Source: Methanolobus mangrovi
GTDB lineage: Archaea > Halobacteriota > Methanosarcinia > Methanosarcinales > Methanosarcinaceae
Reading direction: 5' to 3'
DNA length: 64,000 bases
NCBI RefSeq assembly: GCF_031312535.1
Contig: NZ_CP133594.1
Coordinates: 1,240,001 to 1,304,000, forward strand
Within the stretch, counting starts at the first letter, position 1; every line of letters starts with the position of its first letter. Below, piece after piece: positions 1 to 64,000 of this stretch. The notes beneath the pieces were generated by a model, which saw nothing but the letters and a program-made list of their open reading frames with translations, ran no database searches and had not been told where the DNA came from. The position numbers and the translations under genes were made by a program.

Positions 1-888
1 TATAAAAATACCTGTTACGATAGCAAACAAAATTGTATATGCCAGATAGATACTGAATTGTCTTTTACCCAGGACAATTTTTACAGCACCAAGATTCGTT
101 ATTTTTGTTGCAGGCCCGGTAATCATAAATGCTGCAGCGGCACCCAGACTCATACCATGTCGTAACCATTCCAGCAGTAAAGGAATGGTGCCTCCACCAC
201 ATACGTATAAGGGAACACCTATGGTTGCTGCCAATAACACGCCAAATCCTTGCTGGTTTCCGAAAAGGCCGGCAAATGCATCAGGAGATATATAGCGTTG
301 AAACATTGCTGAAAGCACGATACCAAGAAGAAAATACTTACCAGTTGCCTTGATATTTCTCCATACATTCTTTAACAGGCGCATTAGCATATTAGGGTCG
401 GTATCCCTGCTTTCCGGCAATACAAGCGTTGAAAAATTAAAGAATCCCCTGTCCCGGAAAAATAACCTGACGCAGAGACCGGCCAGGATTCCACAAATAA
501 TAGCTAAAACTAAACGTATGGAAAAAACGGTTGTGCCAAGAGCAGCGCTGTAAATGAGCAGTTGTGGATTCAGTAAAATAGAGCTCATCATAAACGCAGC
601 AAGCCAGTCATCCCTCATTCCTTTTTCTGAGAATGAAGCTGCGATAGGGATGGTTCCATACATGCAAAGGGGAGAGGCGATTCCCAGCAAGCTTGCTGGA
701 ATCACCCCGAATATTCCAAGACGCTTGTTCTGTATGGAAACAAACAGCCTGTGGATCTTCTCTTTGCCAAATACGGAAATTACTGAGCCCAGGAATATGC
801 CAAAGACCCAGTATATAGCGATCTGATTGAACAGAACACTGGAATAATACCAGAGATATATGAACTCTCTCTGAAGTATATCAAGCAT
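1..888 (-). CDS. YraQ/UPF0718-type permease, C-terminus outside window
   Basis: The frame is open from an ATG at 888 to the window edge (296 codons), so the 3' end is missing. The protein starts MLDILQREF and has several long hydrophobic segments with the family signatures GIASPLCMYGTIPIAAS (about residues 70-85), SSILLNPQ and VPLYVCGGGTIPLL. These fit the DUF318/ArsP_1 permease family, polytopic membrane proteins linked in some members to export of metalloid or organo-arsenical compounds. The substrate here is unknown. The ATG overlaps the last 8 bases of the upstream DUF362 gene (ATGCTTGA), so the two are probably translationally coupled and share the TetR-type control upstream. Confidence 0.88.
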   Translation of the reverse strand, partial: MLDILQREFIYLWYYSSVLFNQIAIYWVFGIFLGSVISVFGKEKIHRLFVSIQNKRLGIFGVIPASLLGIASPLCMYGTIPIAASFSEKGMRDDWLAAFMMSSILLNPQLLIYSAALGTTVFSIRLVLAIICGILAGLCVRLFFRDRGFFNFSTLVLPESRDTDPNMLMRLLKNVWRNIKATGKYFLLGIVLSAMFQRYISPDAFAGLFGNQQGFGVLLAATIGVPLYVCGGGTIPLLLEWLRHGMSLGAAAAFMITGPATKITNLGAVKIVLGKRQFSIYLAYTILFAIVTGIFI

Positions 889-1933
889 CCAGATTCACCA
901 ATTCATATTCCTGACTGCCCAGACCTAGCCCGGCACCATAATCAAGGATATGTGTAGCATTTCTTGATTCCATGCGCTCGATAAGATCCTGTCCTTCAGG
1001 AGCTGCATAGATCTGATCAACACTTGCCTGATCTAATGCAATTGGGTCTAAAGAAGCCATAATTCCAATGTCAGCCATTGTTGGCTCAGAGGGACTGGAG
1101 TCACAATCACAATCCACAGATAATCTGTTCAGAACATTGATGTAGACCACATTGTCCCCTACTTCATTCATAAAAGCTCCATTTGCCTCTGCCATAGATT
1201 CTAAGAAATCATCCTGTTCCGCTAAATTTCCCCATAAACCACTAACTTCTTTACTCACTCCTGCTGTATGGACATACGATTTTCCATTAGCAGATGAAAT
1301 ACCAATTGCTACATTCTTCAGAGCACCGCCAAAGCCTCCCATAGCATGACCTTTAAAGTGGGAAAGAATAATCCATGAATCATAATTTTCAAAATGGGAA
1401 CCTACAATAAACTCATCAAGATGTTCTCCAACCGTAACAGGAAGAGATATCTCACCTTCTTCATCCATTATATCTGTTGGAGCTATCGCAGCAAAACCAT
1501 GATCGATCATAACCTGTTTGTGCATTAATGTTTCAGCGCGGCCGCCACCATAAGCAGTATTACATTCGACGATGGTACCATTAACTGACTGTACGAGATC
1601 TTTGATCAGATCGGGCTTAAGATAATTGTCACCGCCCGGCTCACCGGTACTGATCTTTACCGCTACATTTCCAGTAAGGTCACGGCCCATTGCATCGTAC
1701 ACTGCCATTAAACCTTCCGGACTTATGTCAGTGGCCATATAGACTTTAGGAATTTCAGTAATTGTGTTGTCTGGAACAGTTGTCTCCTGAGAATCTTCAT
1801 AGAGATTGTTGCTATCGACTTCGAGTGTTTTAGAATCAATTCCTGATGTGCTGTCAGCCGTGATACATCCTGCAATTAAGGAAAACATCAGGATCGAAAC
1901 CAGCAAAATAGTAACATGCTTTTTCATTTTCAT
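881..1933 (-). CDS. DUF362-domain lipoprotein
   Basis: I place the start at the ATG at 1933 (or the one at 1927), behind GGAGAGG; an in-frame GTG at 2023 lies inside a palindromic operator and would add 30 residues before the signal peptide. The protein begins MKMKKHVTILL and has the lipobox SLIAGC, so it is probably lipidated and exported. From about residue 60 onward it matches DUF362: NVAVKISTGEPGG, the SHFKGHAMGGFGGALKN block, and a C-terminal GIMASLDPIALDQASVD. DUF362 proteins often accompany ferredoxin domains, but no Fe-S cysteine cluster is present. The function is unknown. It overlaps the downstream permease gene and lies just downstream of tetR. Confidence 0.82.
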   Translation of the reverse strand: MKMKKHVTILLVSILMFSLIAGCITADSTSGIDSKTLEVDSNNLYEDSQETTVPDNTITEIPKVYMATDISPEGLMAVYDAMGRDLTGNVAVKISTGEPGGDNYLKPDLIKDLVQSVNGTIVECNTAYGGGRAETLMHKQVMIDHGFAAIAPTDIMDEEGEISLPVTVGEHLDEFIVGSHFENYDSWIILSHFKGHAMGGFGGALKNVAIGISSANGKSYVHTAGVSKEVSGLWGNLAEQDDFLESMAEANGAFMNEVGDNVVYINVLNRLSVDCDCDSSPSEPTMADIGIMASLDPIALDQASVDQIYAAPEGQDLIERMESRNATHILDYGAGLGLGSQEYELVNLDA

Positions 1934-2003
1934 TTCCTCTCCATTTTCGGTATATGATAATTTGCTACTTTTATTGTGAAAGTGGGTGTGGATTTTAAGT
2001 TCG

Positions 2004-2023
2004 GTGAGTGACCGGTCACTCAC
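2004..2023. promoter_or_regulatory. Candidate TetR-type operator, perfect 20-bp palindrome
   Basis: GTGAGTGACCGGTCACTCAC reads the same on both strands. It lies between the tetR stop (2043) and the DUF362 start (1933), where a promoter for the DUF362-permease pair is expected. The core TGACCGGTCA resembles known TetR/AcrR-family sites. Binding is inferred from position and symmetry. Confidence 0.75.
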
Positions 2024-2042
2024 TTATGTGGCGAAAAAAATA

Positions 2043-2618
2043 TTATTTTTTAGCCAGCCCTTTCCAGACAACCTGAAATCCATTTTCTATAGCTTTACTT
2101 CGATCCTGTGGTTCTGAATAAAGAATATAGTCAACTATTGTCCTGCTTGACTGATAGAACATTGAAGTTATCATTTCTGGCGGGTAGTCCCCAAGCTCTC
2201 CATTTGCTAATCCTTCTGTCACAAGATCATGGAAGAAAACATACTCTTCCATAACTACTTCACGAGTATGGCTTGTAATATAAGGAGATGAACAGAACTG
2301 TCCGACAAAAAGGAATTTATCCTGATTCTCTGTCCCCCATTCGACCAGATTATGCCACATTTTCCTTAACTTTTCTTCGTAATTTTTTTGTGTCTGGACA
2401 TCTTTTCCCATTTTCCGGCTTAATTCTTCTTTTACCTCGAAATACAGACCATTGATGAGATCCTCTTTTGTAGGGAAATAATTGAATAAAGTGCCTGTGG
2501 CTACACCTGCCTCTTTTGAGATCTGGGCAGTGGATGTGCCATGGAAACCCCTTTCAGTAAAGAGCTTCAGGGCAGCTTCTAAAAGGGCAGCTTTTTTGTC
2601 TTCTATCTGTTTTTTCAT
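2043..2618 (-). CDS. TetR/AcrR family transcriptional regulator
   Basis: This 191-residue protein has a typical TetR N-terminal helix-turn-helix (about residues 8-54: AALKLFTERGFHGTSTAQIS, then GTLFNYFPTKEDLI) and a divergent helical ligand-binding domain. The start ATG follows TAGGGAAAATTT. It is the first gene of a minus-strand set tetR-DUF362-permease. Palindromes lie on both sides (2004-2023 and 2635-2648), suggesting that it represses both itself and the two genes behind it. The inducer is unknown; the permease family makes a toxic metalloid or small organic compound a reasonable guess. Confidence 0.92.
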   Translation of the reverse strand: MKKQIEDKKAALLEAALKLFTERGFHGTSTAQISKEAGVATGTLFNYFPTKEDLINGLYFEVKEELSRKMGKDVQTQKNYEEKLRKMWHNLVEWGTENQDKFLFVGQFCSSPYITSHTREVVMEEYVFFHDLVTEGLANGELGDYPPEMITSMFYQSSRTIVDYILYSEPQDRSKAIENGFQVVWKGLAKK

Positions 2619-2634
2619 AAATTTTCCCTATTGT

Positions 2635-2648
2635 TGACTAGTTAGTCA
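2635..2648. promoter_or_regulatory. Inverted repeat upstream of tetR
   Basis: TGACTA-GT-TAGTCA lies 17 bases upstream of the tetR start codon. It shares the TGAC/GTCA arms with the 20-bp palindrome at 2004-2023, so it may be an autoregulatory site. The match is shorter, so this is less certain. Confidence 0.45.
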
Positions 2649-2783
2649 TTTTTAATTTGAATTGACATTATACATATAAATACTTATGGTATATTTTACA
2701 GACCCACCACAAATAAAAGATTACACCAGGATGAACTCACAATGAATAGAAAACTATAATATGGATAGAATATTGTACCAACT

Positions 2784-2996
2784 ATGGAAGGACCGCTTGG
2801 GAAAATTTATAGAATGCCATCTGCCATATTACTGGTAATAGGCATGGCTTTGAGTGCTTTCCTTTTCTATAGCCTCATGAAGGCAGCAGAAAACGGAAAC
2901 TTGTTGATGGTAATACTGCTTGCAGTAGCAATATCAATTGTAGCTTTTGTGGTGAGCAAAGCAATTAAATTTGAGAAAATGAAAGAATTTAGATGA
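2784..2996 (+). CDS. Small two-helix membrane protein, unknown function
   Basis: This 70-residue frame has two clear hydrophobic helices (about residues 13-33 and 40-58) and a basic C-terminal end (KAIKFEKMKEFR). No family is recognised. There is no convincing ribosome-binding site before the ATG at 2784; an internal ATG at residue 11 is an alternative start. It stands alone between divergently placed tetR and convergent DUF2111. The membrane pattern supports a real gene, but it could be spurious. Confidence 0.5.
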   Translation: MEGPLGKIYRMPSAILLVIGMALSAFLFYSLMKAAENGNLLMVILLAVAISIVAFVVSKAIKFEKMKEFR

Positions 2997-3014
2997 TTAA
3001 TGAGATTAATAAAA

Positions 3015-3434
3015 TCATTTCATTTTTCTTCTTGATTCTTCCACTTCATCAATAACACCAGGATACTCCCTGAACATCACCAGGATATCAAGGGCTGCAA
3101 CAAGGTCAACAACACCTATCGCACCAATAACTTCCCCACTGGGTGCCCTTATAGGAGCGACCACAACTGACTTACCCTTATAAACACCGTCCTTTGGCAC
3201 TGCCCTGATACTTATGTTCGTCCTGAGGACCTCTTCAAGTATTGGACCCGAGTATTCCTTATCAATAATCATTCCTCTTTCCATCCGAATCCCTTTACAG
3301 TTGAGACTGCGAATGGTTGTCGGAATCCCAAGAAGAGTGTGTATTGCAATTGCTATTGGTTCCAGATCATCAGCCGTGGAATCTGAGCATATCTTCAGGC
3401 AAAATGCACCATTGAATTCTTCATCGCATATCAT
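3015..3434 (-). CDS. DUF2111 family protein
   Basis: This 139-residue soluble protein matches the methanogen family DUF2111, with the conserved stretches TADDLEPIAIAIHTLLGIP and NCKGIRMERG (about residues 20-55) and VVVAPI...GEVIGAIGVVDL near residue 90-110. The latter part resembles the core of a small GAF/PAS-like sensor domain, but no biochemical role is known to me. It lies 37 bases downstream of the thioredoxin reductase gene on the same strand, so it may be the last gene of that transcript. Confidence 0.8.
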   Translation of the reverse strand: MICDEEFNGAFCLKICSDSTADDLEPIAIAIHTLLGIPTTIRSLNCKGIRMERGMIIDKEYSGPILEEVLRTNISIRAVPKDGVYKGKSVVVAPIRAPSGEVIGAIGVVDLVAALDILVMFREYPGVIDEVEESRRKMK

Positions 3435-3471
3435 TTTTGATTCACCTTCTTAAATAGAATGGAAAGGAATT

Positions 3472-4386
3472 CTATTTATCGAATTTAAGAGATGTTATGT
3501 ATTCATGAGCAGATATAGCGGCTACTGCACCATCAGAAACCGCTGTGACTACCTGCCACATGGAAGTTCTCCGACAATCGCCTGCTGCAAATATCCCGTT
3601 TACAGAACTTTCCATACGATCATCGGTCACAATGAATCCTACATCGGTCTTATCAACATCCACCATTGCAGTGTTGGGGTTAATGCCCACATAGATGAAG
3701 ATACCATCAATACCCATCTCTGTCAGTTCATTGGTCTTAACATTCCTGAGAACTACCTTCTCAACAAATTCATCACCCTTGATCTCCTGCACAACAGTGT
3801 CCCAGATAAAGCTGATATTCTCCGTCTCAAAAGCCCTTTTCTGAATAAGGGAACATGCTCTTAGCTCATCACGTCTGTGCACCACATAGACCTTACTAGC
3901 TATACCTGACAGGACAAGAGCATCCGTTATCGCAGACTCACCACCGCCTACGACAATAACCTCCTGATCCGCATAGAACGGACCATCACATGTAGCACAA
4001 TAGGAAACTCCTTTTGTCAGTAGTTTATCCTCGCCCGGAACTCCCAGACGTTTTGGATTTGCACCGGTAGCAACTATCACTGCAAGGGCTTCAAGCTCAC
4101 TGTCATCTGTCACGATAACTTTCCTGTCGTCTTTATCCCGAACAGTTAGTACATTAGCACTCTGTATCTTCACGCCAGTGTGTTCTGCATGCTCCTTGAA
4201 CTTCTCCATGAGTTCCATTCCGGAGATCGATGGAAAACCCGGATAGTTCTCAACCCTTTCTGCAGTGGCTATCTGACCGTGGATCACATTCTTTTCGAGC
4301 ACGAGAGTGTCAAGACCATAACGTACTGCATATATACCTGCAGTTAGCCCTGCAGGACCTCCCCCTATTATGATAAGATCATGCAT
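3472..4386 (-). CDS. trxB: Thioredoxin-disulfide reductase
   Basis: FAD/NAD(P)-dependent flavoprotein that reduces thioredoxin. The N-terminal FAD motif DLIIIGGGPAG begins at residue 3, the redox-active pair is in CATCDG near residue 134, the second dinucleotide-binding motif is VVVGGGESA, and the C-terminal FAD segment is GIFAAGDCR. Length is normal. I chose the ATG at 4386 over a TTG at 4395 because family members start immediately before the FAD motif. The upstream thioredoxin-like gene ends 5 bases before this start, so the two form an electron-transfer pair. In methanogens these systems reduce oxidised thiols and activate enzymes; the electron donor cannot be read from the sequence. Confidence 0.95.
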   Translation of the reverse strand: MHDLIIIGGGPAGLTAGIYAVRYGLDTLVLEKNVIHGQIATAERVENYPGFPSISGMELMEKFKEHAEHTGVKIQSANVLTVRDKDDRKVIVTDDSELEALAVIVATGANPKRLGVPGEDKLLTKGVSYCATCDGPFYADQEVIVVGGGESAITDALVLSGIASKVYVVHRRDELRACSLIQKRAFETENISFIWDTVVQEIKGDEFVEKVVLRNVKTNELTEMGIDGIFIYVGINPNTAMVDVDKTDVGFIVTDDRMESSVNGIFAAGDCRRTSMWQVVTAVSDGAVAAISAHEYITSLKFDK

Positions 4387-4391
4387 AGTGA

Positions 4392-4640
4392 TCAACTATC
4401 ATTACAAACATTGCTTGTCTGAGATTTGTCAGGAACTCCCACAAAGGCAATCTTGTCATCAATGATCGTTGTAGGTATTGAACGGATCTTAAACTTTTTT
4501 GCAAGCTCTTTTCCTTCAGGAGTGTCCAGTTCTACTTCCTCGTACTCAAAATCGCACTGTTCTTTTAAGTCTCGCCACATTTTCTTTGCAGTCGGACAAA
4601 AGTGACACCATTCAGAATGAACTAAAGTAACCTTTACCAT
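4392..4640 (-). CDS. Thioredoxin/glutaredoxin-like redox protein
   Basis: A small (82-residue) thioredoxin-fold protein. The active site is WCHFC near residue 12-16, followed by a typical cis-proline loop SIPTTII about residue 56-62. It is shorter than classical thioredoxin and resembles the glutaredoxin-like thioredoxins of methanogens. The ATG at 4640 follows AGGAG; a GTG at 4652 directly abuts that site and is unlikely. The adjacent trxB gene is the obvious reductase. The C-terminus (SQTSNVCNDS) carries an extra cysteine. Confidence 0.9.
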   Translation of the reverse strand: MVKVTLVHSEWCHFCPTAKKMWRDLKEQCDFEYEEVELDTPEGKELAKKFKIRSIPTTIIDDKIAFVGVPDKSQTSNVCNDS

Positions 4641-5014
4641 ATTATTCCACACTCCTTTTTATTGGTCAATATTCTATTAGCTAGTAGAGTATATCAAATT
4701 AATGACTGTAAAAAGTTAGTTATCGCCGTTAACAGGTTCAATTGACATATCATCTTTTGAAAATGGAACATCTTTCCGTTTGTTGAAGAATCTATAGAAG
4801 AGTTAGATCATTGTATTTGTATGGATCTCTTAAAGTATACTGTATCAGATAAATTGGTGAGTCCATGTCTTGATTGAACCATTCGTTTGCATCACTCTTG
4901 CAAATATTAAGGTATTAAATAATTATTTTAGAGTTTATATTACAATTATGACAAAATATATCATTTTGTTACAAATGATAGATAATGTATATACATTTAC
5001 AGATAGTGATGCAG
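4641..5014. other. Gene-free AT-rich spacer
   Basis: No plausible coding frame is seen. It should contain the promoter of the thioredoxin pair (minus strand, near 4680-4700) and lies upstream of the surface-protein promoter. A palindromic GTATATAC is present near 4987. Confidence 0.6.
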
Positions 5015-5026
5015 TAAATATAAAAG
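5015..5026 (+). promoter_or_regulatory. TATA box of the surface-protein gene
   Basis: TAAATATAAAAG fits an archaeal TATA element. Transcription would start near 5045-5050, just before the first of a series of hairpins, which supports this choice over other AT-rich runs nearby. Confidence 0.5.
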
Positions 5027-5044
5027 CAATGCAGTCATAAATTA

Positions 5045-5295
5045 ACAGTGTGAACACTGGGGAGTGTTCAGTAGCATATCTAGTGAATATGCAGGAGTGA
5101 TGTATATACAGATTTGGCAGAAGTATTTAGCCAAATGATAATGTCAACAGAGCGTTAGCTTTGTTAGAATATGATCTTTGGTGTTATATTTGACCGATTA
5201 TTATCGGCATCGATACAGAATACCAAATATGTAATACGGATACCTCCAGAAAAACCTCAAACTTAAATTGTAAAAAATTAGATGGTGGTAGAGTA
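5045..5295 (+). promoter_or_regulatory. Long structured 5' leader of the surface-protein gene
   Basis: About 250 bases between the predicted transcription start and the ATG contain consecutive inverted repeats: GAACACT/AGTGTTC (5052-5069, GGGG loop), GCATAT/ATATGC (5074-5092), ATTTGGC/GCCAAAT (5112-5136), AACAGAGC/GCTTTGTT (5146-5165, one G-U) and CCGAT/ATCGG (5194-5207) nested inside TTTGGTG/TACCAAA (5177-5227). Such packing is unlikely to be random and suggests an mRNA-stabilising or regulatory leader. A GGTGG ribosome site precedes the ATG. Confidence 0.6.
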
Positions 5296-8200
5296 ATGAT
5301 AAAATCAACATGTTTGTTCGCAGTGATATTGATGATATTGTTGTCAATTCCTGCTGCAACTGCAATCACCGTGGACGGAGCCAAGTCCGTGGGAGAATGG
5401 GATGAAGATTGGGCATTCGGCCAGTATAATGCCTCAACATACAATTCAAACGGACCATTTGGAGACAGAATGGTGGTCAGACAGGGAACTTATGCAGCAG
5501 ATACCGGACTATGGTATGATACTGATCCTAAAAATGATGCAGGTCCTAGTTTTAGTGATGGAATGGCCGTTAATGGAGATGCTTCAACGAACAATTCAAG
5601 CGGTCTTGACCTTGCAAGGTTCTACGGACATTATGACCCAATAGAGGACAAGCTTTACGGTATGGCGGAAGTTTATGGTATCCCCGGAGACAGTGATGGA
5701 GATGGCGATACAGGAACTATAACCCCTCCAGACGCGAACGGAACTGCAGGTCCAGTTGGATTTGGTCTTTCTGGCGCGGAAGTCTTTAGTATATATGTAT
5801 CCCAGGATTCTAATCCTGCAAATTATACAATTATCAGTGTAACTAACAACGACTGGTCAGTTAGTTCAACTGTTGGACTAACGTATGGAGAGATAGATGC
5901 CAGACTTACAAGCGATGCATTCAATGTAGCAGATCCGAACGAACTGCCAAAATCTGTCTATGAGATCAGCATTGCAAACTTCAGTCAGCACTACGATCTG
6001 AGCCCAGGAAATATTCTGGCTGTTCAGGTAGGTGCAGGTAATAACCTGGATGGACCTGGTGAAGATAGCGCAACTGTATTTATAGAGATTCCAACTCCTG
6101 CCATTGATATAGAGAAGGCGACCAATGGAGAGGACGCAGATAGTCCGACAGGACCTTACATCATCGTTGGAGATCTGGTGACATGGACATACAATGTGAC
6201 AAACACAGGTAACGTCCCACTTGTCAACGTCAACGTGACCGATGATATGGAAGGATACATAGGAACCATTGCGTACCTTGGTGTGGGCGAATCCAATACA
6301 AGCCTGTTTGCTACAGGAACTGCAGCTGCAGGACAGTATGCAAACAATGCAACTGCAACAGGATACTATGGTCCTATAGAAGTTTCTGATACGGATCCAA
6401 GCCACTACTTCGGTGCCGCTCCAGCAATTGACATAGAGAAGGCAACCAATGGAGAGGATGCAGATAGTCCGACAGGACCTTACATCATCGTTGGAGATCT
6501 GGTGACATGGACATACAACGTGACTAACATTGGTAACGTTCCACTTGTCAACGTCAACGTGACCGATGATATGGAAGGATACATAGGAACAATTGCATAC
6601 CTCGGAGTGGGTGAATCCAACACAAGTCTGTTCGCTACAGGAACGGCAGCTGCAGGACAGTATGCAAACAATGCAACTGCTGAAGCTGTATATGATGGTC
6701 AGCCTGTAAATGATACAGATCCAAGCCACTACTTCGGTGCTGCTCCAGCAATTGACATAGAGAAGGCAACCAATGGAGAGGATGCAGATAGTCCAACAGG
6801 TCCTACTATCCCTGTGGGAGATCTGGTGACATGGACATACAACGTGACTAACATTGGTAACGTTCCACTTGTCAACGTCAACGTGACCGATGATATGGAA
6901 GGATACATAGGAACAATTGCATACCTCGGAGTGGGTGAATCCAACACAAGTCTGTTCGCTACAGGAACGGCAGCTGCAGGACAGTATGCAAACAATGCAA
7001 CTGCTGAAGCTGTATATGATGGTCAGTCTGTGAACGACACGGACCCAAGCCACTACTTCGGTGCTGCTCCAGCAATTGACATAGAGAAGGCAACCAATGG
7101 AGAGGATGCAGATAGTCCAACAGGTCCTACTATCCCTGTGGGAGATCTGGTGACATGGACATACAACGTGACTAACATTGGTAACGTTCCACTTGTCAAC
7201 GTCAACGTGACCGATGATATGGAAGGATACATAGGAACAATTGCATACCTCGGAGTGGGTGAATCCAACACAAGTCTGTTCGCTACAGGAACGGCAGCTG
7301 CAGGACAGTATGCAAACAATGCAACTGCTGAAGCTGTATATGATGGTCAGTCTGTGAACGACACGGACCCAAGCCACTACTTCGGTGCTGCTCCAGCAAT
7401 TGACATAGAGAAGGCAACCAATGGAGAGGATGCAGATAGTCCAACAGGTCCTACTATCCCTGTGGGAGATCTGGTGACATGGACATACAACGTGACTAAC
7501 ATTGGTAACGTTCCACTTGTCAACGTCAACGTGACCGATGATATGGAAGGATACATAGGAACAATTGCATACCTCGGAGTGGGTGAATCCAACACAAGTC
7601 TGTTCGCTACAGGAACGGCAGCTGCAGGACAGTATGCAAACAATGCAACTGCTGAAGCTGTATATGATGGTCAACCTGTAAATGATACAGATCCAAGCCA
7701 CTACTTCGGTGCTGCTCCAGCAATTGACATAGAGAAGGCAACCAATGGAGAGGATGCAGATAGTCCAACAGGTCCTGCTATCCCTGTGGGAGATCTGGTG
7801 ACATGGACATACAACGTGACTAACATTGGTAACGTTCCACTTGTCAACGTCAACGTGACCGATGATATGGAAGGATTCATCGGAACAATTGCATACCTTG
7901 GTGTGGGCGAATCCAATACAAGCCTGTTTGCTACAGGAAATGCAGCTGCAGGACAGTATGCGAACAATGCAACTGCTGAAGCTGTATATGATGGTCAGCC
8001 AGTAAATGATACGGATCCAAGCCACTACTTCGGTGCTGCTCCAGCAATTGACATAGAGAAGGCAACCAATGGAGAAGATGCAGATAGTCCGACAGGTCCT
8101 GCTATCCCTGTTGGAGATCTGGTGACATGGACATACAACGTGACCAACATTGGTAACGTTCCACTTGTCAACGTCAACGTGACCGATGATATGGAAGGAT

Positions 8201-8793
8201 TCATCGGAACAATTGCATACCTTGGTGTGGGCGAATCCAATACAAGCCTGTTTGCTACAGGAAATGCAGCTGCAGGACAGTATGCGAACAATGCAACTGC
8301 TGAAGCTGTATATGATGGTCAGTCTGTGAACGACACGGACCCAAGCCACTACATCGGTACAGAAGCACCTGGTGTCGGTACTCCAGGTTACTGGAAGAAC
8401 CATCCTGATGCATGGCCAGTCGAAGAGATAGAGATTGGTAACGTCACCTACAATGTAAGTGAAGCAATTGCAATCATGGAGGAACCCACAGCTAAAGACA
8501 AGACGTACAATATGTTCGAACAGCTCGTGGCAGCTAAGTTGAACGTCCTTGTAGGCAACCCATACGGTTCATGTGTAATAGAAAGTGAAGAAAATGGACT
8601 TCCTTTTGGAGTCGATTTCATTGCTGAAGCAGATGAATGGATGGAAATGTATGGTCCTGCAGGTTCTGGAGTCGAAGCAAAGAGTGACGCATGGAAGTAT
8701 ATGACAGACGGAATCCACTCAGGAAGTGATCTTCTCGACTGGCTTGACGCCTACAACAACGGATACTTCTCGTGTGCTCCTCACAGGGACTGA
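5296..8793 (+). CDS. Secreted surface protein with seven tandem beta-sandwich repeats
   Basis: The 1165-residue protein has an N-terminal signal peptide (about 1-23, ending PAATA), a unique N-terminal domain (about 24-265), seven almost identical 108-residue repeats (270-1025) and a C-terminal domain (about 1030-1165) that starts with GTPGYWKNHP, a motif found in several archaeal and bacterial surface proteins. Each repeat has the form IDIEKATNG...GDLVTWTYNVTN.GNVPL...VNVTDD..., which resembles the DUF11/CARDB-like beta-sandwich modules of extracellular proteins and carries many N-glycosylation sequons. No C-terminal membrane anchor or sorting motif is visible, so attachment to the cell is unclear. 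It is preceded by its own promoter and structured leader and followed by a terminator, so it is probably monocistronic. A role in the cell envelope or adhesion is inferred. Confidence 0.88.
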   Translation: MIKSTCLFAVILMILLSIPAATAITVDGAKSVGEWDEDWAFGQYNASTYNSNGPFGDRMVVRQGTYAADTGLWYDTDPKNDAGPSFSDGMAVNGDASTNNSSGLDLARFYGHYDPIEDKLYGMAEVYGIPGDSDGDGDTGTITPPDANGTAGPVGFGLSGAEVFSIYVSQDSNPANYTIISVTNNDWSVSSTVGLTYGEIDARLTSDAFNVADPNELPKSVYEISIANFSQHYDLSPGNILAVQVGAGNNLDGPGEDSATVFIEIPTPAIDIEKATNGEDADSPTGPYIIVGDLVTWTYNVTNTGNVPLVNVNVTDDMEGYIGTIAYLGVGESNTSLFATGTAAAGQYANNATATGYYGPIEVSDTDPSHYFGAAPAIDIEKATNGEDADSPTGPYIIVGDLVTWTYNVTNIGNVPLVNVNVTDDMEGYIGTIAYLGVGESNTSLFATGTAAAGQYANNATAEAVYDGQPVNDTDPSHYFGAAPAIDIEKATNGEDADSPTGPTIPVGDLVTWTYNVTNIGNVPLVNVNVTDDMEGYIGTIAYLGVGESNTSLFATGTAAAGQYANNATAEAVYDGQSVNDTDPSHYFGAAPAIDIEKATNGEDADSPTGPTIPVGDLVTWTYNVTNIGNVPLVNVNVTDDMEGYIGTIAYLGVGESNTSLFATGTAAAGQYANNATAEAVYDGQSVNDTDPSHYFGAAPAIDIEKATNGEDADSPTGPTIPVGDLVTWTYNVTNIGNVPLVNVNVTDDMEGYIGTIAYLGVGESNTSLFATGTAAAGQYANNATAEAVYDGQPVNDTDPSHYFGAAPAIDIEKATNGEDADSPTGPAIPVGDLVTWTYNVTNIGNVPLVNVNVTDDMEGFIGTIAYLGVGESNTSLFATGNAAAGQYANNATAEAVYDGQPVNDTDPSHYFGAAPAIDIEKATNGEDADSPTGPAIPVGDLVTWTYNVTNIGNVPLVNVNVTDDMEGFIGTIAYLGVGESNTSLFATGNAAAGQYANNATAEAVYDGQSVNDTDPSHYIGTEAPGVGTPGYWKNHPDAWPVEEIEIGNVTYNVSEAIAIMEEPTAKDKTYNMFEQLVAAKLNVLVGNPYGSCVIESEENGLPFGVDFIAEADEWMEMYGPAGSGVEAKSDAWKYMTDGIHSGSDLLDWLDAYNNGYFSCAPHRD
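6103..8370 (+). repeat. Seven tandem 324-bp repeats within the surface-protein gene
   Basis: Units begin at 6103, 6427, 6751, 7075, 7399, 7723 and 8047, exactly 324 bases apart. Units 3, 4 and 5 are nearly identical in DNA. Sequence variants are shared in a patchwork: units 1, 6 and 7 share one version of the GVGESNTSL segment and units 2-5 another, while two versions of the linker (QPVNDTD in 2, 5, 6; QSVNDTD in 3, 4, 7) are distributed differently. This points to recent duplication and recombination between units. Confidence 0.97.
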
Positions 8794-8810
8794 AAGACGT
8801 AAATATTGAA

Positions 8811-8850
8811 GAACAGGGCTTTCTTTTCCCTGTTCCACTTTTCTATTTTC
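8811..8850 (+). terminator. Terminator of the surface-protein gene
   Basis: GAACAGGG (8811-8818) pairs perfectly with CCCTGTTC (8828-8835) and is followed by a T-rich run. It lies 18 bases after the stop codon. The remaining spacer to 9095 shows nothing recognisable. Confidence 0.75.
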
Positions 8851-9095
8851 AACCTACCTAATTCTGTAAAATCTCCTATGGATGATTCTCATCGAAGAAT
8901 GACAATATATTAGAATCTGACTTCTTAGAATCAGGATCTGATCATTAAGGAGCTAACATTTGATAAATATGCAATTCCATGAAGATAAGACTCATTCAGG
9001 ATATGTTACAAATATAGATATCCAGAGAAGAATGAAAGGTTGCAGATTATCTTCGTGGAAATGTTCTGTCAAGATATAGTCTTAAAAGCATAGCA

Positions 9096-9809
9096 TCAAC
9101 CTTTTGTAATACACTCGTACCTGACATCAGCTCTTTTAAGTTCAGGCACATCACCCCAGAATCCCATATACTCGCCCTGGATGACAATTGCACCTGTTAT
9201 CCCTGGAACATCTTTCACAACATCAAATGACCTTTCAACAGCATCTTTTCCAATGTCAGTGGCATTTCCAAGAGCTGTGGCTGCTGAATCAGCCAGTGAT
9301 ACATTATCAGAGAAAACAACGGCTGCATCTGCCATACCAAAACTTATGGAGGGGCCAACACTGCCCGAAGAAGTGCACACACCTGTAATAGAATCCCTCG
9401 ATTCCATAACAAAACCAATATCTTTCAAAGGAGAATTGCCGGCATAGATTCCCATCACCACCGGACGGTCATTGATAATGGAAATATCCCCGCCATTGTC
9501 CACGATTGCAAAAGTGGCACCAGCATCTGCCATGGCCTCAACTGCAAGAGCAGAGATAGTACCGGCAACAGCACTCATAGGACCAATACCCATTGCATTT
9601 CCAGCTTCAACCATCCTCCGGACAACCTCAGGGAAGTCACCGTCCATGTCATAGGGTTCCAGAGTACTCTGGAAAAATGGATCAGAAACGATATATGATT
9701 CCAGCTCCCTGCGTTGTGCCCTTATAGACTCGCGAGCCACCTCTATGTAAGAAGGAGTATCAGCCTGGATAGTTACAATGGTCTCTTTCAACCTGAAATG
9801 TTCTTTCAT
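9096..9809 (-). CDS. UPF0280 (ApbE-like) protein, homocysteine-forming operon
   Basis: A 237-residue UPF0280/COG2122 protein, distantly related to the ApbE flavin transferase fold. Recognisable stretches are [18 protein letters not shown] (about 90-107), VDNGGDISI and [21 protein letters not shown] start it at the ATG at 9809 ([14 protein letters not shown], as in relatives); an upstream GTG at 9839 overlaps the previous stop but gives an unusual hydrophobic extension. It follows the NIL-ferredoxin gene by 26 bases. From memory, this family is a genetic partner of DUF39 and NIL-ferredoxin in sulfide-dependent homocysteine synthesis in some anaerobic bacteria; its exact chemistry is unknown. 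Confidence 0.88.
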
Positions 9810-9835
9810 GGTAAATAAAAAAGAAAAAAGGAGTA

Positions 9836-10231
9836 TCACCTGTTATTCTTTCCAAGTGACAGGGCATTGTGGGGACACATGTCAACACAGGTTCCACACT
9901 GGATGCATTTTGATTCATCTACAACTAAACTGAAATCGTCATCCAGGGAGAAAACTTTTGTCGGACATACGGAAATACAGGCACTGCATTCAACGCATTC
10001 GTTTTCATCCCACTTTATAGGAGTATTCAATTTTGTGACCCTTGCACCTTTGTTTGTCAAAGATTTACACATCAGGTCGAATTTGTCTTCATCCACATCA
10101 GCAACGACCTCTCCCTGGGAGCGGTCAAAATGAGCCTGGGAGATATTCAGCAGAACGCCAGTTTCAAGTATCGATTCTGCCATGATCGGCTTTGTGAGTA
10201 TATCACTTGAAATATTGATCTTGATCTTCAT
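9836..10231 (-). CDS. NIL-domain dicluster ferredoxin, homocysteine synthesis
   Basis: The N-terminal half (about residues 1-75) is an NIL/ACT-like domain, and the C-terminal half has two 4Fe-4S motifs: [12 protein letters not shown] and [12 protein letters not shown]. This architecture matches the Methanosarcina ferredoxin partner (MA1822-like) of the DUF39 protein in homocysteine formation from aspartate semialdehyde and a sulfur source. The ribosome site AGGAGG lies within the last codons of the upstream gene and favours the ATG at 10231 over one at 10237. It is tightly coupled to its neighbours on both sides. The ferredoxin probably supplies electrons for sulfur reduction. Confidence 0.92.
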
Positions 10232-10233
10232 GT

Positions 10234-11736
10234 TCATGACCTCCTGGCATACAATTTGCTGATATCATCACTCGTTATCATACCTATGATATGCCTTTCC
10301 TTATTTATCACAGGCATTGCGGAAACGGAATCCTGGTCCATCCTTCTTGCTACAACAGCCACCCTTTCATCAGCACTGGCAGTTATGACCTTACGCGTCA
10401 TGATATCCTCAACAAGATCGAACTTGTTCTGTGAAACAGCCTTTGAGATATCCCAGGCAGTAACAACACCGACAAGGGCATTGTCGGCACTGACAACAGG
10501 AAGATGGTTAAAAGCAGTTTCCATTATGGTCTTTGCAGCATCGTAAACGCTTGCATCCTTACTAATAGTTACAACATTGACTGCCATGATATCAGAAACA
10601 AGAGCTATACCTTCTGTCTGCTTCATTGGTTTTGCGGATATATCCTTTGGAAGCCTTTCAACAGGCATTGACACAAAGAATTCACCTTTGGAAATCCAGT
10701 CCTTTAACTCAGATGCAATTATCCTTGATTTCTTAAAACTTGAGAGGGAAGATGTAGGAACATCACGTCCGTTGATATCAACAGAACCGCTGCGCAATTC
10801 CTCGTAGGTTACATCACGTACTGCAGCCCGGTCCCTGCTTGGAATACCATAGTCCAGTATCTTAGTAGTGACACCTGCATCAGTAACAGCAGTAGCCTGT
10901 GCTATCTGTTCATTAAGGATTGGGATTGGAACACCCATTCCAACGTAAAGAGAAGTACCGTAACCGGTGAAATTTGCAGCTCTTATATAATCAGGACTCA
11001 TGTGCTTGAGATCTCCCTGAACCATTAGGGTACCAAAACCACCACCTGAAGAGTGCTGAGTTCCCTGGCCTACTATATATCCCTGGGCACCTCCCAGAAA
11101 TATTCTCGTTCCCGTACCAATGGTCATGTAATCAGGATCGTTGGAAAGCGGCGAGAGGACACCGGCACCTGAATAGGTGACATTTCCAAATGAAGGAAGT
11201 AAAGAGCCCATGTAAGTGTGTATCGTATTCTTAGTACCGTTGGTCGCAGCATTGTATTTTTGATACGCATTGCGAGGATTCATCATTATGGCCTGGTTCA
11301 TATCTTCAAGGGACAGGGTAGTATCAAGCACTTTTCTCGGATAACAGTCAGTTCCGTGAGATGTCGCATGAAGATGGACAGATTTTCCCCTTATCAGGTC
11401 CTCTATGACATGGGCACCGCCATATTCCATACCTAATGACTCGGATAATTGAGTAGCTCCGATGAAAGCATCCACAGCCGCAACACCGGTGTAGGCTTCA
11501 ACGTCGTTCAAAAATACCTTCTGCATCTTAATAGGTGGTTCCGAATGACCGAAGTTCAACCAGACGCCTGATGAACACATTGCGCCGAAAGTACCGGTAG
11601 TTACTACATCAACTTCCTTTGCAGCATCTTCTGCACCCAGTTCACCAACTATGTGAACCATTTCTTCGGCAGTAACTACATTGACACTTCCATCTCTTAT
11701 TCTACCGTTGATTTCATGAATTGTTTTTTTGACCAT
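10234..11736 (-). CDS. DUF39 homocysteine biosynthesis protein with CBS pair
   Basis: A 500-residue protein with a DUF39/COG1900 domain (about 1-365; hallmarks TTGTFGAMCSSGVWLNFGH and GGGFGTLMVQGDLK) followed by two CBS domains (about 375-495). It corresponds to the Methanosarcina MA1821 type, needed to convert aspartate semialdehyde to homocysteine using sulfide. Start: the ATG at 11736 is preceded by GAGGTT; an earlier in-frame start at 11775 lacks a site. It is first of three genes, DUF39-CBS, NIL-ferredoxin and UPF0280. The CBS pair may sense an adenosyl compound such as ATP or S-adenosylmethionine, which is inference. A TATA-like AT-rich run lies near 11776-11783. Confidence 0.92.
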   Translation of the reverse strand: MVKKTIHEINGRIRDGSVNVVTAEEMVHIVGELGAEDAAKEVDVVTTGTFGAMCSSGVWLNFGHSEPPIKMQKVFLNDVEAYTGVAAVDAFIGATQLSESLGMEYGGAHVIEDLIRGKSVHLHATSHGTDCYPRKVLDTTLSLEDMNQAIMMNPRNAYQKYNAATNGTKNTIHTYMGSLLPSFGNVTYSGAGVLSPLSNDPDYMTIGTGTRIFLGGAQGYIVGQGTQHSSGGGFGTLMVQGDLKHMSPDYIRAANFTGYGTSLYVGMGVPIPILNEQIAQATAVTDAGVTTKILDYGIPSRDRAAVRDVTYEELRSGSVDINGRDVPTSSLSSFKKSRIIASELKDWISKGEFFVSMPVERLPKDISAKPMKQTEGIALVSDIMAVNVVTISKDASVYDAAKTIMETAFNHLPVVSADNALVGVVTAWDISKAVSQNKFDLVEDIMTRKVITASADERVAVVARRMDQDSVSAMPVINKERHIIGMITSDDISKLYARRS

Positions 11737-11879
11737 TCGATAACCTCTAAGACCAGAAAAGTAATTTTTTGGCAACTATATATTACTTATGGTAATTTGA
11801 CTTTGAAAGAACACATTCAGGAATACACAGAAACAACAGATAGGGGATATAATTGCAGTTCTTAATAAAAGTTGTCATT

Positions 11880-14276
11880 TTAAATTTGTTGTTTCAAACT
11901 TCCAAATTGGTCAGAAACTTGTACAGTGAACCAGAAAGTACTACCCTTACCTACCTCATTGTCAATAACATGAAGTTCTTCCCCGTGACACTTCAATGCC
12001 ATTTTAGCTATTGCAAGCCCAAGTCCTTTTCCATTGATATCCGAAGGTCCTGCTCTCTTGAATCTGCCGAAAATACGTGCTTTATCCTCATCAGATATAC
12101 CCCTACCAAGATCCGATATACTGACCTTCCATTTCCCACCTGTCTCACTTATATCCACAGTCACCTCACCGCCTTCAGGCGAGTATTTTATGGCATTTGA
12201 TACCAGATTGAAAAACACTTCCTCAATAATCGGATTTACATGGGAAGGACAGAACTCAGGAGAGTTTATTATGACTTTAATATTACTGTCCATAACTTTA
12301 GACTGAAGTCTCTCAAGAGAGCTATCAATAAAATATCGCAGATCATGTGTCTGAATATCAAGATCTTCTGAATAATTTAATCTTGCAAAAGCTGAAGCTG
12401 AATCTATTGTTTTTCTTAATTTCTCAGTTCCTTTACAGATATTATCAAGAATATGTCTTTTCTTTTCATCATCTTCGATATCAGACAAGTATCCAAGAAA
12501 TCCTTCAATTATTGAAACTGAACTTATGAGATCGTGACTCGTAACATCAGCAAACATGTCTTTTATCTCATTGGAATATTCCAGTTGCTCCGAATGTTCC
12601 TTAATCGCCTTTTCCAGTGCTCGTCTTTCACTGATGTCCCGCCCTATCAACACCATATATACATTCTCTTCGTCCCCTACAAATGCAAAACTTATGCCCA
12701 CATGGAATGAAGTGCCGTTCTTTCGCACAAATTCACATTCTACCAACAGGGAACCACCAGCAGATATCTTTCTGGTGATTTCGAACATATCGAGTCCTTT
12801 TATAAAGCAATCCGGTTCAAAGATATTCTGATCCATTATTTCAGATATGGAATAACCAAGGTCCCTATATACCCTATCACTTACATAAATGAAGTTCTTG
12901 GATACTGCATTCAAAACCATGATGTAATCATTGCAATGATCCATAAGATTCCTGTACAACTCTAACGAACTGAATGATTTTCTCAATCGTATGGTTTCTG
13001 CAAGTATAGTTGAAACAGACTGAAGGAAATTTACTTCATGTTCCGTAAACCTCCTTTTTCTATCAGTATGAACACATAATATCCCAAAAGGCTCATCTCT
13101 GCTGCCGATAAGAACACTGGCACCACTTAATATCCCATTTTCACGAAGAAAAAAAGGTACTTCAAAACGAGTTTCGCTACTCATATCTTCGACAATGACC
13201 GGTTCACTGGAAAACATTGTATAGCCTGCCTGAGAACCCCGGTCTTTTTGTACAATGACTGAACCAATGAGCCAATTACACCACCCATAACCATACCTCA
13301 GGAGAAAACGTTCATCAGGAAGCATTTCCATTATCGTACAATATTTCATACCAAGAGCATTTGCAACAAGCTTCACTGAATAATTCATCAGTGCATTTAT
13401 ATCAGTACAGGAAAGAGCTTTTTCCCCAAGTTTTGAGAGAGACCTGTTTTGAAGGTTCATATCCTCAAGTTCCTGCTCAAACCTTTTCCTTTCATCAATG
13501 TCAAGGATAGCACCGTGGAAATGAGTTATGTTATTTGCTTCATCGCGAACTGCATACGATCTTTCAAGAACCCATCGAGACTCACCATTTGCAGTAGAGA
13601 GCATATATTCTTTTGAGAACTTGTTTCCAGTGCATTGCTCAACTGACTCTCTTACGTTATCCAGATGAACAGGGTGTATAATATCGGCATATGAAAGCTT
13701 TCCGGATTTAAAAATATCAGGGTCATAACCAAATTGGACTATGTTATCTGAAACATATTCTACAGACCACACATCATCCCCTTTCCACACAAATGATACA
13801 AATGGAAGATGAGAAATATCCAGTTCATCATTACCACAAGAATATTCATTTGAGCAAACGGTTTTAATTGTTTCATCTTTCAGAAAACATATCATACCAT
13901 TGTAACTATCCCCATTTTCAAAATATGGAATCATTTTACAGGAAAAGTACTTGAGGTCACCATCAGGAGTTACTATTTTAACAGGACCACGATCATCATA
14001 ATCTCCCAACTGTTTTGCTGAAAGCAAGCAATTAAAGAGTGATGATAAATCTTTAACCGTGATTGAAGAAATATGACTCAGGTCCTTCCCTATAACATCC
14101 AGGGACATCGTGCCTGTGAGTGCCTGAAATAATGTATTACAATAAAGGACTTTGTCTTTCTTATCCAGGCATATAATACCAATATCCAGCTCAGAAAGTA
14201 CATCTAAGTGAATATTCTGCAACATTTCGGGTAAGACACATGAATTACACCCCATATTAACTGAATTAGCAGACAT
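11880..14276 (-). CDS. Soluble PAS-PAS-GAF-PAS sensor histidine kinase
   Basis: 798 residues with no membrane segment. Domains in order: PAS about 20-140, PAS with a PAC tail about 160-280 (ILDIDERKRFE), GAF about 290-430, PAS about 445-560 (IGRDISERRALE), a histidine region with SHDL at about 590, and an ATPase domain about 680-795 with N box NLVSNAIKYS, G1 DLGRGIS and G2 GKGLGLAIAK. The H-box reads TSHDLISSVS, less standard than HELRTP, as in many methanogen kinases. No response regulator is adjacent, so the partner and signal are unknown. Nearby cysteines (CNSC at residues 10-13) at the N-terminus may be redox-sensitive or bind a cofactor, which is a guess. Confidence 0.9.
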   Translation of the reverse strand: MSANSVNMGCNSCVLPEMLQNIHLDVLSELDIGIICLDKKDKVLYCNTLFQALTGTMSLDVIGKDLSHISSITVKDLSSLFNCLLSAKQLGDYDDRGPVKIVTPDGDLKYFSCKMIPYFENGDSYNGMICFLKDETIKTVCSNEYSCGNDELDISHLPFVSFVWKGDDVWSVEYVSDNIVQFGYDPDIFKSGKLSYADIIHPVHLDNVRESVEQCTGNKFSKEYMLSTANGESRWVLERSYAVRDEANNITHFHGAILDIDERKRFEQELEDMNLQNRSLSKLGEKALSCTDINALMNYSVKLVANALGMKYCTIMEMLPDERFLLRYGYGWCNWLIGSVIVQKDRGSQAGYTMFSSEPVIVEDMSSETRFEVPFFLRENGILSGASVLIGSRDEPFGILCVHTDRKRRFTEHEVNFLQSVSTILAETIRLRKSFSSLELYRNLMDHCNDYIMVLNAVSKNFIYVSDRVYRDLGYSISEIMDQNIFEPDCFIKGLDMFEITRKISAGGSLLVECEFVRKNGTSFHVGISFAFVGDEENVYMVLIGRDISERRALEKAIKEHSEQLEYSNEIKDMFADVTSHDLISSVSIIEGFLGYLSDIEDDEKKRHILDNICKGTEKLRKTIDSASAFARLNYSEDLDIQTHDLRYFIDSSLERLQSKVMDSNIKVIINSPEFCPSHVNPIIEEVFFNLVSNAIKYSPEGGEVTVDISETGGKWKVSISDLGRGISDEDKARIFGRFKRAGPSDINGKGLGLAIAKMALKCHGEELHVIDNEVGKGSTFWFTVQVSDQFGSLKQQI

Positions 14277-14392
14277 TTATAACCCAACCATTTACTCTGC
14301 AAAACTAAATATAGATTATATGTTGAACATATATACATATTGGTAGAAAATAAGGAAGTTATATTAAAGCAAAAAAAAAATAGAAATATAAA

Positions 14393-14935
14393 TTACTCAA
14401 TATGAACTGAGCGAGCTAATCCTAACTCTTTCATATCCATAACAACTTCAAGGACACCATTGAGGTATGTTGCCTTTGCGGAATCAGGATCCACACTTGA
14501 AGGGAGTTCGATACTTTCTGAATAAGAAGTGTCTTCATGCTTTGCATTCAGTTTTAGCAATGTTTCAGTAACATCCAGGTTAATGTCATCCTTTTCTACA
14601 TCCGGAAGTTCTGCCATCACGTGGACCTTCTCATCGATTTCAAAAACATCTATCAAAGGCTTTCTTTCAGTTACTCTGAACTGTTGTCTTATGGACTCAA
14701 AATCATCATCTTCATCATCATCGTCAGGGAAGATGTTACCAAATTCCTTGATCTCGGGTTCTTCCCCAGGATGCCTGGTCACGGAAAAACCATAGAAGAA
14801 GGGTTGTGTTTCAAATTCATTGAGGTCAATACCAAATTTATCCATCATGCGCTCAATGATATCCTCGATGTCAGTAAAGTTACCTTTATCAAAGATGTCA
14901 TCAAAAAAACCTCGCTTTTTTCTTTTATCAGCCAT
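14393..14935 (-). CDS. Hsp20/alpha-crystallin family small heat shock protein
   Basis: 180 residues. The N-terminal part (about 1-90) is a charged region with an acidic run (DDDDEDDDFES near residue 75-85); the C-terminal part is an alpha-crystallin-like beta-sandwich (about 95-180; DVFEIDEKVHVMAELPDVEKDDI, YLNGVLEVVMD). Hsp20 proteins are ATP-independent holdases. The final I-x-I/V tail motif is only partly present (SVHIE). The start ATG at 14935 follows GAGGTG; upstream in-frame codons to 15040 would run through the promoter. It is transcribed away from a small-protein gene at 15105, with a palindrome between their TATA boxes, suggesting stress control. Confidence 0.87.
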   Translation of the reverse strand: MADKRKKRGFFDDIFDKGNFTDIEDIIERMMDKFGIDLNEFETQPFFYGFSVTRHPGEEPEIKEFGNIFPDDDDEDDDFESIRQQFRVTERKPLIDVFEIDEKVHVMAELPDVEKDDINLDVTETLLKLNAKHEDTSYSESIELPSSVDPDSAKATYLNGVLEVVMDMKELGLARSVHIE

Positions 14936-15008
14936 TGGTAAACACCTCTTTGGTAGGTAGATGGGATTGGCACTATTTATCTTTTGGCAACTATTCCATT
15001 CTTTCGGA

Positions 15009-15055
15009 ATATATAAATAAATTAAGATTGGGATACCCAATCAACACATATATTA
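15009..15055. promoter_or_regulatory. Divergent promoter with perfect palindrome between two TATA boxes
   Basis: GATTGGG-ATA-CCCAATC (15026-15042) is a perfect inverted repeat. On its left, ATATATAAATAA (15009-15020) is a TATA box for the minus-strand hsp20 gene; on its right, CATATATTAAAA (about 15046-15057) is one for the plus-strand gene at 15105. A dimeric regulator bound here could control both genes. Confidence 0.65.
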
Positions 15056-15104
15056 AAAATTAATTGAATGATAGTATTAATTGACAATAAATGGCAGGAT
15101 GAAA

Positions 15105-15302
15105 ATGCAATCATTTATTCTTAAAAATTTCATGGGGAAGGATGTTACCGTGTATTGCGGAGGTATCCTCACATTCCGAGGAAACGTAAAAGCATGCAAT
15201 GACGGAGTGCTTACACTGGAGATAACAAACCAGCGTTATTCGCACATCTCTGTCAGCAAGATAATTACTATCCAGCCAAATGAAAACGCCGATGATGCAT
15301 GA
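15105..15302 (+). CDS. Small conserved methanogen protein, MQSFI type
   Basis: A 65-residue protein beginning MQSFILKNFMGKDVTVYCGG. It is clearly paralogous to the 61-residue protein at 63521-63706 in this window: both share MQSFI at the start, YCGG near residue 17-20, AC.DGVLT in the middle and HIS..KII near the end. The pattern of short strands and glycine turns suggests a small SH3- or Sm-like barrel. The homologous start and AGG six bases upstream favour the ATG at 15105 over a TTG at 15081. It seems to belong to a small methanogen-specific family (perhaps that called MM0924), function unknown. It shares a divergent promoter with hsp20. Confidence 0.8.
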   Translation: MQSFILKNFMGKDVTVYCGGILTFRGNVKACNDGVLTLEITNQRYSHISVSKIITIQPNENADDA

Positions 15303-15477
15303 TATCTTTTCCGATACATGTTTAGCATTATTACACGATTTGTTAATTACACTTTCTGGTTTTCGTTATAGCCTCAATTATGAACTTTTCAAAGGCTGAA
15401 CTAATAATAGTGTATCAGAAAGTTATGATGAGCATCTGCAAACACCATACACTAAACAGCATCTAAGGAATGAGCCA

Positions 15478-16824
15478 ATGGATACAGATTATGACGCTTT
15501 TGTAATAGGCACAGGAGTTGCAGGTTCTTCACTTGCATACAAACTCAACAACGCCGGAATGAAAGTTGCTATTGCAGACAAAGACAGGTACGGAGGTATT
15601 TGCGCATTACATGGATGCATTCCTAAAAAAATACTTACCGGTGCCGCTGAGATAGTGGCAGCCGGTAACAGGATGAATGACAATGGCATTAAATGCAGTG
15701 ATCATCTTGAATGGTCCGCCCTCATTGGATTTAAGGATAAACTGGTGCATTCCCTAACAAGCCCTAAGGAAAAAGCATTCAGGAATGCAGGGATAGATAC
15801 CTATCACGGTAAAGTTAGTTTCCATGACAGCAATACACTGGCAATAGGAGGAAAACTCATATCTGCAAAGTATATCCTTGTCACAATTGGAGCAACATCA
15901 AGGACTATTAAAATACCCGGTGCAGAATTTCTTACAACCAGTGATGAATTCCTTGATCTGAAAGCACTTCCAAAGAAGATCATTTTTGCAGGTGGCGGAT
16001 ATATTTCATTCGAATTTGCACACATTGCTGCAAGGGCAGGAGCAGATGTTACGATCATCCACAGGGGAGAGAATCTTCTTAAGACCTTTGACCCGGACCT
16101 TGTGAACATAATGGTAGAAGCATCAGAAAAAGCAGGCATCAAAATCCTCACAGGCCAGGAAATTCTAAGAATAGAAAAGAAGAATGATTCTCTTGAACTT
16201 ACTACCCATGACAGTAACAAACAGGAAGAGATAATTCATAAATGTGAAATGGTAGTCCATGGTTTGGGCAGGGTCCCTGCCATAGATGGCCTTGAACCTG
16301 AAAAAGGAGATGTGGAAATTGAACATGGTGCCATTGCAGTAAATGAACATCTGCAAAGTATATCGAATCATTCAGTATATGCTGCAGGAGACTGCATACT
16401 TCCCGGACCGGCACTCACCCCTACTGCCAGTCTTCAGGCAAATGTGGTTGCATCCAACATACTGGAAGGAAATAAGTATACAGCAGATTACACAAAGATA
16501 GCTTCTGCAGTATTTACTATACCCACACTTGCAGCAGTAGGAATTATGGAAAAGGATGCCGCCGATAAGCACAAGGTTTTATTCAATGACATGAGTCAGT
16601 TTTACTCATCCAGAAAAACAGATCTTGGATATGCTGCTTCCAAGATAATTATTGAAAAAGATACGAGAAAAATTGTTGGAGCGCATGTCATAGGCCCAAA
16701 TGCCGAAGATACGATCAATCTTTTCACTCTGGCCATAAACACAGGACTTACAGTAGAACAGGTAAGAGAAGCATTGTATGCATATCCTGCAAGCAGCTAT
16801 GATGTAAAGTATATGCTCAAATGA
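15478..16824 (+). CDS. Pyridine nucleotide-disulfide oxidoreductase, class I
   Basis: 448 residues with the fold of dihydrolipoamide dehydrogenase, mercuric reductase and glutathione reductase. FAD motif at residues 8-16 (VIGTGVAGS), redox pair Cys42/Cys47 in GGICALHGCIPKK, NAD(P) motif FAGGGYISFEFA (about 170-181), second FAD motif YAAGDC (about 302-307), and a C-terminal dimerisation domain (about 345-448). The usual catalytic His-x4-Glu near the C-terminus is absent: the corresponding end reads YAYPASSYD. The substrate is therefore unlikely to be dihydrolipoamide and cannot be named. The gene has its own leader and stands alone, convergent with the MFS gene. Confidence 0.88.
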   Translation: MDTDYDAFVIGTGVAGSSLAYKLNNAGMKVAIADKDRYGGICALHGCIPKKILTGAAEIVAAGNRMNDNGIKCSDHLEWSALIGFKDKLVHSLTSPKEKAFRNAGIDTYHGKVSFHDSNTLAIGGKLISAKYILVTIGATSRTIKIPGAEFLTTSDEFLDLKALPKKIIFAGGGYISFEFAHIAARAGADVTIIHRGENLLKTFDPDLVNIMVEASEKAGIKILTGQEILRIEKKNDSLELTTHDSNKQEEIIHKCEMVVHGLGRVPAIDGLEPEKGDVEIEHGAIAVNEHLQSISNHSVYAAGDCILPGPALTPTASLQANVVASNILEGNKYTADYTKIASAVFTIPTLAAVGIMEKDAADKHKVLFNDMSQFYSSRKTDLGYAASKIIIEKDTRKIVGAHVIGPNAEDTINLFTLAINTGLTVEQVREALYAYPASSYDVKYMLK

Positions 16825-16846
16825 TCTCATTTTTGTTTTTGCAAAT

Positions 16847-18145
16847 TCATTCATTTGAAACATCAAAGGAACGAAGACGCAGAGAGAGCGCAAATACAAC
16901 ATAAATAATAAGTGCGGATACTATGAATGACCCTCTTCCCATAACTTCATAGATAAAACCGCCACCTATGAGTCCCAGAATACTGGCAATGCTCACAAAA
17001 CTCCCTGAAACCCCCTGCACAAGGCCCTGATTATCTTTTCCTGCAAGCTTTGACAACATCGACTGTATTGAAGGCCACATGAAACCGTTGCCAAGAGCAA
17101 AAAATATGGCTGCTACATACGTAAGTAATGTACTGCCAAAAGCCAGAAGCACAAAGTTGCTTCCAAGTATCAGGCTGCCTGAGATAATAAGGAATGGGTC
17201 GGAGTACCTTTTGGAAACATACGTAAGTACAGGACCCTCAACTATGACAAGCATGATGCTCAGGAAAGAAAAGAAGAAACCCAGTTCTGCAATACTCCAT
17301 TGAAGGTCATTCGCTGCGTGTACAGGAAAAGCCGTATAGAAAGTGTTGAAGCCAAGGAAGATGAGGAAGTATATTAAAAACATGTAAGGTATGTGCTTCA
17401 ACCCCATCACATCCCTGAACTTCTGCTTTTGTATTGGAGTAGTATCAGCACACCCACCAGGTTTATCGGATGTTATGGACAATTCCGACAGGATCTTCCT
17501 CCCCAGGACACACCTGCGGGATTCAGGGACGTAGAGAGCTATCAGGATAACACCCAACAGTGATATGAGAATGGCTGCAAGTACCGGGAGGGCTTCACCA
17601 TATATTGTCACACTGAGAATACCGGCAAGTGCAGGCCCTACTATGAAACCAAGATTTGTGGAAACGGACATTTTCCCGAAATTCTTACTTCTGTCCTTGT
17701 CTTCGGTAATATCGGCAATGTAGGCATTTGAAACGGAAACGTTACCCCCGGTAAGTCCGTCAAATCCCCTTGCAATGAAAAGGAGGATGAGTGGAACCGT
17801 TATTACGAAACTACCTAGTATTCCGGAACTTACGGGCATCAGCACAGTTACCGGCACAAAGAGAGCAATGAAGAAAATAATCCATGACAGGAGTGTTCCT
17901 GCCTGGCTTAGAAAAAGGACCTTCTTTCTGCCGTAGATATCTGACCATCGTCCCAGCAATGGAGAACCTATCAACTGGAAAATAGGATACATTGAGGACA
18001 TGATACCGTATATCAGTGCATTGCCACCGAACCTTGCAACAAGAAAAATAAGGAAAGGAAGAACTAAACTAAGCCCCATGGTACCGATAAAATTCACAAG
18101 AAGAAGAGGATAGAGCGATATCTCTTTTGTTCCTTTGTCAACCAT
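16847..18145 (-). CDS. MFS family drug-resistance-type transporter
   Basis: 432 residues with about 12 membrane helices. The MFS signature between helices 2 and 3 is GRWSDIYGRKKVLF (about residues 66-79), and helix 5 carries a GFDGLTGGN...NAYIADITED stretch typical of TetA-like H+ antiporters of the DHA1 family. An internal cytoplasmic loop lies near residues 205-240. It probably exports a small organic compound in exchange for protons, but the substrate is unknown. It stands alone, converging on the disulfide reductase gene with 22 bases between the stops. Confidence 0.9.
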   Translation of the reverse strand: MVDKGTKEISLYPLLLVNFIGTMGLSLVLPFLIFLVARFGGNALIYGIMSSMYPIFQLIGSPLLGRWSDIYGRKKVLFLSQAGTLLSWIIFFIALFVPVTVLMPVSSGILGSFVITVPLILLFIARGFDGLTGGNVSVSNAYIADITEDKDRSKNFGKMSVSTNLGFIVGPALAGILSVTIYGEALPVLAAILISLLGVILIALYVPESRRCVLGRKILSELSITSDKPGGCADTTPIQKQKFRDVMGLKHIPYMFLIYFLIFLGFNTFYTAFPVHAANDLQWSIAELGFFFSFLSIMLVIVEGPVLTYVSKRYSDPFLIISGSLILGSNFVLLAFGSTLLTYVAAIFFALGNGFMWPSIQSMLSKLAGKDNQGLVQGVSGSFVSIASILGLIGGGFIYEVMGRGSFIVSALIIYVVFALSLRLRSFDVSNE

Positions 18146-18243
18146 TTTCTCAATAATTTTAGGGTGCAGCTAATATATGATGTTTTTGTGACCCTGCAGA
18201 ATATGCAAAAAATTAATCATGAAAAGGACCTTTACCTGTATCT

Positions 18244-18957
18244 ATGAAAGAACTGTACCTTACTGACTGTTACGTGAAAGAATTCGATGCAACTGTTGAA
18301 AGCGTTAAGGATGATAAATTTATAGTACTTGATAACACGGCATTTTATCCTAATTCCGGTGGCCAGCCCCATGACACAGGAATGCTTGTAAAAGAGGATG
18401 GAACAGAGTTCCCTGTGAACTACGTTGCTAAATTCGGGGACAATATCAGTCATGAAATCACAACACCAGGATTGAAAGCAGGAGATAAAGTAAAGGGAAT
18501 CATTGACTGGAACAGAAGGTACCTGTTCATGAAATACCACACAGCATGCCACATATTAAGTGCCATAATCCACAATGAGACGGGAGCAAAGATATCAGGC
18601 AACCAGCTTGGGGAAGACAAGACACGTGTGGATTTCAACCTGGAGGATTTTGACCGGGAGCAGATAAAATCCTATGAAGGCAAGGTCAATGAGATAATAG
18701 ACCGCAAGATACCTGTGAGTATTGATATTATGCCAAGGGAAGAAGCCTTCAAAATCCCTTCTGTGGTTAAGCTTAAGGATGCATTCCCCCCGGAAATAGA
18801 GGATATAAGAGTCATCAGCATTCCCGATGTAGATACACAGGCATGTGGCGGAACCCATATTGCCAATACCGGAGACATACCCCATATTGAGATAATCAAA
18901 ATTGAGAATAAGGGAAAGAACAACAGAAGAGTATATTTTAAGTTCGTGGAGAACTGA
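18244..18957 (+). CDS. alaX: Alanyl-tRNA editing protein AlaX (medium form)
   Basis: Hydrolyses Ser-tRNA(Ala) or Gly-tRNA(Ala) in trans. The 237-residue length and an N-terminal barrel (about 1-90; YPNSGGQPHDTG) fused to the editing domain mark the AlaX-M type. The zinc ligands are visible: HTACH (His99, His103) and CGGTH (Cys201, His205). No clear ribosome site precedes the ATG, so it may be leaderless. It is convergent with the kinase gene at 18974, with only 16 bases between the stops. Confidence 0.95.
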   Translation: MKELYLTDCYVKEFDATVESVKDDKFIVLDNTAFYPNSGGQPHDTGMLVKEDGTEFPVNYVAKFGDNISHEITTPGLKAGDKVKGIIDWNRRYLFMKYHTACHILSAIIHNETGAKISGNQLGEDKTRVDFNLEDFDREQIKSYEGKVNEIIDRKIPVSIDIMPREEAFKIPSVVKLKDAFPPEIEDIRVISIPDVDTQACGGTHIANTGDIPHIEIIKIENKGKNNRRVYFKFVEN

Positions 18958-18973
18958 GGGAACATTCTTTTTC

Positions 18974-21358
18974 CTAATCGTGAATATCAGAATCGTATAG
19001 AGGGAGGGATATATGGACAACTGTGCCAACGCCTTCCTCACTTTTAAGTTCAATTGTTCCGGAATGCAATTCCACTATATTTTTTGCAAGATATAGACCC
19101 AGTCCGTTTCCTCCGTGGATACGGGTGGCTGAACCATCCACCTGATAGAATCGGTCAAATATTCGGTCCATGCAATTTTTGGGGATTCCCAGACCATGAT
19201 CACTTATGTCTACACAGATGTTACGATCGTCCTCATTAATAGAAACAGATACTATGGAACCTCTGGAAGAGAATTTTATCGCATTGTCCAGAACATAAAC
19301 AAAAAGATATTTTAGAAATTCACAGTTACCATATACCAGATTCATATCAAATGAGTAATCGGTGTTTAATTGGATGTCCTTATCCTCCATCCTTGTAGAG
19401 AGAGTGCTTATAGCATTGTCAAGCACGTCTTTGAGATGAATTGGTGACAATACATGATATTTTTCAAAATAAAGAGAATTCATGTTAAGCAGAGATTCTA
19501 TTAACTGCTCCAGGCGTTCTGAATTAGAAACAACGATTTTCATACATTGTCTTTGTTTTTCATCAAGCTCGCCAAGAAGTCCGTCATAAATAGCCTCACT
19601 ATACCCTTTAATGGAGATAAGAGGTGTTTTGAGCTCATGGGTGATATTAGCTACAAATTCATCTTTCATCCTGTCAAGGGATTTAAGCTCCTCATAGGCT
19701 TTTCGGGTTTCTTCCACAAGGCGTATGTTCTCTACAGTTATTCCAACCTGGTGACCTACATTGCCGAGTATGTCAAGATCAGTGTTTGAGATAATAGTTC
19801 CACGATCAGGGAACAACAATACAATGCCAACAAGGTCTTCCCTTGAAATAACAGGGATAAAAACAAGCCTACCGACATTTTCATTCATGACGATATTTTT
19901 CAAGCTACCTGAAATGTCATTTAATTCGTCTGTGACCCAGGTGCTTTTTATGTCGGGCACTATTTGGAACAGAGGGTCATTGAAATTGATGCAGGTGATT
20001 TCTTTTTTCAGCTCATCTTTTATCCCATTTGATGAGCATATTCTGAAACTTTCATCGTTGGAAGAAAAAAGACAAATTAATCCAGAATTACATTCTGCAT
20101 AAGAAAGTATCTCCATAAGAATATCATCCAGAAAATCCTGCATTTCCAGTGAACTTGCAGCAATCAGAGCTGTAGACTGTAATATGAGCAGGTTGCGATT
20201 CTTTCTTTGAAGGTCCTCTTCAGCAAGCGATATGTCAGTGATGTCCTGGGTTGTGCCCTGAAAAAGCACCTGTTTTCCTTCACTATTCCATGTTACTTCA
20301 CCAAGGGAATGAAGAATGCAAACTGAGCCGTTTTTCTTTATGACCCTGGTTTTCACTTCAAACTTATATCCAGGTATTGAAAGCGCTTTGTCTACACATG
20401 AATTAAATAAACTCCGGTCATTAGGATGTATTAGAGTGGAATAGATTTCTTTGTTAATTGGTATTTCATCAGGTGAAAAACCCATGATACGATACATTTC
20501 CTCGGACCAGAAATGCTTTTTTGTACGCAGATCAATTTCCCAGCTCCCTGTATGGGATATTTCCTGCGCCCTTGTAAGCCTGTCCTTGTGTTTCAGAACA
20601 GACTCTTCAGCTTTTTTTCGTTCTATGCTGTCCACAAATATGTCACCAACAACCCTCATCAACTTAATGTAATTTGCTGGCCAGACCTTTTTCTTTCCGA
20701 AGGAATCAAATCCCAGAAAACCAATCAATCGACCATTGGATTGAAGCGGAATAGAAAGTACAGATGTGATACCTGCTTGTTGCAAAGCATCTTTTTCTTT
20801 ACTTGCCGCAGATGGTAATTTTGATACATCGGATATGTGCACTATCTCTGGATTTTGTAGTTTTTCCATCCACCATGGAAAATATCTGACAGGGACATAA
20901 TTTATATTAGTATCATCTACGTGCTCTGCATGCCACTTGTAGATAGTATCATTTTCTCCCCGGTAATTGGAGAAAAGTACTAAATAACTACGATCAGCAT
21001 CTGCAAATTCAGCTATCTGTTTAAGAGAAAGACGTATCCCATCATCGATATGGTATGATTTTTTTCCAATGAAATTTGAGGAGATATCCGCAACAATGTT
21101 CTCAAATTTTAACTGGGAAAGTAGTTCGCTCTCTGCACATTCACACTTTTGAGCCATTTTTGAAACAGTCATACCGAATAAAAGAAAGGTGATAGCAACA
21201 AATGACCTGAAATAAATATGATGAAATATTTCTTTTTCTGCTAAATAAGCGGGTAATATGTCTGCAGTAAATAAAAGATGTACCAGATAGGTATCAGCTA
21301 GCCAGAATACAAGCCCGAATAATATTGACACCAATAGTATTTTTACGTCTTTTCTCAT
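18974..21358 (-). CDS. Membrane sensor histidine kinase with GAF-PAS-GAF input
   Basis: 794 residues. Two membrane helices (about 6-26 and 48-66) enclose a short outside loop. Then come a GAF domain (about 90-245), a PAS/PAC domain (about 265-375; ENTER: HTGSWEIDLRTKKHFWSEEMY, exit QGTTQDITD), a second GAF (about 390-540), a HisKA domain with ITHELKTPLISI (His about 568) and an ATPase domain with VLDNAIKFS, DHGLGIP and GGNGLGLYLAK. The ATG at 21358 follows GGGTTGGAT; a TTG two codons earlier is less likely. No response regulator is adjacent. A TTTATAAAT box near 21450 is a likely promoter element. Confidence 0.9.
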   Translation of the reverse strand: MRKDVKILLVSILFGLVFWLADTYLVHLLFTADILPAYLAEKEIFHHIYFRSFVAITFLLFGMTVSKMAQKCECAESELLSQLKFENIVADISSNFIGKKSYHIDDGIRLSLKQIAEFADADRSYLVLFSNYRGENDTIYKWHAEHVDDTNINYVPVRYFPWWMEKLQNPEIVHISDVSKLPSAASKEKDALQQAGITSVLSIPLQSNGRLIGFLGFDSFGKKKVWPANYIKLMRVVGDIFVDSIERKKAEESVLKHKDRLTRAQEISHTGSWEIDLRTKKHFWSEEMYRIMGFSPDEIPINKEIYSTLIHPNDRSLFNSCVDKALSIPGYKFEVKTRVIKKNGSVCILHSLGEVTWNSEGKQVLFQGTTQDITDISLAEEDLQRKNRNLLILQSTALIAASSLEMQDFLDDILMEILSYAECNSGLICLFSSNDESFRICSSNGIKDELKKEITCINFNDPLFQIVPDIKSTWVTDELNDISGSLKNIVMNENVGRLVFIPVISREDLVGIVLLFPDRGTIISNTDLDILGNVGHQVGITVENIRLVEETRKAYEELKSLDRMKDEFVANITHELKTPLISIKGYSEAIYDGLLGELDEKQRQCMKIVVSNSERLEQLIESLLNMNSLYFEKYHVLSPIHLKDVLDNAISTLSTRMEDKDIQLNTDYSFDMNLVYGNCEFLKYLFVYVLDNAIKFSSRGSIVSVSINEDDRNICVDISDHGLGIPKNCMDRIFDRFYQVDGSATRIHGGNGLGLYLAKNIVELHSGTIELKSEEGVGTVVHISLPLYDSDIHD

Positions 21359-21710
21359 ATCCAACCCTGCTATGAAAAGAAACTACCATTTTGGCATATT
21401 AAATGCCAGAATTCGTTTTTACTGCTATTTAAAGCTAATATAGAGGCATTTATAAATATGTTCCTATTTATTCCGGGAAAAAAAGCCAAAAGAAGTTTGG
21501 AATTGAATCAGCTCATACTACGCATTTAAAATAGTAAAGAGACAAGTATATGTAAAATGGCGCATTTTCAAAATAGATTAAAATAGGTTGAAAAGAACTA
21601 GGGAAGCACAGGACGATATGTAGAAAAACATATAATTCCAGTAGTCCTTAAACCTATAGAATCAAAATACGCAATTACCTATATTGCATTTATCTGCGGA
21701 GACATACAAA
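21359..21710. other. Spacer between divergent kinase and serA genes
   Basis: No coding frame is evident. It holds a TATA-like TTTATAAAT near 21451-21460 for the kinase gene and a small inverted repeat TGGCAT/ATGCCA (21392-21408) in the kinase leader. AT-rich runs near 21640 could serve serA, but none stands out. Confidence 0.5.
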
Positions 21711-23282
21711 ATGAAAGTACTAGTTAGTGATCCATTATCAGAACAGGGATTAACAATACTCCAACAGCATTTCACAGTTGATGTCCTTACCGGACTTTCC
21801 GAAGAGGAACTAGTTGAGAAGATACCGGAATATGATGCACTTGTTATCAGAAGTGGAACACAGGTTACAAGAAAGGTCATAGAGGCAGCTGACAAGCTAA
21901 AGATAGTAGGCAGGGCAGGAGTTGGAGTCGATAATGTAGATGTAGAGGCAGCTACTGAAAAGGGAATCATAGTTGTCAACGCACCTGAAGGAAATATGCT
22001 CTCCGCAGCAGAACACACTATTGCAATGATGATGGCTCTGGCAAGAAATGTTGCACAGGCCAATGAGTCACTCAAATCCAAGAAATGGGAACGCAGCAAG
22101 TTCATGGGCGTAGAGGTAAATGGTAAGACTCTTGGTGTTATCGGACTTGGACGCATTGGAGCGGAAGTCGCAAAGAGGGCACAGGGACTTAACATGAATA
22201 TCCTGGCATACGATCCTTTTGTCTCAGATGAGAGAGCAAAAGAGATGGGCGTAACTATGATGTCCGTACAGGAGATCGTGAAACTGGCTGACTTTATCAC
22301 TGTCCATACACCACTCACTAAAGAGACAAGGAACATAATCGATGCTGAAGAGTTCGCCTTGATGAAAAGCAATGCAAGGATCATCAATTGTGCACGTGGC
22401 GGAATCATCAATGAGGAAGCACTTGCAGATGCATTGAACACTAATAAGATAGCAGGCGCTGCAATTGATGTGTTTGTGAATGAACCACCTTTTGACAGCC
22501 CGCTTATTGACTGCAAGACCCTGATAGCTACACCGCATCTTGGTGCTTCTACCGAGGAAGCGCAGATAAATGTAGCTGTTTCTGTTGCTGAAGAAGTAGT
22601 TTCCGTACTTAATGGCGGAACTGCAAAAAGTGCTATTAATATACCATCCGTCAAGCCGGAGGTCATGACCATGCTTGCACCTTATATCCAGCTTGCTGAA
22701 ACAATGAGCAATGCATGTGCACAGCTTCTTGGTAAGAACTATGAGAAAATAGAGATCTCATACAACGGCGATATTGCAGAGAAGGACACAAGACCGGTTA
22801 CTGTTGCCGCAGTGAAAGGTATGCTTCAGGTTGCACTCGGTTCAGCTGTCAATTATGTTAATGCAGGCTCCCTTGCAAAATCAAGAAAGGTAGAAGTTGT
22901 TGAAAGTAAGTCAGAAACCACAGAAGAGTTTAGTTCAACAATTAAAGTCGAAATAACAATCGGTGATGAGAAAGCATCTATCGCCGGTACAGTCGTTGGT
23001 GGCAAAGGAAAGGTCATCAAGATCAACGGGGAACACGTTGATATGATACCAACCGGATATATGATAGTAGCAAAACACATTAACAAACCTAATGTGATCG
23101 GACCTTGCTGCATATTGCTTGGAAAGAACAACATCAACATATCAGGAATGCAGGTTGGAAGAGCTGAAATAGGCGGAACGACCATAATGGCACTCAATGT
23201 GGATTCAGAGGTTCCTGAGGAAATACTGAAAGAGATGAGGGCGGTTGAAGGCATTATAGATGCGAAACTCATCAAATTTTAA
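21711..23282 (+). CDS. serA: D-3-phosphoglycerate dehydrogenase
   Basis: First enzyme of serine biosynthesis: 3-phosphoglycerate + NAD+ to 3-phosphohydroxypyruvate. At 523 residues it is the long form: catalytic/NAD domains about 1-315 (IGLGRIGAEVAKRAQG at about 145; NCARGGIINEEAL; active-site His in TPHLGAST), an intervening domain about 320-445, and a C-terminal ACT domain about 450-523 (INISGMQVGR) for serine feedback. I start at the ATG at 21711 behind GGAG; an earlier start at 21684 has none. Two uncharacterised genes and the ribosomal block follow. Confidence 0.96.
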   Translation: MKVLVSDPLSEQGLTILQQHFTVDVLTGLSEEELVEKIPEYDALVIRSGTQVTRKVIEAADKLKIVGRAGVGVDNVDVEAATEKGIIVVNAPEGNMLSAAEHTIAMMMALARNVAQANESLKSKKWERSKFMGVEVNGKTLGVIGLGRIGAEVAKRAQGLNMNILAYDPFVSDERAKEMGVTMMSVQEIVKLADFITVHTPLTKETRNIIDAEEFALMKSNARIINCARGGIINEEALADALNTNKIAGAAIDVFVNEPPFDSPLIDCKTLIATPHLGASTEEAQINVAVSVAEEVVSVLNGGTAKSAINIPSVKPEVMTMLAPYIQLAETMSNACAQLLGKNYEKIEISYNGDIAEKDTRPVTVAAVKGMLQVALGSAVNYVNAGSLAKSRKVEVVESKSETTEEFSSTIKVEITIGDEKASIAGTVVGGKGKVIKINGEHVDMIPTGYMIVAKHINKPNVIGPCCILLGKNNINISGMQVGRAEIGGTTIMALNVDSEVPEEILKEMRAVEGIIDAKLIKF

Positions 23283-23331
23283 GTATCAGAAAGCAGATAT
23301 TTTGTAAAACATAAAGGATGGCAGCAGTTCA

Positions 23332-23814
23332 ATGATGCGAAAACGCATATATCATAAGTTTCCCCACAGGACGGTGGAGTTTGAACAGAAGTACCGCTAC
23401 CATTCTGACCTTCCTTTTTTTGTGAAAGTGATGGCAAACATAGACGGGAAATTCGGTATGTTTGTCACTGAATCCGTTACCCAGAGAGGACATCGCATAC
23501 AGGCGAAAAGAGAGATTACAGTGGAAGTAGTATCCAATGGAATTGATTTTTCCCCACTGAACTATGATACTGTGGATGATGTACTGGACACCATTGAACA
23601 AGAAGGAATCATGGACTTCAAAGTACATTTAAGGTATAGTTATCTCGACGGGAAATATAATCGCGTACCATTCAGGGGAGACATATATCTTGTGAGAGCT
23701 ATTCTTGAACATGAATTACTTGTACTCCAGATCAATCACATCGACGGACCGAAGAGAACGGAGTGCGGGCGCGTTGCTGACACCATTATTGACGAACTTC
23801 GCAGAGGCTCATGA
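23332..23814 (+). CDS. Conserved hypothetical protein, 160 residues
   Basis: I do not recognise this family. The protein is soluble, with no signal peptide or membrane helix, and is basic at the N-terminus (MMRKRIYHKFPHRTVEF). It has beta-rich stretches (FGMFVTESVTQRG; KREITVEVVSNGIDF) and a helical C-terminus (CGRVADTIIDELRRGS). It is 49 bases after serA and its stop directly abuts the next start, so it is co-translated with the DUF2240 gene. The position upstream of ribosomal genes hints at a housekeeping nucleic-acid or translation role, which is inference. Confidence 0.75.
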   Translation: MMRKRIYHKFPHRTVEFEQKYRYHSDLPFFVKVMANIDGKFGMFVTESVTQRGHRIQAKREITVEVVSNGIDFSPLNYDTVDDVLDTIEQEGIMDFKVHLRYSYLDGKYNRVPFRGDIYLVRAILEHELLVLQINHIDGPKRTECGRVADTIIDELRRGS

Positions 23815-24291
23815 ATGGACGAGTTGATGCTTGTAGCTGCAACGCCATTCAAAAGAAATAACAAGAATTCACTTTCCATCAAGGATTTTGAATTCGTACT
23901 CTCTTTTGACCTTAAGTGGATGGCACCTGATGTTGCATCAAAGGTAAGGGACAGGGCCATAGGTGCCCACTTATTAAAATTTAGTGGAGCAGAGTTAGTT
24001 CCCAATTTTGACATGAGCAAGATAGAGATACCACATGGTTTCAAGCCTTCTGGATCTATTTTTAAAGAGCGATCGACCATTGAGGACATAATTGCCATGA
24101 TAGTCGCAAATTGCGGGAAGAATGCAAGGGATACAACTGCACTTATCAATAAAAAACAGGAACAATTCGATGATCTTGTAGATATTGAAGTGGCTGGCCT
24201 GCTAACCGCAAAAGAGCTTGGTTGTGACATAGACCCACTGTATGACAAAGTGTACGGCAAGGTTTTCAGTAAAGATGAAAATACCACATAA
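23815..24291 (+). CDS. DUF2240 family protein
   Basis: 158 residues matching archaeal DUF2240, with the typical SFDLKWMAPDVASKVRDRAI segment (about 30-50) and IPHGFKPSGSIF (about 72-83). The first part reads like a winged-helix: two helices followed by ALL/EL elements and a PHGF turn. No function has been shown that I know of. The ATG immediately follows the TGA of the preceding gene, so the two are a coupled pair. A short spacer with a small hairpin (24382-24394) separates it from rpl18e. Confidence 0.8.
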   Translation: MDELMLVAATPFKRNNKNSLSIKDFEFVLSFDLKWMAPDVASKVRDRAIGAHLLKFSGAELVPNFDMSKIEIPHGFKPSGSIFKERSTIEDIIAMIVANCGKNARDTTALINKKQEQFDDLVDIEVAGLLTAKELGCDIDPLYDKVYGKVFSKDENTT

Positions 24292-24425
24292 TCTTTATGT
24301 ACTATTAATGTTATTCAAGAGCAGTCTGATTCTACAGACAACTCATGTTCTTACTTAATTGACACCTTACGGATGTTCGAACGCATATAATGCGTGAGTG
24401 AGACATACTCTTGCGGAGGAACAAT

Positions 24426-24806
24426 ATGAGCAAGACTACACAAGTCAAAATCGAAAGAAAGACAAACCCTCGTACTCCTGTGCTTATTGCAGCACTGAAA
24501 GAAGGGTCACGTCAGAACGAAGCTGCTATCTGGAGAGATGTGGCAAAGAGGTTAGAAAAGCCTGGAAGGAATTACGCACAGGTGAACCTCAGTAAGATCA
24601 GCAGGTATGCAAAGGATGGGGAAACAGTCCTTATTGCAGGTAAAGTACTTGGTGCAGGACTCCTTGATAAGGCAGTCACTGTTGCAGCATACAATTTTAG
24701 TGTAACTGCAATAGAAAAGATCACCAGTCTTGGCGGCAAATGCCTGACAATTGAACAGATATTGGAAGAGAACCCCAAGGGATCTGGAATAAAGATCTTA
24801 CAGTAG
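24426..24806 (+). CDS. rpl18e: Large-subunit ribosomal protein eL18
   Basis: 126 residues of archaeal/eukaryotic L18e, with the family stretches KTNPRTPVLIAALK near the N-terminus and VLGAGLLDKAVTVAA about residues 75-90. The ATG at 24426 follows GCGGAGGA at good spacing. It is the first gene of the conserved archaeal block that continues with rpl13, rps9, rpoN, rpoK and rps2. A promoter should lie in the 24292-24425 spacer. Confidence 0.97.
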   Translation: MSKTTQVKIERKTNPRTPVLIAALKEGSRQNEAAIWRDVAKRLEKPGRNYAQVNLSKISRYAKDGETVLIAGKVLGAGLLDKAVTVAAYNFSVTAIEKITSLGGKCLTIEQILEENPKGSGIKILQ

Positions 24807-24815
24807 GTGAAGAAG

Positions 24816-25235
24816 ATGACAATTATCGATGCAGACGGACTCATAATGGGTAGGCTTGCAAGCACTGTGGCAAAAAAATTGCTTGCGGGTGAACAAATTG
24901 ATATCATCAATGCTGAAAAAGCAGTCATTTCCGGTTCAAAATATTCAACATTAAGGGAATACGATGTAACTATGCAAATAGGTAAGCCCGAGTTTGGACC
25001 ATACTTCCCGAAGAGACCGGACAGAATCCTCAAAAGAACCGTAAGAGGAATGCTGCCTTACAAACGTGCAAGAGGGAAAGACGCAATGGGTCGCCTGAAG
25101 GTGTACGTTGGAGTTCCAATGGAATTCAAGGACAAGGAAAGTATACAAATTGTTGATGCAAGCATGGACCGCCTGAGCTCAAACAAATATCTCAGACTTG
25201 GCGATCTCAGTAAAAAACTGGGTGCTAAGTTCTAA
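24816..25235 (+). CDS. rpl13: Large-subunit ribosomal protein uL13
   Basis: 139 residues of archaeal L13. Typical segments are [18 protein letters not shown] at the start and [20 protein letters not shown] in the middle. I start at the ATG at 24816 after GGTGAAGA; a GTG at 24807 lies within that site. It follows rpl18e by 9 bases and precedes rps9 by 17 bases with AAGGAGGAAG between. Confidence 0.97.
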
Positions 25236-25252
25236 TAAGGAGGAAGATTAGA

Positions 25253-25657
25253 ATGTCCATTAAAGTAATAACCTCATCAGGTAAGAAGAAGACAGCTATT
25301 GCACGTGCAACTGTGAAGAAGGGAACCGGAAAAGTGCGCATAAACAAAAAACCACTTGAAATATACTCCCCTGATTTTGCAAAGTTCAAAATATATGAAG
25401 CAGTTATGCTTGCAGGCGAAGCTATTGAAGGAATTGACGTAGATGTTGTTGTCAGCGGTGGCGGAATCATCGGTCAGGCAAGTGCTGTAAGGACTGCAAT
25501 TGCAAGAGGCATTGTAGACTGGACCAACGACACAAATCTCAGAGATACATACATGGCATACGACCGTAACCTCCTGGTAAATGACTCCAGGCAGAAGGAA
25601 ACCAAGAAGTTTGGTGGACCAGGTGCACGTGCCAAATATCAGAAATCATACAGGTAG
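25253..25657 (+). CDS. rps9: Small-subunit ribosomal protein uS9
   Basis: 134 residues of archaeal S9, ending in the expected basic tail that reaches the P-site tRNA ([17 protein letters not shown]). The central [21 protein letters not shown] is diagnostic. A strong site AAGGAGGAAGATTAGA precedes the ATG. Confidence 0.98.
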
Positions 25658-25667
25658 GCAATAGAAT

Positions 25668-25856
25668 ATGTTACCAGTTCGATGTTTCAGCTGTGGAAAG
25701 GTAGTCTCAAATTGTTGGGAAGAGTACAAACAGCGTGTAAATGAAGGGGAAGACCCTGCAGCAGTGCTTAATGACCTTGGCGTCACAAGATATTGTTGCC
25801 GCAGGATGATCCTTTCACACGTCGAGCTAGTAGATACGCTTGCCCCATACCAGTAG
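25668..25856 (+). CDS. rpoN: DNA-directed RNA polymerase subunit N (Rpb10)
   Basis: 62 residues, the normal length. The zinc-binding pattern is CFSCGK at the N-terminus and YCCRRM near residue 43, the classic Rpb10/RpoN signature. It is the archaeal polymerase subunit and not sigma-54. It lies 10 bases after rps9. Confidence 0.98.
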   Translation: MLPVRCFSCGKVVSNCWEEYKQRVNEGEDPAAVLNDLGVTRYCCRRMILSHVELVDTLAPYQ

Positions 25857-26150
25857 GAACCCCGTAGGTTGCCAAGACCATCCTTCGACGTTTGGGACAT
25901 ACATATTTACTATGCAAAACACGCAGGAAACTGGGTTTTAAGCTCAGTGGCCATGGCACCTTACAGGAAACTACTGTTTAGGACACATATACGACCACAT
26001 TCGGAGGGATTCCGAATAAATTTATTTATAACAACTATCTTTAACCCCATTAATGGCTATCCATACAGGAATACTTTTTGTAAGCAATAGGAGTAGCTGT
26101 CGATAAATGGACTATTGATACATTCAATATAATTTTGATAAGGTGATCTA
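25857..26150 (+). other. Spacer between rpoN and rpoK with hairpin and TATA-like element
   Basis: No gene or tRNA is found. ATTCGGA (25999-26005) pairs with TCCGAAT (26011-26017). AATTTATTTATAAC just after it could be a TATA box giving a second promoter for rpoK-rps2. The hairpin could end the upstream transcript, but it has no T-run of the usual kind. Confidence 0.45.
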
Positions 26151-26336
26151 TTGACTACGGAACACTATACCAGGTATGAAAAGGCAAGAATTGTCGGTGC
26201 CAGAGCACTGCAAATTTCAATGGGAGCTCCGGTTCTTATAGATGATCCAAGCATGAACTCACTGTTCCTTGCTAAGAGAGAGTTCGAACTAGGGGTTACC
26301 CCGATTACTGTTAAACGAAACTTAATAATTAGGTGA
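26151..26336 (+). CDS. rpoK: DNA-directed RNA polymerase subunit K (Rpb6)
   Basis: 61 residues of the archaeal RpoK/Rpb6 core: [22 protein letters not shown] and the C-terminal [12 protein letters not shown] are diagnostic. The start codon is TTG, supported by GGTGATCTA upstream. It is 6 bases before rps2. No enolase gene lies between rpoK and rps2, unlike the order in many other euryarchaea. Confidence 0.96.
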
Positions 26337-26342
26337 TATTTT

Positions 26343-26984
26343 ATGGATTCAACTGAGGAAACTATAATCAATGAAGTGACAGAGGAAGTAAGCGAAGAGG
26401 TAAAAACCACATCCCTTGTCCCAATAGATGAATATCTTGCAGCAGGCGTACACATTGGTACACAGCAGAAGACAGAGAACATGATGAAATTCGTCTACCG
26501 CGTAAGGACAGACGGTCTTTATGTACTCGACATCCAGGCAACCGATGAGAGAATAAAACTCGCAGCCGGATTCCTTGCAAAATACGACCCACAGAGAGTT
26601 CTTGTAGTATCTGCAAGACAGTACGGCCAATTCCCTGCAAAGATGTTCGCAAAAGCTATCGGTGCTAAGTCAATGGTTGGAAGATTCATCCCAGGAATAC
26701 TCACAAATCCTAAGATAGAGGATTTCTACGAACCAGATGTAGTAATTGTTACCGACCCAACCGGAGATGCACAGGTTATCAAGGAAACCGTAAACATCGG
26801 AATTCCTGTTGTTGCACTCTGTGACACAAACAACATGACATCAAACGTAGACCTTGTTATCCCAACCAACAACAAAGGAAGAAAAGCACTTTCCCTTGTC
26901 TACTGGTTACTTGCAAGAGAGATAGCAAAGGCCAACGATTCAGTGTTCACTTACGAACTTGAAGACTTTGAAGTAGGAGTCTGA
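26343..26984 (+). CDS. rps2: Small-subunit ribosomal protein uS2
   Basis: 213 residues of archaeal S2. An acidic N-terminal extension of about 25 residues ([17 protein letters not shown]) precedes the core that begins [20 protein letters not shown]. Later motifs [11 protein letters not shown] and [13 protein letters not shown] are typical. It ends the transcription/translation half of the block; the next gene is 72 bases away behind its own TATA-like sequence (CATATATTAA, 27014-27023). Confidence 0.97.
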
Positions 26985-27056
26985 ACCGACAACTGAGTGT
27001 GAAGCATACTACACATATATTAAAAACCCTTATTAGAATATGGGGTGATTAGTAGT

Positions 27057-27854
27057 ATGAGACAAACAACCGTTGCTGGTCAGTTCTATCCGCTAAATCC
27101 AAAAAGTCTTAAGAAGGAACTTAGCAGGTGCTTTAAGGATCTGGTTATTTCAGAAAAGCCAATCCTTGGTGCTGTCGTACCTCATGCCGGATACATGTAT
27201 TCAGGCCAGGTGGCAGCACATGCATATGCCCAATTACCCAGGGCAGATACCTACATCCTGTTTGGCCCAAACCATACAGGATACGGATCTGCCGTGGCAA
27301 TGTCCCAGGATACCTGGACGACTCCACTAGGAGTTGTTGAAACTGACAGGGAAATTGGAAAGCTGCTTGCGGGGACCATCATAGACTTTGACGAGCTTGC
27401 ACACCATTTTGAACATTCCATCGAAGTTCAGATACCTTTTTTGCAGCACAGATTCGGCAGTAATTTCAAGATACTTCCTATTTGTATGGGACTTCAGGAT
27501 GAAGAAACCGCAATCGAAGTAGGGAAGGAACTTGCAAGAGCAGTTAAGGCTTCTGGAAAGAAAGTAGTGTTCATCGCATCAAGTGATTTTACACATTACC
27601 AGTCTGCCACAGTTGCCAGCGATAACGATCATTATCTTATCGAACCAATCCTTGAAATGGATATTCCTGAATTTTACAGACGAAGAGAAGAAAGGAATAT
27701 CTCAGCATGTGGTTTTGGCCCTATCGCAGCAATGTTATCAGCCACAATGGAATTTGGTGCTAAGAACGTCTCACTGCTGAAATATGCAAACAGCGGAGAT
27801 GTGACCGGAGATACATCAGGTGTTGTCGGATACGCGGCAATTGTCCTGGAATAA
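27057..27854 (+). CDS. MEMO1/AMMECR2-like family protein
   Basis: 265 residues of the MEMO family, structurally related to non-haem iron dioxygenases. Recognisable motifs are GQFYP at residues 7-11, VPHAGYMYSGQVAAHAY (about 43-59), GPNHTG, HHFEHSIEVQIPFL and SSDFTHY. It shows the His residues that bind metal in MEMO1, but the substrate in archaea is unknown. The ATG at 27057 follows GGGGTGATT. It is always found in this block in many euryarchaea, directly before mvk, so a role linked to isoprenoid synthesis has been suspected; this is inference. Confidence 0.92.
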   Translation: MRQTTVAGQFYPLNPKSLKKELSRCFKDLVISEKPILGAVVPHAGYMYSGQVAAHAYAQLPRADTYILFGPNHTGYGSAVAMSQDTWTTPLGVVETDREIGKLLAGTIIDFDELAHHFEHSIEVQIPFLQHRFGSNFKILPICMGLQDEETAIEVGKELARAVKASGKKVVFIASSDFTHYQSATVASDNDHYLIEPILEMDIPEFYRRREERNISACGFGPIAAMLSATMEFGAKNVSLLKYANSGDVTGDTSGVVGYAAIVLE

Positions 27855-27877
27855 AAACACTACCAATAGGACGTTCT

Positions 27878-28783
27878 ATGATCACATGTTCTGCACCCGG
27901 AAAAGTTTACCTTTTTGGTGAACATGCAGTAGTGTACGGCGAGAGTGCCATATGCTGTGCAGTAGAACTTCGAACAACAGTTCATGTAAATAAAGCCGAG
28001 GAAGTGATCATAGAATCAGTTCTTGGCAGCACCGGACTGGATTTTGAAATACACCCTTACGTATCCCATGCTATTGAAAAAATGCGCCAGTTCACAGATA
28101 TAGAAGGAGTGGCAATCAAGGTCGAATCTGAACTACCTGTAGGTTCCGGACTCGGATCTTCAGCTGCAGTTACCATTGCAACTATTCAGGCATTAAACTA
28201 TTTATATAAATGTGGTCTTTCCCTTGAAGACATAGCAAAGACCGGACATGAGATTGAAAAGATGGTGCAGGGCAATGCAAGTCCAACAGACACATATGTG
28301 AGCACAATGGGCGGCGTTGTGATGATACCTCAACGAAAGAAACTTCAGCATCTTAAATGTCCAATTATCATAGGCAACACAAACAAGTTCTCCTCTACAA
28401 AAGAACTGGTGGGAAGTGTTGCAAAACTTCGCAGTGAATTCCCTTCTATTATAGACCCCATACTTGCCAATATTGGCCAGATGTCCATACTTGCTGAGAA
28501 ATACGTCAACGAGAGTGACTACAGAACCATTGGCAGGTTAATGAATGTGAACCATGGACTTCTCGATTCCATAGGAGTTGGAAGTACGGAACTTTCAGCC
28601 CTTGTATATGCAGCACGCCACAGTGGTGCCATAAGCGCCAAGATAACAGGTGCAGGAGGTGGCGGATGCATGGTCGCACTTGCAGAGGATGACAATGCGA
28701 TATCCATTGCCAAAGCTATCGAAGAAGCTGGCGGAGAAGCCATTATTACAAAAAATACGGAAGAAGGCGTACGACTGGAGTAA
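27878..28783 (+). CDS. mvk: Mevalonate kinase
   Basis: ATP-dependent phosphorylation of mevalonate to mevalonate-5-phosphate, feeding archaeal lipid synthesis. A GHMP kinase of 301 residues: APGKVYLFGEHAVVYG at residues 6-21, the ATP-binding loop PVGSGLGSSAA (about 88-98) and KITGAGGGGCMVAL near residue 255. Archaeal length is normal. The ATG follows AGGACGTTCT and the gene precedes ipk by 4 bases. Confidence 0.97.
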   Translation: MITCSAPGKVYLFGEHAVVYGESAICCAVELRTTVHVNKAEEVIIESVLGSTGLDFEIHPYVSHAIEKMRQFTDIEGVAIKVESELPVGSGLGSSAAVTIATIQALNYLYKCGLSLEDIAKTGHEIEKMVQGNASPTDTYVSTMGGVVMIPQRKKLQHLKCPIIIGNTNKFSSTKELVGSVAKLRSEFPSIIDPILANIGQMSILAEKYVNESDYRTIGRLMNVNHGLLDSIGVGSTELSALVYAARHSGAISAKITGAGGGGCMVALAEDDNAISIAKAIEEAGGEAIITKNTEEGVRLE

Positions 28784-28787
28784 TTAA

Positions 28788-29564
28788 ATGGATAAAAATA
28801 ACATCACCATCCTGAAGATAGGTGGCAGTGTCATTACAGACAAAAGTGCTGATGACGGTGCTGCAAGAGTGGATGAAATAAAACGTATTGCCAGTGAAAT
28901 TGCAGGTTTTGACGGTAAACTTATCATAGTACATGGAGCCGGTTCATTCGGTCATCCACAGGTCAAACGTTTTGACCTTACAGGAAAATTCGATCACACA
29001 GGATCAATAATAACACACATGTCTGTAAGGAAACTCAACACAATGGTTGTTGAAGCCCTGAACTCTGCCGGAGTGAACGCATTACCAGTACACCCAATGG
29101 CATGTACGGTTTCCAATAACAGCCGGATCGAGAGCATGTTCCTTGAACAAATCAAGAAAATGCTTGAGAACGATTTTGTTCCTGTTTTACATGGAGACAT
29201 GGTGATGGACAGTGAGCTTGGGACTTCGGTTCTTTCCGGAGACCAGATAGTCCCATATCTGGCAATACAGATGAAAGCATCAAGAATTGGTATTGGAAGT
29301 GCTGAAGAAGGTGTGCTTGACAATAAAGGTGAAGTGATACCTAATATCAGCAATGAAAACTTCGAGATAATAAAAGAGTACCTCGGAGGGTCAGCTAATA
29401 CTGATGTAACAGGCGGCATGCTGGGAAAAGTACTTGAGCTTTTAAATCTTAGTGAGCAGTCAAGTAGCACTTCTTATATATTCAATGCAGGCAATTCAGG
29501 AAACATATCCGATTTTCTGAAAGGAAAGAATATTGGCACCGCCATTTCTGGTGTCAAAATATAG
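28788..29564 (+). CDS. ipk: Isopentenyl phosphate kinase
   Basis: Converts isopentenyl phosphate to isopentenyl diphosphate in the archaeal mevalonate pathway. The amino-acid-kinase fold is recognised by ILKIGGSVITDK (about 7-18) and IVHGAGSFGHPQV, which carries the active-site histidine; HGDMVMD and DVTGGMLGK follow later. 258 residues is normal. It sits between mvk and fni in one transcript. Confidence 0.96.
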   Translation: MDKNNITILKIGGSVITDKSADDGAARVDEIKRIASEIAGFDGKLIIVHGAGSFGHPQVKRFDLTGKFDHTGSIITHMSVRKLNTMVVEALNSAGVNALPVHPMACTVSNNSRIESMFLEQIKKMLENDFVPVLHGDMVMDSELGTSVLSGDQIVPYLAIQMKASRIGIGSAEEGVLDNKGEVIPNISNENFEIIKEYLGGSANTDVTGGMLGKVLELLNLSEQSSSTSYIFNAGNSGNISDFLKGKNIGTAISGVKI

Positions 29565-29580
29565 ATTTTAAGGTATTATC

Positions 29581-30684
29581 ATGAGCACTTCCAGGAGAAA
29601 GATAGAGCATCTAGAATTATGCGCTGCAAGCCCGGTAGAATCGAGGAAAGTTGGACCAGGATTCAAAGATGTAATGCTGGTACACAGGGCTTTGCCAGAA
29701 ATGGATATGGAGGATATAGACCTGTCTGTTCGTTTTCTGGAAAAGGACATGAATGCGCCTTTTATGATAGCATCCATTACAGGCGGACATCCTGATACAA
29801 CACCAGTCAATGCTGCACTTGCAGAAGCTGCGGAAGAACTTGGAATTGGAATTGGCGTCGGAAGTCAGAGAGCAGCCATAGAGGACCCTTCACAGGAAGA
29901 GTCCTTCAGTATTGTAAGGGATAAAGCACCCAGTGCTTTTGTATATGGGAATATCGGTGCTGCACAGATAAGGGAATATGGCGTTGAAGGTGTGGAAAAG
30001 ATCATTGAAATGATCGATGCAGATGCCATTGCAGTTCACCTGAACTTCCTGCAGGAAGCAATACAGCCGGAAGGAGACAGAGATGCTTCCGGAGCACTGG
30101 AAGTTATAAAAGAGATATGCTCCCTGGCAGTACCTGTAATTATTAAAGAAACAGGAGCTGGCATCTCACACGAAGACGCATTGCTTCTTAAAGATGCAGG
30201 TGCTTCTGCCATAGATGTAGGTGGCGTGGGAGGAACCAGCTGGTCCGGTGTGGAAGTATACCGTGCCAGAGAGAGAAAGGATACCGAATCAGAATTGCTT
30301 GGAGAGTTGTTCTGGGATTTCGGCATACCCACAGTACCAAGTATAGTGGAATGCAGTGTATTTTTACCTGTTATCGCAACAGGCGGCCTCCGAACAGGTT
30401 TGGATATTGCAAAATCGATAGCTTTAGGAGCATCAGTTGCAAGCGCTGCACTTCCTTTTGTTGAGCCGGCCCTGAAAGGAAAAGATGAGGTAGTAAACAG
30501 CATTCAACATATGCTAAATGAATTTAAGGTAGCAATGTTCCTTTGTGGCTGCAAAGATGTGAAAGACCTACACTCATCACCTACCGTAATCAGTGGCTGG
30601 ACAAGAGAATATCTTGAACTACGTGGCTTTAATGTGAAAGACCTGGCCCTTCGTTCAAAGAATACTGATTTCCAGAGAGTTTAA
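29581..30684 (+). CDS. fni: Type 2 isopentenyl-diphosphate delta-isomerase
   Basis: FMN- and NADPH-dependent interconversion of IPP and DMAPP. The 367-residue TIM barrel has the N-terminal KIEHLELC, the FMN-contacting MIASITGGHPDT, VGSQRAA, HLNFLQEAIQPEGD and IATGGLRTGLDIAK. Type 2 enzyme is usual in archaea. It is co-transcribed with ipk (AAGGTATTATC before the ATG). The gene supplies substrate for idsA, two genes downstream. Confidence 0.97.
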   Translation: MSTSRRKIEHLELCAASPVESRKVGPGFKDVMLVHRALPEMDMEDIDLSVRFLEKDMNAPFMIASITGGHPDTTPVNAALAEAAEELGIGIGVGSQRAAIEDPSQEESFSIVRDKAPSAFVYGNIGAAQIREYGVEGVEKIIEMIDADAIAVHLNFLQEAIQPEGDRDASGALEVIKEICSLAVPVIIKETGAGISHEDALLLKDAGASAIDVGGVGGTSWSGVEVYRARERKDTESELLGELFWDFGIPTVPSIVECSVFLPVIATGGLRTGLDIAKSIALGASVASAALPFVEPALKGKDEVVNSIQHMLNEFKVAMFLCGCKDVKDLHSSPTVISGWTREYLELRGFNVKDLALRSKNTDFQRV

Positions 30685-30744
30685 CATTCATCCAGTAAGG
30701 GAATACTTAAATAAAACACATACTATAATTAGAGAGTAATATAC

Positions 30745-32091
30745 ATGACAGAAATAGGAATTATTGCAGTTGGCGGCTATAATGAAATGGGCCGTAATAT
30801 GACTGCCATCAGAATCAATGATGACATAATCATCGTTGATATGGGCCTCCGTCTGGATAGAGTTCAGATACATGAGGACGTAGAGATCGACAAAATGCAT
30901 TCACTTGAACTCATTGAGATGGGAGCGATTCCCGATGACACAATTATGAAAGAGGTGAATGGAAATGTGCGTGCAATTGTCTGTACACACGGCCACCTTG
31001 ACCACATTGGCGCAATATCAAAGCTTGCACACAGATACACAGCCCCCATTATAGGAACTCCTTATACAACAACCCTCATTAAACATCAAATTGAGTCTGA
31101 GAGAAAATTCGGAGTAAAGAACAACATCGTATCAATGAATGCTGGCGGAACAATGGAAATCACAAAGGACATTTCCATCGAATTCGTCAATACCCAGCAC
31201 AGTATAATTGATACTATATTCCTTGTGATCCATACCGTAAGTGGTGCCATTGTATATGCATGTGACTTTAAGCTTGACAGGACACCTACCCTCGGGGAAG
31301 CACCTGACTTTAACAGGCTTAAGCAGCTTGGTGAGGAAGGAGTCATTGCACTTATCACAGAGAGCACAAACTCAGGACGTAACGGAAAAGCTCCGTCTGA
31401 AATGATAGCACACTCTATGCTAAGGGATGTACTACTTGAAACAGAAGAGTCAGATGTAGGCATGATCGTAACAACCTTTGCATCACACGTAGCCCGCATG
31501 AACTCCATTGTTAAATTTGCAGAAGAAATGGGAAGGACTCCCGTTCTTATGGGAAGATCAATGGAGAGATACATTGCAACTGCTCACCAGATGGGATACA
31601 TAGACCTTCCGGATTCAGTAGAAATCTACGGAAACAGAAGAGAGATAGACAAAGCTCTGGCTAAGATCATGGAAGGCGGCAAGGACAAGTACCTGCCAGT
31701 TGTCACAGGTCACCAGGGAGAACCCGGTGCAGTTCTTGGAAGAATTGCAAACGGAGAGACACCTTTTAAAATTGATAAAGGTGACAGAGTAATATTCTCT
31801 GCAAATATCATACCAAACCCGATGACACAGGCAAACCGCTATGCACTTGAGACTAAATTGAAGATGCGCGGAGCCAGAATATATGATAATGTCCATGTTT
31901 CAGGACACGCATACCGTGAGGACCACTGGGAACTTCTGAGAATGCTCAAACCTGAACATGTGATACCTGCACACGGCACCATACAGATGCACAGCGAGTA
32001 CATACAGATGGCAGAAGATGCAGGATACATACTGGGAGATACTCTTCACCTCCTGAGGAATGGAGAAGAACTCTACATTGACGAAGAGTAA
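30745..32091 (+). CDS. RNase J-type metallo-beta-lactamase ribonuclease
   Basis: 448 residues of the archaeal RNase J family: a metallo-beta-lactamase core with the zinc motif HGHLDH (His82, His84, Asp86, His87), a beta-CASP domain (about 200-340; ITESTNSGRNG and TTFASHVARM) and a C-terminal VSGHAYREDH / IPAHGTIQMH metal region. Archaeal members are 5'-3' exoribonucleases in RNA turnover. It sits between fni and idsA, an order preserved in many euryarchaea. The short gap upstream (30685-30744) includes ACTTAAATAAAAC, a possible internal promoter. Confidence 0.93.
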   Translation: MTEIGIIAVGGYNEMGRNMTAIRINDDIIIVDMGLRLDRVQIHEDVEIDKMHSLELIEMGAIPDDTIMKEVNGNVRAIVCTHGHLDHIGAISKLAHRYTAPIIGTPYTTTLIKHQIESERKFGVKNNIVSMNAGGTMEITKDISIEFVNTQHSIIDTIFLVIHTVSGAIVYACDFKLDRTPTLGEAPDFNRLKQLGEEGVIALITESTNSGRNGKAPSEMIAHSMLRDVLLETEESDVGMIVTTFASHVARMNSIVKFAEEMGRTPVLMGRSMERYIATAHQMGYIDLPDSVEIYGNRREIDKALAKIMEGGKDKYLPVVTGHQGEPGAVLGRIANGETPFKIDKGDRVIFSANIIPNPMTQANRYALETKLKMRGARIYDNVHVSGHAYREDHWELLRMLKPEHVIPAHGTIQMHSEYIQMAEDAGYILGDTLHLLRNGEELYIDEE

Positions 32092-32112
32092 TTAATATAG
32101 ATAGGGATGTTT

Positions 32113-33078
32113 ATGGATTTGATTGAAGAGATTAAAAAACGTTCAGTGCATGTCGATAAAGGTATTGAGGAATACCTTCCTATAGACAAGCCATATGAAC
32201 TTTATAAAGCAGCCAGATACCTTCCTGACGCCGGAGGTAAAAGACTTCGTCCGGCAACTGTAATTCTTGCTGCAGAAGCCGTAGGTTCTGATCTTGAAAC
32301 GGTTCTTCCAGCCGCTGTGGCCGTGGAACTGGTCCATAATTTCACACTTGTCCATGATGATATAATGGACAGGGATGACATACGCCGCGGAATGCCTGCA
32401 GTCCATGTAAAATGGGGAGAAGCAGGAGCCATCCTTGCAGGTGATACCCTTTACTCAAAGGCTTTTGAGATACTTACACATGCATCAGGAGATCCAGAGC
32501 GCATACTGAAGTGTATCGACATACTTTCCAAGACATGCAGAGATATCTGCGAAGGACAATGGATGGACGTGGAGTTTGAGAGTCGCACAGATGTTACAAA
32601 GGAAGAATATCTCGAAATGATCGAGAAGAAAACCGGTGTGCTCTATGCCGCTTCCATGGAAATTGGCGCGATTCTTGGCGGTGCATCTGAAGAAGTTGCT
32701 GATGCATTCTACGAATGTGGAAGGTTGATAGGTATCGCTTTCCAGATCTACGATGATGTCATTGACATGACAACTCCTGAAGAAGTACTTGGAAAGGTCA
32801 GAGGCAGTGACCTTATGGAAGGTAAGAAGACACTCATAGCCATACATGCCCTGAACAAGGGTGTAGAACTTAAGATCTTTGGAAAGGGAGAGGCTACAAC
32901 AGAAGAGATCAATGAAGCAGTTCACCAGCTCGAAGAAGCAGGATCCATAGATTATGTAAGAGACCTTGCACTGTCCTACGTGGCAAAAGGTAAAGAGCTT
33001 CTTGATGTTGTTGAAGAGTCAGAAGCAAAGACTATACTTCTGGCAATTGCAGATTATATGATCACAAGATCATATTGA
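32113..33078 (+). CDS. idsA: Geranylgeranyl diphosphate synthase
   Basis: Chain-elongating prenyltransferase that makes the C20 precursor of archaeal lipids. The 321-residue protein has the first Asp-rich motif DDIMD (82-86) and the second DDVID near 216. Phe77, five residues before the first motif, is the bulky residue that sets the C20 limit in known archaeal GGPP synthases. GGKRLRP (41-47) binds the diphosphate. I take the ATG at 32113 behind GGGATG; the one at 32107 overlaps that site. It closes the isoprenoid half of the block. Confidence 0.94.
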   Translation: MDLIEEIKKRSVHVDKGIEEYLPIDKPYELYKAARYLPDAGGKRLRPATVILAAEAVGSDLETVLPAAVAVELVHNFTLVHDDIMDRDDIRRGMPAVHVKWGEAGAILAGDTLYSKAFEILTHASGDPERILKCIDILSKTCRDICEGQWMDVEFESRTDVTKEEYLEMIEKKTGVLYAASMEIGAILGGASEEVADAFYECGRLIGIAFQIYDDVIDMTTPEEVLGKVRGSDLMEGKKTLIAIHALNKGVELKIFGKGEATTEEINEAVHQLEEAGSIDYVRDLALSYVAKGKELLDVVEESEAKTILLAIADYMITRSY

Positions 33079-33093
33079 TCTGTTCACTTTTTT

Positions 33094-33123
33094 GAAGAGC
33101 CATGCTCTTCACACATCTTTTTT
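33094..33123 (+). terminator. Terminator after idsA
   Basis: GAAGAGC (33094-33100) pairs perfectly with GCTCTTC (33104-33110) over a 3-base loop, followed by ACACATC and six T. It lies 16 bases after the idsA stop codon and ends the long plus-strand block. Confidence 0.75.
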
Positions 33124-33252
33124 AGCCTAGCCATTTGTTAACAGACAAGGACAGATAGTTGTCAAAGCATCCCGAAATCGGATAGACGTTAGCTTAGGCT
33201 ATTAATTGAAAATTCTGTTCTACTAAAAAAGAAAACAAAAAGTATTGAAAAA

Positions 33253-35913
33253 TCAGGAGTTATCCTGTTTTTCAATTACAGCCTGTGCTGCGGAAAGTCT
33301 TGCTATTGGCACACGGAAAGGAGAGCAACTTACATAGTTCAGTCCGATATTATATCCGAACTTCACAGAGCTTGGTTCTCCACCATGTTCACCACATATA
33401 CCAATCTTAAGATCAGGTCTTGTGGAACGTCCCTTTTCAATACCAATCCTGACAAGCTCACCAACGCCTTCCTGATCAAGGACTGCGAAAGGATCGTTTG
33501 TAAGTATGGAATTCTCGATATAGAATGGAAGGAACTTACCTGCATCATCCCTGCTGAAACCAAATGTTGTCTGTGTAAGATCATTAGTTCCAAATGAGAA
33601 GAACTCTGCCTCCTTTGCAATCTGATCTGCAGTCAGAGCAGCTCTTGGAAGTTCGATCATTGTACCTACAAGATAATCCAGTTTTACACCATTTTTGGCC
33701 ATCACGGATTCTGCAACTTCAACAAGATCCTTCTTGGCGGAACTAAGTTCATTGACATGAGATATCAGAGGGACCATTATTTCAGGAACAATGTCCATAC
33801 CACTTGATTTAAGCTCACATGCCGCTTCGATGATAGCCTGGACCTGCATCTTGTAAATTTCAGGGTATGTGATACCAAGACGGCAACCACGGTGGCCGAG
33901 CATCGGATTGGTCTCTACCATAGAGTCAACACGTTCCATCAGCCTTTTGATATCTTCCATCTCTTTGGAACTGCCACCTGCCGCCTCAACTGCCCTTAGT
34001 TTATCTGCAAGTTCTTCATGTTTCGGAAGGAACTCGTGCAAAGGCGGATCAAGAAGACGGATGGTTACAGGATAACCTTCCATTACCTTGAAGATACCCA
34101 TGAAATCTTCTTTCTGCATTGGAAGAAGTTTATCGAGAGCTGCTTTTCTTACATTGGTATCTTCAGCCAGAATCATATCCCTTACTGCAGGAATACGGTC
34201 CTCGCCAAAGAACATATGCTCGGTTCTGCAAAGTCCGATACCTTCAGCACCAAATTCCCTGGCAACCTGAGCATCATGTGGTGTGTCTGCATTTGTCCTG
34301 ACACCCATCTCCCTTACTTCATCCGCCCAGGAAAGTAGTACATCAAGTTCACCGCTTACAGTCGGAGTGATAAGGTCAACTTCACCAATGATGAGAGCAC
34401 CAGTGGTTCCATCCAGAGTAACATAATCACCTTCATTCACAGTAACATCGCAGACTGTGAATGTTAAACTGCTCATATCAATACTGACTGCGCCACATCC
34501 GGCTACACAGGGTTTACCCATACCTCTTGCAACTACGGCTGCATGAGATGTCATACCTCCCCTTACAGTGAGGATTCCCTGTGCAGCATCCATGCCGCCT
34601 ATATCCTCAGGAGAGGTCTCTGTACGGACAAGAATGACCTTTTCATTGTTCTTTGCCATTTCCTCTGCATGTTCTGCGGTGAAAACAACTTTACCAACAG
34701 CAGCACCCGGAGATGCAGGAAGACCTGTGGCAAGAACTTCATATTCAGCTTGGGAATCAATTGTTGGATGTAAAAGACGATCAATTTGTTCAGGAGAGAC
34801 ACGCATAAGAGCTGTTCGTTTATCAATGAGTCCTTCATTGACCATATCAACAGCGATTTTCAGTGCAGCAGCAGCAGTTCGTTTACCTGCTCTTGTTTGC
34901 AGCATGAATAATTTGCCCTCTTCAATGGTAAACTCGATATCCTGCATATCACTAAAGTGATTTTCCAGCTTCTTATATATCTCTTCAAGTTTTGCATAAG
35001 ATTCTGGCATTGTATTCTCGAGGGTCACTATTGACTCAGGAGTCCTGATACCTGCAACAACATCCTCACCCTGCGCATTCATAAGATACTCGCCAAAGAA
35101 GCGTTTATCTCCTGTCGCAGGATCTCTTGTGAATGCCACTCCGGTACCAGAGGTTTCACCCATGTTACCATAGACCATTGATTGAACGTTTACAGCTGTA
35201 CCCCATTCACCAGGAATATTGTTAAGGCGCCTGTAAGTGATCGCACGCTGGTTGTTCCATGAATTGAACACAGCATCAATTGCCATTTGGAGCTGCTTGC
35301 GTGGGTCCTGAGGGAAATCTTTGCCAGTTTCATCCCTTATTATAGACTTGAATGTTTCAACAAGTCCCTTAAGGGCATCAGCATTGAGATCAGTGTCAAG
35401 AACAACACCCAGCTTTTGTTTTTTCTCACTTAGAGCCGATTCGAACTTGTGATGTTGAATATCCAGCACAACATCACCGAACATGGTGAGGAACCTGCGG
35501 TAGCTGTCATAAGCGAATCTTTCATTGCCAGTCTTCTTTGCCAGACCTGCTACAGTATCATCATTTAACCCTAGGTTTAAAACAGTGTCCATCATGCCAG
35601 GCATAGAAACCCGTGCACCGGACCTTACTGAAATAAGCAAAGGGTTCTCATTGTTTCCGAACTTTTTGCCAGTTACCTTTTCGAGTTTTAATATTGCATT
35701 ATTTATCTGGTCAATAACCTCGGTTGGATAAACCCCCTTATCAAGATAAAGTAAACAAACCTCAGTTGTTATGGTGAATCCTGGTGGAACAGGGATTCCC
35801 AGATTGGCCATCTCTGCAAGGTTGGCACCTTTGCCACCCAGCAGATCTTTCATACTATTTTTACCTTCAGTTTCTTCGTTTCCGAAAAAATATACGAATT
35901 TATTATCTGCCAC
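33253..35913 (-). CDS. ppdK: Pyruvate, phosphate dikinase
   Basis: Interconverts pyruvate + ATP + Pi and PEP + AMP + PPi; in a methanogen it most likely makes PEP for gluconeogenesis. 886 residues: ATP-grasp domain about 1-340 (GGKGANLAEM, SVRSGARVSMPGMMDTVLNLG), swivelling phosphohistidine domain about 390-510 (GGMTSHAAVVARGMGKPCVAGC) and PEP/pyruvate barrel about 520-880 (LCRTEHMFF, GTNDLTQTTFGFSRDD). The GTG at 35913 is the likely start because GGAGGA precedes it by 6 bases, whereas the ATG at 35931 would put that site inside the gene. It converges on idsA. Confidence 0.96.
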   Translation of the reverse strand: MADNKFVYFFGNEETEGKNSMKDLLGGKGANLAEMANLGIPVPPGFTITTEVCLLYLDKGVYPTEVIDQINNAILKLEKVTGKKFGNNENPLLISVRSGARVSMPGMMDTVLNLGLNDDTVAGLAKKTGNERFAYDSYRRFLTMFGDVVLDIQHHKFESALSEKKQKLGVVLDTDLNADALKGLVETFKSIIRDETGKDFPQDPRKQLQMAIDAVFNSWNNQRAITYRRLNNIPGEWGTAVNVQSMVYGNMGETSGTGVAFTRDPATGDKRFFGEYLMNAQGEDVVAGIRTPESIVTLENTMPESYAKLEEIYKKLENHFSDMQDIEFTIEEGKLFMLQTRAGKRTAAAALKIAVDMVNEGLIDKRTALMRVSPEQIDRLLHPTIDSQAEYEVLATGLPASPGAAVGKVVFTAEHAEEMAKNNEKVILVRTETSPEDIGGMDAAQGILTVRGGMTSHAAVVARGMGKPCVAGCGAVSIDMSSLTFTVCDVTVNEGDYVTLDGTTGALIIGEVDLITPTVSGELDVLLSWADEVREMGVRTNADTPHDAQVAREFGAEGIGLCRTEHMFFGEDRIPAVRDMILAEDTNVRKAALDKLLPMQKEDFMGIFKVMEGYPVTIRLLDPPLHEFLPKHEELADKLRAVEAAGGSSKEMEDIKRLMERVDSMVETNPMLGHRGCRLGITYPEIYKMQVQAIIEAACELKSSGMDIVPEIMVPLISHVNELSSAKKDLVEVAESVMAKNGVKLDYLVGTMIELPRAALTADQIAKEAEFFSFGTNDLTQTTFGFSRDDAGKFLPFYIENSILTNDPFAVLDQEGVGELVRIGIEKGRSTRPDLKIGICGEHGGEPSSVKFGYNIGLNYVSCSPFRVPIARLSAAQAVIEKQDNS

Positions 35914-36146
35914 CGAATTTCCTCCATGCATAAGAATATATGATGGACATTCATTAGTACTGTAAGTCGAGCCACAATTGTTCTTTTATAACTTTAAGGT
36001 TGTGGTCTGCGAACAACTGACATTGTCTGAAAAAACACAGATATGTTTTTGTACTGAAAAAAACTAATATTAAAATGCTTACGATAAGTATTTATAGAAT
36101 TAGCGTACCATATAGTATAAAACCTAAAGACAGTAAAAGAACACAC

Positions 36147-36407
36147 ATGAAAAGATTAGGTCAGATACTGCATATTTCTAAGCAGAATGAAGTCGTTATT
36201 AGAGGCGACGAAAAGAAGTTTTCCGGGTCGATGAGGGAGTTACCCAGAATTAATTCTTTAGTTCTTGATAAATCCATTAAGCCTATCGGAAAGGTTTCCG
36301 GCATATTTGGTCCAGTTGACCAGCCCTATTTTACTCTGAAACCTGATAAGAGAATTATAGCTACCGGATTGGAAAAACTTGTAAATGAGCGCGTTTACGT
36401 TCAATGA
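36147..36407 (+). CDS. gar1: H/ACA RNP protein Gar1
   Basis: 86 residues with the small Gar1 beta-barrel (MKRLGQILHISKQN...; KPIGKVSGIFGPVDQPYFTLKP). It joins Cbf5, Nop10 and L7Ae in RNA-guided pseudouridylation. I take the ATG at 36147, where family members start; an earlier start at 36075 gives an extension with no homology that I recognise. It lies 101 bases before tfb, an arrangement common in euryarchaea. Confidence 0.9.
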   Translation: MKRLGQILHISKQNEVVIRGDEKKFSGSMRELPRINSLVLDKSIKPIGKVSGIFGPVDQPYFTLKPDKRIIATGLEKLVNERVYVQ

Positions 36408-36508
36408 CGCATTGACGTAGATTATAAGTGATTACGCTGTGAGCTGTGGATGACTAAGAATATACTTACCAAATATATTTTCTTAAATGTTTATAAAAGG
36501 TGATTTTA

Positions 36509-37522
36509 ATGGTCGAAGTTGAAAGGGTACGATATTCCGATACTTCCGAGAGGGAGAAGATACGTGCAATGATTAAAGCACGTAAAGAAAAAGATAAGAA
36601 TTTAGATGTAGAAAAAGCGAAGGTCCAGTGTCCGGAATGTGGAAGCCGTAACCTTGTACAGGACTATGAGAGGGCAGAGCTCGTATGTTCTGACTGTGGG
36701 CTTGTGGTCGACGCAGAGTTTGTTGATGAAGGACCTGAATGGCGTGCTTTCGATCATGACCAGAGAATGAAGCGTTCCCGTGTGGGCGCACCAATGACCT
36801 ACACGATACATGACAAAGGTCTGTCTACTATGATAGACTGGAGAAACCGTGACTCATACGGTAAATCAATTTCATCAAAGAACAGGGCTCAGCTGTACAG
36901 GCTAAGAAAATGGCAACGTAGGATAAGAGTAAGCAACGCTACGGAAAGGAACCTTGCATTCGCACTGTCCGAACTTGACCGTATGGCATCAGCTCTTGGT
37001 CTGCCAAGGACAGTTCGTGAAACTGCCGCTGTAGTATATAGGAAAGCAGTCGATAAGAACCTCATCCGTGGAAGAAGTATTGAAGGTGTTGCAGCAGCAG
37101 CATTGTATGCAGCATGCCGCCAGTGCAGTGTCCCAAGGACACTTGACGAGATTGGAGAAGTATCAAGGGTAAGCAGGAAAGAGATCGGCAGGACATACCG
37201 TTTCATTTCAAGAGAACTGTCCCTCAAACTCATGCCAACCTCACCAATAGATTATGTCCCAAGATTCTGTTCAGGACTTAACCTTAAAGGTGAAGTACAG
37301 TCCAGAGGTGTTGAGATCCTCAGGCAGGCTTCCGAGAAAGAACTTACCAGTGGCCGTGGACCAACCGGTGTTGCAGCAGCAGCAATTTACATTGCATCCA
37401 TCCTTTGTGGAGAGCGCCGTACACAGCGTGAGGTCGCAGATGTTGCAGGTGTGACAGAAGTCACTATCCGTAACAGGTACAAAGAGCTTGCAGAAGAGCT
37501 TGACATAGAGATCATTCTCTAA
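36509..37522 (+). CDS. tfb: Transcription initiation factor B (TFB)
   Basis: 337 residues: N-terminal zinc ribbon CPECGSRN...CSDCGLV (about 42-63), B-finger region (about 65-100) and two cyclin-like repeats (about 135-235 and 240-335). The C-terminal helix-turn-helix [19 protein letters not shown] reads the BRE element. The ATG at 36509 follows AAAAGGTGATTTTA; a TTG at 36500 is inside that. It is the archaeal TFIIB homologue and is directly behind gar1. Confidence 0.97.
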
Positions 37523-37632
37523 AGAACTTGAACAATGACTGAACAAAGGAAGGCTGTACCACCACTTCCTTTGTTACACATACTTTTTTCCAAATCATTT
37601 TTAACATTTGACCGGATTTACCAGTATAGACT

Positions 37633-38244
37633 ATGTTCGAACTACTGGAAATGCTGACAATAGGTTTTGCCGTGGGCATGACAGGTGCACTTGTACCTGG
37701 ACCAATGCTTTTTGCCACGATAGACTCCTCCCTGAAAAAAGGATGGAGAGCAGGCCCCGAGATTTTCATAGGTCATGCGATTCTGGAGTTTCTGGTGTGC
37801 ATATTGATAATATTTGGCATTACAGCGGTTAGCGACAATACAGTTCTTGCAATCTCCATAGCAGGAGGAGCCACACTTGTTGTGTTCGGTATCCTTACCA
37901 TGAGAAATGCAAAAGGTGCAGCAAGTTCAATACATGAGCATGGGACCACAAACTCAAATCCAGTGCTTGCCGGAATAATCACTTCTGCCTCAAACCCATA
38001 TTTCTGGTTGTGGTGGGTGGCTGCCGGAAGCGCCCTTGTCCTTAAGGGACTTGAGATAAGCATACTTGCAGCGGCGATGTTCGTGATAGGGCACTGGTTT
38101 GCAGACCTTGGCTATTTTACGGTTGTATCCACATCATTCAGTAAAGGAAAGAGGCTCATGTCCCCAAAAGTTTATGAAAGGGTACTGATGTCTTGTGGTC
38201 TGTTCCTTGTCCTGTTCGGGTCATGGTTTATTATAGGTACGTAA
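37633..38244 (+). CDS. LysE/RhtB-type exporter
   Basis: 203 residues with about six hydrophobic helices. The N-terminal GFAVGMTGALVPGPMLFATID is the LysE-family signature, and ASNPYFWLWWVAAGSA is the second conserved segment (about 117-132). The family exports amino acids or related small molecules; the substrate is unknown. It ends 2 bases before the trm5 start, so the two are cotranscribed, probably without a functional link. Confidence 0.88.
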   Translation: MFELLEMLTIGFAVGMTGALVPGPMLFATIDSSLKKGWRAGPEIFIGHAILEFLVCILIIFGITAVSDNTVLAISIAGGATLVVFGILTMRNAKGAASSIHEHGTTNSNPVLAGIITSASNPYFWLWWVAAGSALVLKGLEISILAAAMFVIGHWFADLGYFTVVSTSFSKGKRLMSPKVYERVLMSCGLFLVLFGSWFIIGT

Positions 38245-38246
38245 AC

Positions 38247-39248
38247 ATGAGAAAAAGTTGCATCAAGGTTTTGAAAAGAGAGGGCGAACCCATACGCAGA
38301 GCACTGCTGGAAATGGACCTGCTGGATAATTCCGCACGCATATGCTCCGAAGAAGATTACTTGTTCCTCCCGCTTACAGAAAAGCCACCGGAATCACAGT
38401 TAAAGGAACTGCCCGGAGAATTTGAACTTACTGAAAAGGAGTTTGAAGAACAGAAAGGACAATTAAAGCTTGAAGATCTACTGGACAACGCACCTCATTT
38501 TGAAATTGTTGGAGATATCGCACTTATAGAAGACGATGTGCCGGAACCTCAGAAGGTTGCTGATGCCATCATGAAGGTGAAGAAAAATGTAAAGACGGTT
38601 CTTGCTGCCATGAGTCCTGTGCAAGGAGAGTTTAGAACCCGCAGATTCAGAACTGTTGCGGGAGAGGACAGGACATCAACAATCCACAGAGAATATGGTT
38701 CACGCTTTTACATTGATCTTGAAAGAGCATACTTCACCCCCCGCCTTGCAACCGAACGCTCACGCATCCTTACACAGATAAAGGATGGACAGACTGTCGT
38801 AGACATGTTTGCAGGGGTTGGACCATACAGTATAATGATAGCCAGGAAAAGTCCCGACATCAAGGTTATCGCTATCGACAAGAACCCTGATGCTGTAGAG
38901 TTCTTACGCCACAACGTTGAACTCAATTCCACAAGCAATGTGGAGGCAATCGAAGGCGATGCCAACATTGAAGCTGAAAAGTTTGCAGGGGTAGCAGATC
39001 ATGTGATCATGAACCTGCCCCACAATGCAAACGAGTTCCTTGACGCTGCGGTTAAACTCTGCGCACCAGGGGCAATTATTCACTATTACGATATCACACA
39101 TGAAGACGATCTCTTTGACAGTTCCCTGAAACTGATTGAAGAAGCGGCAGAAAGAGCAGGCAGGACAATTGAAGTTGCTGAAAACAGAGTTGTGCGCTCA
39201 TACGCCCCTCACCAGTTCAATGTCTGCATTGAAGTGAGAGTATTATAA
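38247..39248 (+). CDS. trm5: tRNA (guanine37-N1)-methyltransferase Trm5
   Basis: Makes m1G37 in tRNA using S-adenosylmethionine. 333 residues: an N-terminal D1 domain (about 1-75), linker/D2 (about 80-160; AIMKVKKNVKTVL, GEFRTRRFRTVAG) and a class I Rossmann methyltransferase domain with VVDMFAGVGPYSI (about 185-197), AIDKNPDAVEF and NLPHNANEFLD. These match the archaeal Trm5b type. The ATG at 38247 directly follows the LysE stop; an earlier frame start at 38193 lies within that gene. Confidence 0.94.
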   Translation: MRKSCIKVLKREGEPIRRALLEMDLLDNSARICSEEDYLFLPLTEKPPESQLKELPGEFELTEKEFEEQKGQLKLEDLLDNAPHFEIVGDIALIEDDVPEPQKVADAIMKVKKNVKTVLAAMSPVQGEFRTRRFRTVAGEDRTSTIHREYGSRFYIDLERAYFTPRLATERSRILTQIKDGQTVVDMFAGVGPYSIMIARKSPDIKVIAIDKNPDAVEFLRHNVELNSTSNVEAIEGDANIEAEKFAGVADHVIMNLPHNANEFLDAAVKLCAPGAIIHYYDITHEDDLFDSSLKLIEEAAERAGRTIEVAENRVVRSYAPHQFNVCIEVRVL

Positions 39249-39311
39249 TTAAATATAATAACAAGCGAAATTATTAAATCAACATATAGAGTTATAGTGT
39301 CGTTCACAGTT

Positions 39312-39383
39312 GCCTCTGTGGCTTAGGGGTATAGCGGCTGATTCGTAATCAGCAGGTCGGGGGTTCAAATCCCCCCGGGGGCT
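39312..39383 (+). tRNA. tRNA-Thr (anticodon CGU)
   Basis: A 72-base cloverleaf. Acceptor GCCTCTG pairs with CGGGGGC including two G-U pairs; anticodon stem GCTGA/TCAGC encloses the loop TTCGTAA with anticodon CGT, reading ACG; T arm GGGGG-TTCAAAT-CCCCC. The discriminator base is T, as in euryarchaeal tRNA-Thr. No intron and no encoded CCA. A run of six T follows (39386-39391), a probable terminator. Confidence 0.93.
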
Positions 39384-39430
39384 CTTTTTTATAAATATTA
39401 AGCCGAAAAGTTTAACCTATAAACAAAAGC

Positions 39431-39871
39431 CTATAGAATAATAGCTTCCTCTTCGTTATCCTTTATGTTCTCCAGAATATCCCGTTCCATTTCTTCCAGA
39501 GTATTACCCGAATCCCACAGAAAATTCGGAACACCTAAGGACATTTGCTCTATATGCTGTTTTCTAAAATATTCACCACTTGCAGTAACAAAGCCTAACA
39601 ATATTCCGATTCCTGTGAAAACGTACAGAATAGTGAATATCTTTCCTGCATCAGTTACCGGGGCAAAATCTCCATAACCTATGGTTGTCAGGGTGATTAC
39701 TGAAAAATACAGGGAATCAAGCCATCTCCAACCTTCTACTGAATGATATACAATAGTTCCAAAAGTCAAGGTAATTATAACAAGCACAAAAAAACTTCTG
39801 AATTCAGGCTGCTTGAGCATTTTGTAGAGAGAACGCAGATATATGAAAAATGTCAGGAAAAACGGAATCAT
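39431..39871 (-). CDS. Two-helix potassium channel subunit
   Basis: 146 residues. Two membrane helices (about 26-43 and 78-98) flank a pore loop with the selectivity filter TTIGYGDF (about 62-69), the hallmark of K+ channels of the Ion_trans_2 class. The N-terminal end has a further hydrophobic stretch. The C-terminal tail (about 100-146) is charged and short, with no RCK/TrkA-N domain, so any regulation is intrinsic or by a separate protein. It stands alone. Confidence 0.9.
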   Translation of the reverse strand: MIPFFLTFFIYLRSLYKMLKQPEFRSFFVLVIITLTFGTIVYHSVEGWRWLDSLYFSVITLTTIGYGDFAPVTDAGKIFTILYVFTGIGILLGFVTASGEYFRKQHIEQMSLGVPNFLWDSGNTLEEMERDILENIKDNEEEAIIL

Positions 39872-39988
39872 AATTGTTCTATTACTAAATCTTTCTTTAT
39901 ATGCAAATACTATTCGCTATTCCTTTTTAAAGATGATATCTGAAGAATCACGTAAAGATTCCATCAGATTAAATCCTTATTCATCTTT

Positions 39989-42388
39989 TCAGGCACTTGT
40001 AGAAATTGGCCTCAGAACACAGGCAATCCAGTTCAAACCCGGATATTCCCGGTATCCCTTGGTTTTGCATGCACCATAGATATATTTTTGATCATTAAAT
40101 TCAAAAAGGCCGGAAATTTTCTCTCCTGAATGTAGAGCAGAGACTTCATCGGGAAGGGTAAGAATAGAACCAACGGAAAAATCCTCGTTGCCTGTTGTTT
40201 CAATCACTTCAAAATCATGGTTAACGTACACAGCAACACTGCCAGGGATAATCTCGCCTTTCCTGTCTTTAGGAAGACATGTTGACAATATCGTTTTCGC
40301 TTCAGTATCCCAATCGAACAGGACCCCAAGTACTCCTATAGATTTACCTTCCCGCTCGCCATTTTTGCGAACGCCGCCGGCATATATCAGAGACCGCTGC
40401 TTATCCTTTTCCAGAGAGGAATTCATGACGTCCTGAACAGCATATTGACTTGATCGTGAAGTACGGGCCCCTTCCTCAAACCAGATATGATCTGACACAT
40501 CAAGTTCACTAAGTTCACTCATTAACTCTGTATTTGAACAGGCCCTGATAACTCCATTCAAGTCCGCTAAAAACAGATTCCTATACATGGTATAACTGCC
40601 ATTGATAACTTTTAGCCGATCACTGGCTTTCATGAATTCCTCTTCAGATGGATTTAATAGCGCTTTCCAGAAATATTCATCAGTTGACCACCAGCGAATA
40701 TCAGCCGACCTTTCAAAGAGATTTCGATCAATTAGATCGATGGCCTGTTTAGCAAAGTTTTCCAGTGTCTTTAAATTCAACTGCAGTTCAACAGCTGCCA
40801 TCTCCTGCAGCAGCCCTTCCATTTTAGACGTAATGAAATTGCTGGATTGTGTGATCTGATTGAAAATTGGCCCCAACTGATCACCGCGTACTCCCATTTT
40901 TGAGCCGTATATGGTCCCGTTAATCGATATCAATAAAATTTCAGTTTTGTCATTTTGTATTTTTGCATAGGTCTGCTTATTGATATCCGGGTTGATATTG
41001 GAATTCATTAACTCTTTTGATTCAATATTATATCCACCATCTTCGATTGTGTCCACAAAAATATGTGATTTGGGAAGAATGATATGGGAACTCCAACCAA
41101 GCCCGCGATATTCCAGATAACCGTCTGTTCTGGAAGAAAATATGGCAGATTCGACCCCTTCAAAGGCCATATAGGCATTAGCCTGCCCTCCATCAACTAA
41201 GGCACGGTTATTTCGTGGAATATGCGCTTTTGTCCCAACCTCGAGTATATCTTCATCTGTGGAGGCAATAATTTTTCCATCACTACTGGTAAACATCGAA
41301 TAACAGCCATCCTGTATGATGCCTTCCTGAGTTAAAGGCATATATTCATCCAGGATGATTTTGGCCTCTCCCTGAAAATCAAAATAGATACCCATGGCCC
41401 CAAGCACGTTGCCATCCTCATTGCTATCTTCACGAACAGCAGTGGAATATACAAGAGAAAGCTGCTCCTCTACTTTAGATGGACAAATATCCTCAGCAAT
41501 ATATTCTGTTCCGTTTTTAGTTTTCAAAGCCCTAGTAAACCAATCTTCATCGTTTACCCTTATACCTAAAACGTCTGATCTTCTAAGGCTGTTTGAATTA
41601 GCGATGACATATCCTTCAGAATCGGCAATGACCAGATCCCTATAAAGTGTATAGGAGGTCTTGATATCTTCCAACCGATCGCAGGCAAAGGAGATCTTAG
41701 AATCCAGATCCACCATATTTTGCAAAAAACTTTCCAGAGCCTTTTGATTTTTGTCCCCAGCCTGAGACGCATGGCAAAAGTGCTTAAATCTTCCGATAAA
41801 GTCCTTTAATGCTCCATCTTTTAATAATTCGGGGAAATTTCTAAGTTCGTCGGCGATCTGAGAATTTATATTTAATTCTGCCGCTGAAAGAGAAGCATCT
41901 GTTCCTTCAGTAATTGCCGGCTCTTGGGGTTGAGACTGACTTTGGCCTTCCCCCATAATTTGCAAAATAGATACCGCGTTTTGTTTGGTTTTTTCGTAAA
42001 ATGCAATGCAATCGCTAAAAGCTGTTTCCAGTGCCCACCATCTTACATCGCAAGTCCGCTCAAGAAGATTCCTGTCCAGAGTGTTGATCTTATTATAAGC
42101 AGTAGTATGAAGAATTGATTCATGTTGTTCCTCTTTGGCGATATAATATTGATCAAATAATTTCTTTGTAATCTGTAATAACTGTCTAGAGAAACCTTCC
42201 ACATGTTTCATCAATTCGATGATTTGATCCCGTTCTACTGAATTTTCACTGATTGCAACAGCTATGGCTTCTCCATAAAAACATACCGGGATAATAACAT
42301 TCAGTTCATTGACAATTTCTTCATAGAACTCACGATGTTCAAAACGTATTGAAGGATCAAAAACACTGAAATTTTTTTCCACACTCAT
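39989..42388 (-). CDS. Soluble double-module Cache-like sensor protein
   Basis: 799 residues with no signal peptide, membrane helix or obvious output domain. It contains the same module twice: a helical entry motif NLLERTCDVRWW (about 106-117) and NLFERSADIRWW (about 565-576), then a Cache-like beta domain (about 240-440 and 600-795) with SYTLYRDLVIADSEGYVI and SYTMYRNLFLADLNGVI as counterparts. Cache domains normally sit outside the membrane, so a cytoplasmic pair is unusual. A stretch near 480-520 (EILLISINGTIYGSKM) may be CheW-like, but I am not sure. Similar bacterial proteins occur near chemotaxis genes. The ATG at 42388 follows GAGGAATTG, 1 base after the preceding stop. Confidence 0.78.
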   Translation of the reverse strand: MSVEKNFSVFDPSIRFEHREFYEEIVNELNVIIPVCFYGEAIAVAISENSVERDQIIELMKHVEGFSRQLLQITKKLFDQYYIAKEEQHESILHTTAYNKINTLDRNLLERTCDVRWWALETAFSDCIAFYEKTKQNAVSILQIMGEGQSQSQPQEPAITEGTDASLSAAELNINSQIADELRNFPELLKDGALKDFIGRFKHFCHASQAGDKNQKALESFLQNMVDLDSKISFACDRLEDIKTSYTLYRDLVIADSEGYVIANSNSLRRSDVLGIRVNDEDWFTRALKTKNGTEYIAEDICPSKVEEQLSLVYSTAVREDSNEDGNVLGAMGIYFDFQGEAKIILDEYMPLTQEGIIQDGCYSMFTSSDGKIIASTDEDILEVGTKAHIPRNNRALVDGGQANAYMAFEGVESAIFSSRTDGYLEYRGLGWSSHIILPKSHIFVDTIEDGGYNIESKELMNSNINPDINKQTYAKIQNDKTEILLISINGTIYGSKMGVRGDQLGPIFNQITQSSNFITSKMEGLLQEMAAVELQLNLKTLENFAKQAIDLIDRNLFERSADIRWWSTDEYFWKALLNPSEEEFMKASDRLKVINGSYTMYRNLFLADLNGVIRACSNTELMSELSELDVSDHIWFEEGARTSRSSQYAVQDVMNSSLEKDKQRSLIYAGGVRKNGEREGKSIGVLGVLFDWDTEAKTILSTCLPKDRKGEIIPGSVAVYVNHDFEVIETTGNEDFSVGSILTLPDEVSALHSGEKISGLFEFNDQKYIYGACKTKGYREYPGLNWIACVLRPISTSA

Positions 42389-42389
42389 C

Positions 42390-42623
42390 TCAATTCCTCT
42401 GGACATTTACCTTTTTTACTTTTTTGATTATCTTCAAAATAGTGCGAGCAATGTTAACTTCCCTGCTATTAAATTTGTTAAATATGCTTAATGTTGCTGC
42501 TCTTAAGAGAACCAAATTTCTCTCATAACCAATTCGAACTAAGCATGCTTTTTCCGTATTAATCTGGATTTTTTGACCGCCAGTATAAACAATAACGTCC
42601 CATAGACCATATTCTTCATTCAT
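42390..42623 (-). CDS. Small basic protein, operon partner of the Cache-like protein
   Basis: 77 residues, family not recognised. The N-terminal half is beta-like (LWDVIVYTGGQKIQINTEKA), the C-terminal half a basic helix (ARTILKIIKKVKKVN). AGAAGGT precedes the ATG. Its TGA lies 1 base before the ATG of the long Cache-like gene, so the two are translated together. It may be a small CheW-like or adaptor protein, but nothing in the sequence proves that. Confidence 0.65.
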   Translation of the reverse strand: MNEEYGLWDVIVYTGGQKIQINTEKACLVRIGYERNLVLLRAATLSIFNKFNSREVNIARTILKIIKKVKKVNVQRN

Positions 42624-43350
42624 TATACCTTCTAATCAAGTAGGTAATTATATTCCTTGTGAATATATATAAGATTAACTATAATATGAACTGTTACACT
42701 TATACAGTTAAATGCTTGTGCCAATTTTTGATTTTCAGGTTATTGATAAAAACGCAGCATGCACTCAAACTTATGTCCAGCATATAGCTCTACCAGTTCC
42801 ACAACCTAGCGTTTTCGTGTTTTTTAGATATAATTACGGAGACATTATGCATATAAGTGACAAGTACAAAACAAAAAGAACTTACCCCGCCTGAGTATTT
42901 TAACTGTGTAACATACGCTGATTTCAAAAGAGTTCAGTGAGTATACCAGATGATTTACGTCAAATAATTTTAAATCAGCCCATAGGTGTTCTGGACTACA
43001 AGATGGGGTGCCTCACGGATTTTCTATTTATCCTAATTTCCAAATGTGAAGAATTAATAATTCAATTTCCCGAAATTGCCTATTTTTTAGAAAGCAGGAG
43101 CTAGCCACAAGCTACATCATCACCCTGAACCGACACCCACTATCCCCGGTAAGCACCTTTTTTTCCATCAGAATATTCAGAGCCCTGACAAGAACGAGCC
43201 TGAATTTCTTTTTAATATTTCCCATTGTACAATAGCAAAGTGTCCTTGAAGCAACTTCAATATCACATTAACAAGAAGGAAAAATAGCTGAACTGGATAA
43301 GCAATATGAAGCACTTGTTACGGAATCGAGAAAACTGTAATGGCATATGG
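42624..43350. other. Long spacer with no convincing gene
   Basis: About 730 bases. One short minus-strand frame of 37 codons (43112-43225; starts MGNIKKKFRLVLVRALNIL) has a gene-like composition and could be a remnant or a tiny peptide, but it lacks a ribosome site. A 60-codon plus-strand frame at 42712 looks random. The remainder is AT-rich and probably holds the promoter of the 77-residue gene near 42650-42680. Confidence 0.5.
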
Positions 43351-43388
43351 TTTTAAAAAACATGAAGCCTGTGTTCTTTCAGGCTTCA
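43351..43388 (-). terminator. Terminator of the rubrerythrin gene
   Basis: On the minus strand, TGAAGCCTG and CAGGCTTCA (43363-43371 and 43380-43388) form a 9-bp stem, followed by a T-rich run (43351-43360). It begins 24 bases after the rubrerythrin stop codon. Confidence 0.75.
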
Positions 43389-43412
43389 CAGATAAGTTCA
43401 TGTTTTTAGAGA

Positions 43413-43904
43413 TTAATCGATCTTATCAAACTTAGAAGCAGGTGCTCCGCAGATAGGACACTTGTCTTCAGGCTTACCCTCGTGAGTATGGCCACAGACA
43501 CTGCATACGTAGTAATCGACCTCTTCATTGTTACCAATTTCAGCCAGTGCCTTTTCATAGAGGCTGGCGTGGATCTTTTCTACTTTATTTGCAACTTCAA
43601 AACTCCAGAGAGCCCTGTTGTCGCCTTCTGCCTTTGCCTCTTCGATAAATTTAGGATACATCTCCTCAAATTCATACGTTTCTCCGTGGATTGCTTCTTT
43701 CAGGTTATCCATTGTGGTCCCGATGCCGCCCATGCGCTGAAGATGATTTAGAGCATGAACTGTTTCAGCAGCAGCAGCAGCCCTGAAAAGTTTAGCTATC
43801 TGTGAGTAGCCTTCTTCATCTGCCTTCTTTGCAAATGCCAGGTATGTCCTGTTCGCCATTGATTCCCCAGTAAATGCTGCTTTAAGATTATCTTTAGAAC
43901 TCAT
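43413..43904 (-). CDS. rbr: Rubrerythrin
   Basis: NAD(P)H-linked peroxide reductase of anaerobes. 163 residues: an N-terminal four-helix di-iron domain (about 1-135) with E-x(n)-ExxH patterns (AAAAETVHALNHL; FEEMYPKFIEEA) and a C-terminal rubredoxin domain with CSVCGHTHEGKPEDKCPICGA (two CxxC iron ligands). The ATG at 43904 follows AAGGAGAT. It stands alone with its own terminator and a TATA-like GATATATG near 43950-43957. Confidence 0.95.
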   Translation of the reverse strand: MSSKDNLKAAFTGESMANRTYLAFAKKADEEGYSQIAKLFRAAAAAETVHALNHLQRMGGIGTTMDNLKEAIHGETYEFEEMYPKFIEEAKAEGDNRALWSFEVANKVEKIHASLYEKALAEIGNNEEVDYYVCSVCGHTHEGKPEDKCPICGAPASKFDKID

Positions 43905-44087
43905 ACATATCTCCTTTTGACTGTTTGTCATACATCATTAGGAACTTGTGCATATATCACACTAACGCCATGATGCCTGGAAATAGAATACACGTTAGCA
44001 GCAGTTGGATAGGATACTAAAAATCAATATTGGAAAAAGCGTTCTAAAATGGAAATACATATTGTAAAGAAAAAGGTGGGTTTTAGG

Positions 44088-45020
44088 TCACTCCACCAAT
44101 TCTTCATTCTCCTGTGCCCATGCCGGCTGATCTATTGCAAAGAATTCAAGATCAGTATTTCCTGTATTTTCAGTATGCTGCTTTGAGCTTGCAGGTATGA
44201 GAATGAGTTGTCCTTCACCCAGTTCAAATGGCACATCCTCTATGTAAAGTACGCCTTCGCCTGCAAGAACATAATGAACTTCAGGATTTTTCATCATGTG
44301 AGATTCAATGGAACCACCCGGTTTGATGATCACATGAGCAATGCTGTAATCTACACCCAGATCCCCGTCAACTATTCCCGGATGGAGAAGATTTCCAAGT
44401 GATACGGTTCCAAAGCGAGTGAAATATTCAATATCCTGAAGATTATTGGTGTACACGTAATCATCCACATAGAAACCGGAAGTCACAAGATATGTCTGAT
44501 CACCGATAGAAGCTCTTTTGACAAATGTGTATTTCAGGGTAGGAGAGGTCTCACCAGGTTTTGGCCATCGGTAATCGACCCATCCTTCGCCATCTTCACT
44601 CAGGGCAGTATCTATGAAAAGTTGACCAAGAGGATTACCGTTGTAGTCTTTAAGGTCGGATACATTTTCGCCCTCACTGCTTACATTCGGAGCGTAAGCC
44701 ACACGTATTCCTTCAGTTGTCCATATACTGAGATAGATATCATTATGGAACCACTTGCTGTCTTTTTCTCTGAATTCATCAAATGCAAGTTCTCCTTTTT
44801 CATTCATGAGTTCGACAGCTTCATTTACCAGGGACATTGTAGCCCCTTTCTGAAAAGCCAGTCCGACAGAACCTTCTTCTACTGTTTGAACTTCCTGTCC
44901 AACAGGGTTAGCAGCATGTTTCTCACCCACGGTTGTATCTTCGGACTGTACACAACCAGCAACTGCCAGCAACATAATTGTGACAAAAAGAACACATATT
45001 AGTTTCTTAAAACGATTCAT
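44088..45020 (-). CDS. Lipoprotein with Cache-like domain and C-terminal cupin
   Basis: 310 residues. Signal peptide and lipobox (LLAVAGC, about 17-23) predict a membrane-anchored exported protein. Residues about 60-195 look like a single Cache domain, with the usual ending GWVDYRWPKPGE...LKYTFVKRASIGDQTYLVTSGFYVDDY. Residues about 215-305 are a cupin (HVIIKPGGSIESHMMKNPEVHYVLAGEGVLYI, ILIPASSKQHTENTG), with several histidines that could bind a metal. This combination on the outside of the cell is uncommon. A ligand-sensing or scavenging role is inferred. AGGTGTTCTAAT precedes the ATG. Confidence 0.83.
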   Translation of the reverse strand: MNRFKKLICVLFVTIMLLAVAGCVQSEDTTVGEKHAANPVGQEVQTVEEGSVGLAFQKGATMSLVNEAVELMNEKGELAFDEFREKDSKWFHNDIYLSIWTTEGIRVAYAPNVSSEGENVSDLKDYNGNPLGQLFIDTALSEDGEGWVDYRWPKPGETSPTLKYTFVKRASIGDQTYLVTSGFYVDDYVYTNNLQDIEYFTRFGTVSLGNLLHPGIVDGDLGVDYSIAHVIIKPGGSIESHMMKNPEVHYVLAGEGVLYIEDVPFELGEGQLILIPASSKQHTENTGNTDLEFFAIDQPAWAQENEELVE

Positions 45021-45415
45021 ATTAGAACACCTGTAAAATTGAAATTAAAATTAAAACGCAAACCAAAAAGTTCTTTTTTTCTTTAGTGAGGTACTCCAGG
45101 AGATTCATTTTCCGGTGGTTATGTATATGTCCTGATCGGATCAGTTCATACCCCTGCTACTCAAATTGATTACATGTTACGATTGTGGTTATTAGCACAT
45201 ACATAAAAAAAAACTTATATTATAATTTGCAAACGATACTAATTGGTTAATACTATATTTAACTTACCAATATTATTGATATACACAATCATGTTCTCTC
45301 CTAAAAACTCGCCAATGCCCTGATTTTTAAGACTATGGATCATTTTGCAGATTACATAAATGAATTATACCAAAGAACCATTTGTTCATGTAGTTCAATA
45401 GAGGAAATGATCGAG
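45021..45415. other. Divergent promoter spacer between two lipoprotein genes
   Basis: No coding frame supported. AT-rich elements (TTATATTATAATTTG near 45215; ACTATATTTAAC near 45251) may be TATA boxes for one or both genes. An imperfect inverted repeat ATTGGTTAA / TTAACTTACCAAT surrounds 45241-45270. Confidence 0.45.
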
Positions 45416-45922
45416 ATGAATAGATATATTATATGTAGCCTGGCAATTTTGTTAATAATAGCTTCTGCGATCTCAATGGGATGCACTGGAACTTATGATG
45501 AAAACAATATAAACGAAACCGGCAGAGTAGATGATAGTGCAAATAACGACTCTGATGAAAATCAGGTTTCTGAAGAAAATACCATTCAGGGAATGATAAT
45601 CTTTGATGAACCTGTGGAATCGTTCTCCAATGCCACTGTATATCTGGAAGTAGATGATGTCAGTCTTCAGGATGTTGCATCCACTGTAATATCAGAAGAA
45701 TCCATTGTTGGAGTTTCCATGAATGCCAGTGACATTCAGCCAGTGACATACCTTATCCACTACCCTGAACTTGAAGAGAAAAGAACATATTCACTTTCAG
45801 TACATGTAGATGTAGACGGCGACGGTAGGCTTTCAAATGGAGATTATTATAGTACATGGCACAACCCGGTTCCCACCGAACCCGGCGTATATGAGCTTGA
45901 TGTTCATGTGGAAATGATCTGA
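45416..45922 (+). CDS. Putative lipoprotein, 168 residues
   Basis: Signal peptide and lipobox (IIASAISMGC at about 14-23) predict an exported lipoprotein. The next 35 residues are acidic and Asn-rich (a flexible linker), then a beta-rich domain about 60-168 with DVDGDGRLSNGDYYST (about 128-143), an EF-hand-like Ca-binding loop of the dockerin or lipoprotein type. The ATG at 45416 follows GAGGAAATG; an earlier frame start at 45335 would bury the signal peptide. The family is not recognised. Confidence 0.72.
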   Translation: MNRYIICSLAILLIIASAISMGCTGTYDENNINETGRVDDSANNDSDENQVSEENTIQGMIIFDEPVESFSNATVYLEVDDVSLQDVASTVISEESIVGVSMNASDIQPVTYLIHYPELEEKRTYSLSVHVDVDGDGRLSNGDYYSTWHNPVPTEPGVYELDVHVEMI

Positions 45923-46533
45923 TATCTGATTATACTAAGATCCCGGTGCACCTGATTTGTGGATTGATGAATTAAAAATTTCAAGACGGGACAATTCCAG
46001 ATCGGAAATAATATTCTGTTCTGGGATCCTATCCACCAACTTTTTAAGCGAACCATGAATTGATTCATACTATAGCCTGAAGTCATCTTTTAATGGCTTT
46101 TATGGCATCATAAGAAATGCAGCTAATGGTGAATAGAATTAGTCAATTAGAATAATATCATCAGTGATATTTACAACTCAATTATAGATTTATTAATATA
46201 TATCCCCCTTGTTTCGTGTGGAATGAAAAATCAAGTACCTTCGCCATATTCTCACCTTAGTGCTTGACTCTTTTAAATATATAACTATTTATTCAAATAA
46301 ATGTGTACTTTTTGTCGTCAATGAGCACCGTTCAAAAATAATAAAATGTAACCGACTTGTGAATAAATTTTAATTAAATACTGCTAAATTTAATAAGAGG
46401 CAGATTCCATTAGAGCATACATTTGACTATAGCACTTTACTTGCTTAGCAATTCTGTATTTGCCATCAGGGTGCTGAAAATTGCAAATAAACACAGGACA
46501 TAGATTGATAATCAAAAACAAGAGGAAACAAAG
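45923..46533. other. Long AT-rich spacer
   Basis: 611 bases with no supported gene, tRNA or clear hairpin. Promoter-like AT runs occur near 46265-46285 and 46370-46400. Short frames on both strands look random. Confidence 0.5.
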
Positions 46534-46851
46534 TTGAATGAAAAAGCATTAAAATGGATAATGGGTTGGATAACTTTGTGGATTATCATTTCAATAATAA
46601 TTCCCGTTGCATTTCACCTTTCTCTTGGATTTTTAGGAATCATGGCCCTTGCAATCATCTTCTGGTTATCTATGCTAATTGACTGTCTACAAAGAAGTGA
46701 AGATAATTTTCCCCTGCCTGGACAGTATGAGAAACTTATCTGGTCACTTATTTTGATATTCCTCAATGCCATAGGTGCAATTCTGTATTTTAGTCTGGTT
46801 CTGCTAAATACTAATGGAAAAAAAACAGAAACACCTGAAAAAATGGCCTGA
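46534..46851 (+). CDS. PLDc_N-like small membrane protein
   Basis: 105 residues with three hydrophobic helices (about 9-31, 35-50, 68-90). The C-terminal WSLILIFLNAIGAILYF resembles the PLD nuclease N-terminal (PLDc_N) domain, here without a nuclease. The start is TTG at 46534 with AGAGG eight bases upstream; the ATG that overlaps the next bases is out of frame. Function unknown. Confidence 0.7.
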   Translation: MNEKALKWIMGWITLWIIISIIIPVAFHLSLGFLGIMALAIIFWLSMLIDCLQRSEDNFPLPGQYEKLIWSLILIFLNAIGAILYFSLVLLNTNGKKTETPEKMA

Positions 46852-46873
46852 AACTCCAGGATATTCCTGAGTT

Positions 46874-47476
46874 TCACAGCACCTTCAGATATTCGACAAT
46901 ATCATCCAGATCCTCATCAGACATATGCCATCGGGGCATGGCAAGATCCAGCTCGTCTCCTGAAGGTTCAAGCCCATCTCTGATAGCAATCTTTATGGTT
47001 TCATCTGTATATGATTCGTGTTCCTCGCCCTCTTCCATTTCGTGTTCTTCGGAAGTCAGTGAATCATAGGTGATATCCGCAGGTATAGCATAAGCCATCA
47101 TGATAGGAACGCCGCCTTTTCCACTTACGCCGTGGCAATTAACACAACTTCCGCCGTGGACGTAAAGCCAGTTCGGACCATATGAAATGGGTATTTTCTG
47201 TCCGCTTTCATTGTATCCGGTATAATAGATAGTCTCGCCGTTGGAGTCGAACTCATTCTTAAAATCCTCTACACCATAAGGATAAACGTAACCTGAACCC
47301 ATCATTCCACCCTGGCTATAACCTGAACCCATCATACCGCCAGGCATATTGTAGTAGTCAGGACCATAGGTAGTATACCCTGATGTCGGATTATTCAACA
47401 TATTGAGAACAATCACCAGAAGGATAATTACAACCAATCCCAGAAACGCAAAGAAGTATCTTTCAAATTTATCCAT
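46874..47476 (-). CDS. Membrane-anchored mono-haem cytochrome c
   Basis: 200 residues. An N-terminal helix (about 6-27) acts as signal anchor. A Met/Gly/Tyr-rich segment (about 45-65) repeats GGMMGSGY twice and could bind copper or mark flexibility. The haem site is CVNCH (about 112-116), and MPRWHMSDEDLDDIVEYLKVL at the end is the usual class I cytochrome c tail with a Met axial ligand. It should face the outside and carry electrons. The ATG at 47476 follows GGGAGG; a TTG two codons upstream overlaps that site. Single-haem class I cytochromes are not common in methanogens. Confidence 0.85.
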   Translation of the reverse strand: MDKFERYFFAFLGLVVIILLVIVLNMLNNPTSGYTTYGPDYYNMPGGMMGSGYSQGGMMGSGYVYPYGVEDFKNEFDSNGETIYYTGYNESGQKIPISYGPNWLYVHGGSCVNCHGVSGKGGVPIMMAYAIPADITYDSLTSEEHEMEEGEEHESYTDETIKIAIRDGLEPSGDELDLAMPRWHMSDEDLDDIVEYLKVL

Positions 47477-47744
47477 ACGCAAACCTCCCTTATAATACTG
47501 GAAACGGAATGAATATAATACTTTGCATTAAAACCTAGAATGTAGTGTTGTGATTGCTATTGCAGGACTTGTAAGCCTGTAATAATCAGGCAAGCATCTT
47601 ATTAACACACATTTTTGGTTCTTAGTTGAGTGGACACTAACTTGTTTTTTGTCATTTTTTTGTTCTAATACAAAATGAATAAGCATAATAAACGGATAAG
47701 ATTATTATTAATTATTTATAGAAATCTGTCGAATTTAATTAAGG

Positions 47745-47812
47745 TATTTATAAATAGAATTAGAAAGAGAGATTTTAATGTAAAACGGGATTATAGCCGG
47801 AAACATTCCGGC
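47745..47812 (+). promoter_or_regulatory. TATA box and leader hairpin of the TM-helix-repeat gene
   Basis: TATTTATAAATA (47745-47756) is a good TATA box. Between the expected start near 47775 and the ribosome site lies a perfect GCCGGAA/TTCCGGC stem (47796-47812, 3-base loop), ending 12 bases before AAGGGGGAATT. The rest of the spacer from 47477 shows nothing else. Confidence 0.6.
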
Positions 47813-47838
47813 ACTTAAAAAATTAAGGGGGAATTAAT

Positions 47839-48759
47839 ATGGCCGCATCACCAATAATGGATAGTGTATACACTATGCTAGACAAGATGATAGCTTTTCT
47901 TCCGACGTTAGTAGCTGTGATAATACTGCTGATAGTCGGAATGATCGCAGGAAAGGCATTAGGAAAGATCGGATCAAAGATACTTGATAAGATAGGTCTT
48001 GATGACCTTATAGACAAGACATCAATAGGGAAAATGATAGAGAGAACACAGATCACAACCGTGGAATTCTTTGATGCTACGATCAGGTGGTTTGTCTACT
48101 TTATCTTCGCCGTGATAATCATAGACCTTCTCAATGTGCAGATAGTTGCAGATTTTATCACCAATATAATACTCTACATACCAATAATACTCTCCGCAGT
48201 AGTAGTACTTATAATCGGACTTTTGGTAGTTGATTTCCTTGCAAACCTGGTAAAGAACGTACTGATAGCTTCAGGACTTGACGAACGTATATCAAAAACA
48301 AGTTTAGGAAATGCCATGAGTGCAAGCGGTATGACATCTTCGGGACTCATTGCTGGCATTGTACAGGTATTCGGTTACCTGATATTTATCATGGCAGCAC
48401 TGAACATCCTCAAGCTCAATATGATTGCAGGAGTGGTAGAAGCAATCCTTGCATACCTGCCAAATCTCTTTGCAGGAGTACTCATACTTCTGATAGGATT
48501 ATTGACCATTGATCTGTTTGCAGATTATATCGGCAGCCTTCTTGAGAACATGGATGTCCAGGGCACCAATGTATGGATACCTGCACTCAGGGGATTCCTC
48601 GCATTCATTGTAATCCTTCTCGCACTGGATGCGCTGCTCATCGACACAAGCATCTTCTACATACTCATCGGTCCGCTTGCATGGGGAATAGCTGTTGTAG
48701 TAGCTTTCAAATGGGGCATCAAGGATGCAATTGTAGAATATGCAAAAGCAAGGAAGTGA
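47839..48759 (+). CDS. CmpX-type membrane protein with TM-helix repeats
   Basis: 306 residues with four to five similar hydrophobic helices, each with the pattern PTLVAVIILLIVGMIAGKALG, about 70-90 residues apart (near 22-42, 112-132, 205-225, 255-300). The repeat belongs to the conserved TM helix family (PF05552) found in CmpX and near mechanosensitive channels of the MscS type. No MscS pore/beta domain is present, so it may be an auxiliary membrane protein involved in osmotic or envelope stress. It has its own promoter, leader hairpin and terminator. Confidence 0.82.
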   Translation: MAASPIMDSVYTMLDKMIAFLPTLVAVIILLIVGMIAGKALGKIGSKILDKIGLDDLIDKTSIGKMIERTQITTVEFFDATIRWFVYFIFAVIIIDLLNVQIVADFITNIILYIPIILSAVVVLIIGLLVVDFLANLVKNVLIASGLDERISKTSLGNAMSASGMTSSGLIAGIVQVFGYLIFIMAALNILKLNMIAGVVEAILAYLPNLFAGVLILLIGLLTIDLFADYIGSLLENMDVQGTNVWIPALRGFLAFIVILLALDALLIDTSIFYILIGPLAWGIAVVVAFKWGIKDAIVEYAKARK

Positions 48760-48810
48760 AAAATAAATAAAAAGGAAATAGCCAACTTTGCTGAATATAT
48801 AATATAGACT

Positions 48811-48839
48811 GCTGGCCTCCCTGAGCCAGCCTCTTTTTT
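48811..48839 (+). terminator. Terminator of the TM-helix-repeat gene
   Basis: GCTGGC (48811-48816) pairs with GCCAGC (48825-48830), followed by CTC and six T. It is 52 bases after the stop codon. Confidence 0.75.
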
Positions 48840-48910
48840 ATCATTGTTCCTTCGTTGAACAAAAATCTTTTATCATCCCGGCTCAATCAGAACTATAATC
48901 CTTACCGGCG

Positions 48911-50059
48911 ATGAATAACATGTTATCTGAAAAAGTTGCAAACATTCCCCCATTCTACGTGATGGAAGTACTTGAAAGAGCACAACAGCTTGAAGAACAG
49001 GGCAGGAGCATCATCCACCTGGAAATTGGAGAGCCGGATTTTCCAACTGCCACCCACATTTGTGATGCCGCAAAAGCAGCCATGTGTGCCGGCAATACAA
49101 AATACACACACAGTCAGGGACTTGCAGAACTCAGACAGGCTATCGCTAAGAACTATAAGGACAAATTCAATGTTGATATCAGTCCTGAGCAGATAATAAT
49201 ATCATCTGGCACAAGCCCGGCTATGCTCTTGCTTTTCCTTGCGCTTATCAACCCGGAAGATGAAGTGATCATGTCCAATCCCCATTACGCCTGTTACCCT
49301 AATTTTGTGACAACTGTGGGAGGTGTTCCAAATTTCATTTACACCAATGAGGAAAACGGATTTATGTTACAAGCAAAGGAAGTTGCAGCTCACATAAACC
49401 CGAGAACAAAAGCTATACTCATCAATTCACCATCCAATCCAACTGGCCAGGTTCTGCCTGATGCAACGTTGAGAGAACTTGCAGAAGCTGCCGGAGAAGT
49501 GCCAATAATATCAGACGAGATATACCAGGGACTTGTCTACGAAGGTGAAGACCATACTATATTAGAGTATACCGAGAATGCATTCGTCCTTAACGGCTTC
49601 TCAAAACTCTACGCTATGACAGGATGGAGACTAGGCTACCTTATAGCACCCAAAGAACATGTCAGAACGCTGCAAAAGATCCAGCAAAACCTGTTCATCT
49701 CAACCAATGCTTTTGTCCAGTATGCAGGAATTGCTGCCCTTGAAGGACCACAGGAACAGATTATGGAGATGGTTGAAACATATAACAAAAGACGTGTTTA
49801 CCTGATTGGAAGACTCAGAGATATTGGTTTTGAAATAAAGACTGAACCAAAAGGAGCATACTATGTCCTTGCCGATGCTCGCAAATTCGGAGAAGATTCC
49901 CTGGAACTGAGTAGAAAGATACTGGAAGATATTGGAGTTGCTATTGCACCGGGAATTGATTTTGGACAGGGTGCCGAAGGGCATTTACGATTTTCATATG
50001 CAAACAGCCTTGAGAATATAAAAGAAGGCATGGACAGGCTTGAAGTCTATCTAAAATAA
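48911..50059 (+). CDS. PLP-dependent aminotransferase, class I/II
   Basis: 382 residues of the aspartate aminotransferase fold I. Expected motifs: LEIGEPDFPT (about 36-45), SSGTSPAMLLLF (about 97-108), INSPSNPTGQV (about 178-188), SDEIYQGLVY, the PLP-lysine segment GFSKLYAMTGWRLGY (about 235-249) and the Arg-carboxylate contact LRFSYANS. The substrate could be aspartate, aromatic or branched-chain amino acids. The start is ATG 48911 or 48920; neither has a strong site. It is monocistronic or followed by the iron locus after 137 bases. Confidence 0.92.
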   Translation: MNNMLSEKVANIPPFYVMEVLERAQQLEEQGRSIIHLEIGEPDFPTATHICDAAKAAMCAGNTKYTHSQGLAELRQAIAKNYKDKFNVDISPEQIIISSGTSPAMLLLFLALINPEDEVIMSNPHYACYPNFVTTVGGVPNFIYTNEENGFMLQAKEVAAHINPRTKAILINSPSNPTGQVLPDATLRELAEAAGEVPIISDEIYQGLVYEGEDHTILEYTENAFVLNGFSKLYAMTGWRLGYLIAPKEHVRTLQKIQQNLFISTNAFVQYAGIAALEGPQEQIMEMVETYNKRRVYLIGRLRDIGFEIKTEPKGAYYVLADARKFGEDSLELSRKILEDIGVAIAPGIDFGQGAEGHLRFSYANSLENIKEGMDRLEVYLK

Positions 50060-50120
50060 TTGATACCGCATCAGGATACCTGCAATCTTGTAAAGTAAAT
50101 TAAACAGAACAGGAATAATA

Positions 50121-50143
50121 CAGGTATATTTATATATAACCTG
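50121..50143. promoter_or_regulatory. Imperfect palindrome overlapping a TATA box before the DtxR-type gene
   Basis: CAGGTATA ... ATAACCTG flank the TATA-like sequence TTTATATAT. A repressor bound here would block TBP. The AGGT/ACCT arms resemble the half-sites of DtxR/MntR-type operators, so autoregulation is plausible. Confidence 0.45.
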
Positions 50144-50196
50144 CATCTCATTGTTACAAACAAGAATAGGCAATCCAAAAAAAGGTAGTTTTTTAC

Positions 50197-50682
50197 ATGA
50201 CAACTGAGAGAACTGAAGATTATCTGAAAGTGATTGAAAAGATCATTGAAAGGAAAGGCTATGCCCAGGTAAAGGACGTATCCAGGGAGCTTGAACTCAG
50301 TTCACCCAGTGTCACAGGGATGTTCAAGAAGCTCACGAAAATGGGATACATCAACTATGAGAAATATGGCGGTGTTACCCTTACCCCTGAAGGCGAAAGA
50401 ATCGCAAAGTGTACCATGGAAAAGCACAGCGTCATCAGGGATTTTTTGCAAATCCTTGGTTTGGATGAGGAAATTGCAGACCATGATGCCTGTAAGATCG
50501 AGCATGTACTTGCCCCTGAAACTTTTGATATACTCACTAAATTCGTAGAGTTCATCAATATGAGGGAAGAGGAGCCATACTGGCTTGAACATTTTGCTCA
50601 CTACCACGAAACCGGTGAATACATTAATTGTAAGCCCTCTGCCAAGGATACCTGCCCTATACACGGAAAACGAAAAGAATAG
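50197..50682 (+). CDS. DtxR/MntR family metal-dependent regulator
   Basis: 161 residues: winged helix-turn-helix about 5-65 (AQVKDVSRELELSSPSVTGMFKKL) and a dimerisation/metal domain about 70-140 (HSVIRDFLQILGLDEEIADHDACKIEHVLAPET), which carries the usual metal ligands His, Cys and Glu/His of the family. The SH3-like third domain is absent; instead there is a short tail with CKPSAKDTCPIHG. It likely represses the adjacent feo genes when Fe(II) or Mn(II) is replete. Confidence 0.93.
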   Translation: MTTERTEDYLKVIEKIIERKGYAQVKDVSRELELSSPSVTGMFKKLTKMGYINYEKYGGVTLTPEGERIAKCTMEKHSVIRDFLQILGLDEEIADHDACKIEHVLAPETFDILTKFVEFINMREEEPYWLEHFAHYHETGEYINCKPSAKDTCPIHGKRKE

Positions 50683-50793
50683 ACAATCCCGTATTTTACT
50701 TGTTCACTATTCTGTAAAAGCTCTTTACTAGCTGCATAACACGCATAGCTGGAAGTCCATATGTATTTTTCATGTTTTGCACACAAAAACAAA

Positions 50794-50815
50794 TTAGGTA
50801 ATGCGAAATTACTAA
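50794..50815. promoter_or_regulatory. Candidate metal-regulator operator upstream of feoA
   Basis: TTAG-G-TAAT and ATTACTAA form an inverted repeat around GCGAA, perfect except for one extra base. It lies 48 bases before the feoA start, where a promoter is expected, and the TTAGG arm resembles DtxR-type sites. Position and symmetry are the only evidence. Confidence 0.5.
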
Positions 50816-50863
50816 ATACCAAAAAATAGATTACTGCTATCATCAAAATGGACAGGTAATGAC

Positions 50864-51106
50864 TTGCAGAATATCCAGGAAACAACACTCGACACACTTA
50901 AACCCGGAGAGAAAGCCAGGATTACGAAAGTAAGGGTTAAAGGGGCTGCAAGACGGAAACTCTTTGACATGGGAATGGTTGCAGGTGCTGATATTGAACT
51001 TATCAGAAATGCACCACTTGGAGACCCCATGGAATACAGGATAAAAGGTTATCACCTTTCTATCCGAAAAGAAGAAGCAAGAGACATATATATTAATAAA
51101 CATTAG
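50864..51106 (+). CDS. feoA: Ferrous iron transport protein FeoA
   Basis: 80 residues with the small SH3-like FeoA fold (LDTLKPGEKARITKVRVKG; RRKLFDMGMVAGADIELIRNAPLGDP). It is the cytoplasmic partner of FeoB in Fe(II) uptake. The start codon is TTG at 50864, with a weak AGGTAATG upstream and no better alternative in frame. The gap to feoB is 63 bases. Confidence 0.93.
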   Translation: MQNIQETTLDTLKPGEKARITKVRVKGAARRKLFDMGMVAGADIELIRNAPLGDPMEYRIKGYHLSIRKEEARDIYINKH

Positions 51107-51169
51107 TTTGGAGCTTTTCTTTCAAACTTTTAATATTCTGGCGCATAACTATTTTCAGAGGATTACTCG

Positions 51170-53167
51170 ATGGAAGGCAGGGACATAAAGATAGCACTTA
51201 CAGGAAACCCCAATGTCGGTAAGACCACACTTTTTAATGCACTTACAGGCTCCAGGCAACACGTAGGTAACTGGCCTGGCGTTACCGTTGAGAAAAAAAG
51301 CGGCAGGGTATCATACAAAGAGTATAATATCGAAGTTATAGACCTGCCCGGCACATACAGCCTCACAGCATACTCGATGGATGAAATAGTTGCACGAGAT
51401 TTTATAATAGAGGAAAAACCGGATATTGTCATTCAGGTCGTAGATGCATCTAACCTGGAAAGGAACCTTTACCTCACCACACAACTCATGGAACTTGGTT
51501 CGAAGATACTCATTGTTCTTAATATGTGTGACATTGCAGAGGACAGAGGAGACCGAATTTATATCGATAAAATGCAGGAGCTGCTCGCAACACCCGTAAT
51601 AAGAACAGTTGCAACACAGAAAAAAGGTCTTTGTGATCTCCTGGACAAGGTCATCGAACAAAAAGAACTTGCCCAGCATCATGGACATGAAATCGGATAT
51701 GGCAACGAAATCGAGCAAAAGATCCTTGAGATCGAGAAAGTGCTTATAGAAGACGAAAACCGTGACAAGAGATACCCTCTGCGATGGGTAAGTATACGCC
51801 TGCTTGAAGGTGATAATAATGTCAGGGGAAAAATAGCAAACAGTCCTGTATATGCCAAGACCATGGAAATTATCGATTCAATTGACCAGGAAGAGTATGA
51901 GGCTGAAATCGCTGACAAGCGATACCTTGCTATTAATACCGTATTTCCCCAGATGTGTACCCGGGCCAATGACACATTGACCAAATCCGACATGATCGAT
52001 AGAGTACTTACCAATAAATACCTGGGAATCCCCATATTCCTTGCATTGATGTGGGGAGCTTTCGAACTTACATTCGCCTTCGCAACTCCTTTTATGGATA
52101 TGATAGACTTTGCAGCCTCATGGTTTGGAGAGTACGTTTCATCAACCCTTCAGCCAGAATGGCTGGCATCCCTTGTAGGAGACGGAATAATCGGCGGTGT
52201 AGGAGCAGTACTCGTATTCGTACCGAATATATTCATTTTGTTCTTCCTGCTATCGTTACTGGAAGGAAGCGGTTACCTTGCAAGAGCTGCATTCATCATG
52301 GACAAGCTCATGTACAAAATCGGCATGCATGGCAAGTCATTCATACCCATGTTAATGGGATTCGGATGCAATGTACCTGCCATCATGGCTGCAAGAAGCA
52401 TTGAGGACGAAAAGGACAGGCTCATTACAATACTTATAGTACCATTTGTTTCATGCGGAGCCAGACTACCTATATATGTACTATTTGCAGGTACTTTCTT
52501 TGGAAGACAGGCAGGAACGGTCATTTTTGGAATGTACATACTAGGAATAGTCATTGCCGTAATATCAGCCAAAATATTAAGGGAAACAATCGTTAAAGGA
52601 AAGCCGGCACCATTCATAATGGAGCTGCCACCATACCGCGTTCCAACCCTTAAGACCAGCCTCATACACATGTGGGACAACGGCTTCATGTATATAAAGA
52701 AAGCCGGCACTATTATATTAGTAGGTGTTGTTGTCATCTGGATACTGGCATCCTTCCCATGGGGTGTTGAATACGGAAGCGAGGGAAGTTATGTTGGTAG
52801 CCTGGGACATGCCATAGAACCCTTGCTGAAGCCTCTTGGTTTTGACTGGAAGATCTCAGTTGCACTTATATTTGGACTGGTTGCTAAAGAAATAGTTGTT
52901 GCATCTATCGGAGTGCTCTATGGCACAGGAGATAATTCAGAAGCCTTGAGTGAGAGATTGTTGGCAGACCCGGGAATCACAGCACTTAGTTCACTTTCGC
53001 TTATGGCTTTCAGTTTGTTATACATGCCCTGTGTGGCAACAGTCGGAGTTATCAAAAAGGAAACAGGTTCATGGAAATGGACAATATTTGCAATCATCTA
53101 TGGAATTGCTGTTGCCTGGATAACAGCATTCATAATATATCAGGGAGGAAAACTGCTTGGATATTAA
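51170..53167 (+). CDS. feoB: Ferrous iron transporter FeoB
   Basis: 665 residues. The N-terminal G domain has GNPNVGKTT (12-20), the switch-II DLPGTYSLTAYS (about 59-70), NMCD (about 120) and VATQKKG; a helical GDI-like spacer spans about 165-280; the rest is the membrane part with gate motifs GFGCNVPAI and SCGARLPIYVLFAG. It imports Fe(II). No fused C-terminal domain is present. Its last 11 bases overlap the next gene, which has a strong ribosome site within feoB. Confidence 0.97.
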   Translation: MEGRDIKIALTGNPNVGKTTLFNALTGSRQHVGNWPGVTVEKKSGRVSYKEYNIEVIDLPGTYSLTAYSMDEIVARDFIIEEKPDIVIQVVDASNLERNLYLTTQLMELGSKILIVLNMCDIAEDRGDRIYIDKMQELLATPVIRTVATQKKGLCDLLDKVIEQKELAQHHGHEIGYGNEIEQKILEIEKVLIEDENRDKRYPLRWVSIRLLEGDNNVRGKIANSPVYAKTMEIIDSIDQEEYEAEIADKRYLAINTVFPQMCTRANDTLTKSDMIDRVLTNKYLGIPIFLALMWGAFELTFAFATPFMDMIDFAASWFGEYVSSTLQPEWLASLVGDGIIGGVGAVLVFVPNIFILFFLLSLLEGSGYLARAAFIMDKLMYKIGMHGKSFIPMLMGFGCNVPAIMAARSIEDEKDRLITILIVPFVSCGARLPIYVLFAGTFFGRQAGTVIFGMYILGIVIAVISAKILRETIVKGKPAPFIMELPPYRVPTLKTSLIHMWDNGFMYIKKAGTIILVGVVVIWILASFPWGVEYGSEGSYVGSLGHAIEPLLKPLGFDWKISVALIFGLVAKEIVVASIGVLYGTGDNSEALSERLLADPGITALSSLSLMAFSLLYMPCVATVGVIKKETGSWKWTIFAIIYGIAVAWITAFIIYQGGKLLGY

Positions 53168-53660
53168 TGGAGATAATGTAAACGATGAAATGGATACCAG
53201 AATACCAATGATCTTCTCCATTGTCGCTGGTTCCCTTTATTTCCTGTTAGGACTACTTCAATTGTCAGCAGGCTTCACTAAGATCCTAATCGGACCGGAG
53301 GTACAGGTCCCATTGACCGGACTGTTGTTCGTGCCTGCGGACATAATTGGCTCGTTCGTCCTGCTATTAATAGGAACTGTTTTCATTTACGGAGTTATGG
53401 AGATGCGTTCAGGAATCCCGGAAGGCATATCGTATGCTTACGTAGGCATCCTTATCGCACTAATTTTTGCAGTAATATATATGTTAGTAAGTACAGGGAA
53501 TATGCTTGAGGCATATCTCCTAAAAAACGAAGAGTTTATAGGATGGACACCTGCCAGTGACCTGAGACCCGGAATATACCTGGCAGTTCTTCCATTATTC
53601 GCACTCATTAAATGGCAGAATATGTTTAAACCACCACAGGAGAAAGGACTGTTAAAATGA
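53157..53660 (+). CDS. Four-helix membrane protein of the feo operon
   Basis: 167 residues with four hydrophobic helices (about 18-38, 53-78, 91-118, 140-155). The start is TTG at 53157, eight bases after GGGAGG inside feoB, so it overlaps feoB by 11 bases and is clearly coupled to it; an ATG at 53190 has no such site. The family is not recognised. The location between feoB and the winged-helix gene argues for a role in iron import or its control. Confidence 0.8.
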   Translation: MDINGDNVNDEMDTRIPMIFSIVAGSLYFLLGLLQLSAGFTKILIGPEVQVPLTGLLFVPADIIGSFVLLLIGTVFIYGVMEMRSGIPEGISYAYVGILIALIFAVIYMLVSTGNMLEAYLLKNEEFIGWTPASDLRPGIYLAVLPLFALIKWQNMFKPPQEKGLLK

Positions 53661-53932
53661 TTAGAGAAACATTGAAACTCCTGTTCATTGATAACTGCAC
53701 AATGCAGGAAGCAGCAGAAAATCTTGGAATTAACCAGAGTAGCATGAAAGACAGACTAATTATGCTGCAACATATGGGATATATCAGGGAACTCTGCAAT
53801 AATGCCGGGCCAAAGACATCAGCATGTTGTTCATGTAGTGCTGCGGCACCCACCTGCACTACCGGAGCAGGAGGCTTTGAAGGAAAGGCATACCAGCTGA
53901 CAGAAAAGGGCGAAAGGATATGCTGTAAGTGA
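53657..53932 (+). CDS. Cys-rich winged-helix protein, FeoC-like
   Basis: 91 residues. Residues 1-50 form a winged helix (MQEAAENLGINQSSMKDRLIMLQHMGYI), then a cysteine-rich wing (CNNAGPKTSACCSCSAAAPTC, about 47-67) and a helix ending ERICCK. FeoC proteins have a similar winged helix and cysteines that may bind Fe-S or Fe and regulate FeoB. The start overlaps the previous stop by 4 bases (ATGA). It is longer and richer in cysteine than classical FeoC, so the assignment is tentative. Confidence 0.75.
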   Translation: MIRETLKLLFIDNCTMQEAAENLGINQSSMKDRLIMLQHMGYIRELCNNAGPKTSACCSCSAAAPTCTTGAGGFEGKAYQLTEKGERICCK

Positions 53933-54190
53933 ATTTATGTAAAATGTACTGAGTATTTTACAATAAATCATAGCATCAAATTTGCATTTTACACTTCTTC
54001 TAATTAATATGAATCGTTAGCATGCACGGAATAATACAGAATAGTACTGTCAAATTACAGCGGTTTTGGAATGTACTTCAATTAGTTTAAATATGATACT
54101 ACGAGACAAAAAAACACCGCAACATATATTTTTAAGTTAGAACACAGATATTACGTTATTAAAATTTAAAAAGATGTAAAAGGGATTCAA

Positions 54191-55813
54191 ATGAAACTTG
54201 GAGTTGCAATAGATATAGGTACCAGTGGTATCAGAGCACAGAAAATAGACCTGGAAAGTGGCGATATCCAGAAGACCGTCATTACTCTTCGCAATCCCCT
54301 TCCGGGAGCTAATGTAATGGATCACCTGGATTTTGCCATCACTTACGGGTTGGACCTTGCTCAAGGCCTGCACGTCAATGCAGTTAAACATGTCATCGAA
54401 ACGCTTGGCATTAAACCAGAAGAACTGGAGAGAATGGCCATTTGTGGAAACCCTATACAGCTATCCATCTTCCAGGGAATCCCAATAGATGACCTTGCAT
54501 ATGCAGGAGAAAGGAAGAAAGAAAAGCTGAACATAAAGGAATCTGATAGAAGTGCCAGGGTAATTGAATGTTCAGAGATCAAAGGACTTGAAGTATATCC
54601 AAATGCAAAACTAGTAGTTCCTCCAGCCATCAGACACGAAGTTGGTGCTGACGCACTTGCACTTATTATTAAATCAGGATTCCTGGACACAAAGGACACA
54701 GCAATCGCCACTGATTACGGAACAAACGCTGAGATGGCACTTATTCATGAAGGCACCATCTATACAGGTTCTGCAGCAGCAGGCCCTGCACTTGAAGGTC
54801 AGCAGATAAAATACGGAAATCTGGCATCACCTTTTGTTATATCAGATGTTGAGTTTGAGAATGGAAACATACGCAATTATGTACTTGACGAAGAGATGAA
54901 CACTGTAAAGGCCCAGCTCATAAACCCAAACAACGGAGACATAATTGAAGAGGATTCCATTAAAGCAAAGGGAATTACCGGAACCGGAGTTATTGCTATC
55001 ATTGAAGCAGGAATGAAGAACGGAATTATTCAGCTTCCAAAGATAAACACCCCCGATCATATACTATACTTGCAGAACAAGATCAAATTCTTCGAGAAAG
55101 ATGTCGAAGCTGCAGGACTCGCAATGGGTGCTATCCGTGCAGGACACCTTGCACTGTGTAATGCAGCAGGAATAGAGGTGGCAGATGTCAAGAAAGCATA
55201 CATGTCCGGTGCTGCTGGCACATACATGGATGCTGTAAAGGCACACAAGGTAGGTATGGTTCCATTCAATGTAGAGGAAGTCATACAGATAGGTAATACA
55301 TCACTTATAGTTGCCAGAGAGATCCTCCTTTCTGAAGACAGACTATGGGAACTCCAGGAAATTGCTTCAAGGATTGTAAGCAACCATGTAATGTTTGCAA
55401 CTGACCCGGCATTCAAGGAAGCATATATCCAGGAGATATCATACTGGACTGAAGGAATGCCTTTCAAAATGCTTAAAAAATTCCTTAAGAAGAAGGGCCT
55501 TCCACAGATAGACCTACCCGAAGGCACCACAAAGGTCACCAAAGTTGTGGAGAAAGATATACCCGTACTTGGTGATGAAGGACTTGAAGTGCTCGAACGT
55601 GTAGGTACATATCTGACAATGAAGGTCACATGCCCAGAATGTCCAAAATGTATTAAGGTCTGTCCGAATGATGCAATTACCATCGATGAAGAAGGTGTCG
55701 TAATGATCAGTTCCGACCTTTGTGATGGTGCAAACTGTAAGAGATGCATTAATGCATGTCCAAAAGATACATTTAAATGGGAAAACCTTACTGTGCTGGA
55801 ACAATCAGCATAA
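54191..55813 (+). CDS. ramA: Corrinoid-protein reductive activator, RamA family
   Basis: 540 residues. The N-terminal and central part is an ASKHA-type ATPase (GVAIDIGTSGIRAQ at 4-17; TDYGTNAEMALIH about 178-190; GSAAAGPALEG; YMSGAAGTYMD about 337-347). The C-terminus has two 4Fe-4S motifs, CPECPKCIKVCP and CDGANCKRCINACP (about 481-525). This matches RamA, the ATP-dependent iron-sulfur protein that reduces inactive Co(II) corrinoid to Co(I) in methylamine and related methyltransferases. Next to mtaCB it probably reactivates MtaC. A TATA-like ATATATTTTT lies near 54124. A T-rich stretch separates it from the next gene. Confidence 0.92.
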   Translation: MKLGVAIDIGTSGIRAQKIDLESGDIQKTVITLRNPLPGANVMDHLDFAITYGLDLAQGLHVNAVKHVIETLGIKPEELERMAICGNPIQLSIFQGIPIDDLAYAGERKKEKLNIKESDRSARVIECSEIKGLEVYPNAKLVVPPAIRHEVGADALALIIKSGFLDTKDTAIATDYGTNAEMALIHEGTIYTGSAAAGPALEGQQIKYGNLASPFVISDVEFENGNIRNYVLDEEMNTVKAQLINPNNGDIIEEDSIKAKGITGTGVIAIIEAGMKNGIIQLPKINTPDHILYLQNKIKFFEKDVEAAGLAMGAIRAGHLALCNAAGIEVADVKKAYMSGAAGTYMDAVKAHKVGMVPFNVEEVIQIGNTSLIVAREILLSEDRLWELQEIASRIVSNHVMFATDPAFKEAYIQEISYWTEGMPFKMLKKFLKKKGLPQIDLPEGTTKVTKVVEKDIPVLGDEGLEVLERVGTYLTMKVTCPECPKCIKVCPNDAITIDEEGVVMISSDLCDGANCKRCINACPKDTFKWENLTVLEQSA

Positions 55814-55855
55814 CCTCTTTTTTTTTTGGATTTTTTTTAAAAGAAGGTATCAGAT

Positions 55856-56989
55856 ATGAAAATACTCGTAGTCGGTGGATTTTTAGGTAGTGGAAAGACT
55901 TCCACCATCATAAGATTAGGAACAGAATTCAGTAAAGCTGGTCAGAAAGTTGCCATTATTGTGAATGAGATCGGCGAAGTGGGTATTGATGGAGATGTAA
56001 TCTCAAAGTACGGCCTGGACATGACCGAACTTACAAGTGGCTGTATTTGCTGCTCACTGAAGGTTAATATGAAAGTTACATTGACCCTTCTGGAAAAAGA
56101 TTACAAACCAGATATAGTACTCATTGAACCTACCGGAATAGCATTCCCACAGCTCATCAAGAATGAGATCAATTTGATGGACCTAAAGAACACTACCATA
56201 CAGCCTCTTGTTACACTGATAGATGGTAGCAGGTTTAAACAATTAATGAAAGAAGCCAAGAATTTTGCTATGCGTCAGATCATCGATGCAGAGATATTAT
56301 GCATCAATAAGATCGACCTGATAGAGAAGATACGAGTACCTATCATTGAGGCTTCCGTACAACAATTGAACCCAACTGCAAAGGTCATACTGCTTTCTGC
56401 ATCCCTGGAAGATGAACACTGGCATGACTTTGTGAAACTGGCAATGGGCGATGAACCCACCCAACAGGAAATGCGCGAGTTAAAAACAACAAGTGCAGAT
56501 ACGAAAGAGATCGATGAGACCACAGGGGCACCGGTCCAGGAGAGTCTCGATTCCATTGAAGCATCAGGCATAGCCAGCTACGCTACAGAATATATGATAA
56601 ATGACAGAATTACCGCAGACCTTGCACAAAACGTTGCTAAGGACATAATGGATGCCATCAAATCAAAAGTTATGGAACTAAGTCCGGAATTTGTGGGACA
56701 TATCAAGTTGTTCATAGAATCTGAATCAAATACATTCAAGACGAACCTAACTGCTTACGACCAGGATGTGACAACCGAAGTTATTGATACTGTCACCGGA
56801 GACATGCCCCGACTCAAGGTACTCTCCGCAGTTTCAAGTATAGACCATGAAAAGCTTGTACACATAGTAAATGATACAATTTCAGAGAAGCTGAATGACA
56901 ACATGATCAATTTCAGGCACAATAAGCCACATGGACATGAGCATAACCATGGGCACCCAAAGCCAATTAACCTAATCAATAACAATTGA
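55856..56989 (+). CDS. COG0523/CobW-type G3E GTPase with His-rich tail
   Basis: 377 residues. Walker A GGFLGSGKT (7-15), the family metal motif CICC (63-66), LIEPTGIAFP (about 84-93) and NKID (about 151-154) define a G3E GTPase. A C-terminal extension (about 210-377) ends in HGHEHNHGH, a typical metal-binding tail. COG0523 members deliver or insert Zn, Co or Ni. The gene follows ramA by 42 bases (AGAAGGT upstream of the ATG) and precedes mtaC. MtaB and MtaA are zinc enzymes and MtaC holds cobalamin, so metal delivery to this system is a sound inference but not proven. Confidence 0.9.
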   Translation: MKILVVGGFLGSGKTSTIIRLGTEFSKAGQKVAIIVNEIGEVGIDGDVISKYGLDMTELTSGCICCSLKVNMKVTLTLLEKDYKPDIVLIEPTGIAFPQLIKNEINLMDLKNTTIQPLVTLIDGSRFKQLMKEAKNFAMRQIIDAEILCINKIDLIEKIRVPIIEASVQQLNPTAKVILLSASLEDEHWHDFVKLAMGDEPTQQEMRELKTTSADTKEIDETTGAPVQESLDSIEASGIASYATEYMINDRITADLAQNVAKDIMDAIKSKVMELSPEFVGHIKLFIESESNTFKTNLTAYDQDVTTEVIDTVTGDMPRLKVLSAVSSIDHEKLVHIVNDTISEKLNDNMINFRHNKPHGHEHNHGHPKPINLINNN

Positions 56990-56995
56990 TTAAGA

Positions 56996-57034
56996 TACAG
57001 CTTTACACAAATAAAGCCTGTACCTTCTTTTTTT
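56996..57034 (+). terminator. Terminator of the ramA-GTPase transcript
   Basis: TACAG-CTTTA and TAAAG-C-CTGTA (56996-57022) pair over 10 bp with one bulge, followed by CCTTC and seven T. It begins 6 bases after the stop. Confidence 0.7.
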
Positions 57035-57634
57035 CATTAATTTTTAACTAATAAAGGATGACTATTCCTTTTTTGATAGATCAAAAATAAGATAGTCCCA
57101 TCACCAGGTGTGAGATATCTGTGCGATTATTAAACATTATATAAGTATATCGCATGAACAGCAGAAAACCATTATTTTTGTAGATTTTGTGCCATGCACA
57201 ATGTAGACTTCGACTTTTGACGATACTTAAATCAAACGGTTAACAAATGATAAGAAAATAGATACGAATCTAAAAACAAGGAATGAAATGAAATAGTTAA
57301 CTAAGTTAAATGACATTTATTAGCATCGGACCAAAATAATAGTGTGTGTTTAAAAAATATATTAATTGATAATTAAATATGCCAATAACAAGCAAACTTT
57401 AGTTACATGCCGAGAAACAAGGAAATCTGCCAGTCATATATAAAACTAACCCATACACCCAAAAATTCCAACCGCAGCGAGTAAATAAAAATAATAAGTC
57501 CCACACATACTGTCTAAAGATAATCATATCTAGAAGCCCTAATATACTACTAAAAATGAAAACAGGGAGTACTGTGCAAGAAAATGTACTATTTTTCTAT
57601 TTGAATTATATTATAAATGCACTAAACCGATAGG
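57035..57634. other. Long gene-free region upstream of mtaC
   Basis: 600 bases, very AT-rich, with no plausible gene on either strand. By analogy with other methanol operons it may hold binding sites for regulators of mta expression. I see no repeated motif that I would call. Confidence 0.5.
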
Positions 57635-57839
57635 TTTATATACATATTTTGTTTATGTAATTGTGTGGAAAGATGAAGTTAGTTAATGACTAAAGATCGT
57701 TAGCAAATTGTTGTGGAGACTTTTGCTACATCACTCAAAGTCATAAGCCAACTGATGCCCATCTACTGCTTTATCGCATACTTCGCTTGAATGTATGACA
57801 AGTAGTAGAGTCAATCTAGATCTAAGGAGGTAGAATTAG
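57635..57839 (+). promoter_or_regulatory. mtaCB promoter and about 175-base 5' leader
   Basis: TTTATATA (57635-57642) is a strong TATA box; transcription should begin near 57665. The leader ends in AAGGAGGT (57824-57831), the best ribosome site in the window. Before it lies an extended hairpin: TCTACTGCT (57762-57770) with AGTAGTAGA (57801-57809), one mismatch, enclosing CATAC/GTATG (57777-57797). Long mtaCB leaders are known in Methanosarcina; a regulatory role is inferred here. Confidence 0.65.
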
Positions 57840-58601
57840 ATGGATATAGACCCAAGTAAAATATTAGTAAGGTACAATGTTGCTAAAGAAAAAGCACAGT
57901 CACCAGAAGAGTTAGCAGCTGAGATGTTCCCAACTGCAGAACCAGCAAGGTCAATCTGTGCTGCAATCTTTGATGGAGAAGAAGACGACGTAATCGAAGG
58001 CCTTGAGAAGGCAATCGAGGGCGGAGCAGACCCAATAGCACTTATTGATGATGTGCTCATGGTCGGAATGAAGATCACAACAGACCTGTATGACCAGGGT
58101 GTAATCTTCCTGCCAAACGTTATGATGTCAGCAGATGCAATGCTCGAGGGTATCGAGTTCTGTAAAGAACAGGGCGGTTCATCACCAAAACCAAAAGGAA
58201 AGGTTGTCTGCCACGTAGCAGAAGGTGACGTACACGACATCGGTAAGACAATTGTAGCAGCACTCCTCAGAGCAGCTGGATATGAAGTAGTAGACCTTGG
58301 ACGTGACGTACCTGTCGATGAAGTTATCGCAGCTGTAAAGAAGGAAAGCCCAATGATGCTTACCGGAACAGCATTGATGACAACAACAATGTATGCATTC
58401 AAAGAAGTCAATGACAGACTCCTCGAGTCTGGTATCAAGATACCATTCCAGTGTGGTGGCGGAGCAGTAAACCAGGACTTCGTAACCCAGTATGAACTCG
58501 GAGTATATGGAGAAGAAGCAGCAGATGCACCAAAGATGGCAGACGCAATCGTTGCCGGAAAAGGACTTGCACAACTGAAGGAAACCTTCCACAAACACTA
58601 A
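57840..58601 (+). CDS. mtaC: Methanol corrinoid protein MtaC
   Basis: 253 residues. An N-terminal helical cap (about 10-115) precedes a Rossmann B12 domain with GDVHDIG (129-135): His132 is the lower cobalt ligand, in the D-x-H-x-x-G motif. Later GTALMTTTM and CGGGAVNQDF complete the fold. It takes the methyl group from methanol via MtaB and passes it to MtaA. Codon use (many ATC, AAC, GCA) fits high expression. The stop is 12 bases before mtaB. Confidence 0.98.
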   Translation: MDIDPSKILVRYNVAKEKAQSPEELAAEMFPTAEPARSICAAIFDGEEDDVIEGLEKAIEGGADPIALIDDVLMVGMKITTDLYDQGVIFLPNVMMSADAMLEGIEFCKEQGGSSPKPKGKVVCHVAEGDVHDIGKTIVAALLRAAGYEVVDLGRDVPVDEVIAAVKKESPMMLTGTALMTTTMYAFKEVNDRLLESGIKIPFQCGGGAVNQDFVTQYELGVYGEEAADAPKMADAIVAGKGLAQLKETFHKH

Positions 58602-58613
58602 GGAGTGAGAGAA

Positions 58614-59999
58614 ATGGTAAAAAGATACACATCAATGGCATACAAAGCTGCTGACGACATGATCTTCGGTAAGTCAGTTTACCCAGTCAAGGCAGAACTC
58701 GGTTTAGAAGTAGGAGCAGGATACGTAACAGCAGAAGTTAACTACGCTCCAAGACCTGAAGCAGGTGTTTCCAAAGAGAAACTCGTTTCAGAATACCGCA
58801 GGCTCACAACCGACATCATGGCAAGAGCTGTACAGGTCGGTTTCCCAGCAATTTCACTGGAAACAGAACACGTCGAGCAGATGACCAACAACCCATCATG
58901 GGGAGCAGAAGTCGCTCACGTACAGAAGACCATCATGGAAGAATACCATGAAGAATACGGAATAAAATGTGGTCTCAGGCACACACCTGGTGACATCCGT
59001 GAAGACCGTGACCTCCTTGCACTCATCGGCAAGAAGTATGACACCCTTATGGAGTCATTCGAACAGGTTGCAGACTCAGGAGCAGACTTCCTGTCCATCG
59101 AAACAATGGGCGGTAAGGAAATTCTCGACTACGCAATTCTCAGAAACGATATTCCAGGACTCGTATATGCAATTGGCTGCCTTGGTTCAATTGACATGAC
59201 CATGATCTGGGAAGACATCAGAAAGATTGCAGACAAGAAGGGCAGAGTTGCAGCTGGTGACACTGACTGTTCACAGGCAAACACCGCTATGTTCATAGCA
59301 GGTGGTCTCCTTGACAAGAACCTTGCACACACCATTGCAATCATTGCAAGAGCAATCTCCGCACCAAGAACACTCGCTGGATATGAAGCAGGTGCTCAGG
59401 GTCCAGGAAAGGACTGTGGATACGAGAACACAATCGTAAAGTCCATCACCGGATGCCCAATCGCTCAGGAAGGAAAGACCTCAACCTGTGCACACTCTGA
59501 CGTAATGGGTAACCTCGTCATGCAGTGCTGTGACCTCTGGTCAAACGAATCTGTAGAATACCACGCAGAATTCGGTGGTACCTCTGTACAGTGCTGGTCC
59601 GAGTCCCTTAACTACGATGCAGCAATGCTTAACGTAGCAACAGAGACAGGAAACGCAAAGATGCTTCGTGACATCCTCGTACTCTCTGACAAATACAGAG
59701 ACCCACAGGGATATGTCCTTGCATACGACAACGCATACAAGGTAGGACAGGCAATCGTAAAGGACGGCGACGATCTTTACCTCCGTGCAAAGAACGCAGC
59801 AGTATCCTGTGTTGACATCCTCAACTCAGCAGACAGCAAGAAACTCGTCATGTCAAAGTTCGAGATCAATGCACTTAACAATGCAAAGGCAGCACTCGAC
59901 GCAATGACCGACGAAGCTGACACATTCATGAGCGATTCTGTCGAGAAATACAAGGCAGAAGTTGCAGTGTTCAGACCAGACGCAAACTACAAGTTCTAA
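58614..59999 (+). CDS. mtaB: Methanol:corrinoid methyltransferase MtaB
   Basis: Zinc enzyme that cleaves the C-O bond of methanol and methylates Co(I) of MtaC. 461 residues in a barrel fold. The zinc ligands known from Methanosarcina barkeri (Glu164, Cys220, Cys269) are found at Glu163 (SIETMGG), Cys219 (GDTDCS) and Cys268 (GKDCGY), shifted by one. The ATG at 58614 is used rather than a GTG at 58605 that overlaps the ribosome site AAGGAGTGAG. The stop codon is within the terminator stem. It forms an operon with mtaC. Confidence 0.98.
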   Translation: MVKRYTSMAYKAADDMIFGKSVYPVKAELGLEVGAGYVTAEVNYAPRPEAGVSKEKLVSEYRRLTTDIMARAVQVGFPAISLETEHVEQMTNNPSWGAEVAHVQKTIMEEYHEEYGIKCGLRHTPGDIREDRDLLALIGKKYDTLMESFEQVADSGADFLSIETMGGKEILDYAILRNDIPGLVYAIGCLGSIDMTMIWEDIRKIADKKGRVAAGDTDCSQANTAMFIAGGLLDKNLAHTIAIIARAISAPRTLAGYEAGAQGPGKDCGYENTIVKSITGCPIAQEGKTSTCAHSDVMGNLVMQCCDLWSNESVEYHAEFGGTSVQCWSESLNYDAAMLNVATETGNAKMLRDILVLSDKYRDPQGYVLAYDNAYKVGQAIVKDGDDLYLRAKNAAVSCVDILNSADSKKLVMSKFEINALNNAKAALDAMTDEADTFMSDSVEKYKAEVAVFRPDANYKF

Positions 60000-60028
60000 A
60001 TCTAGAACTTGTTTCTTTTTTCTTTTTT
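59991..60028 (+). terminator. Terminator overlapping the mtaB stop codon
   Basis: AAGTTCTA (59991-59998) pairs perfectly with TAGAACTT (60003-60010), followed by long T-rich tracts. The stem includes the TAA stop of mtaB. Confidence 0.8.
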
Positions 60029-60115
60029 TCTTCTCTTAAAAATAATATACCCATACTGTTAAGTATGCTGTTTTCCTATGCATTGCTAAAAAAGAAAGTG
60101 CAGTCAGAAAAAGGA

Positions 60116-62047
60116 TTATAATACGAACTTTTTAGGATAACCTACACCTGAAATTGTAATTGTGGTTTCAAGAGGAGCGTGTTTCCAGCCCTCCGGTAAA
60201 AATGTTTTTGTTGTCATCTTGATATCAATATTATCCTTGCTTACACCACATTCACCCATATAATCAAGAACCATACTTTTTCCATGTTCATTTGCATAAT
60301 CTACAGCTTCGCGATATTTCTCAAAATCAGATCTTCCAACTGGAGAAAATACCAGATAACCTTGCTCAGGATCTGCAACAGAAATTGGCCGTATTATTAT
60401 CTCGATTCTTTTGATTCCTTTTCCAAAGAGAGCACCTGCAGCATTTCCAACTTCTGCATGCTCAGGAATAATTATTTGTGCATCAATTATGTTTTCTATA
60501 TTCTTCCGATAAGCTGAAACCGGCCCTCCAAGCAAAACTACCGGAATATCCACCTTGAATCTGGCATTGAATTGCCCATCAACTATTTTCTTGATCCCGG
60601 ATTTATCGACATCATTAAGAATATAAGACATTAGATTGAAAGCCATATTTCGGGCCACAATATCCTTTACATTATTACAGAATTCAAAGGCACCCATTTT
60701 ATTAAGATTACTAAGCTTGGCAGCCCCTACTTTTGACGCTTCAACATCCCAGAAAGTATAATCACCAAGTACATGAAGAGCATCTGTTGGAGTAAAACCA
60801 ATTGCTTGTACCAATCTTTTCTGAATTAGGGAGTCAATCATAACAGTAGAAGGATATCTTTTGGACAAACTGGCAATTTCATTCAGGCTCATTGGTTCAT
60901 CACCAATTGCCTTGAACACTTCAGCTTCCGACTCATCAAGACCCATAGGTTCAAACCCTGACCTCATGAAAAATTTTGTTGGCTGGATGTTCCTATCAAG
61001 CACACTTCTCAAGGGAGCAACACTTTTCTTCAACTTTTCCAGGAATCCCGGATATTTGGAAGATGCAAGACAAAGAGGAATTACCCTTCTCGGGCCAATA
61101 TGAATTTCTTTGGAAGACGTCCACACATGACTATCTCCACCCATTGCAGAAGTCTCCATCCTTGTTGCACGAACCTTGGTATTCCAACCACCCACAACAG
61201 CCCCTGTATCAGATAACTCCGGTACGCCATCAGTTATTGCTGAAACATCAGTACTTGTTCCACCAACATCCACCACTGCGCAGGTATTCTTTCCTGAAAG
61301 GAAAGATGCTCCTACAAGACTTGCAGCTGGCCCGGAAAAAATAGATTCTACAGGTTTATCCAAGGCATCCTTCAAACCTACAACAGTGCCATCACATTTT
61401 AGCATTAGTAATCTGGCATCTATATCTTTTCTTTTGATCTCATCCATGACAGAAAGGATGAACTTATGCGAAATGGGAAGTAACTGGGCATTCAAAGATG
61501 CAGTAACTGCCCTTTCATATGCACCTAGATCCTGGGACAGTTCATGACCGCATACAACCGGCAACCCAGTAAGCTCATGTATTACTCTTGTGATGGCTAG
61601 TTCATGTTCTGGATTTCGGATGCTGAAAAAAGAAGAAACTGCAAATGCAGCAACATCGTCTTTGAATTTTAAAGCAAATTTTCGGACTGCATCAATATCA
61701 GGTTTTTCAATTTCCTCCCCATTATAACTATGACCACCAGGAATTGAAAGCACATGTTTTGTGGGGAATTCACCTTTCATAGGATGCTCTCCCACAAGGA
61801 TCAGAGCTACCGGACTTCCGGTACCTTCAAGCACTGTGTTTGTAGCAAGAGTCGTGGAAACAGATACAAGAGTTACATTTTTAAGATAAACAGGATCAAG
61901 TCCATCAATAGCATTTCTAATACCTGCCACAAGATCAGGATATGTTGTAAGTGATTTGCTCGAACCCACCACAGAAGCATCTGAATCCCTTACCAGAATA
62001 GCATCTGTATACGTACCGCCAGCATCAATTCCCAGACTATAGTGCAT
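60116..62047 (-). CDS. Hydantoinase/oxoprolinase (HyuA-type) ASKHA protein
   Basis: 643 residues. N-terminal Hydant_A_N domain (about 3-175) opens with GIDAGGTYTDAIL; the central hydantoinase A domain (about 195-480) has IFSGPAASLVGA and VVDVGGTSTDVS; C-terminal about 490-640 has a LLGGPVSAYR and an EVGNAAGALFG motif. Known members are ATP-dependent amidohydrolases or acetone-carboxylase subunits. No HyuB partner is present. It lies between mtaB (opposite strand) and mtaA (same strand, 227 bases upstream of this gene lies the mtaA stop), so it may be linked to methanol metabolism; its ATPase fold is the same as that of RamA. GGAGGT precedes the ATG. Confidence 0.85.
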   Translation of the reverse strand: MHYSLGIDAGGTYTDAILVRDSDASVVGSSKSLTTYPDLVAGIRNAIDGLDPVYLKNVTLVSVSTTLATNTVLEGTGSPVALILVGEHPMKGEFPTKHVLSIPGGHSYNGEEIEKPDIDAVRKFALKFKDDVAAFAVSSFFSIRNPEHELAITRVIHELTGLPVVCGHELSQDLGAYERAVTASLNAQLLPISHKFILSVMDEIKRKDIDARLLMLKCDGTVVGLKDALDKPVESIFSGPAASLVGASFLSGKNTCAVVDVGGTSTDVSAITDGVPELSDTGAVVGGWNTKVRATRMETSAMGGDSHVWTSSKEIHIGPRRVIPLCLASSKYPGFLEKLKKSVAPLRSVLDRNIQPTKFFMRSGFEPMGLDESEAEVFKAIGDEPMSLNEIASLSKRYPSTVMIDSLIQKRLVQAIGFTPTDALHVLGDYTFWDVEASKVGAAKLSNLNKMGAFEFCNNVKDIVARNMAFNLMSYILNDVDKSGIKKIVDGQFNARFKVDIPVVLLGGPVSAYRKNIENIIDAQIIIPEHAEVGNAAGALFGKGIKRIEIIIRPISVADPEQGYLVFSPVGRSDFEKYREAVDYANEHGKSMVLDYMGECGVSKDNIDIKMTTKTFLPEGWKHAPLETTITISGVGYPKKFVL

Positions 62048-62232
62048 AATAGACCTCCATTTTAAAATTAAAAATCCAAAGTTAAATTTGAAAAAAACAA
62101 ACTAGTAGCGCAAATACCCTTTGGTTAATTAAAGATGAAACAGGTTATATTAAAAATTTATGTTAACACTGAATAATGAAAACGAAAGCAATAGAAGGGA
62201 AAATTAATAGAATTAAATCAAAAAAGAATGGA

Positions 62233-62262
62233 GACATGACCATAGTTGAACTATGGTATGTC
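62233..62262 (-). terminator. Terminator of mtaA
   Basis: On the minus strand, GACATACCATAGT pairs with ACTATGG-T-C-ATGTC (one bulge) over a 3-base loop, followed by a T-rich run (TTCTTTTTTG). It starts 12 bases after the mtaA stop codon. No gene is seen in the rest of the 62048-62274 spacer. Confidence 0.75.
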
Positions 62263-62274
62263 TGTTTAGAAAAT

Positions 62275-63285
62275 TTATGCGTAGTATTCGTCTCTTGCTT
62301 CGACCATTGCCTTAAGGTTTGCAACTGGAGTGTCAGGTGCAATTCCACAGCCTGGTGCAAGTACGTCGATACCGTCTTCGAGAGCCTTTGTTGCAGCTGC
62401 CTTGACTGTTGCTGCATCGCCTGCGAGGAGAACAAAAGGACTTGAAACGTTACCACAGATTGTTACCTTTCCAGCAACCTTTGCCTTTGCGCCCTTAAGG
62501 TCCTTTACTTTCTCTTCAATGCTGATTGATGGGAAGTGGCAGTCTGCCATCATTTCAAGGATTGGGGAAACATCGCCACAAATGTGGAGAATCATTGGGC
62601 CCTTTACACCATCTGCGAATTTCTGAAGGAATGGCTTGAGCATCTTGTCAAATGTGTCTGGTGACATAAGGTCAGGTGAGGCTACTGGATCTGGTACACT
62701 GATAACGTCTACTCCTGCGTCGAAGAGTGCGTTTGCGTACTCGATACATGCATCACATGCGAAGTCAAGAATTGTGTTGAAGTCTTCTGGTGCCTTGATG
62801 GACCATTTCATGAACTTCTTTACACTTGCAAGGTCGGATGCGAGTGTTACTGGACCTTCCATACCTGCAATTATAGGTACTTCGTCTCCTACTTTCTCCC
62901 TGATGATCTTCATTGTTTCAAGTACAGCAGGAATTCTGCCTACACTAAGGAGATTCTCTGGCATTGCAAGATTGTCAACGCCCTTTGGGTATGGGTGGTC
63001 GGTAACTGAAGGCTGCCTGTTCTTTGTACCCATGTTGACTTCACAACCCATTGCTTCTGCAAGTACTGTGAGACAGTATGGAGCTCTTACACCCTCAAGA
63101 CCGCATACTTCGTATGATGCGACTGCAAGGTCTGCCATCTTCTGTGAGTCGGTGTGTGCTTCTGGCCATGCTGCGCCTGTGAGGTCCATGAGCTCAACAA
63201 TAGCGGACTGTGTTACAGTGCAAACAGGTACTTTGTCGACTTCTTCACCTTTTAATGCTTTGAGTAATCTTTCTTTCATGTTCAT
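62275..63285 (-). CDS. mtaA: Methylcobamide:coenzyme M methyltransferase MtaA
   Basis: Moves the methyl group from methyl-MtaC to coenzyme M. 336 residues of the uroporphyrinogen decarboxylase barrel family. The zinc ligands are His234 and Cys236 in ILHICGD plus Cys313 in APGCGIAP, corresponding to His237/Cys239/Cys316 in M. barkeri. The ATG at 63285 follows GAAGGATTC. A TATA box (TTTATAT, minus strand, 63342-63348) is at proper distance and a 12-bp palindrome lies upstream of it. The substrate class (methanol rather than methylamine) is inferred from its closeness to mtaCB. Confidence 0.95.
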   Translation of the reverse strand: MNMKERLLKALKGEEVDKVPVCTVTQSAIVELMDLTGAAWPEAHTDSQKMADLAVASYEVCGLEGVRAPYCLTVLAEAMGCEVNMGTKNRQPSVTDHPYPKGVDNLAMPENLLSVGRIPAVLETMKIIREKVGDEVPIIAGMEGPVTLASDLASVKKFMKWSIKAPEDFNTILDFACDACIEYANALFDAGVDVISVPDPVASPDLMSPDTFDKMLKPFLQKFADGVKGPMILHICGDVSPILEMMADCHFPSISIEEKVKDLKGAKAKVAGKVTICGNVSSPFVLLAGDAATVKAAATKALEDGIDVLAPGCGIAPDTPVANLKAMVEARDEYYA

Positions 63286-63341
63286 AATGAATCCTTCTCT
63301 GTTGAGTAGATTTAAGTCACCCTGATTTGAGTAACATCAGA

Positions 63342-63428
63342 TATAAAACTATTGGATTGAAGCAGAGGGATGCAGAAAATGAAGAAAAAACACAATTAAT
63401 AACCATGAACAAATAGACATACGTATGT
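63342..63428 (-). promoter_or_regulatory. mtaA promoter with upstream palindrome
   Basis: TTTATAT (63342-63348 on the minus strand) is a TATA box giving a leader of about 35 bases. ACATACGTATGT (63417-63428), a perfect 12-bp palindrome, lies about 70 bases farther upstream and may bind a regulator. Its significance is unproven. Confidence 0.5.
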
Positions 63429-63520
63429 AAGAAAAAAGATAAAAAAACTAAAATATTGAATTACAAAAAAATAAGTTACAGATAAAAAGCTATGTCAAAC
63501 CATCAGATTTGGCCTATTAA

Positions 63521-63706
63521 CTACTTTTTACCATCACCCCAGATCGCAATAATCTTATCAATGGATATATGCGTGTACATATCATCATCCTTGATTGTCA
63601 GGACCCCGTCTGCACATGCTTCAACAACTCCGTAGAACCTATCAGGACCGCCACAATAGATATCTATCTTCTTGTTCAGATAATGTTCAACTATGAATGA
63701 TTGCAT
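63521..63706 (-). CDS. Small conserved methanogen protein, MQSFI type
   Basis: 61 residues, paralogous to the 65-residue protein at 15105-15302: MQSFI start, IYCGG, ACADGVLT, THISIDKIIAI. The pattern suggests a small SH3/Sm-like barrel; the conserved Cys residues (17 and 30) could bind metal or pair. AGGGAGG precedes the ATG with good spacing. It lies upstream of mtaA on the same strand, 235 bases away. Function unknown. Confidence 0.82.
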   Translation of the reverse strand: MQSFIVEHYLNKKIDIYCGGPDRFYGVVEACADGVLTIKDDDMYTHISIDKIIAIWGDGKK

Positions 63707-63810
63707 TTTTAGCCTCCCTTTTATAGATTAAAAACCTTTACCCACATAAAATTGGTACTTTTATTTATATTAACGTTATCTATCCATCCAGCCTTACAAA
63801 TAAAAGCAAT

Positions 63811-64000
63811 TCAGCTCCAGAATCTCTTATTCTTGGCATAGTTCCTTTCAGCAACCAGTATATCGCGATAAAAAGCCTCTTCGTCATGACGCATTTTTTG
63901 TATTACCCTGGTTGCCATTTCCGGTCCCACACCCCTGCTTGCAAGTGCAATTGCCGCCATCTTCCCATGAGTCATTACGATATTTGCGTTTCTGTAAACT
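63811..64000 (-). CDS. Lhr-type DEAD/DEAH helicase, C-terminal end only
   Basis: The frame is open from the window edge to a TGA at 63811 (62 codons). Its end, [20 protein letters not shown] and [17 protein letters not shown], resembles the C-terminus of large Lhr-family ATP-dependent helicases. The helicase core lies outside the window, so the call rests on the tail alone. Confidence 0.6.

Follow-up and report, generated by a model that had tools for sequence, protein, structure and literature searches.

A moderately structured candidate 5′ leader upstream of a repeat surface-protein gene in Methanolobus mangrovi

Genomic context of the surface-protein gene

The DNA analyzed here, referred to as the window, is a stretch of 64,000 nucleotides of the Methanolobus mangrovi genome (contig NZ_CP133594.1, positions 1,240,001 to 1,304,000 of the forward strand), which is 2.62 Mb in size and assembled as a single contig. 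At the locus of interest, a gene encoding a secreted repeat protein starts at ATG 5296 behind a weak Shine-Dalgarno (SD)-like sequence, and 643 bases containing no gene separate this ATG from a divergent thioredoxin-like gene (4392-4652, minus strand). Seven tandem 324-bp repeats, 95% alike, occupy window positions 6095-8358 within the surface gene and are likely prone to copy-number change. The features of the region are summarized in Table 1.

Table 1. Features of the surface-protein locus, in window coordinates.
Feature	Position	Strand	Remarks
TATA-like box TGTATATA, rival	4986-4993		TATA scoring
TATA-like box AAATATAAAAG	5016-5026	+	From sequence; behind the proposed start near 5045 (putative)
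H1, TGAACACT-GGGG-AGTGTTCA	5051-5070	+	Perfect 8-bp dyad; alternative 5-bp hairpin 5046-5059
H2	5074-5092	+	6-bp stem
TATA-like box TGTATATA, rival	5101-5108	+	Inside the proposed leader; start would fall near 5132, within H3
H3, ATTTGGC...GCCAAAT	5112-5136	+	7-bp stem, 11-nt loop
H4, AACAGAGC-GTTA-GCTTTGTT	5146-5165	+	8 bp including one G-U
H5	about 5177-5227	+	9-bp outer helix enclosing a 5-bp inner hairpin, 5194-5207
Anti-SD-like TACCTCC	5241-5247	+	Pairs with the SD (stem 5235-5294) or, in an alternative fold, with 5057-5069
Weak SD-like GGTGGT	5284-5289	+	From sequence; 6 nt before the ATG
Secreted DUF7507/DUF11 repeat surface protein	5296-8793	+	1165 aa

In 24 genomes of the genus that carry the same trxB-thioredoxin gene pair, homology to the window stops between about 4658 and 4772; where the fetched flank of a relative extends far enough, the similarity picks up again near 9096, where a PRK04334-type gene ends. 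In at least 17 of these genomes, the intervening gene has a beginning that resembles the AIM24 gene identified in L064, and no AIM24 orthologue was detected in the M. mangrovi genome itself (best match 31% identity, E 4e-4). Judged from this comparison, the surface gene together with its entire upstream region (window 4660-9096) is a lineage-specific replacement at a site where most relatives carry AIM24.

Homologues of the N-terminal 267 aa of the surface protein occur in 22 of 112 family genomes, M. mangrovi itself contributing two paralogues; the remaining searched genomes of the order yielded no homologue, and the viral_contigs set no match. The regions upstream of these homologues, those of both paralogues included, are unrelated to the sequence preceding ATG 5296. 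Most homologues share, 78-99 nt upstream of the ATG, a promoter block that approximates TACTGAACTTTGTTTGCTGCA and has a TATA box within a few bases after it. Carriers of this block belong to Methanolobus and Methanohalophilus (for example G000:C1:446915 and 451465, corresponding to L052 and L048, as well as L023, L030 and L047), and the position of the TATA box suggests that the homologues with the block, the paralogues among them, have leaders of roughly 40-60 nt. The window surface gene lacks the TACTGAACTTTGTTTGCTGCA block. Its SD-like GGTGGT is also found upstream of the Methanohalophilus homologues. An inverted copy of the block on the minus strand at 4992, which scored 5.3 with a first matrix and below 5 with a cleaned one, was dropped.

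Inverted repeats and folding strength

The first-pass annotation described five successive inverted repeats upstream of the ATG, one of them nested, and proposed that they form a structured leader. All five are present in this order within 5046-5227, and the nested arrangement holds, with the inner hairpin lying inside the outer helix of H5. H4 forms in essentially all predicted folds between 4 and 42 °C.

The 251-nt stretch preceding the ATG is more stable than its shuffled counterparts: its minimum free energy (MFE) is -64.0 kcal/mol against a mean of -50.0 kcal/mol for 200 dinucleotide shuffles (z -3.3; -3.2 and -2.9 in repeats with 40 shuffles), and none of the 200 shuffles is as stable. 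Shuffled sequences seldom contain perfect stems of 8 and 7 bp (P 0.01). Three non-overlapping Watson-Crick stems of 6 bp or longer occur with a shuffle P of 0.015, a value that rises to 0.32 when G-U pairs are allowed in the same count. On the plus strand the excess is concentrated in 5073-5252 (z -3.6 to -4.0 in 120-nt windows). The minus strand over a similar stretch reaches z about -3, and folding nearly as strong on this strand is what would be expected if the signal reflected inverted repeats in the DNA rather than RNA structure. The excess of stability over chance is real but moderate in size.

To place this value in its genomic background, we folded the 251 nt located 5′ of each open reading frame that has this much free intergenic sequence in front of it, across 864 kb of the genome (n=175). 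These regions have a mean z of -0.6, with 4.6% falling below -3, and the surface-gene leader ranks 7th of the 175, among the top few percent. It is well folded, yet not exceptional within its own genome: the following rank, 8th, is taken by the leader of mtaC (window 57589-57839, z -3.0), a methanol corrinoid protein gene starting at 57840 and assigned by sequence. The upstream regions of five S-layer-domain genes of the same genome gave z values from +0.6 to -2.4. The top-ranked region of the sample is G000:C1:176797-177047 (L096), with z -4.9, which precedes a predicted frame of about 300 aa (frame at 17048 in L096).

Promoter elements and possible transcription starts

The transcription start near 5045 is an unproven guess, as the TATA-like boxes at 4986, 5016, 5101 and a further one at 5184 are all possible. 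The boxes at 4986 and 5101 equal or exceed the score of AAATATAAAAG when compared with the Methanosarcina consensus quoted in PMC11409679, and the best-box score is matched by shuffled sequence in 78% of trials. Depending on the box used, a leader of about 250, 165 or 80 nt could result. Usage of more than one start is plausible for this gene, because two starts have been mapped for the cell-surface gene Mpsy_1554 in M. psychrophilus (PMC5378194). The putative promoter is flanked by an inverted repeat (4890-4905 and 5087-5102, 14 of 16 nt), a pair of this quality being found in 8% of shuffles (P 0.08); the idea of an invertible promoter (inverton) was set aside at this value.

Accessibility of the Shine-Dalgarno region

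Two competing folds of the leader, one in which the anti-SD-like segment closes the SD and one in which it pairs with 5057-5069, have equal MFE (-64.0 each). The SD stem itself is no more stable than in shuffles (z -0.7), and folds of the full leader are predicted to contain it with a probability of about 0.06 at 37 °C and 0.01 at 10 °C. The SD has a predicted accessibility of 0.43 in the full leader, compared with a mean of 0.28 in shuffled leaders; as the real SD is the more accessible, the leader does not close it beyond chance. With increasing temperature, the predicted mean unpaired probability of the SD changes from 0.40 at 4 °C to 0.45 at 42 °C. A thermosensor, one of the functions suggested by the first-pass annotation, is therefore unsupported, given that predicted access to the SD barely depends on temperature. 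In transcripts starting at or after 5133, the SD is predicted to be shut (unpaired 0.13-0.14 between 5 and 37 °C, versus 0.42 in the full leader).

Searches for related leaders and known RNA families

A blastn search of the leader against its own genome, 27 genomes of the genus and 112 of the family returned the self match alone, apart from two 42-nt matches in another genus that lie inside a coding gene and that we attribute to chance. Likewise, a single-sequence covariance model of 5071-5233 run against the 112 family genomes recovered its own match and nothing convincing besides; the next match (E 0.0035, one genome among 112), intergenic and beside pgk, was judged to be chance. An exact 20-mer of H4 has no match in viral_contigs, and a bacterial-type scan found no terminator-like site on the plus strand between 4600 and 5400.

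At the Rfam gathering score, the whole window contains one tRNA and the leader contains no match, so that a known riboswitch or other known RNA family is unsupported; the best weak matches within 4653-5320 (E 2.2 and 5) are far under the cut-off. The proposal of a novel conserved RNA element is unsupported as well, because the genomes searched contain no further copy. The lack of homologues follows from the lineage-specific replacement of the surface gene and its upstream region.

Comparison with known leaders of methanogens

Leaders of this length were initially described as unusual in methanogens, a statement that the literature contradicts. In M. psychrophilus, 51% of mRNAs have a 5′ untranslated region (5′ UTR) longer than 50 nt and 24% one longer than 150 nt (PMC5378194), 5′ UTRs of 100-500 bp are on record for Methanosarcina (PMC11409679), and a review covers the long 5′ UTRs of M. 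mazei as well as leader-based control of CODH/ACS (PMC3600222). In the case of slmA1 (MA0829, Mbar_A1758), the main S-layer gene of Methanosarcina, the mapped leaders measure 159 and 154 nt and contain several predicted structures, with three short dyads upstream of the start (PMC3361143). As for switches, RNA thermometers were first used in archaea in 2024, in engineered form, and validated archaeal riboswitches are few (PMC11549558).

The slmA1 leaders resemble the present one in belonging to an abundant surface-protein mRNA of the same family, with predicted structures and nearby dyads. They differ in that their start is mapped and their sequence is more than 91% identical between species, whereas the Methanolobus leader is unique among the 27 genomes of the genus and the 112 of the family, whether searched by blastn or with a covariance model, and has a putative start. 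The products also differ: slmA1 encodes an S-layer protein (PF07752) and the window gene a DUF7507/DUF11 repeat protein. The mtaA and mtaC leaders of cold-adaptive methanogens are similarly long and structured, and contribute to mRNA stability in the cold (PMC5378194); the mtaC leader of M. mangrovi itself folds with about the same z as the surface-gene leader. These are leaders of methanogenesis genes, however, and the stability effect measured for them is for the window leader a proposal. A third parallel is offered by the temperature-dependent alternative 5′ UTRs of M. psychrophilus R15, a member of the same genus, whose two starts at Mpsy_1554 could have a counterpart in the several TATA boxes found here. 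Masking of the ribosome-binding site is predicted for R15, whereas the masking predicted for the SD of the window leader is weak and scarcely responds to temperature, and the starts are putative.

Interpretation of the hairpin region

We tentatively interpret the hairpin stretch as the 5′ untranslated leader of the mRNA for the surface protein; it would be one of the long leaders with moderate structure that are common in Methanosarcinaceae, and its stems would act generically and not as a ligand or temperature switch (probability about 0.45). Transcription would begin near 5045, placing the hairpins in the mRNA, where the stems would slow decay from the 5′ end and would keep the start region free of strong structure. 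This interpretation is favored by the stable fold of 5073-5252 with its five hairpins, ranked next to the mtaC leader, by the position of these hairpins in an intergenic region that holds neither a gene nor a known RNA family, and by the SD being predicted as more open than in shuffled leaders. Conversely, the internal TATA boxes could yield a shorter mRNA devoid of H1 to H3, conservation is absent from every relative searched, the minus strand folds almost equally well, and the leaders of the paralogues seem to be short and to follow another promoter block. By analogy with the close precedents described above, an mRNA-stabilizing structured leader of an envelope gene is possible.

Neutral intergenic sequence ranks next after the ordinary long structured leader. 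The hairpins may be neutral, lying in an A+T-rich intergenic region that was rearranged recently, with a short true leader and dyads that have no role; this scenario is doubtful but has a sizeable chance of being correct. It would account for the uniqueness of a region standing in for the AIM24 gene of relatives, and it accords with the several percent of upstream regions in this genome that fold as well as this one, with the TATA boxes near 5101 and 5184 that would shorten the leader, and with the short leaders that the paralogues seem to possess. It is opposed by a folding z near -3 that no shuffle attains and by the scarcity of the perfect 8-bp and 7-bp stems in shuffled sequence.

Alternatively, the dyads could act as DNA operators: a repressor of the surface gene would bind to H1, located at the start site, and to the palindromic TGTATATACA boxes. 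The position of the perfect H1 dyad (4-bp spacer, about +7 to +26 of the proposed start), the presence of TGTATATACA at 4986 and 5101, the folding excess on both strands and the dyads upstream of the slmA1 start are all compatible with such control. The H1 dyad is not repeated, however: its one exact copy in the genome is H1 itself, and near-copies with up to three mismatches occur at 7 sites, compared with 11 for a reversed control pattern, so that we rejected H1 as a genome-wide operator. Moreover, the longer loops and the G-U pairs of H3 to H5 are better suited to RNA, and the operator model is unlikely.

A bistable RNA switch, in which UACCUCC (5241-5247) would either close the SD (5284-5290) or pair with 5057-5069 so that folding of the 5′ hairpins decides translation, is more improbable again. 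The equal MFE of the two modeled folds, the predicted closure of the SD in transcripts from 5133 onward and the masking of ribosome-binding sites predicted in alternative longer 5′ UTRs of M. psychrophilus (PMC5378194) are in its favor, and it is weakened by the low probability and chance-level stability of the SD stem, by SD access that hardly moves from 4 to 42 °C, and by the lack of comparative support and of an Rfam match. More speculatively, and with a very small chance of being correct, the leader of a newly placed surface gene may have become a lineage-specific switch that replaces the promoter block of the paralogues, with competing 5′ hairpins and an anti-SD mimic adjusting translation to the length of the leader (through alternative starts) or to some signal. 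A separate gene for a small RNA, lying 5′ of the surface gene, is similarly remote, since the compact stable block 5073-5252 and the 195 small RNAs, many of them intergenic, detected in M. psychrophilus (PMC5378194) are outweighed by the absence of homologues, of an Rfam match and of a plus-strand terminator-like site in the bacterial-type scan.

Taken as an ordinary long leader, the hairpin stretch adds one more structured leader to a group in which such leaders are common, and its weight is modest. A more useful by-product of the analysis is the conserved promoter block of the related surface genes of Methanolobus and Methanohalophilus, which has been lost here along with the gene neighborhood. 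The window gene thereby offers, on a small scale, a natural example of a surface gene that has come under a new promoter and acquired a new leader.
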